IMG/VR virus record: IMGVR_UViG_3300012005_000045
Location: 1-26,577 of that record
Direction: 5' to 3' (one strand)
DNA: 26,577 bases
Origin: a virus
Below the pieces are notes generated by a model. The model was not told the origin of the DNA. It ran no database searches and worked only from the letters and a program-made list of their open reading frames with translations. This document shows positions 1 to 26,577 of this stretch, piece by piece. Each line of letters opens with the position of its first letter. Within the stretch, counting starts at the first letter, position 1. The position numbers were made by a program, and so were the translations under genes.

Positions 1-147
1 GCGTTCATGCAGGTGCCTGGCGCACCCGCCGCTCCAGCCGCACCGCAGCACGTCATGACGCCAAAGGCTGGCGGCGCCACGTTCGAGCAGTTCGCGGCGA
101 ATGGCTGGACCGAACAGGCGATGCGTGAGGCGGGGTATTTGGTTTAA
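1..147 (+). CDS. C-terminal end of a phage replication-module protein, possibly DUF2815-type ssDNA-binding protein (partial)
   Basis: An open frame enters from the left edge and stops at TAA 145-147, giving 48 residues. It starts with an Ala/Pro-rich linker and ends in a compact tail, MTPKAGGATFEQF then NGWTEQAMREAGYLV. A low-complexity linker followed by a 'GWTxxxMxxxGY' tail resembles, from memory, the C-terminus of phage DUF2815 ssDNA-binding proteins, which commonly sit just upstream of a family A polymerase as here. The N-terminal domain lies outside the window, so this assignment rests on context and a short tail and is tentative. That it is coding is fairly secure. Confidence 0.5.
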   Translation, partial: AFMQVPGAPAAPAAPQHVMTPKAGGATFEQFAANGWTEQAMREAGYLV

Positions 148-149
148 CG

Positions 150-390
150 AGGCAGTAAGCGTCGCCCAGCCCGAATGCCCTGGCGGTCAAGACTAGGTGA
201 CGGTCGTCTGATGGAAACAAATGCCGTAAGGCTGTTGGCCCAATTAAGCCATCGAGTTGTGAGTTCGCACTGGAACTACCAAAGTCAGCGAGGGGGTGCA
301 AAGCCCCCACTAGAATCACCCGGCCCGATCCTCCCCCTGGCGGGCCGTTTGTAGGGAATGAAAATTCCCCGGTAGCGCCTCGCGAGGGGT
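150..390 (+). ncRNA. Candidate structured non-coding RNA, HEARO/omega-RNA-like
   Basis: No convincing ORF lies between the stop at 147 and the GTG at 427. The stretch is full of strong stems: GGGGG/CCCCC (292-296 with 304-308), CGGCCCG/CGGGCCG (321-327 with 341-347), a perfect GGGAAT-GAAA-ATTCCC tetraloop hairpin (354-369), and the palindrome CCTCGCGAGG (378-387). Short blocks at 232-250 (CTGTTGGCC ... AAGCC), 255-261 (AGTTGTG), 274-284 (AACTACCAAAG) and 312-317 (AGAATC) occur in the order I remember for HEARO, the omega RNA of IscB elements. The usual 3' end of that family is not obvious and no IscB gene is present. The structure is visible; the family assignment is from memory and uncertain. 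Confidence 0.35.
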
Positions 391-426
391 GTTATCGGAT
401 GGATTTTTACCACGAGGAGATGGGCG

Positions 427-600
427 GTGAGTCAATGTCGAGCCTACCAGTCGAATGACCAGATGCTCTGCCCGTGTGGCCGACAGTGGGACATGAACGA
501 CCCGAACCCGCCGTCTTGCCCGGACGTCCGAAACGGGCCAGGACGCCGCGCATGGCTGGCGATTATTGAACGGTTGTACCAATTGAAGGGGAAACGATGA
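427..600 (+). CDS. Small zinc-finger-like phage protein (57 aa, GTG start)
   Basis: The GTG at 427 follows a strong ribosome site (GAGGAG 414-419, 7-nt spacer) and opens a 57-codon frame ending in TGA 598-600, which overlaps the next gene's start as ATGA (translational coupling). The protein has a Cys cluster (LCPCGRQWDMNDPNPPSCP, roughly residues 14-32) resembling the treble-clef-like small proteins common in phage replication operons, then a basic C-terminus. The ATG at 400 in another frame gives only 19 residues and is not preferred. Function is unknown; zinc binding is inferred from the Cys spacing. Confidence 0.75.
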   Translation: MSQCRAYQSNDQMLCPCGRQWDMNDPNPPSCPDVRNGPGRRAWLAIIERLYQLKGKR

Positions 601-779
601 TTGACAAAGAGGCGTGGATATCGAGATGCGCCGCCCAGTTCAGGAAAATGGCGGGAGTTTCTCTATCGGATGCGGGGGAGATGGCATCAATAGCATTTGA
701 CGAATCGCATAGTGATTTTGAGGATGATCCGGAGGGCGCAGCGGATTCAGAGATGAGCTATTGGGATAACGATGAGTGA
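597..779 (+). CDS. Small acidic phage protein of unknown function (60 aa)
   Basis: ATG 597 overlaps the previous stop (ATGA). The end (TGA 777-779) overlaps the polymerase start at 772 by 8 nt, so it sits in a tight operon with the polymerase. The N-terminal half could be helical (EAWISRCAAQFRKMAG); the C-terminus is strongly acidic (FEDDPEGAADSEMSYWDND). Small acidic proteins of this kind recur next to phage polymerases, but I cannot assign a role. Confidence 0.75.
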   Translation: MIDKEAWISRCAAQFRKMAGVSLSDAGEMASIAFDESHSDFEDDPEGAADSEMSYWDNDE

Positions 780-3700
780 CGCGCGCCTAGCCGCGATCGA
801 CTACGAGACGTATTCCGAAGCCGGATTCGTCGCGACACCCGAGGGATGGACGTGCCTGCCGGGCGCATCGGGCAACAAAAAGGGCCTGTCCATCGTCGGC
901 GCGTCCGTCTATGTCGAGCATCCGACCTTCCGAGTGTTGTGTCTATCGTACAATCTGAAAGATGGGACCGGCAAGCACCGTTGGATTCCCGGCGACCCGG
1001 CACCCGCTCCGCTCTGCCGTCACATTCAATCCGGCGGGCTCGTCTCGGGCTGGAACAGCGGCGGGTTCGAGACGAAGGTGTGGGCGTGGTGTGTCCGGCA
1101 GTATGGCTGGCCCGCCGTCCGTCCCGAGCAGTGGCGGGACACCATGGCCGCCGCGCGCGCCTACGCCCTGCCCGGTGCCCTCGCCAAAGCGGCGGAGGTG
1201 CTGGGAACGGTCGAACAGAAAGACAAGCGCGGTAAGGCGCTACTGGACAAATTCAGCATTCCGCGCAATCCGACACGGAAAGACCCGCGCCGCCGCATAC
1301 TGCCCGAGGACGATCCGGTGGATTTCGCCGCGCTGCAGGATTACTGTGATCAGGACGTAGCCACCGAACTGAGCATCGGCGAGCAGATACCGCCGCTGAG
1401 TGACGGCGAACTCGCGGTATGGCAGTGTGACCGCGTGATCAACGACCGTGGCGTCCGGATAGACGTTGACGGCGTGAACGATTGCATCGCCATCATCGAA
1501 CAGGCTCACGCGCTGTATAACGCTGAACTCCTGACGCTGACGGGCGGTGCGGTCACGAAAGCCAGCGAGATCCAGAAACTCATCGGGTTCATCGCGGCGT
1601 TCGGCGTTCACACAGATTCGCTGGACGAGGAGCATCTGACCGCGCTGCTCGCCCGCCCCACACTGCCTCTCGTCGTCCGCCGCGTTCTCGAAATACGCGC
1701 CGCCATCGGTTCGGCCAGCGTGAAAAAGACCTTCGCCATGCGCAACCAGGTAGCGGCGGACGGTCGGCTGCACGATTTGTTCAATTATCACGCTGCTCGG
1801 ACCGGCCGGACAACTGGTGAAGGCCCGCAGCCCACCAATCTCCCCAATTCCGCCGGCGTGCTCGTCCTCGAATGTGAATCGTGTACCCGGCAATACGGAC
1901 GGCATCTGTCACACTGCCCGTGGTGCGCGGCGTCGGCGCAACTCTCCTGTCAGCGCGAGTGGGGCATCGATTCAGCGGAACTCGCGCTCGAAACGATTAA
2001 AACGCGCTCCCTAGCCTACGTGGAGTACGTGTGGGGTGATGCCATGCTCGCGGTCTCCGGATGCTTGCGCGGACTGTTTACCGCTGCGCCAGGGTATGAC
2101 TTGATCTGTTCTGACTATTCCGCCATCGAGGCCGTTGTGATTGCGGAGATCGCGGGCGAATCGTGGCGTCAGGAAGTGTTTCGCACGCACGGGAAGATAT
2201 ATGAGATGAGTGCTGCGAAGGTCACAGGTGTAACGCTCGAAAGCCTGCTCCAGTTCAAGGAAGAGACCGGGCAGCATCATGCGTCCCGTAAGCTCGGAAA
2301 AGTGATGGAGCTCGCCTGCGGATTCCAGGGCTGGGTAGGTTCAATGAAGGCGTTCGGTGCGGACGAGTTCATGGACGAAGAGGGCATGAAACAGGCCATC
2401 CTATCCTGGCGCGAGGCGTCCCCGGCAATCGTGGAGTTATGGGGGGGCCAGCAACGCAACTGGAAAACCGAGTACTACGGTGCGGAAGGCATGTTCGTGT
2501 TGGCCGTGTGCAACCCCGGTGCGGTTTTCGAGTACCACGGAATCCAGTTCCAGATGCGCGGCAACGCAGTGTTTGTGAAACTGCTGTCCGGTCGCGAGAT
2601 GGTTTACCACCGTCCGATGCTCTACCCGAGTGACCGTCGCAAGGGGACGTACACAATCAGCTACGAGGGATGGAACTCGAACCCCAAGAACGGCCCGACC
2701 GGATGGCTACGGATGGAGACGTGGGGCGGTAAACTGGTGGAAAACTGCATAGCCGGGGGAACCGACGTTTTGACGGATCGGGGGTGGGTCCCTATTGAAG
2801 AAGTAAAGTCCTCGGATTTGGTACACGACGGGGTTGACTTCGTAACCAACGGCGGGATATTATCCAAATCTGTTCAAGCGTGCATCCCGATTGACGGGGT
2901 GTGGATGACTGAAGATCACGAGGTACTGACAAATGACGGATGGACCACTGCCAAGACAAGCCCGGAACCTTACCGGCCAAAAATTCGGGATGTTGATTGC
3001 TATTCGTCCGGGAAAGACGGATGGAAAAAAAAGATGGTGGGTATACATGTGCGACTGCGGGAAACTCTGCGAAAGGCAGGGGTCGGATGTAAGTTGCGAT
3101 GTGAAAGAGGGGCGGAATCCGAGTTGCGGGTGCATGAGAAAACACCAGATCGGCGCAAAAACACGGACACATGGGATGAGCGAGCATCCGGTGTACGCTG
3201 TGTGGCGATCGATGAACGATCGGTGTCGTCTACCTTCGCATCAAGCATGGAAAAACTATGGTGGAAGGGGAATCTTCGTTTGCGCGAAATGGCAAGAATC
3301 CTTCGAGAATTTCTGGGGGGATATGGGGGGGTCGTACCAGAGTGGATTGGAACTGGACCGGCGGGACAACGATTCGGGCTATTCCCCAGAGAATTGCCGA
3401 TGGGTATCGCGAAGGGCAAATACGATGAATCGCCGGGGTACAATCCGAACGGTAGACGTCCCCGAGCTAGCGAGAACGTCCGGGATAAGCCGGTCAACGA
3501 TATATTACCGTCTGGCTCATGGATGGGAGGTCGATCAGCTCGTCCGACCTCCCGACAGCACAAACCGGTTTTCGACATTTTGAACTGTGGCCCCCGTCAT
3601 CGATTCGTGGTGCGGGGGGACGTAGGCCCCTTCATCGTTCACAACTGCGTCCAAGCGACCGCCCGTGACATCCAATGGTTTGGGATTCTCGCGCTCGAAG

Positions 3701-3873
3701 CGGCGGGGTATCCGATAGTCCTTCACGTCTACGACGAGGATGTGGGGGAAGTGGTCGAGGGCTACGGATCGGTCGAGGAGTTCGAGTGCATCATGTCCAC
3801 AATGCCCCCCTGGGCGGCCGGGTGGCCGGTGAAGGCCAAGGGCGGATGGCGTGGCCGGCGGTATCGTAAATGA
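772..3873 (+). CDS. Family A DNA polymerase with 3'-5' exonuclease, interrupted by an intein
   Basis: Phage replicative polymerase. The 3'-5' exonuclease comes first: D10/E12 in AIDYETYS (Exo I), WNSGGFE (Exo II) and YCDQDV (Exo III). A four-Cys element follows (C368, C371, C382, C385). Palm and fingers motifs: motif A SDYSAIE with D448 and E453; motif B RKLGKVMELACGF with K510; motif C VYDED with D988/E989. Residues 659-958 are an intein, so the mature enzyme would be 733 residues, a normal size for phage enzymes of this type. The junction KLVEN/CVQATARDI corresponds to the conserved block around E. coli Pol I NAPMQGTAAD, next to the active site, so splicing should be needed for activity. 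The start overlaps the upstream gene by 8 nt. All catalytic motifs are intact. Confidence 0.95.
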   Translation: MSDARLAAIDYETYSEAGFVATPEGWTCLPGASGNKKGLSIVGASVYVEHPTFRVLCLSYNLKDGTGKHRWIPGDPAPAPLCRHIQSGGLVSGWNSGGFETKVWAWCVRQYGWPAVRPEQWRDTMAAARAYALPGALAKAAEVLGTVEQKDKRGKALLDKFSIPRNPTRKDPRRRILPEDDPVDFAALQDYCDQDVATELSIGEQIPPLSDGELAVWQCDRVINDRGVRIDVDGVNDCIAIIEQAHALYNAELLTLTGGAVTKASEIQKLIGFIAAFGVHTDSLDEEHLTALLARPTLPLVVRRVLEIRAAIGSASVKKTFAMRNQVAADGRLHDLFNYHAARTGRTTGEGPQPTNLPNSAGVLVLECESCTRQYGRHLSHCPWCAASAQLSCQREWGIDSAELALETIKTRSLAYVEYVWGDAMLAVSGCLRGLFTAAPGYDLICSDYSAIEAVVIAEIAGESWRQEVFRTHGKIYEMSAAKVTGVTLESLLQFKEETGQHHASRKLGKVMELACGFQGWVGSMKAFGADEFMDEEGMKQAILSWREASPAIVELWGGQQRNWKTEYYGAEGMFVLAVCNPGAVFEYHGIQFQMRGNAVFVKLLSGREMVYHRPMLYPSDRRKGTYTISYEGWNSNPKNGPTGWLRMETWGGKLVENCIAGGTDVLTDRGWVPIEEVKSSDLVHDGVDFVTNGGILSKSVQACIPIDGVWMTEDHEVLTNDGWTTAKTSPEPYRPKIRDVDCYSSGKDGWKKKMVGIHVRLRETLRKAGVGCKLRCERGAESELRVHEKTPDRRKNTDTWDERASGVRCVAIDERSVSSTFASSMEKLWWKGNLRLREMARILREFLGGYGGVVPEWIGTGPAGQRFGLFPRELPMGIAKGKYDESPGYNPNGRRPRASENVRDKPVNDILPSGSWMGGRSARPTSRQHKPVFDILNCGPRHRFVVRGDVGPFIVHNCVQATARDIQWFGILALEAAGYPIVLHVYDEDVGEVVEGYGSVEEFECIMSTMPPWAAGWPVKAKGGWRGRRYRK
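2920..2924 (+). promoter_or_regulatory. Internal ribosome binding site for the nested endonuclease
   Basis: GAGGT sits 8 nt upstream of ATG 2933. It lies inside the codons for the conserved block B residues DHEVL of the intein, so the same bases serve protein splicing and initiation of the nested gene. A TGA at 2927-2929, in the endonuclease frame, blocks read-in and makes ATG 2933 the first usable start after it. Confidence 0.6.
2933..3583 (+). CDS. HNH-family homing endonuclease nested out of frame inside the intein (216 aa)
   Basis: Likely site-specific DNA endonuclease promoting intein spread. Residues 11-20 (RNLTGQKFGM) and a CxC...CxC knuckle (C40/C42, C65/C67) are the zinc-ribbon-like head typical of free-standing phage HNH endonucleases. 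Residues 81-135 carry the YGGRGIFVCAKW-type segment. Residues 141-157 (LDRRDNDSGYSPENCRW) are the HNH core, followed by MNRR. Residues 172-198 look like a helix-turn-helix (VPELARTSGISRSTIYYRL). It has its own ribosome site (GAGGT, 8 nt) and its own TGA at 3581-3583. It starts at the end of intein block B and stops within block F, occupying the place of an in-frame endonuclease domain but in the +1 frame. The family is clear; its expression and target are inferred. Confidence 0.9.
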   Translation: MTDGPLPRQARNLTGQKFGMLIAIRPGKTDGKKRWWVYMCDCGKLCERQGSDVSCDVKEGRNPSCGCMRKHQIGAKTRTHGMSEHPVYAVWRSMNDRCRLPSHQAWKNYGGRGIFVCAKWQESFENFWGDMGGSYQSGLELDRRDNDSGYSPENCRWVSRRANTMNRRGTIRTVDVPELARTSGISRSTIYYRLAHGWEVDQLVRPPDSTNRFSTF

Positions 3874-3914
3874 AATGATGGGTTGGACAACTGAACAATG
3901 GAGGGTTCGACCAC

Positions 3915-4181
3915 ATGACTGCAAATACTGGATGGTGTCCTTCGTGTCTCTGTGAGCGTGAGAGTTTACCGCCACCAGCAGAGGGTAGCTGCGCGCACTG
4001 CTGCAACCACTTGATGAAGCTGGAAAGCGGAATATGCCATGAAATAGGCTGCTCAGGACAAGACCCCGATATGTGCAGAAACAACCCGCAGGATTGCTCG
4101 ATCATTCGCAAGGTGATGGAGTCGAACGATGAAAGTAACCGGCTGGCCGACACCAGCCACGAAAAAGGAGACGAAGCATGA
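3915..4181 (+). CDS. Cys-rich small phage protein (88 aa), probable zinc binder
   Basis: ATG 3915 follows GGAGG at 3901-3905 with a 9-nt spacer, 41 nt after the polymerase stop. The protein carries many Cys residues (CPSCLC near residue 8, CAHCC near 26, then CHEIGC, MC and DC), which suggests one or two zinc knuckles or disulfides. The C-terminal third is charged and probably disordered. Its stop overlaps a further ATG at 4178 as ATGA. It lies in the replication operon, but I do not recognise a specific function. Confidence 0.7.
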   Translation: MTANTGWCPSCLCERESLPPPAEGSCAHCCNHLMKLESGICHEIGCSGQDPDMCRNNPQDCSIIRKVMESNDESNRLADTSHEKGDEA

Positions 4182-4225
4182 ATGGTAGAATTATTGGTAG
4201 CCATATTCGCTCCTTTCAGCGATGA
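4178..4225 (+). other. Orphan translation start: AAGGAG plus a 15-codon ORF at the module border
   Basis: A strong ribosome site (AAGGAG 4165-4170, 7-nt spacer) precedes ATG 4178, which is coupled to the previous stop. The frame closes after 15 codons at TGA 4223-4225. ATG 4182 in another frame also gives only a very short peptide. This is the last start in the + strand module before the convergent lysis genes. It may be the remnant of a gene cut off when the modules were joined, or a real micropeptide. The 62 bases to 4287 contain a weak GGCG/CGCC stem without a T-tract, so I do not call a terminator. Confidence 0.3.
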
Positions 4226-4287
4226 GGTTAGGGGTGATGGGCGCTGATACGCCTGTTGCCCTGCATTATACTACAGACGCTTCATAC

Positions 4288-4791
4288 TTACTGCACTGCA
4301 ACCCCATCTGCCATCAGCAGCTTTTGCAGTTGATCTAGTCGGCTGGCAATTTGCTCGACTACTTGTGGATTGTATTCGGATAGGTATGCTGAAGCATCTG
4401 TGCCGGTGGGGGTTCCATCAGTGCTTTTGGGATGGTCAGTGGTTTTGGGGTCTGGACTGCAACCGGAATCGGAGTGCAGCACCCTGACAGCAGGATGAGC
4501 ACGGTAATAAGCATCAATGCTATTGGTAGCGTAGACTGTGTTTTGTTCAGCATTTTTCATCTCCTTTGCGTGTTCTTCATCTAATTTCTTCGCTGCCTTG
4601 GCCGCTTGCTCACCGATGGTCTTGGTTTGTGCCACGAATGAGTCATAGTGGGCCTGCACGGCATCCTTCAGTGCGCCCTGGTACTTCCATGCCGGGATAG
4701 CGCCGGATGCCAGCCCAGCAGCAAAGCACAGGGTGGCGACGTACACGATCACCATTGGATTGTTCATTATCCTTGCGAGTAGCCAGTTCAT
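4288..4791 (-). CDS. Rz: Inner-membrane spanin (Rz-like)
   Basis: i-Spanin that, with Rz1, fuses inner and outer membranes in the last step of Gram-negative lysis. It has one N-terminal membrane segment (about residues 12-31), then a long charged, helix-prone periplasmic region (residues 40-85, rich in K/E/A), and a Pro/Thr-rich linker. Its start overlaps the stop of the DUF6527 gene (ATGA, 4788-4791). The o-spanin is encoded wholly within it in another frame (4359-4553), the classic Rz/Rz1 layout. It is the last gene of the late operon. Confidence 0.85.
   Translation of the reverse strand: MNWLLARIMNNPMVIVYVATLCFAAGLASGAIPAWKYQGALKDAVQAHYDSFVAQTKTIGEQAAKAAKKLDEEHAKEMKNAEQNTVYATNSIDAYYRAHPAVRVLHSDSGCSPDPKTTDHPKSTDGTPTGTDASAYLSEYNPQVVEQIASRLDQLQKLLMADGVAVQ
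4359..4553 (-). CDS. Rz1: Outer-membrane lipoprotein spanin (Rz1-like), nested in Rz
   Basis: o-Spanin of 64 residues. It has a signal peptide with a hydrophobic core (ALMLITVLILLSGC) ending in a lipobox, LSGC, near residue 25, then a short Pro-rich mature part (TPIPVAVQTPKPLTIPK), as expected for Rz1. The start has GGAG upstream at a 7-nt spacing. The whole gene lies inside Rz in a different frame. Family, size and position all agree. Confidence 0.85.
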   Translation of the reverse strand: MLNKTQSTLPIALMLITVLILLSGCCTPIPVAVQTPKPLTIPKALMEPPPAQMLQHTYPNTIHK

Positions 4792-5084
4792 TTTATCTCA
4801 CCATTGGTTATGTGGCCGTGCCAGTTACCGCTCGCGCTGGCGTCAATGGATGGCGTGACTGTCAGCGTTGCAAAGTCCCCACCGGCGGGAAAATTCCAGA
4901 AAAACTCATCCTTGGTGCCCACAATCGGTTGGCCTACAAGGTCTGGACAATGCTCGTAAAAGAACCTGTGCTGATGCGGAACGGCGGCGCGCTTGCACGA
5001 CAGCCAATCTCTACCGCCTGTCGGATTGCGAAATATGAACACGTCGGAGGTAATCCAGCGCGGTTCCAATTCGGTAAGTTTCAT
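4788..5084 (-). CDS. DUF6527-like phage protein (98 aa)
   Basis: Starts MKLTELEPRW and ends with LTVTPSIDASASGNWHGHITNGEI. The opening and the 'TLTPSID...WHGFITNGE' tail are the signature I know for DUF6527 phage proteins, often located among lysis genes. ATG 5084 overlaps the stop of the 36-aa gene (ATGA) and is preferred over the in-frame TTG at 5102. The role is unknown. The family usually has Cys-rich metal-binding character; here C33 and C49 are present. Confidence 0.7.
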   Translation of the reverse strand: MKLTELEPRWITSDVFIFRNPTGGRDWLSCKRAAVPHQHRFFYEHCPDLVGQPIVGTKDEFFWNFPAGGDFATLTVTPSIDASASGNWHGHITNGEIK

Positions 5085-5191
5085 TTCCGTTTCCCCCGCC
5101 AAGATTTTACGAATACCACGGCCATGATACCCGCTGCGATAGAAAGCACTACGCAGGTGCGGTCGAATGCTGCGAGCAGTTCAGGATCCAT
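5081..5191 (-). CDS. 36-aa single-pass membrane protein in the lysis cassette
   Basis: ATG 5191 lies within the end of the preceding gene (11-nt overlap) and the stop overlaps the next start as ATGA, so the frame is tightly packed. GGAGG stands 6-7 nt upstream. The peptide has an acidic N-terminus (MDPELLAAFDR), one hydrophobic helix (CVVLSIAAGIMAVVFV) and a basic end (KSWRGKRK), the layout of an N-out/C-in small membrane protein. It could be a pinholin, antiholin or another accessory lysis protein; this is inferred from shape and place only. Confidence 0.65.
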   Translation of the reverse strand: MDPELLAAFDRTCVVLSIAAGIMAVVFVKSWRGKRK

Positions 5192-5540
5192 TTTGAGCCT
5201 CCACTTTAGCCGCTTGAGTTTTTTGCCAAGCGGTGATTCCACCGTTTACCACCCATGCCGTCAAATACGCAAAGAATGCCGCGTCTGAACTATTCCGTAT
5301 AACGTAGTAGCTCGATGTCAGGAACGCCCCGGTCAGCAGCGTCTTGTTCGTCGATACGATCTGAAGGGTGTGCTCCGCGTTCCATTCACAAATCAAATCA
5401 CGTAGGTCGAAGCTATCCGGCTGACGCTGCATACGCCATAGCACCAAGATGAGAAACGTCAGCAGCCCCGCGAACAGGAAGGACAGCAGCGAGTTATCCA
5501 TCAGGACATAGGCAAACCAGCCGCGAACAACGGCCATCAT
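5181..5540 (-). CDS. Holin-like membrane protein (119 aa)
   Basis: Follows the endolysin with an ATGA overlap (5537-5540). A first membrane segment at residues 16-35 (LLSFLFAGLLTFLILVLW) is followed by a charged loop (FDLRDLICEWNAEH) and one or two weaker hydrophobic stretches (about 70-100). This, plus its position next to endolysin and spanins, suggests a holin. I cannot distinguish it from other late membrane proteins without a family search. Confidence 0.6.
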   Translation of the reverse strand: MMAVVRGWFAYVLMDNSLLSFLFAGLLTFLILVLWRMQRQPDSFDLRDLICEWNAEHTLQIVSTNKTLLTGAFLTSSYYVIRNSSDAAFFAYLTAWVVNGGITAWQKTQAAKVEAQNGS

Positions 5541-6175
5541 GCCCTACTCCACGTTGCCGACTCGCCCGCCTGGACGTTCACGCCGAGGACGTTGACCGCG
5601 CGCATCAGGATCTCGCTGCGCTCGGCAAAGCCGTTCAGCCCACCATTGACGCACAGCGTGATCGTCTCGATGTCGTCCATGTCGGCCAGGTCATTCAGGT
5701 TCACGCCATTGCCCATGCCACGAGTCTTGAGCGCCACGAGTGCAGCGTGACCGAGATTGAACCCGGCACCGATCTTCCAGAACCAGCCGGCAGAACGCGC
5801 GCCGATGTCTATGCGCTCGACCAGTTGAGGTTGCGCGACCAAATCCACGCCAATGAACGCGCCGCACAATTTGTAGTTCTTGCGGCCGGTCAACTGCATC
5901 GGGCCGCGCCCCATGAACTTCTCTCCATCGCCGGGTTCGGTATTGCCCAGCCGTGCCGCGCCCTCATAGCTTTGCTGCGCTGGGCTATTTGTCCAGATTT
6001 CCTTGACGTACTTGAAGCCGCCAGATTCATGGCCAACCTGCGCGAGAAAATGGGCGAGGCGTAGCGGTGTGTTGATGTCGAATTCGATCAGCGCGGCGTC
6101 AATATGTGGGCACCATACGTCGGCACGCTGTTCCGGTATTTCGAGTATCTTTACCAACTGTTGCGAAGTAATCAA
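5537..6175 (-). CDS. GH19-family endolysin (peptidoglycan hydrolase)
   Basis: Chitinase-like lysozyme that cuts the glycan backbone of peptidoglycan. Counting from TTG 6175, the catalytic region is AHFLAQVGHESGGF with E50, a second acidic residue at E59, and GRGPMQLTGRKNY at 89-101, all diagnostic of GH19 endolysins. TTG 6175 is chosen because AAGGAG (6182-6187) stands 6 nt upstream and the protein then begins ITSQQLVKIL, as usual for this family. The frame also stays open to an ATG at 6271, 1 nt past the upstream stop, but with a weak ribosome site; that form would add 32 residues (244 aa). No signal peptide is seen, so export would need a holin. Confidence 0.88.
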   Translation of the reverse strand: MITSQQLVKILEIPEQRADVWCPHIDAALIEFDINTPLRLAHFLAQVGHESGGFKYVKEIWTNSPAQQSYEGAARLGNTEPGDGEKFMGRGPMQLTGRKNYKLCGAFIGVDLVAQPQLVERIDIGARSAGWFWKIGAGFNLGHAALVALKTRGMGNGVNLNDLADMDDIETITLCVNGGLNGFAERSEILMRAVNVLGVNVQAGESATWSRA

Positions 6176-6272
6176 GGTGTTCTCCTTTGGTCGTGGGTGA
6201 ACGGCGTGCCACGCTTCGAGCGCTTCCCGCATGGATGATTTTAATACATATTCGTCACTGCGCACAGTCATA

Positions 6273-6566
6273 CTATAGCCCCGCCACGGCTCTCTTGAAA
6301 GCGTACCAAGCCCCCGCCAACGCGCCGATAACGGCTGAAAGAAACAATATCGTCAGTCCGATCCACTTCGCGCTATTGCGTAAACCTTTAATGTTGCTCC
6401 AGGCAGCAAACATCCCCTCCATATTGTGCAATTTTTCTTTCATCGTTTGAACGTCTTGATAAATGGCGTAAAGCATTTTGTGGTTGTCTATTTCTGCGGA
6501 GGGGCTATCCACCACGTCAATGGTTCGGTGTGACGGCAGGCGATCGGTTGCGCGTCGGTTATTCAT
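6273..6566 (-). CDS. Small membrane-anchored protein with C-terminal TM helix (97 aa)
   Basis: A charged, helix-prone N-terminal part (residues 25-60, IYQDVQTMKEKLHNMEG) is followed by a single membrane segment at about 68-88 (WIGLTILFLSAVIGALAGAWY). The shape recalls XhlA-like or accessory holin proteins and the gene lies directly upstream of the endolysin. GGGGGT precedes the ATG. The lysis role is inferred from architecture and position. Confidence 0.65.
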   Translation of the reverse strand: MNNRRATDRLPSHRTIDVVDSPSAEIDNHKMLYAIYQDVQTMKEKLHNMEGMFAAWSNIKGLRNSAKWIGLTILFLSAVIGALAGAWYAFKRAVAGL

Positions 6567-6575
6567 CTGACCCCC

Positions 6576-6878
6576 TTATTGGTTGAACTTATCGACAACG
6601 TTGAGCGAATCCTGCGTACCATACAGCGCGGGCGCTCCGATGAATGCGGCGACCCCAACGATCTGGTATATCCCAACCTCCGTGAAATCCGTCGCGGCCA
6701 CCGGGTAATTCATGTAGGTGGAGTCCGTAGCGTCGATCGTACCGCCGGTCAGGGTAGTTTCGGTCTTGGTCACGGGGGATCTGATGGCCAGTGACAGCCC
6801 GGCGTTGCCGGTGAGGTCAATTCCCATTGATACGTGCAGGACGATGCCGGTGCCGGGTTTTATGAGTTCTGCGGTCAT
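6576..6878 (-). CDS. Small virion or tail-associated protein, beta-rich (100 aa)
   Basis: The start overlaps the stop of the repeat gene upstream (ATGA, 6875-6878). The sequence alternates short hydrophobic and Thr/Gly runs (ETTLTGGTIDATDSTY, DFTEVGIYQIVG), suggesting a beta-sandwich of the kind found in tail fibre or baseplate proteins. There is no signal peptide or membrane helix. I do not recognise a named family. Confidence 0.6.
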   Translation of the reverse strand: MTAELIKPGTGIVLHVSMGIDLTGNAGLSLAIRSPVTKTETTLTGGTIDATDSTYMNYPVAATDFTEVGIYQIVGVAAFIGAPALYGTQDSLNVVDKFNQ

Positions 6879-7075
6879 ACGCGCTCCAATAGGATAGTTG
6901 AGGTTAGCGAGACGGTTCGCGCCACCGTTGAGGTCAAGAGGACGGATCGCGCGACGGCGGAAGCCAAGGGGACGGTCCGAGCGACGGGAGAGGTCAACCC
7001 TATCGTCCGAGCGACGGCGGAAGCCAGTCCTATCGTCCGGGTCACTATCGACGTGAGGTTCAGTGTTTCGGTCAT
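6875..7075 (-). CDS. Decapeptide-repeat small protein (66 aa)
   Basis: After MTETLN the entire protein is six 10-residue repeats of the form L-[TA]-S-x-V-x-R-[TS]-[VI]-x: LTSIVTRTIG, LASAVARTIG, LTSPVARTVP, LASAVARSVL, LTSTVARTVS, LTSTILLERV. The alternating hydrophobic pattern suggests a regular beta structure. It overlaps both neighbours by ATGA-type junctions. The 59-aa gene upstream ends in the same repeat, so the two look like a duplicated pair. Function unknown; its location in the tail-fibre end of the operon suggests a virion or fibre accessory role. Confidence 0.6.
   Translation of the reverse strand: MTETLNLTSIVTRTIGLASAVARTIGLTSPVARTVPLASAVARSVLLTSTVARTVSLTSTILLERV
6878..7057 (-). 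repeat. Six 30-bp coding repeats (decapeptide array)
   Basis: 30-nt units in phase with the reading frame encode L-[TA]-S-x-V-x-R-x-[VI]-x. The copies have diverged at DNA level but share blocks such as the minus-strand equivalent of GACGGCGGAAGCCA, which appears twice (around 6953 and 7013). This points to repeat growth by duplication followed by drift. Confidence 0.7.
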
Positions 7076-7251
7076 GGTCGCTCGATTATACTGGTTAATT
7101 CGATTCTTGTGGTAACTGTGCTGGCCAGCCCGATTTGCCGCGTTACGGGGCTGTTGAGCCGGAGCCGGAAGGCGACGAGCACGCCGTGCAACCAGGCGGG
7201 CAGAAACGTCCGGGCGGCGAACGTTCTGGCGCTAAAGCTACGGATTGACAT
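7072..7251 (-). CDS. 59-aa protein with decapeptide repeats, paralogue of the next gene
   Basis: ATG 7251 lies inside the end of the 769-aa gene (14-nt overlap) and the stop overlaps the next ATG (ATGA at 7072-7075). The first half is basic/aromatic (SFSARTFAARTFLPAW). The second half has repeats LNSPVTRQIG, LASTVTTRIE and LTSIIERP, matching the repeat of the next gene including its closing ERP/ERV. That shared pattern, plus perfect packing between neighbours, is the case for a real gene despite a weak ribosome site. Function unknown. Confidence 0.55.
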   Translation of the reverse strand: MSIRSFSARTFAARTFLPAWLHGVLVAFRLRLNSPVTRQIGLASTVTTRIELTSIIERP

Positions 7252-9547
7252 CTACAAACGCCACGGCGGTTCTGTTCCCGCTGGCATCCACCGTTATCCG
7301 CGCACGCTCGACCAGCACGCTCGCCTGGTTCACGCTCCAGAAGGATTCAGTTGCCGTACCCGCCCCCGTCACCACGCCGTGCAGGATCGCGTCGTTGACT
7401 AGCTTGGACTGTGCGTAGGTCAGGCCGTCGGACATTAGGGCGGCGTCGATCTCTGCTGCACTCGGCAGCAAAGCCACCGCCGTCTTGGTATTTACAATAT
7501 CCAGCAATTCCGCCGTCAATTCGTCCCGTACCGCTGCGCGGATCTGCGTCGCGGTTGGATTCGCCATCAACTGCGTATGCTCGTCGAAGGTCACACCGCC
7601 CCATTGCAATACCCCGTCCTTAAACACCATCGTGTCCTCTGAATGGTAATGCTTGTTGGGAGTGAGTCCGGTATCAACTACGTCACCTACGGCCTGATAT
7701 TGAGTATTTATTCCCGCGCCAAAGCCGTTTGTTTTGAGCATCAGATCGTAATACCCTGGGTAATAAAGCCCTGTCAAATCCCGCTCCGTAAAGGTCGTGC
7801 TGATGTTAGCTCCTGCGGCAGAAAAGGTTTTGAATGTCTGGTCGCTGAAATCCAGCGTCAGCGCATCAGTGTCGCGGAAGAATTTCAGCGTTGGCGATAA
7901 TCCAGTACAAGGTTCGTAATCTCCAGAGGTCGCATTTTGCCTCTCGATGTACCACGTTATCCGCTTGAACGTGTCGCTTTTTAGCGAGGTGTATACAATC
8001 CTTTCTGTAATCCGCAGCGTCTCTACTATGCTGGCTGCACCCTGCCTGCTTGACGTTAATTTGTCGCTGAAACGATTCCGGTCAACGATGACTACCGTTG
8101 AGTTTTTGCTGCTGACAACCTTGTCGGCTGATCTTAATACCTCAACAATGTCGCGCAGTGTACCGTTCTTGCGCACCAGCGTGTCCAGTAGCCTTAACTG
8201 ATCTGCAATCACGGATGAGGCTTGCTTGCTAGAGGTCAAAGCCTCTGTGAGGCGCGCCCTATCATTAACAACCGTCGTGGCAGACTTTGATACCGCCAGA
8301 AGGTCGGTTAATCGAAAGCCGCTTGTAACAGTACGGGTTTTGTCGTTCAGACAGAAGACCCCGCCAAACGTAAACGTGGCCGAGCTTGTGTTGGCAGACG
8401 AACTCGATGCAACTGGATAGTGGTATTGATAGCTGATATTTTCCCTGAGTGCGAGAGAAATTTCAGTGCCGAATGCTACTAGGCAAGCTGGATCATAATA
8501 GGCTTGCAGATACTTAGTCCCGTAGGTGCCAACAGCAGGATCAACCCGATTCTTGAACCACAACGGAGTGCTTAACGTGTGCGTTATCGAGGCTGTTGAG
8601 TAGGCCAAACTACCAGCAACGTTCTCGACCAACCGAACTTTTGCAGTTGTGGCAGAAAGGTAATCACCAGCTATCGCCTGCCCATGAACCGAAGCGCCAT
8701 TGAACGCGCTGTTGGCCGTATTCGTCACCGCGTTAAGGAAATATTTTCCAGTCGTTCCCGCAGGCCATGCTGTTTGGTTCAGAACGCCGTAAAGGAGATA
8801 ACTAGAATTAAATCCACCAACACCAAAGTCTTTTATGACATAAGAGGTTTCCTGGGCCGTCAGCGCCGTGGCGACTATGCAGTCGGCATAGGTTGCGAGC
8901 GCTGTTCCGGCTTTGGTGTAGAGGGTGAGGTCAACACCGGCTGAAAATGTGCCAAGTGTGAAGTTTGCATAAGTGCCGCTAATGGTTGGAGTGCCACCAT
9001 TATTAAGCGACTGCATCGGGTAGAAATACTGCGTATCATTCGATGCTGTTAATGCCAATACCGAAGAAGCTACATTTGTCGATCTTCCAGAATCAGAAAA
9101 TAAAGCACCATACAACCCGCCGTATTGCCCACCCAACGAAGAGAGCTTATACAGCGAGGAGTAATAAACTGTGCTTTTAGATAAAGTCCCGGACAGGCCC
9201 CCTGCGTGCTGAGTTCCAGATACTCTGTCCCTTACTCTGATCCCGAAAGTTGTGGTGTTTACGCCGAAGATACTCTCGAACACATAGGCATTATCGGTTC
9301 CGCTTGCTACTACAAATGCTATCCCTGCCTGACTGTTAGTTCCGTATTCAACAACCGCGTTAAGAGCGCTCGCTGCCGTCATATCTACTTCGGCATTGAT
9401 AGACCAGTTAGTAGTGAAATATCCAGCGCCCTTATCGAGATAAGCGCCATTCGCGGCATTCGCAGGAACGTTAGTACCGGTTGCGGTCGTAGTGTTTACC
9501 GCAACAGCAGTACCAAATATAGTTGAGCCCGATATATCTTCAGACAT
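7238..9547 (-). CDS. Large tail-associated protein with 20-residue repeats (769 aa)
   Basis: Probably a virion tail or fibre protein. The N-terminal 400 residues are Ser/Thr/Gly-rich and beta-like, as in lectin-like or fibre head domains. Residues 412-511 are five consecutive 20-residue repeats, each opening R-[LFS]-x-[DE], with a partial sixth. The C-terminal 250 residues include an aromatic-rich segment (ERDLTGLYYPGYYDLML) and a helical stretch (PTATQIRAAVRDELTAELLD) typical of phage baseplate/fibre adaptor proteins. Its start overlaps the stop of the SGNH protein (TAATG at 9547). No catalytic motif is seen. Receptor or host-surface interaction is inferred from context. Confidence 0.7.
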   Translation of the reverse strand: MSEDISGSTIFGTAVAVNTTTATGTNVPANAANGAYLDKGAGYFTTNWSINAEVDMTAASALNAVVEYGTNSQAGIAFVVASGTDNAYVFESIFGVNTTTFGIRVRDRVSGTQHAGGLSGTLSKSTVYYSSLYKLSSLGGQYGGLYGALFSDSGRSTNVASSVLALTASNDTQYFYPMQSLNNGGTPTISGTYANFTLGTFSAGVDLTLYTKAGTALATYADCIVATALTAQETSYVIKDFGVGGFNSSYLLYGVLNQTAWPAGTTGKYFLNAVTNTANSAFNGASVHGQAIAGDYLSATTAKVRLVENVAGSLAYSTASITHTLSTPLWFKNRVDPAVGTYGTKYLQAYYDPACLVAFGTEISLALRENISYQYHYPVASSSSANTSSATFTFGGVFCLNDKTRTVTSGFRLTDLLAVSKSATTVVNDRARLTEALTSSKQASSVIADQLRLLDTLVRKNGTLRDIVEVLRSADKVVSSKNSTVVIVDRNRFSDKLTSSRQGAASIVETLRITERIVYTSLKSDTFKRITWYIERQNATSGDYEPCTGLSPTLKFFRDTDALTLDFSDQTFKTFSAAGANISTTFTERDLTGLYYPGYYDLMLKTNGFGAGINTQYQAVGDVVDTGLTPNKHYHSEDTMVFKDGVLQWGGVTFDEHTQLMANPTATQIRAAVRDELTAELLDIVNTKTAVALLPSAAEIDAALMSDGLTYAQSKLVNDAILHGVVTGAGTATESFWSVNQASVLVERARITVDASGNRTAVAFVDVNP
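8015..8314 (-). repeat. Five in-frame 60-bp repeats (20-residue units)
   Basis: Units begin RLTDLL, RLTEAL, RLLDTL, RSADKV and RFSDKL, each exactly 20 residues, followed by a partial RITERIV from 8014. Shared positions: R1, D/E4, hydrophobic 6, K/R near 10, and a hydrophobic pair near 16-17. Exact length conservation suggests a repeated coiled or beta-roll segment. Confidence 0.75.
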
Positions 9548-10569
9548 TATCCGTTCGTCCTTAACATGGTTGGATAAATAACATCCGAGATAATCGAGTT
9601 AATCCACATCTGCTTAACATCGTCTGGATGAACGTGGCCTACATCGGTTGCGAATCCATAAGTCGCAGTATTGTATGAATCATCCATCCAGTCAGAAGCG
9701 TTAAGGGTGTCCCACAACGGAGTATTCACGTCAACATAGGTGCATTGATAATCTCTAGCAGCTTGTTTGAGCGCAAGATTCAATCTCCAGTAATATTTAT
9801 CAAGATTTGGTTTTCTGACTACGCTATTTGTAGAAGGCAAACCCCATATCAGCACGCTCATATTGGAAACTGTTTTAGACGCTCTTATAGTCGCCAGTCC
9901 AGAACGATAATTTGCTACGGTTTGCGCGAAAGTAAGTTGCGTATGCGGAACAGTAGCATCTGTTGGATTATCGTCATTGATACCCCATTCGATCAGGTAC
10001 AGGTTTGGATTCGTTGCCAAATCTGCGGATAGATAAGTTGTAATCCAATCATTCGTGTCAAGTCCACTATGCCCTACATTAACTCCGGTTACTCCGGCAA
10101 TCCCGTACTTGGTCGCCATTGCTGGTAAAGCTGTTGAAATCACATAGGGCGCGGTTAGTAATGTCCCTTGCGTCAATGAGTCCCCAGAACAGACAATTGT
10201 GTTCGCAGACCCCGCTATGATTCGCTTATGAAAATGAGATAAATATTCTCTACCTATCACTGTTTGGAATCGGTCATTGTTTGGATATATCTTACGCGGA
10301 TACCCAGACTGGCTAGTCGCAACCAAAATACTTCCGGCACCAGTAAATTCAACACCGTAGATATTTGAGAATGACGAGACGTACCAAAGGTCTGTACGTG
10401 ATCCGGTATGCACAAGATAACTACCGTCGTCAATTGCCGCCTGAATAGCATTTGCTACGCCTGTTGCCGCGTCAGCTACACCACCGTTAGCGGTCGAGTA
10501 TTTGGAGATTTTTATAGCTTCGGGCGTACCCGCCCATCCTGACGTTCTTTTAAGCAAACCGCCATTCAC
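9547..10569 (-). CDS. Tail protein with SGNH/GDSL esterase domain (340 aa)
   Basis: Predicted deacetylase/esterase acting on host surface polysaccharide, part of a tail fibre or spike. The N-terminal 115 residues include a segment typical of pectate-lyase-like tailspike heads (DAATGVANAIQAAIDDG). The SGNH blocks follow: block I CSGDSLTQG with nucleophile S131, block II GHSG (166-169), block III GIND with N198, and block V DVGHVHPDD with H312/H314. The start is a GTG at 10569, 3 nt after the upstream stop, with GAGG about 10 nt before it. The catalytic residues are all present; the substrate is not determined. Confidence 0.8.
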   Translation of the reverse strand: MNGGLLKRTSGWAGTPEAIKISKYSTANGGVADAATGVANAIQAAIDDGSYLVHTGSRTDLWYVSSFSNIYGVEFTGAGSILVATSQSGYPRKIYPNNDRFQTVIGREYLSHFHKRIIAGSANTIVCSGDSLTQGTLLTAPYVISTALPAMATKYGIAGVTGVNVGHSGLDTNDWITTYLSADLATNPNLYLIEWGINDDNPTDATVPHTQLTFAQTVANYRSGLATIRASKTVSNMSVLIWGLPSTNSVVRKPNLDKYYWRLNLALKQAARDYQCTYVDVNTPLWDTLNASDWMDDSYNTATYGFATDVGHVHPDDVKQMWINSIISDVIYPTMLRTNG

Positions 10570-10572
10570 GTT

Positions 10573-11391
10573 TTATATCCTCTGGGTTATCGACGAGACT
10601 GTATGCGTTCCACCTGATGCATAAGCATCGACGAAGACCTTGGTGCAGGCAGCATCAGCGGATGGAGATGAAGTAGTTAGATCAATCGCCGCGCCTCCAG
10701 AGGTCAAGGCGACTTGGCAAGTGTCTGGATCACCGAGAACCGTACCAACGACGTACAGCAGCGCCCCGGCAGTAATGCCTGTCGGGAGAGCCGTGCCGAA
10801 GAAGGCTATTCTGTCTCCATCAGCTACGCCAAGTCCTTCGCAGAGAATCTTGTTGTTGGTCAGGTCAACCTGGAATGATTTCGCATCTGCACCATTTGCG
10901 TGAACGGACTTGAGTGTTGGCGTGTAAGCAGTTGTTGCCTCTGCGGCGATAGTACTGGGAGTGGTGGAGAGGTTGTAAGTGCCCGTGCCACCAGCGCCTG
11001 TTCCGAGAGACGCAATACGAGTTCCCGCTGCGACACCTGCTGCGGAAACAACTTGCCCCACTGCAAATGATCCAGTACCAGCGACGGTGCAGGTCATCAC
11101 GTTGGTAGCGAAAGAACAAGTCGCGCCGGTTACTGCGGAAGCACCTAATGGCGCCCACGTACTGACAAAGGCTACGGTAGAGGATGCAGGAACGGCATAT
11201 ACAAGTGCAGCACCTGTTGCCTTCGAGCGCGTGGCGGCAGAGGCGGCGGCGTAGGTGATGGGTTGCCAGGCATAAGTCCCACCAGTTAATTCGTTCGCTC
11301 CGGTTTCAGAGTACGCTGAGTGAAGGCTGGCGTAATCACCAGAAAGATATTCGGCATCCAGTATTGCTGCGGCTCGTGCGTTTAGTATCAT
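10573..11391 (-). CDS. Tail fibre/virion surface protein with inserted GTGGTGTY module (272 aa)
   Basis: The first 60 residues (YASLHSAYSETGANELTGGTY then PITYAAASAATR) match the N-terminal signature of a common phage tail protein family ('LHTADPGxTGANEVTGGSYARQ' type). Residues about 87-150 carry an extra module with GTRIASLGTGAGGTGTYNL, also seen in the central tail protein. The C-terminal half is beta-rich. AAAGGAG 7 nt upstream of the ATG is strong. It is the last gene of the tail operon before the + strand insertion. Confidence 0.65.
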   Translation of the reverse strand: MILNARAAAILDAEYLSGDYASLHSAYSETGANELTGGTYAWQPITYAAASAATRSKATGAALVYAVPASSTVAFVSTWAPLGASAVTGATCSFATNVMTCTVAGTGSFAVGQVVSAAGVAAGTRIASLGTGAGGTGTYNLSTTPSTIAAEATTAYTPTLKSVHANGADAKSFQVDLTNNKILCEGLGVADGDRIAFFGTALPTGITAGALLYVVGTVLGDPDTCQVALTSGGAAIDLTTSSPSADAACTKVFVDAYASGGTHTVSSITQRI

Positions 11392-11429
11392 TTTGATGCT
11401 CCTTTAATGCCTTGCGGCGTTGTCTGAAA

Positions 11430-11689
11430 ATTACTTACCGTTCAACCGCCCCCACACCTCGGCCACCCGTAGATAGTGGGCGCTTACACCGGACAGATTG
11501 GACCACATTGGAGCTTGACGGTCAAGCCGGAGGGGAGTAAGGTTGTGCGTAACCCCGAAGAGCGGTACGCCGCCTGCTTTGCCGTCAACGAAAATAGGGG
11601 TTTACCGTCGGGACAGGGATTGCAATCCTTTCTGGTGCTTCACCACCGGATTACCGGCACAAATTCAAGTTACCGTGAAGGGTAGTCAG
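11430..11689. other. Inverted-repeat-rich non-coding segment upstream of the cargo gene
   Basis: Packed with short stems: 15-bp palindrome GCTTGACGGTCAAGC (11513-11527), GGTT/AACC (11541-11554), GCGG-TACG-CCGC (11562-11573), palindrome GGATTGCAATCC (11617-11628), GGTG-CTT-CACC (11634-11644), CCGG-ATTA-CCGG (11646-11657), TACC/GGTA (11671-11684). Frames open across it (+ from 11476; - for about 57 codons) lack a good start and show no family. It could be a structured RNA, a control region for the lipoprotein gene, or a remnant of a mobile intron-like element. Confidence 0.5.
11513..11527. promoter_or_regulatory. Perfect 15-bp palindrome, possible operator overlapping a -35-like TTGACG
   Basis: GCTTGAC-G-GTCAAGC has a single central base, too tight for an RNA loop but ideal for a dimeric repressor. 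TTGACG within it (11515-11520) is followed after 17 nt by TAAGGT (11538-11543), a poor -10. A regulated + strand promoter for the lipoprotein gene is possible; evidence is weak. Confidence 0.3.
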
Positions 11690-11869
11690 ATGAAAATTTG
11701 TAGAAAATGTGGGCAGCCGTTTGCGGCACGAACCTGTTTGCCCTGCGACGCAAAAAGAAAGGGCCACAAAACTCACTCAACGTCAGATAAGGACACTCAA
11801 AATGAAAACACTCATACGGTTGTTGTTGTTGCTCGCCACATTCACTCTTGTATCATGCGGTGGAAATAA
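11690..11869 (+). pseudogene. Zinc-ribbon ORF fragment, possible HNH-endonuclease remnant
   Basis: ATG 11690 has GAAGGG 7 nt upstream. The first 25 residues, MKICRKCGQPF then CLPCDAKRKG, form a CxxC...CxxC ribbon like the N-terminus of phage HNH/endonuclease VII-type proteins, which normally continue into a basic helical region and the nuclease core. Here the frame runs after about residue 30 into the start of the lipoprotein gene, read in another frame, and stops at 59 residues without any nuclease motif. I read it as a truncated remnant; a tiny functional zinc protein is the alternative. Confidence 0.4.
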
Positions 11870-12716
11870 TCAGCCCCAACTACACAGAAGCGCTGCCGTT
11901 GAGACTGCGCCCTGGATCGAGAAAGGGGCGCTGTTTGCAGGTCAACCCTCAGAGGGGGCGGAATCCACGCCTATTGTCTGGAATAACGAATTATTCTACG
12001 TCATCGACTACATAGATGCGGGCGGCGTACATACCCGCATAACTAGAGAGTCTGACCACAGTACAATTTCTGACAGGATAACCGGGCTGGCATTTGTTTC
12101 GGCTATCGTTAATAACGGCACCCTGTATATTTTCGGTTCCAACAGCACCAATGGTGGCTCCAAAATCAACATGGTGTCAACTACCGATTTGGTAAACTGG
12201 ACTCCAAAACAAACTGTCTTCATTGTCCCAAATGTCCAGCTTTTCAATAATTCTGTGTCCGCTTCACCAGCAGGTTTTGTTATGGCCTATGAAATTTGCG
12301 AGTCAGGGCAAGTTTGTTTTAACGTGCGCTTCCTGCAATCTCCAGACCTGATACATTGGGCCGGTATCGGCGGCACCTATGAACGAGACTACTATACGGC
12401 TTGCCCAACCGTCCGATATGTGGATGGATTTTATTATCTCTTTTATCTCTCTTCATACGACAATTTTTATGCAGTTAATGTCTCGCGTTCAACCGACCTC
12501 GTTGCTTGGCAGTTTTCGCCCATCACTGTTCTTTCTCCATTGGACGGAGACGATAATCACAGTAATGCCTCTGACATAGATATGGTTGAATTTAACGGGC
12601 AAGTGCGCATAATCTATTACAATGGTTCGCAGGACGGCAGTCTGAATCCTGCCGTCGGGTTACGCGAAGCGCTGTTCAATGGTTCTCTTTCTGAATTTGT
12701 ATCTAAATTTTTCTAA
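11802..12716 (+). CDS. Predicted outer-membrane lipoprotein with GH43-like beta-propeller fold (304 aa), cargo gene
   Basis: Signal peptide MKTLIRLLLLLATFTLVSC ends in lipobox LVSC (Cys19), with AAGGA 8 nt upstream; the longer in-frame start is rejected because the signal peptide begins here. The mature part has repeated strand-rich blades with WNNELFYVIDY, NGTLYIFGS, DGFYYLFYLSS and NGQVRIIYYNG, plus S-x-D-L-x-x-W repeats (STTDLVNWT, SPDLIHWAG, STDLVAWQF). This pattern is typical of five-bladed propellers of the GH43/GH32 type. Catalytic acids are not certain. It is the only + strand gene inside the tail operon and ends 4 bp from the convergent fibre gene. Exposure on a lysogen's surface, for example to alter sugars or block superinfection, is inference. 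Confidence 0.75.
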   Translation: MKTLIRLLLLLATFTLVSCGGNNQPQLHRSAAVETAPWIEKGALFAGQPSEGAESTPIVWNNELFYVIDYIDAGGVHTRITRESDHSTISDRITGLAFVSAIVNNGTLYIFGSNSTNGGSKINMVSTTDLVNWTPKQTVFIVPNVQLFNNSVSASPAGFVMAYEICESGQVCFNVRFLQSPDLIHWAGIGGTYERDYYTACPTVRYVDGFYYLFYLSSYDNFYAVNVSRSTDLVAWQFSPITVLSPLDGDDNHSNASDIDMVEFNGQVRIIYYNGSQDGSLNPAVGLREALFNGSLSEFVSKFF

Positions 12717-12720
12717 CGGT

Positions 12721-13893
12721 TTATTCATACGCGATGGCAACGTTGCCGCTTAAGGTATCTGTGCCGTTGCGCGTCGTGAGAACCAGCTTCGCCAATGGTC
12801 CGGACAGGGCAATTGTTCCTATCCCGGTAGCTTGGACTGCGGGAGCTTCGCTTCTGCCGACCACGCTGGCAAACGACCACTTGTTACTAGCTGCCACTGC
12901 AAGAGACATTTCTCCACGCCCCTGGAACACCTGACCCGTAGCGGTCGGATTGGATATACCCAGCCCGTTCGTGAGGAGCGTGCCTGACCCAATAATGCCG
13001 AGATAGCCGGTCGAAACAACACCACCGGACGGCCCCACTTGAATGATAGCCTGACTGGATATTGACGTTTGAAGGCTGTCCAGCATGATATAGATTTTGG
13101 TCGCCCATGCTGGAATGCTGGCTCCCCCCAATAGGTCTACACTTGTCCCTGAAAGGGCCGCCTCGGCAAGCAATGTGTAGCCGCGACTGCCTTGGGCGAG
13201 CGCGGTTGCGGTCGCGGAATTCCCAGAGCATGAAGAGGAGGTCAGGGCATTCCCAGAGCATGAAGAGGAGGTCAGGGCATTCCCAGAGCATGAAGAGGAG
13301 GTCAGGGCATTCCATCCCGCGCTACATAGCCCCGCTAGATAAGCTGCCAGATTCGTCAGCGTCAGCCTGTTCAGCAGCCCCGTCACGCTGTCCCGGATGC
13401 CGAGCGCGTCCGCACCGACCGGGGTGGCCTTGTAGGTCGCGACGCTGATGTGGGTGGCGATGCTCGTCAGCGCGGACAGGCGCTCGTCGGTGATCATGCT
13501 GTTGACTATCGTGACCGAGCTGGTCTGCAGCAGCACTTGCGCGACCGGGAACACGTCGGCGGTCAGCGCGGGGGCGACCGGCGAACCGGCGGGCGTGCCG
13601 ATGATGACCGAGACGGCGCCGGTGGTTTTGTTGATCACCACGCGGTCGATGCGCGGGTTGGTGGCCGGCGCGGTGATGGTGCCGGTGGTCTGTGTGGCGA
13701 CTTCGGTCAGTATCTGGCCGTTGTAGAGCGCGCCGGCATCGAGCGTGACGGTCATCGCCGGGGTGGTGGATTGGCGCGGGGCGAAGTTGTCGACGATGCG
13801 CTCGGCCACCGCAAAACAGGCGTCGATGTTCGACTTGTAGTTGGTGGCGGTTTGGGTGGTGAAGACTGATTTTAACCAGGTTGCTACACTCAT
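12721..13893 (-). CDS. Tail fibre protein (390 aa) with short tandem repeats
   Basis: Residues 1-45 are an attachment head (SNIDACFAVAERIVDNFAPR). Residues 48-139 are a fibre module (AMTVTLDAG... NPRIDRVVINKTTG ... NSMITDER) known from many phage fibres and repeated in the central tail protein here. A stretch around residues 194-225 holds three identical 10-residue repeats (NALTSSSCSG). The last 150 residues form a beta-rich distal domain likely to contact the receptor. GAGGAG stands 8 nt upstream of ATG 13893, 18 nt after the central tail gene. Host-range determinant by position and family. Confidence 0.8.
   Translation of the reverse strand: MSVATWLKSVFTTQTATNYKSNIDACFAVAERIVDNFAPRQSTTPAMTVTLDAGALYNGQILTEVATQTTGTITAPATNPRIDRVVINKTTGAVSVIIGTPAGSPVAPALTADVFPVAQVLLQTSSVTIVNSMITDERLSALTSIATHISVATYKATPVGADALGIRDSVTGLLNRLTLTNLAAYLAGLCSAGWNALTSSSCSGNALTSSSCSGNALTSSSCSGNSATATALAQGSRGYTLLAEAALSGTSVDLLGGASIPAWATKIYIMLDSLQTSISSQAIIQVGPSGGVVSTGYLGIIGSGTLLTNGLGISNPTATGQVFQGRGEMSLAVAASNKWSFASVVGRSEAPAVQATGIGTIALSGPLAKLVLTTRNGTDTLSGNVAIAYE
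13219..13313 (-). repeat. Perfect 30-bp tandem repeat, 3.2 copies, in the tail fibre gene
   Basis: Identical 30-nt units at 13219-13248, 13249-13278 and 13279-13308, followed by 5 nt of a fourth. They keep frame and encode a Ser/Cys-rich decapeptide (ALTSSSCSGN). Zero divergence implies recent expansion. Confidence 0.95.
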
Positions 13894-13911
13894 AATTTAT
13901 TCTCCTCTGGG

Positions 13912-16900
13912 CTACTCGCCCGTAGCACTGAATTGTGCTTGTGTGGCAGATGTGCCTAACCCTGCGTCTGTCGCTCCGTTCCATACGTTGAGAGTGCATT
14001 GTGTCGCGCTGATCGCTGTTACCGACGCGCTGGTCAACCCCGAACTGATCGCCACGGGTACAACTAACGGTGCCGAGTGGAACGGCGGGTTAAATACGAC
14101 AACTGTTCCGCCGTGCGCCACGTTTATTACGCCGCTCTGTTCCGTTATCGGCGAGAGATCCACGTTCAGCATGTAATCAGTAATCGCGAATAAACCGCCC
14201 GGCGCGATATTAGCCGAAATCCTGCCTTGCAGATAGCGGAACGCCGCCGTCCCAATCACCCAATTTATAAAACCGCCGCTGCCATTCGGTGCTGCTACCG
14301 GCAACGGCGCCGTATCGCCGTAACTTATCTGCGTGAGCAATACGGGCGTGCCGCTCTGCGCATAACCGAGTGCTGTTGCGGTCGTCTGAAATGCACGTAA
14401 TGCTTCAATGTAGGTGGCATCCAGTATGAGTGAAGTGTATTCTATATACGCCACGGGATCGGGAACCCAGGTGTCAAATACCTCCCATCCTGTCGTATTC
14501 GTTACAGGTAATGCGGCTCCGGCGATCAGTCCCGTACCGGGCATCGTCCAATCTGCGCCGATAGCCAGAGGCGTACTATTCTGTAGTATTTCCGTGCCGG
14601 TCGCAGTGCTGACATACACATTCCAGCCAGCCGCCGTTGCAACTGCGCCGGGTGATGTGACTTTCAACGCCTGAGTCACGCCCACCAATTGAGATGATTC
14701 GGCAGAACCGAGCGTTTCGCCCAGTGCTGACAAATACGTTATTTTAACGAAGAACGTCGTAGGTAGAGTAAGAGAGCCGGCCACCGCAGACAACCCCGGT
14801 GTGGAAGGCGAGGCAATCACGTCATAATAGTTGGCATTATGGATGCTGTCGGGCACCAGTACACCGGTGTAGTGTTCCACGAGACCAACCAGTGTGCCGT
14901 TCCAGCCGATTTCCTCGACATCGTGAATAATGTTCAGGTTCGGATTCGTCACCACCAGATCGAATGTCGTCACCATCGGTGAGTACCCGTTGCCGTGGTC
15001 ACGCGCCCAGATGCCGAACGTCCATGTTCCCGGCGGGATCGAAGCATTGGTCATCTCCGTACCCTTGGCGCGTTCGCTGACAACCGTGAATAGCATGCGG
15101 TCAGTTGTACCTTGTGGCGCATAACCTATGTCGTAGACCAGCAGCGTCTTACCCGGCAGGTCGTTCCATTTGAACGCAACGATTGTTCCGCTTTGAAGGC
15201 ATGAGAAACCCGTCACATTGGGGGGCATACTGATCGAGCCGCGGATAGTGTATGAGTACGCCGGCAGCGAACCAATACCTTCCCCAGCTCCACCAAAGAC
15301 ATTAAAGCTGGGGAATTTGAAATAGAGCGTTTGACCGATCAGGGACGAATCGTAGGGATACTTGAATACGCGGGTGTCCAGTTGAATGAACGCCGCCCCG
15401 GTATGCGCGGCAACGGTTGTCCCGTAAACGCCCCGCCTTAAATAGGTGAGATCATACCCGTTTGTGGTAAGTGCTGCCGTCTCGAAACTGACCAACTCGC
15501 CGCCCATGAAGCAGAGGGAGAGCAGGTTGTCGGCATCAGCTTTTGATACGGAAGTCATGCTCGCGCCGCTCCTCCGCAGGTCCGTCGAAAGCGTGTTCAC
15601 CGAATCCGGGTCACTACCTGATAAAACAGTACCCATTCCATAGGCACAACTGCCGCGCATGGTTCCAATTTGTGTATACACGATGCCGTCGGTCGAGACG
15701 AATACGCCGCAACCGCCCCAATTCTTGTTTGCACTACCTGCTGCAATCCACAATTCAAATCCGGTAACTGTGACGATGCCCGGCGCGTCTATGATGAACG
15801 GCGGCGAAACACTGCCGGGCGGAGTATTCCAAGCGGCGGCAGGCTTGACATTATCGAGCAGATTATTTATGACGTTGTGATAAATCCCGATGTCCTCGGC
15901 CACGGCTTGCCATGTGAAGATGCCTGGCGCCGCTTCTTCCTTGTTCGTCAAACGAATCTCATAGGATGCCGCGCCTTTCGACACGCTTACGATGTCGGTC
16001 GGCTCCAGATAGCAGTATTCGCGGCCAGTGGCAAAAGTGAATCCGCTGCGTTCGTTCCACGCGATGTTCAGCATCTTGTCGGCGATGGCTTGACCTTGGC
16101 TATCCGTCATGCTGATCGGAATTTGCAGCGTGGTTTCCAGCTTCGACGAAGTGCTCTGCTGCCGCGCATATTTTGAACTCGGCTGAAATCCGAAATTCGA
16201 GTTAGGGTACTGCACCGTGACCACACGGGGCAGATCGAGTTCCTGTGTGCGAGTAGTGCCGAGCGGGTCGGGCATCTGCGAACCGTTGGCGTGTGCTGCC
16301 AGGTCGGTCTCGGGGATTGATTGAGCCAGACCGCCGCCGCGCATCACGAATTTTATCTTGCCGTCGCTTTCCACGGCATCAAAGAAAAATGCCGAAGCCA
16401 GCGGTTGCAGGATGGAACGCACGGTGCTGCGGTCAGAAGTCAACAGGCCGATAACCGGCGTACCGACGAGCCGCGTCACATCAATATCGCCGGGCGCGAG
16501 TCCGGTTTTACCGATTGCCCAGGTGACATAATCGCCGAGATCACTCGTTCCCTCCACAACCTCAAATTCAAAATTCGGCGTGGTGTTTCCGGTCGCGGAC
16601 AGTGAGTGGTCAAGGAACACAACGTATGGTGTCCCGCGATACCCCGGAGTCGGCACGGTGGGGATTGTATTGAACGCCTCCAGATATGCCCACTGAACGG
16701 TGCCGTCCACCCGCCCGACCTGAATAGATGCAGAAGCCGCAGTCTGCGAGAGATCAACAGGGTATGTGCCGGTTCCCCCCGTCCCTGAACCCGAACCGGC
16801 AACTATATTTGTGCCGGGAGTGACGTTTACCCCTGAAATAGGTTGGGTGGTCCAATAACCCCCTCCTTCCGAGTCAGTTACGATGAACGAAGGCATCGGA

Positions 16901-17952
16901 ATACTGCCGTTCGTCACGCTGGTAACGGTAAGCACACCCAACGCGAAATCGTCGGCGTCGGGTGCGATACTGCCTACAACCGTAGCACCGACTGCTGCCA
17001 GATTACTCGTCCCTGACACGCCGGCTGAGGCGCATTGATACAGGTTGCCGGAATTCGACACATACTGGCCGAGAATATACGCAGTGTTCGGTTGCCAAGT
17101 GACCACTCGTTCATCCGTAATCATCGAAGTCAAAATACCCAGCGTTCCGGCGGCCACATACACTTGGCAGCACGGATAATTACCGAGTGGAATCGCCGGA
17201 GGAACCGGCGAGGCCGATACGGTGCCCACGACCACCGAAGCAACGCATGTAGTCTTATTTATAACCACGCGGTCAATCCGTGCATTTGAACCCGGTGCGG
17301 CGGTAATCACCACGGCTTGATTGAGGCTGCGAACTGGGCTGCCAGCCACAATAATCTGGCCAGCACCCACCCACACTTTCATTTCCGGCAACGGCATTTG
17401 TGCGGGGATAAAATAGTAGGCGTTCTGCAATTTTGCCTGTTCCGCCACGATGCGCGAATTGGGCATCTGTGTCTCTGTGCCGCGATAAACAGTAAAATTC
17501 TCGCCGTTGGCCAGCCGCCCCGCCGCATTACTCGCGATGATCGTCGCCGGGTCATCACTACCCACATCATAGATGACGCGCCCATTCGCCCAGATGCGGC
17601 GCACGCCGATGATCGGTTCGTCACCGAGGGCAATGGCCATGCTCTGCGTGTAGGTGTAGGTGGTAGCTGACCCACCGCCGCCGCCACCCTTCCCGCCACT
17701 GGTGCTCCCGTGTTCGACATAGGGTGTCGCCCATATCATTAAACCGGCGTTTCGATACGTGCCCTTACCCATGCTCTTTCCAGAACCCAGCGTCGCAGAT
17801 TGCACACGTAGGTCTTTCAGACGCGGTCCCTGCATCGGGTCTGGGGCAAATAAATAATTCTGGTCGATGTAGCCGCCAATCGCTGCACCGATATAGCCAC
17901 CAACTGGACCGCCGATCGCGCTGCCAACGATGCTAAGAGCAACCGAGGCCAT
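13912..17952 (-). CDS. Central tail / host-specificity protein (1346 aa), lambda gpJ or GTA-like
   Basis: Tail-tip hub. ATG 17952 (MASVALSIVGSAIGG) overlaps the peptidase stop as TAATG and is preferred to the GTG-type in-frame start at 18027. The N-terminus has a Gly/Ala-rich helix (IGGPVGGYIGAAIGGYID), then the hub region (RRIWANGRVIYD, YRGTE) continuing at about 439 with YRGTPYVVFLDHSLSATGN and FEFEVVEG. Between them, roughly residues 184-420, is an insertion of fibre-type modules, including WQPNTAYILGQYV...GNLYQCASAG, which resembles a small carbohydrate-binding module. C-terminal parts contain fibronectin-like and fibre domains. It follows DUF2460/DUF2163/NlpC as in gene transfer agents and many siphophages. 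Confidence 0.88.
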   Translation of the reverse strand: MASVALSIVGSAIGGPVGGYIGAAIGGYIDQNYLFAPDPMQGPRLKDLRVQSATLGSGKSMGKGTYRNAGLMIWATPYVEHGSTSGGKGGGGGGSATTYTYTQSMAIALGDEPIIGVRRIWANGRVIYDVGSDDPATIIASNAAGRLANGENFTVYRGTETQMPNSRIVAEQAKLQNAYYFIPAQMPLPEMKVWVGAGQIIVAGSPVRSLNQAVVITAAPGSNARIDRVVINKTTCVASVVVGTVSASPVPPAIPLGNYPCCQVYVAAGTLGILTSMITDERVVTWQPNTAYILGQYVSNSGNLYQCASAGVSGTSNLAAVGATVVGSIAPDADDFALGVLTVTSVTNGSIPMPSFIVTDSEGGGYWTTQPISGVNVTPGTNIVAGSGSGTGGTGTYPVDLSQTAASASIQVGRVDGTVQWAYLEAFNTIPTVPTPGYRGTPYVVFLDHSLSATGNTTPNFEFEVVEGTSDLGDYVTWAIGKTGLAPGDIDVTRLVGTPVIGLLTSDRSTVRSILQPLASAFFFDAVESDGKIKFVMRGGGLAQSIPETDLAAHANGSQMPDPLGTTRTQELDLPRVVTVQYPNSNFGFQPSSKYARQQSTSSKLETTLQIPISMTDSQGQAIADKMLNIAWNERSGFTFATGREYCYLEPTDIVSVSKGAASYEIRLTNKEEAAPGIFTWQAVAEDIGIYHNVINNLLDNVKPAAAWNTPPGSVSPPFIIDAPGIVTVTGFELWIAAGSANKNWGGCGVFVSTDGIVYTQIGTMRGSCAYGMGTVLSGSDPDSVNTLSTDLRRSGASMTSVSKADADNLLSLCFMGGELVSFETAALTTNGYDLTYLRRGVYGTTVAAHTGAAFIQLDTRVFKYPYDSSLIGQTLYFKFPSFNVFGGAGEGIGSLPAYSYTIRGSISMPPNVTGFSCLQSGTIVAFKWNDLPGKTLLVYDIGYAPQGTTDRMLFTVVSERAKGTEMTNASIPPGTWTFGIWARDHGNGYSPMVTTFDLVVTNPNLNIIHDVEEIGWNGTLVGLVEHYTGVLVPDSIHNANYYDVIASPSTPGLSAVAGSLTLPTTFFVKITYLSALGETLGSAESSQLVGVTQALKVTSPGAVATAAGWNVYVSTATGTEILQNSTPLAIGADWTMPGTGLIAGAALPVTNTTGWEVFDTWVPDPVAYIEYTSLILDATYIEALRAFQTTATALGYAQSGTPVLLTQISYGDTAPLPVAAPNGSGGFINWVIGTAAFRYLQGRISANIAPGGLFAITDYMLNVDLSPITEQSGVINVAHGGTVVVFNPPFHSAPLVVPVAISSGLTSASVTAISATQCTLNVWNGATDAGLGTSATQAQFSATGE

Positions 17953-18371
17953 TACACGAGGCCCTTGAACCGCCGGGCACCGGAGAACCGCGCCTGCCAC
18001 ATCGGGTCGAAATCGGTCACAATACACGAACCCACTTGCGCGTAGGCGTGCAGGATACGCACCGGATTAATGGACACCACCATCGCGATATGCTGCGGTT
18101 CGGTCGTCCAGGTAAATTTCATCAGATCGCCGGGCAGCACGTCGGCCAATTCGACAGCCTCGGTCTGGGCGTCCACGGCGGCCTCGAACTGCCCGTTGGC
18201 GGGAACCCGAGCGTAGCGCTTGACATCCCACACCTCGAGTCCAACCGCCCAGGCCGCACCGAGTATCACGCCGACACAATCCGCACCGACACCCTTCACT
18301 CGCGCCATGTGGTGAAACGGTGTGCCGACCCATGTGAGGGCTTCGGTAACGAGTTGTTCGCGAGTTATCAT
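17952..18371 (-). CDS. NlpC/P60-family tail peptidase (139 aa)
   Basis: Cysteine peptidase that cuts peptidoglycan stem peptides during DNA entry; in this gene order it is the tail-tip assembly/hydrolase protein (lambda gpK, GTA orfg14 equivalent). Catalytic Cys32 lies in GVGADCVG, His94 in EPQHIAMVV, and a third polar residue near H108 in ILHAYAQVG. The N-terminal WVGTPFHH is also family-typical. It overlaps both neighbours (ATGA at 18368-18371, TAATG at 17952). Length is normal. Confidence 0.9.
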   Translation of the reverse strand: MITREQLVTEALTWVGTPFHHMARVKGVGADCVGVILGAAWAVGLEVWDVKRYARVPANGQFEAAVDAQTEAVELADVLPGDLMKFTWTTEPQHIAMVVSINPVRILHAYAQVGSCIVTDFDPMWQARFSGARRFKGLV

Positions 18372-19207
18372 GTTCCGCTCAGCATACGGTCTTGGCCGGG
18401 AACCGTGACGAAGCCACGGAAATTCACCGAATTATTGAATTTACACTCGCAGGTAATGATGGATTTGTCGTCGCCCGCCACTACCGAGAAAGTGTCACCT
18501 GCCGCTATCGGGAACGGAAACTCCAGTTGTGTCACGAATGAATTGGGCGAGACATAATTTCGGACTTCGCGGGTGAGGCCAGCGTTTAAGCCGCTGGTAA
18601 ACGTCAACTGGCCGGCATCGAAGTAGGTACTCACTTGCGCTGTACTCGGCGTCCCTGTGAAGGTTCGGCCATCGGCAACAGATGAAACGGTGCCGGTAAA
18701 CGTGAACGCCGCCAGATTCAGTCCGCAGCGCGCGTCACCCAGCGTCGCGTCGCAAGTATCGCCGTAGACGCGGCCAACGGTCTGCTGCAACGCCTGCATC
18801 ATGCCGCGCAGTTCGGCGTGAAACGCCTGGCGACCTGTGCTGACCTGTCCGATATGGCCGGTACGGATGATTCGCGAACCCATGGTGAGGTCGAGATAAT
18901 TTACCTCAAATATCTGGATCGCCGCGTAGTCCCACACACCGGCCATGAGGTCGGCATCGGTAATCGTGGAACTGGACATGATACTGGCGACTTCCAGGTT
19001 GTCCACATTCAGCGCGGAACTGGTCTGCACGGTGCTGGGCACATAGCTGGAAGCCGCCAGATAGGTGATGCCGCCGATAACGAGGTCGGACGAATTACTG
19101 GTGAAACCGAGTATCGTGCCGTTGACGAGCGTGACTTTCCAGCACGTCGCCAGCGTGGTGGTTTCCTGCGCGTAATGCGCCTTGAGGGCGGTAGAGATGG
19201 TCTGCAC
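18368..19207 (-). CDS. DUF2163 / BR0599-type distal tail protein (279 aa)
   Basis: Distal-tail component (GTA orfg13 equivalent). N-terminal DUF2163-like region with a CWKVTLVNGTILGFT start and GMMQALQQTVGRVYGDTCDATLGDARCG near 140-165. The C-terminal domain closes with CECKFNNSVNFRGF and PGQDRML. The paired Cys motifs are the family hallmark. The start is GTG 19207, 2 nt after the DUF2460 stop; no better ATG is available. Lies between DUF2460 and NlpC genes in the standard order. Confidence 0.85.
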   Translation of the reverse strand: MQTISTALKAHYAQETTTLATCWKVTLVNGTILGFTSNSSDLVIGGITYLAASSYVPSTVQTSSALNVDNLEVASIMSSSTITDADLMAGVWDYAAIQIFEVNYLDLTMGSRIIRTGHIGQVSTGRQAFHAELRGMMQALQQTVGRVYGDTCDATLGDARCGLNLAAFTFTGTVSSVADGRTFTGTPSTAQVSTYFDAGQLTFTSGLNAGLTREVRNYVSPNSFVTQLEFPFPIAAGDTFSVVAGDDKSIITCECKFNNSVNFRGFVTVPGQDRMLSGT

Positions 19208-19209
19208 GG

Positions 19210-19872
19210 TTAAACCCTGATCTCAACGAGGGGAAGCGGATGCAGATAAAAATACTTCACGCCGAGTACGCCGGGACGCGTTACTTCCGCGCTGTCGAAT
19301 CGTGATTGCAATTCGTCGGTATCGAAGCGTACCGGCACATCAAATTCTGTGGCGAACGTCAACACATCGGTGGCAATCGGGTACGGCGCCACAAATGTCA
19401 CAAGGCCTGTCGTGTAGTCAACAGCGATGTTACCCGCCCCTGAGCCTACGACAAGCGCAAGCCCGTTCTTGTAGCCAGTAAACGTGCCGGCAACAGGTTT
19501 CTGAATCAGCCGTTGTCCCACACTGCCGCCGCTCGAATAGTTCTTCGTCAACTGGTAGGTTGCCAGACCCGTGCCGATGCCTAGCGGCCCCATCACGCCG
19601 TTCGCCGCCGTCACTTGATAGTCTGACCAGTCCTTGAATAAAAACCCCTGCGCCATGCCCGCACGGGCACGGAAGAAATTGATCACTTCGGTCAGTTCGG
19701 ATTGCGGCAATTTACGGTCGCCGAAATCCCACTTGCCGCGCGCATACTGCCAGTTCTGGTTGCGCTGCTCAAAACCAGAATTCATCACCACGATATCCGT
19801 GCTGAACTGTGCGCCGCCGTCGGTACGGTAGATAATGTAGCCTGTCTCAAATCTGGTGTTTGAAAAACTCAT
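19210..19872 (-). CDS. DUF2460 distal tail protein (220 aa)
   Basis: Distal-tail/hub protein (GTA orfg12 equivalent). Family signs: N-terminal RFETGYIIYRTDGGAQFST, central EVINFFRARAGMAQGFLFKDW, then YTTGLVTFVAPYP and EFDVPVRFDTDEL. The start overlaps the tape measure stop (TAATG at 19872). It probably forms the ring joining tail tube and tip. No oddities. Confidence 0.88.
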   Translation of the reverse strand: MSFSNTRFETGYIIYRTDGGAQFSTDIVVMNSGFEQRNQNWQYARGKWDFGDRKLPQSELTEVINFFRARAGMAQGFLFKDWSDYQVTAANGVMGPLGIGTGLATYQLTKNYSSGGSVGQRLIQKPVAGTFTGYKNGLALVVGSGAGNIAVDYTTGLVTFVAPYPIATDVLTFATEFDVPVRFDTDELQSRFDSAEVTRPGVLGVKYFYLHPLPLVEIRV

Positions 19873-22646
19873 TAATTATTCCTCCGTGCCGCTTTGCCAG
19901 TAGCCGCAGCGATCCCCGCGAATATCTGCGATTGTGTACGGGTGTTAGTCGGCTCATTCACCGATATGTAATTGTGATTCGTTACCTGCGCGCTGCCACC
20001 GGTGAAATTCCGGTTCTCGTCGGCCGTCAGGATTCGTTCGCCCTGGTGGATCTGCGCTATCATGTCGCGCGGCACATAATCGGTGCCGACTGCGTATGAC
20101 TCCCATTGACCATTGCCGCCGGCAAACGATTGATTCGCCCATGCACCAGCCGAATTAGAGTTGCCTTGGTTGATGCCAAACATTGTCAGCAGGCTACCAA
20201 AGCCACCGCCGGTCATCGTGTTCGAGTTCGTGCCAAACATCGAATTCATGAGTTGCTGGGAGAGCCGCTGATTTACCAGCGTCATAAACCCCTGCGAGAT
20301 CGAACCGAGCATACTCTTGAATACCGCCGTCACCGAGGCACCGTGTTTCTGGGCGTCACCCAACATCGCAGACAGCGCCGTTGTAGAGTTGCTACGCAGT
20401 CCCGCCCACATCTTGTTGTCCTCGACAAGGGCGGCGTTGTCGTTCGCCTTGATCGTGGCTAAATTCTGCGCGCGCTGCTTGTCCTCGGCGTTCTGGTACT
20501 TCGCATCGATCGCGGCTTTCGCGGCGTCATAGGATTCGTCCAGTGCCAATTTTTCAACCAGCAATTCGCGTTCCTGTGCAAGTTGCTGGACGGCTGCATC
20601 CGGGCCGACGACGCGCACAGTTTTGATTTCTGCCATTTTTGCCGCGATGGCCGCGTCACCGGCTTGCTTCAAGTTGTCCAATTTCTCTATTTCAAGACGT
20701 TTGCCTTCCTTGTTATCGTATATCTCAAGCGCAGTTTGCGCATTACGCGCCACTGTGGCTATCTTGACGCGCTCGGCCTGCGTGAGTTTGAAGCCAGAAA
20801 TATCCTGCGCCCAGAACGTCGCCTCGAGTTGCAGCATGTCGCGCTGGTTGGCGCCGGTCGCCGCCAAGTCCTCCTTCTGCGCTGCAAGTTTCTCGCGCAA
20901 ATCCTGCATGACGGTCGAATCGCCCTTCGTACCTCTTTTTAGCATGGTCTCGCGCGCCAGTTCTGCGGAATGCAACTGTTCCTTGGCTTTCGCCAAAGAC
21001 GCGTTATTATCCAACGCCTCCTGACCCTGTTTGACCTTGATCAGATCGGTGCGCGCAGCAATTTCGGCACGCAGACCCTTGATCACGGCATCTACGTCAT
21101 CAGTCTCGCCGCCCCGCTTGGCATATTTACGCGCGGATTCCTGTAAATTTATCCACTCGGCTTCCTGTTTGGTCTGTTCGGACTTCTTGGCTGCGATCGC
21201 GGACTCCATCTTGAGTTTGGTTTCCAAGAATGTGACCTGATTCTGTGCGTTCCGCACGTCTTCCGCGTTGCCGCCGTGCCTCGTGAACTGCGCCACAACT
21301 CCCTTGGCTTTAGCCAATTGTTCCGTCGTGGTGTCCTCACGCAGCATGCGCCCAAAGAAATTACCCAGCGCGTCATACGCACCAACGATGTCGTTCTTGA
21401 GCGAACGGAACCTCCTGCCGAGCGGACTCAACCGATCTTTCATGGTGCCGAGTTGCACGTTCATGGCGTCACCCAGAACAAGTTGCGCGCCTTCCTTGTC
21501 GCCGGATTCCTGCAATAGCCGGATGTGCTCGATCTGTGCGGCGTTCAGGAAGTGCCAGGCTTGGTTCAGTTTCAGCGCACCCTTATAAGGGTCTTCAAAC
21601 ACCTTGATCAGATTACCGGCGACAACTTTTATATCTTCGCCCGTGGCTTGCGCGTAACGAGCGGCCATCCCAGCCAATTCCCCAAGTACCTTGTTGCCGA
21701 GCTGACCGGACGCCACGAGTTGCTGGACGACCGCTTCCGAGGCGGTCACAGAGATGCGCCCGGTATCAGCCATTTGCTCGGCCAGGTTGTGCGCGGCGTC
21801 TGCGGTCATGTTTGAATAGTTGCCGGTCAACCGGATCGCGTTGTTCATGGCGTTGAATTTCTCGGCCGATTTCTCGGCGGCATAGCCGAGCGCACCGATC
21901 GCCGCGATGCCAACCGTCCACCACGAGAACAGCATGTTCAGCTTACCGAACGATTGCAGCAGGATCGTGCTGCTGCCAGCCATGCGGGAAATATCGCCGC
22001 GACTGAATTCGCGAACCAGCACGACAGATTCTTTCATGGCGAGAGCGTTGACCTTCGTAGCGGCTGCATGGGCACCCAATGCTTCAGTATCCTTGATGGT
22101 AGCAGCGGTAGCCACATTGGTTTCCAGACCCATAATCGCCATCGTCTCGGCGCGGGCCATGTTCAAGCGAATCATGTTCGTCGCTATGATGGCTTCCATC
22201 TTAAGTGCTTTTTCTTCTACAGAGATCCCCGCAGCGGCTACCCGCTGAGACGCGGCGAGTTCATAATTAGATGCAGACAAGGCAGCCGTCGTACCCGCCA
22301 ACCGTATCTGTTCAGCCATAGCCACGCGTTGGGCGAGAGTTAGCCCCGACACTGCATCAACTTCGGCTTGTTTGGCGGTAACGGTAATTTCGGAACGTCG
22401 GATGTCTTCGAGATTGGCGGCACGGAGCATTTTCTCCGTGGCCATCAATTCGTTGGTTGCCGCAGTTTGGGTCTGGACCGCCGCCGTTACTTCCGCGCCG
22501 ACCGATGTTTTCGAGAATGTGGCGAGTTGACCGTTTACTTCACCAACCGTTTTCTGCAACGATTTGAACGAGGACTCAATATCCTTCAGCCCGGCGGTTG
22601 CTTGATCGCCGAGTTTGAAAGTCATTGATACGGTCATGTCACTCAT
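19872..22646 (-). CDS. Tape measure protein (924 aa)
   Basis: Sets tail length and travels down the tube during DNA ejection. The N-terminal 200 residues are Ala-rich and helical. A hydrophobic segment near 235-255 (LFSWWTVGIAAIGALGYAA) may be a membrane helix. Residues about 290-430 contain the TMP_2-type region (LNQAWHFLNAAQIEHIRLLQE), followed by long coiled-coil stretches with K/E/Q. The C-terminus has lambda gpH-like SQGFMTLVNQRLSQQLMNSMFG and YAVGTDYVPRDMIAQIHQGERIL. By the usual 0.15 nm per residue a tail of about 140 nm is expected. Its start overlaps the frameshifted chaperone extension by 8 nt. Confidence 0.93.
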   Translation of the reverse strand: MSDMTVSMTFKLGDQATAGLKDIESSFKSLQKTVGEVNGQLATFSKTSVGAEVTAAVQTQTAATNELMATEKMLRAANLEDIRRSEITVTAKQAEVDAVSGLTLAQRVAMAEQIRLAGTTAALSASNYELAASQRVAAAGISVEEKALKMEAIIATNMIRLNMARAETMAIMGLETNVATAATIKDTEALGAHAAATKVNALAMKESVVLVREFSRGDISRMAGSSTILLQSFGKLNMLFSWWTVGIAAIGALGYAAEKSAEKFNAMNNAIRLTGNYSNMTADAAHNLAEQMADTGRISVTASEAVVQQLVASGQLGNKVLGELAGMAARYAQATGEDIKVVAGNLIKVFEDPYKGALKLNQAWHFLNAAQIEHIRLLQESGDKEGAQLVLGDAMNVQLGTMKDRLSPLGRRFRSLKNDIVGAYDALGNFFGRMLREDTTTEQLAKAKGVVAQFTRHGGNAEDVRNAQNQVTFLETKLKMESAIAAKKSEQTKQEAEWINLQESARKYAKRGGETDDVDAVIKGLRAEIAARTDLIKVKQGQEALDNNASLAKAKEQLHSAELARETMLKRGTKGDSTVMQDLREKLAAQKEDLAATGANQRDMLQLEATFWAQDISGFKLTQAERVKIATVARNAQTALEIYDNKEGKRLEIEKLDNLKQAGDAAIAAKMAEIKTVRVVGPDAAVQQLAQERELLVEKLALDESYDAAKAAIDAKYQNAEDKQRAQNLATIKANDNAALVEDNKMWAGLRSNSTTALSAMLGDAQKHGASVTAVFKSMLGSISQGFMTLVNQRLSQQLMNSMFGTNSNTMTGGGFGSLLTMFGINQGNSNSAGAWANQSFAGGNGQWESYAVGTDYVPRDMIAQIHQGERILTADENRNFTGGSAQVTNHNYISVNEPTNTRTQSQIFAGIAAATGKAARRNN

Positions 22647-23282
22647 TGTCGCCGTCCTCCATCCGTTTACATGCCTCTTCTACCTTACCCGAGGCTTCGC
22701 CGTCAAGAGCTGCCGCAATCGCCATGCTCGTCAAACGCACCGTCTGCGCGGCTGCGCGGCCTTCGCGCAATCGTGCGGCACGGGCGAAACCCTTGATTTG
22801 AGCTAAGGTGTATCCGTCGATGTCGGCGCGGCGGTGTCCGGCTGCAATGAGGGAATCGAGGGCATCGAACCAGTTTGCGCGGATGCCAGTAGCACTCCCA
22901 GCTTTGGAAGCATCCGCTTTTTGAAAAAATCGGCGTTGACCTCAAATATGGCTTTGATCAGATCGGTGGCTTCGTCCATAGCGAGGGCTTCAATGAAACC
23001 AGCATCCTTGCCGGTCGCCAGTACACAGAGTTGAACCGCTGTGTCGCCGCCGTCCGCCAGCGCCGGAAGAAGCCGCATGTGCCAGTCGGAGGCGAACACC
23101 AACGCCCCGTCATCGCTCACGCCGATCAGCCCAGAACTTACCAGCGAGACCAGCAACGGTTGCAGCAAACGCATCGCTTTCAAGGATTGGCCGAAAGCGA
23201 AGGGCATGATGACAAATTTCTCACCGCCCGCCGCCACCGGTTTGCCGTCAGGGAACAATACCTCCAACGATCCGTCCGTCAT
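22639..23282 (-). CDS. Tail assembly chaperone, long form made by -1 frameshift (214 aa)
   Basis: Equivalent of lambda gpGT. The first 120 codons (23282-22923) are shared with the short form. A -1 slip at T-TTT-TTC (22929-22923) continues into a second frame (22923-22639) that has no start of its own and adds 94 residues (FDALDSLIAAGHRRADID ... TLAQIKGFARAARLRE ... AALDGEASGKVEEACKRM). The extension is helical and hydrophilic, as expected for the T part. It ends 8 nt inside the tape measure gene, the standard position. The -1 frame has a TGA just upstream (at the TTT-GAG codons), so only frameshifting joins them. Confidence 0.85.
22803..23282 (-). CDS. Tail assembly chaperone, short form (159 aa)
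   Basis: Equivalent of lambda gpG, which coats the tape measure during assembly. Features: MPFAFGQSLKAMRLLQPLL near residue 26 and DLIKAIFEVNADFFKKRMLPKLG near 107-130, both typical of this group. After the slip site the zero frame gives a Pro/Ser/Thr-rich disordered end (SIPSLQPDTAAPTSTDTP). Lies between tail tube and tape measure, as in lambda. Confidence 0.85.
   Translation of the reverse strand: MTDGSLEVLFPDGKPVAAGGEKFVIMPFAFGQSLKAMRLLQPLLVSLVSSGLIGVSDDGALVFASDWHMRLLPALADGGDTAVQLCVLATGKDAGFIEALAMDEATDLIKAIFEVNADFFKKRMLPKLGVLLASAQTGSMPSIPSLQPDTAAPTSTDTP
22923..22929 (-). promoter_or_regulatory. Programmed -1 ribosomal frameshift heptamer T TTT TTC
   Basis: Minus-strand reading GA-T-TTT-TTC-AAA-AAG: the heptamer fits X XXY YYZ in the zero frame, and both tRNAs re-pair fully after slipping back one base. 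An A5 run follows directly and could add a second slip chance (C AAA AAG). Position between the two chaperone frames is as expected. Confidence 0.75.
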
Positions 23283-23285
23283 GGT

Positions 23286-24383
23286 TTAGCCTTTGGTCAG
23301 TTGCAGGAATTGCGAGTATGGCGCGGCAGCCGTCGGCAGCGCAATGGTCGTATCCTGAATCAGCATACCGTTCAGTTCGATGTTGTTGTGCTTCTTGTCG
23401 ATCAACGACCACAACTTCGACATTTCAAACTGGCCCTGGTAGACCAATGCGCGAGTTTGCTGGTTGTTGAAGGTGTTGACTCCTTCCAGCAGCATCGTGA
23501 AATACTGGATGCCGGTAGTGAAGGCTTCCACTTTGCCGCCATACGCGCCGTAACTGTAAGCCGTGGTGAGGGCAACACCTTCCTGACCATCTGCCACGAG
23601 ACCGAAGGTATCAACGAAGGACGGTACCAGCAACGAACCTGGCAGAATCGTAATTACGCCAGATGCCGCGTTGTAGGTGTAGTCGGTATTAAGGGCCAGT
23701 ATTGCAGCGGCCATATTCACTTGGAATGTAACCCCTGTGCCCGCGCCAGGAGTCGTAACCACCGCTGTAGGGGCGGTATATCCACTGCCGGCAGAACCAG
23801 GAACAATGTAGGCTCCGACGATCACACCGGCGGCATTGGAAACGGCATAACCTACGGCACCCGCACCTGTACCTGCAAGGGTCAAGGCAAATACTGTATT
23901 GGCGGCGTACCCTGTTCCGCCCGCTGTTACCGCAATGGAGGACAGCGCACCAGTCACGCCAGCGACCGGATTTCCATTCACATCGCATTTCGCCAGTTTG
24001 ATCACTACGGCGGAAACGCCGGGGGCGGACATCAGTACCTTTTTACCGTTGTAGGCAAGTGCCAATTCGGCGGCAACCGACCCGGCTGCCACACCCCCGC
24101 CAGAAGTATCCGTGCCGAACAGGGCTTTGACCAGATTATCCTTGGAGAAAGCCAGTAGGTTCGCTTTGACACTCAATTTGGTGGAGGTGACGGCTCGACC
24201 AGAAGTCAAACCGAGACCAGAAATAGATTCTTCGATCTCGTCAAAGGTTTGGGCGACCGAAACCTCAAATTTATCGCAGTCGCCGACGTTGACAAAGCCG
24301 CCGACGGGCAAGCCGTTCAAAGCGCGGCGTTGCAGGGAGAGCGCACCCTGGAGTACGCAGTAGGAACTATCGTTGAATGCCAT
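23286..24383 (-). CDS. Major tail tube protein with an inserted Gly-rich domain (365 aa)
   Basis: Tail tube subunit by position (directly upstream of the chaperone) and by features such as GDCDKFEVSVAQTFDEIEES and NTDYTYNAASGVITIL. Residues about 137-225 interrupt the core between VIKLAKCD and LALNTDYTY with two imperfect copies of a 'GGTGYAANTVF.. / GSGYTAPTAVV..' module, probably a surface-exposed Ig- or beta-like decoration. Without it the protein would be near 275 residues. GAAAGGA precedes the ATG at a normal distance. Confidence 0.8.
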   Translation of the reverse strand: MAFNDSSYCVLQGALSLQRRALNGLPVGGFVNVGDCDKFEVSVAQTFDEIEESISGLGLTSGRAVTSTKLSVKANLLAFSKDNLVKALFGTDTSGGGVAAGSVAAELALAYNGKKVLMSAPGVSAVVIKLAKCDVNGNPVAGVTGALSSIAVTAGGTGYAANTVFALTLAGTGAGAVGYAVSNAAGVIVGAYIVPGSAGSGYTAPTAVVTTPGAGTGVTFQVNMAAAILALNTDYTYNAASGVITILPGSLLVPSFVDTFGLVADGQEGVALTTAYSYGAYGGKVEAFTTGIQYFTMLLEGVNTFNNQQTRALVYQGQFEMSKLWSLIDKKHNNIELNGMLIQDTTIALPTAAAPYSQFLQLTKG

Positions 24384-24399
24384 GGTGATTTCCTTTCAA

Positions 24400-24816
24400 T
24401 TATGCCGGGACGCGAATTGCGTACCTTTGCCTATAACACAACCGATCAGGATTGGTGCCTGCCAGTCGTTGCCCCTGATATAACCAGCGGCCCCCGTTCG
24501 GTGCATCTGTCGCATGAATCGCAGTTCTCGCCGCCCGAAGTAACGGGAACTGTACGTTTATTAAGTCATCTTGTGACACATACGGAACATACAGCATTAC
24601 GAAGTATTCCACAAGTAACACCTGCATGGCGGGAACCATGCCACCCTCTGTGTCGGTGGGGTCGTCACCCCCCAACAATACCCAAGCCGCGGGAAGCGGT
24701 ATTTTCGTTAGCGCCGGATCGGCAGGCCTTCCCCCGACCGCGAACCCAGCCGAATTAGCCAGCGCAGCAACCGTTGCCAGTTTGGTGTAGAGATCGAGGG
24801 CGAACGCATCGCTCAT
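24400..24816 (-). CDS. Probable tail terminator protein (138 aa)
   Basis: Lies directly upstream of the tail tube, where lambda gpU-type terminators are found. N-terminal helical region (FALDLYTKLATVAALA), a central beta part (AAWVLLGGDDP, QVLLVEYFVMLYVPYV) and a C-terminal WLYQGQRLAGTNPDRLCYRQRYAI fit this alpha/beta fold. The start overlaps the previous stop (TAATG at 24816). Assignment is from position and general pattern. Confidence 0.6.
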   Translation of the reverse strand: MSDAFALDLYTKLATVAALANSAGFAVGGRPADPALTKIPLPAAWVLLGGDDPTDTEGGMVPAMQVLLVEYFVMLYVPYVSQDDLINVQFPLLRAARTAIHATDAPNGGRWLYQGQRLAGTNPDRLCYRQRYAIRVPA

Positions 24817-25025
24817 TACGATGCGCTATCGGGTGCGGGTTTAGCCGACCATGACGGCGCGGCCTTGACTGGCACAACGACCGTTGGCAGCGGCTGAAAC
24901 GAGGCACGCAACGACCCAACCAGCCAGTCGTAGGTGTCGTCGTCCATGTCCACGGTGTCACCAGTATGGTGCTGTACGCCGTCCACATCCTTGAAATCCT
25001 GCGATAGAATCACTTTCTGGGTCAT
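24816..25025 (-). CDS. Small phage protein of unknown function (69 aa)
   Basis: Begins MTQKVILSQDFKDVDGVQHHTGDTVDMDDDTYDWLV, a short beta-like domain with an acidic loop, followed by an Ala/Pro-rich flexible end. It overlaps both neighbours by 1-4 nt. Similar small proteins occur in head-tail connector regions, often ahead of neck genes. No function can be assigned. Confidence 0.65.
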   Translation of the reverse strand: MTQKVILSQDFKDVDGVQHHTGDTVDMDDDTYDWLVGSLRASFQPLPTVVVPVKAAPSWSAKPAPDSAS

Positions 25026-25210
25026 GTTGTTTCTCCTTTAGTAACACTGCGCCCGCACTGCGGACATTTCAAACATTCAACCAATTTGCCGTTGCCGCCG
25101 GGCGACAGGGTAACAACGTCATTGCTACCGATGAAGTCCGGCACACCGGCAAGCGTCTCCTGAATAGCTGTGCCGGGCAGCATCTCAATATCGCATTTAC
25201 GGCATCTCAC
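25022..25210 (-). CDS. Small zinc-ribbon protein (62 aa)
   Basis: CRKC at residues 3-6 and CLKCPQCG near 46-53 form a two-knuckle zinc ribbon around a 40-residue loop. It overlaps the genes on each side (ATGA at both ends), so it belongs to the connector/tail operon. Role unknown; such ribbons are common as small accessory phage proteins. Confidence 0.7.
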   Translation of the reverse strand: MRCRKCDIEMLPGTAIQETLAGVPDFIGSNDVVTLSPGGNGKLVECLKCPQCGRSVTKGETT

Positions 25211-25647
25211 GGCATCGCCCCCGTTTCAATAAACGCTGTCGCCATCATATCCAACTGTTCCAGATCCTCCGGCGACCAGCCAACAAACTCGCGCGCCGCC
25301 ATATTACCGTATCCGTCTTGCAACGCCTTGGCGTAATCCAGATGTGTACCAATTTCCACGCCGTTGCCGTTTACCTCAAATCCAAAACTGCCGAGCAACA
25401 CGCCTTCGTCCCACAACAGGCCACGATGCAATGTCGACGGTTTTGCCTGGCGGTTCTTTAGTGTCCGTAACTGCCAGTCCGCCCAAGGCACGCCATCCGG
25501 CGAAATCTTGGTCGTTTCGATGCGTTCCTCGATGCGGTGTTCCTGCCAGGTGCCAACCATCTCAAGTAACTGCTCGGGATGGGCGAGACGTTCGATCATC
25601 GCGCTAATCTCGGCCATTACTGCGCTGTCGTCAACGGTCACACTCAT
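25207..25647 (-). CDS. Phage virion morphogenesis / tail completion protein, gpS-like (146 aa)
   Basis: The pattern SPDGVPWADWQLRTLKNR, then LLWDEGVLLGSFGFEV, GVEIGTHLDYAKALQDGYG and REFVGWSPEDLEQL is that of the P2 gpS / Mu gpG tail completion family, which helps join tail and head. ATGA overlaps occur on both sides. Normal length for the family. Confidence 0.82.
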   Translation of the reverse strand: MSVTVDDSAVMAEISAMIERLAHPEQLLEMVGTWQEHRIEERIETTKISPDGVPWADWQLRTLKNRQAKPSTLHRGLLWDEGVLLGSFGFEVNGNGVEIGTHLDYAKALQDGYGNMAAREFVGWSPEDLEQLDMMATAFIETGAMP

Positions 25648-26276
25648 GGCTTCTCGATATGCGCCAGCACGACGAATCCAAACGATGTGAATGTCGGTGC
25701 ATCAATCACATACCTATCGCCGTTCTCATCAACAATCACATCATTCTTCAAAATCTGGCCTATGGTGTGGGCGTTTATGTAAAATTCCATCACCGGCATA
25801 CCGGCTGCGGATTCGGTCGGCGACGGGAATGCGGACGGGGCCGTAGCTTTGTCGCGCGAGGTATAGGCGAATACTGGCAATGCTGTTGCAATCGTCGAGT
25901 CAACCTGCTCCATCACACCGGTCACAGTGTAGGTAGGCCGAACGATGCTCACCGTGCGGTTGCACCTTATCGCAGCGATCGGCAGGATCTTCTGCATGTC
26001 CGCGATATAGAAAGTTCCCTGCGCGCCAACGAACCAGTCACCTATCTGGATATTCGTTCCGTCCAGCAGGGCGGTCCAGTCCGGCACTTTCGGTTTGTTG
26101 TATCGAGAATACTCAGACCCCGTGGTGAAGCTGGCCATGACGTTCGTATATAGCGGCGTTCCGCCAACAGGGTTGAGCATCGACGCGGGGCGGTACACAC
26201 TGCACGGAAAGCCGATACGCTGGGCGGCGATGCCGTACCCACGATCAATTATGGATTGGAGTCCGGCGCCATCCAT
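25644..26276 (-). CDS. Neck-region structural protein, head-closure-like (210 aa)
   Basis: Lies between the partial head/neck gene and the gpS-like gene. N-terminal helical segment (SIIDRGYGIAAQRIGFPCSVYRP), then a beta-rich body (IQIGDWFVGAQGTFYIADM) and a C-terminal NDVIVDENGDRYVIDAP segment of the type found in head-closure/stopper proteins. ATG 26276 is 1 nt after the upstream stop. Function inferred from location and these motifs. Confidence 0.6.
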   Translation of the reverse strand: MDGAGLQSIIDRGYGIAAQRIGFPCSVYRPASMLNPVGGTPLYTNVMASFTTGSEYSRYNKPKVPDWTALLDGTNIQIGDWFVGAQGTFYIADMQKILPIAAIRCNRTVSIVRPTYTVTGVMEQVDSTIATALPVFAYTSRDKATAPSAFPSPTESAAGMPVMEFYINAHTIGQILKNDVIVDENGDRYVIDAPTFTSFGFVVLAHIEKP

Positions 26277-26277
26277 C

Positions 26278-26577
26278 TCAGCAACGAACTAGGCGAACGG
26301 AGTTGGATGATGCCGACAGACCTGGTCCGGGGGAGTACCCCAGAAAGGCGCACAAGCGGCGGCGCAGCGAAGTGTAGAGTTGCTCGCGGTCGTTAAGCAC
26401 ATTCTGATTGCGCTCCCACACCGCTGCCTTGTTGGTGTCGAGATTCGTGCCGTCGGCAATCATCAGGACTTCCATGGCGTTGAGGGGAACCAGGTAGCTC
26501 GCGGACAGAATGGTTTCTTCTTCGGGACGCAGGGTGTCGAGCCGGGTAAACAGGGTGGTCCGAACGCCCGGAACGAT
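26278..26577 (-). CDS. Head/neck-region phage protein of unknown function (C-terminal 99 residues, partial)
   Basis: The frame enters from the right edge and ends at TGA 26280-26278. Visible sequence includes TLFTRLDTLRPEEETILSAS, NAMEVLMIADGTNLDTNKAAVWERNQN and LCAFLGYSPGPGLS, mostly helical with a short flexible tail. Similar 'W.RN.N...DR..L...LR..LC..LG..PGP' proteins occur near phage connector genes from memory, but I have no named family. The N-terminus is outside the window. Confidence 0.6.
   Translation of the reverse strand: MVPGVRTTLFTRLDTLRPEEETILSASYLVPLNAMEVLMIADGTNLDTNKAAVWERNQNVLNDREQLYTSLRRRLCAFLGYSPGPGLSASSNSVRLVRC

Follow-up and report, generated by a model that had tools for sequence, protein, structure and literature searches.

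In standard accounts, the nuclease of an intein is an in-frame domain, is absent, or is encoded beside a split intein. The bifunctional inteins of the LAGLIDADG or HNH type (e.g. PI-SceI and the Ssp GyrB HNH intein) are contiguous, splice in cis, carry their nuclease between blocks B and F and reside in conserved replication genes of which intein-free alleles exist. In the 'fractured genes' reportedly described by Dassa et al. in 2009, free-standing endonuclease genes lie in the gap of split inteins. Among published cases, the one nearest to the locus described here is the ShiLan domain of mycobacteriophage methylases, in which an HNH is inserted out of frame (PMC11855218). Finally, a preprint on actinobacteriophage inteins of 'non-canonical architecture' (Gosselin et al., bioRxiv 2025.01.02.630785) may bear on priority; that preprint aside, full-text searches of the literature yielded no account of an intact intein carrying an HNH gene in another frame. 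The intein analysed here shares with the bifunctional inteins its contiguity, the location of its nuclease between blocks B and F, its replication gene host and the existence of intein-free alleles, but the nuclease is a separate protein read from another frame, and the in-frame segment at the corresponding place is a linker predicted to be disordered.

The DNA studied, referred to below as the window, is a virus record of 26,577 bases (IMG/VR virus record IMGVR_UViG_3300012005_000045). Its plus strand carries, at positions 772–3873, the gene of a family A DNA polymerase precursor (PHROG 17, E 5e-82; Pfam DNA_pol_A, E 2e-7; tblastn matches to phage polymerases), the translation of which is broken at GGKLVEN/C...HN/CVQA (slashes mark the intein junctions) by an intein of 300 codons (2746–3645, plus strand) inserted at the EN/C.QA site of the polymerase. 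The exteins, i.e. the intein host gene (772–2745 and 3646–3870, plus strand), and the intein are spanned by a single 1033-aa ORF, which excludes a split intein or a fractured gene. The splicing motifs are all in the polymerase frame: Cys1, block B (T55-E-D-H58), block F (VFDILNCGPRHRFVV) and the C-terminal ...VHN/C, which comprises block G and Cys+1. The N-terminal splicing region (blocks A and B; 2746–2951, plus strand) contains C1, T55 and H58, invariant in alignment A2, and the C-terminal region (blocks F and G; 3568–3645, plus strand) contains the invariant residues D277, G282, R284, R286, H299 and N300; C1, T55, H58, H299 and N300 are invariant in an alignment of 23 intein relatives. The coordinates and motifs assigned to the intein by the first-pass annotation were thus all verified, and the element looks like an intact intein, presumably active in splicing to judge from its sequence. 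Note that motif C of the polymerase, which lies in the C-extein (positions ~3720–3750), reads VYDED instead of the usual HDE; VYDE is also found in Stenotrophomonas phage B2.

The +1 frame of the intein harbours a complete gene for a 216-aa HNH endonuclease (2933–3583, plus strand). Its ORF runs from intein codons 63/64, where block B tails off, to codon 279, which lies inside block F. A TGA in the same frame (2927–2929, plus strand) lies directly 5' of the ATG at 2933, and a Shine–Dalgarno-like GAGGT (2920–2924, plus strand), written in the block B codons for E-V and conserved in same-site relatives, lies 8 nt 5' of this ATG. The first-pass annotation had read the same features from the DNA, namely a 216-codon gene with its own upstream stop and ribosome site, extending from the end of block B into block F, and every one of them holds. 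The profile searches of both frames that it had proposed gave a more mixed outcome: the HNH protein matches PHROG 374 and PHROG 3377 with E-values of 3.4e-53 and 6e-47, respectively, while curated intein profiles match the window's own intein only below the cut-off (TIGR01445, intein_Nterm, against the N region: E 0.006). TIGR01445 matches 16 of 20 members of the intein family (best E 9e-7), and one of the host proteins, L048, passes Pfam Intein_splicing (36.1 bits for a cut-off of 35.8). A third long open frame (192 aa, 3000–3578, minus strand) overlies the nested region; it has no coding support and probably results from the constraints on the two plus-strand frames. Elsewhere in the window, among the lysis and tail genes, the ORFs at 7239–9547 (minus strand), 11709–12713 (plus strand) and 4289–4791 (minus strand) have no PHROG match at E 1e-3.

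Structure predictions mirror this organization. In an AlphaFold2 (AF2) model of the window intein built on the alignment of 23 inteins, residues 1–80 and 268–300 display pLDDT values of 92–94 (92–94 for the N-terminal splicing region and 92 for the C-terminal one), and residues 84–267 (2995–3546, plus strand), predicted to be disordered, have values of ~30–48; this disordered middle coincides with the HNH overlap. VIA-align superimposes the model on the Mtu RecA mini-intein (PDB code: 3ifj) with a Z score of 15.0 over 112 residues (2.2 Å), so that the window intein is predicted to adopt a Hint fold interrupted by a disordered overlap. The HNH protein is itself modeled with a mean pLDDT of 84.7; it resembles PacI only weakly (Z 5.9 over 73 residues), and its profile match to I-HmuI is marginal (1u3e, E 0.033). 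Foldseek alone gave weak matches for both models.

If both frames are under constraint, one may ask what selection sees in each of them. HNH relatives were collected from viral contigs, giving 156 loci that include three named phages and the window. In 51 of these, generally the closest homologues, the HNH gene lies wholly within an open frame of another phase, which is always +1; the other 105 are never contained in this way. Each HNH gene was then reshuffled among its synonymous codons, and the stops arising in the host frame were counted. The intein frame of the window contains no stop where 8.17 are expected (P < 0.001). Likewise, the 47 testable nested +1 genes have no host-frame stop against a mean expectation of 7.24, whereas the 103 unnested homologues have 15.5 against 16.4, which indicates that stops have been purged from the intein frame in the nested genes only. 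Among genes nested in the +2 frame, nine of the ten tested have no host-frame stop (P <= 0.027; e.g. 4.96 expected for SE2, 4.44 for SO-1 and 5.90 for L239), L006 being the sole non-significant one (P 0.144). These counts rule out a chance ORF.

Substitution patterns point in the same direction. Host codon position 3 usually evolves fastest in the two terminal splicing parts; within the overlap, the HNH wobble takes over as the fastest position. SE2 and SO-1, a +2 pair, differ at host positions 1/2/3 by 0.133/0.017/0.267 in the N part and by 0.077/0.348/0.164 in the overlap; in close +1 pairs, HNH position 3 changes about three times faster than positions 1 and 2. Residue identity in the overlapped intein frame is 0.246, as compared with 0.224 expected from the HNH frame alone, which leaves little or no room for a separate protein constraint on this segment: the second frame is held open but is otherwise nearly free. 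Selection on the overlap would thus bear on the HNH protein and on the exclusion of stops from the intein frame. With the structure predictions and the related loci described below, stop avoidance and frame-specific substitutions bear out the central claim of the first-pass annotation, that of an out-of-frame overprinting in a contiguous intein.

The layout recurs widely. Shewanella phage SFCi1, APSE-1 and Caulobacter phage RLK all have the +1 form, as do their kin according to tblastn hits and three bacterial assemblies (Alicyclobacillus tolerans BL-1 and one MAG each of Alicyclobacillus and Novosphingobium); at an upstream polymerase site, this form is found in Streptococcus Javan113 and Gardnerella AB1. 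The +2 form occurs in the Salmonella Jerseyviruses SE2 and Ent2, E. coli fPoEco01, Sodalis SO-1, EBPR siphovirus 2, Pseudomonas MR14 and Vibrio 97.13. With the splicing-domain query A2, 80 inteins were retrieved, with an HNH gene or remnant in the +1 frame in 72, in the +2 frame in five and absent in three; with the broader splicing query A7, 62 non-redundant inteins were retrieved, 35 with the +1 form, 25 with the +2 form and two with neither. Both sets of counts include some mini-inteins that keep only an HNH remnant, and the two sets partly overlap, so that the total lies between 80 and 142 loci. An in-frame HNH domain was found in 0 of the 80 inteins of the A2 survey and in 0 of the 62 of the A7 survey. 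The splicing domain is present in ~195 GenBank phage records, many of them labelled only 'DNA polymerase' or 'intein', and the proteins that host it are SNF2/DEAD-type helicases and, at several sites, family A polymerases; plasmids gave no match. An overlapped nuclease, in either shifted frame, is therefore the rule in a widespread phage intein family. The first-pass annotation had suggested searching phage polymerases for the layout and had named closure of the intein frame in close relatives as evidence against its reading; the search succeeded in many phages and in both frame classes, and the frame is not closed. Two points amend its reading: the overlap had already been annotated in individual phages, and the window is by no means isolated.

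Two damaged copies were noticed in passing: in a 40793-base phage record (L285), the polymerase intein appears frameshifted, with both frames broken, possibly by sequencing errors, and an Arsenophonus endosymbiont genome (L166, 4001–4632) carries a degraded prophage copy of the APSE-like polymerase intein with a truncated nested HNH gene.

Related polymerases have the same site without intein (EN/VVQA in SppYZU01, EN/LVQA in Scuro and EN/ITQA in B2), to be compared with EN/CVQA in the window and EN/CTQA in SFCi1. Between the window and L008, the HNH proteins are 60% identical and the splicing domains 71%, for exteins that are 22% identical; more generally, in the pairs involving the window with exteins 22–26% identical, identity is 57–62% for HNH and 67–71% for the splicing domain. 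Distances between HNH proteins correlate with those between splicing domains (rho 0.46, p 0.0005); splicing-domain and extein distances hardly do so (0.11, p 0.12). Since HNH and splicing domain are both far more similar than the exteins and their distances are correlated, the intein and its nested gene have most likely moved together between distant polymerases, as judged from these sequence comparisons. The element also decays: the mini-inteins L179 (157 aa), L204 (135 aa) and L221 (195 aa) keep both ends of the HNH frame and have lost the catalytic core, and they outline a path from nested intein to mini-intein in their sequences; in L215 (109 aa) and L252 (125 aa), no recognisable HNH is left.

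Altogether, we consider it quite probable that the intein of the window is mobile, contiguous and cis-splicing, and that its homing endonuclease is encoded separately, by a gene overprinted in the +1 frame. Both messages would be carried by a single mRNA. Ribosomes translating the polymerase frame would produce a precursor with a Hint domain interrupted by an unstructured linker of ~180 residues, from which the intein would excise itself, thereby restoring the polymerase. Other ribosomes would initiate internally at the ATG at 2933, using the Shine–Dalgarno sequence in the block B codons, and produce a free HNH nuclease. By analogy with homing systems and in view of the distribution of the element, the target of this nuclease may be the empty site of the intein itself: it would cut or nick intein-free polymerase alleles near EN/xxQA in co-infecting phages, and repair would copy the whole intein, nested gene included. 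Nesting would in this way decouple nuclease dosage from splicing, as proposed in the first-pass annotation.

The expression step has one main competitor, a programmed ribosomal frameshift near block B that would yield a polymerase-N/intein-N/HNH fusion in place of independent initiation. The HNH frame does open near block B, and some members (L088 and L090) offer only poor start or Shine–Dalgarno choices. However, all 59 +1 members examined, when the best start is picked at each locus, have an ATG, GTG or TTG with a Shine–Dalgarno match of at least 4 nt 5' of the HNH core; the placements fall into three main positions that differ between subgroups (codon indices 62, 67 and 73), as expected for initiation sites, the start and Shine–Dalgarno sequence of the window subgroup being encoded in the block B codons for H-E-V-L-T-N-D. 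The Shine–Dalgarno signal carries little weight by itself: under a synonymous null, the block B protein motif alone yields a match of at least 4 nt ~69% of the time; given this figure and the choice of the best start per locus, the signal fits internal initiation without being strong proof of it. In addition, the upstream in-frame stop leaves only a short stretch for a shift, and the existence of two frame classes would require two kinds of shift. A frameshift thus appears decidedly unlikely, and internal initiation remains our preferred reading. Mobility of the intein and nuclease as one unit can be questioned on other grounds: a free-standing HNH gene might parasitise an immobile mini-intein as a safe harbour and have its targets elsewhere. 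The HNH family is otherwise free-standing in phages, the nested +1 members adjoin free-standing HNHs in the tree, and out-of-frame HNH insertions exist outside inteins (PMC11855218). Such a dissociation is nevertheless hard to reconcile with the correlation between HNH and splicing-domain distances and their joint excess of similarity over the exteins, with the location of the HNH gene within the intein at the loci examined and with the intein-free alleles at the same site, and we regard it as unlikely, a single homing unit being the reading retained here.

Readings that deny the overlap altogether fare worse. The window comes from a metagenome-type collection, and the shifted frame of the HNH might be an artefact of assembly or sequencing indels in an intein that really encodes it in frame, as the first-pass annotation had itself pointed out for assembly indels near 2940 and 3580. 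The +1 offset is nevertheless found in the independently sequenced cultured phages SFCi1, APSE-1 and RLK and in the Alicyclobacillus and Novosphingobium assemblies, the +2 offset in SE2, Ent2 and SO-1, and indels could not purge the intein frame of stops; an assembly error has a practically negligible probability. A group I intron encoding an HNH protein is highly improbable as well. In the Sodalis phage SO-1 record (L275, NC_013600), the polymerase gp38 (1094–4282) and the HNH gp39 (2578–3336) bear the GenBank note 'type I self-splicing intron', and HNH-bearing introns are known in phage polymerase genes (e.g. PMC3428280). Yet Rfam group I and group II models have no match at gathering in the window or in L275, L001 (APSE-1), L002 and L003, and no intron match, even at E <= 1, in positions 2600–3800 of the window; as regards ALTERNATIVES, no intron RNA was found with Rfam in the window or in SO-1. 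Furthermore, no stop interrupts the polymerase frame, which encodes the complete set of intein motifs and a predicted Hint fold. What the SO-1 sequence displays is an intein with a +2 HNH gene, and, as no intron RNA was found in SO-1, its annotation is most likely wrong. The separate, overprinted nuclease gene remains the best account of the locus.

The HNH tree separates the +1 and +2 classes into distinct clades, and unnested HNHs adjoin the +1 group; a single nested HNH clade is not rejected by the AU test (p 0.525), and the tree of the splicing domain, being too short, does not settle the number of nesting origins, so that an origin at least twice is not proven. We nonetheless lean slightly towards a distinct class of phage inteins in which the endonuclease overlaps by rule and starts in or near the conserved block B codons, and which originated two or more times, using both alternative frames. 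If so, nuclease and splicing could be expressed and lost independently, deletion of the nuclease leaving a working mini-intein. The layout would also offer a free HNH gene a simple route to couple to a splicing element without fusion, and a simple route to nuclease loss. It means that an intact-looking nuclease gene is hidden in an overlapping frame across a broad phage family, where annotation misses or mislabels it, as an intron in SO-1 and as an intein without nuclease in Ent2. It further provides a test system for overprinting, in which a folded product and a disordered linker share ~650 bp and selection on the second frame essentially amounts to 'no stops', and predicted splicing domains with a dispensable-looking disordered loop of ~180 residues may be of practical interest.

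Compared to fractured genes, the window likewise has a nuclease that is a separate protein encoded beside the intein's splicing parts; in fractured genes, however, the intein and its host gene are divided between two genes, whereas the window has each in one piece, overlapped by the nuclease gene. The ShiLan domain resembles the window in that an HNH gene lies in another frame of an insertion that can be read through in the host frame, but it lacks splicing motifs and intein-like ends, is believed to be retained in the host protein and has no detectable ribosome binding site (PMC11855218); the window intein, by contrast, has the full motif set. The Jerseyvirus 'intein-containing DNA polymerase precursor' of Ent2 has a related splicing domain at a different polymerase site, with an HNH gene in the other alternative frame, +2; GenBank describes it only as 'intein, encoding splicing domains'. 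In this record (L276, Salmonella phage Ent2, NC_023608), the intein at 2501–3397 is annotated with splicing domains only and contains a complete +2 HNH ORF, and a nearby helicase gene has an intein annotated with an in-frame LAGLIDADG nuclease. SO-1 gp38/gp39, labelled as a type I intron, has the same architecture as the window, with gp39 overlapping gp38 in +2. The same holds for the Hamiltonella phage APSE-1, the record of which (L001) also carries, at 4513–4717, 3' of the polymerase and near the antirepressor gene, a C4 antisense RNA with its a1/b1 target and an isrK-like RNA. The architecture of its P45 polymerase and P46 HNH protein is exactly that of the window: P46 overlaps P45 in +1 and is annotated from an internal start. 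In APSE-1 as in SO-1, the overlap is annotated without explanation in the literature examined. The overlapping ORF itself has therefore been annotated before, as APSE-1 P46 and SO-1 gp39, and the layout to which it belongs is recurrent and well supported.
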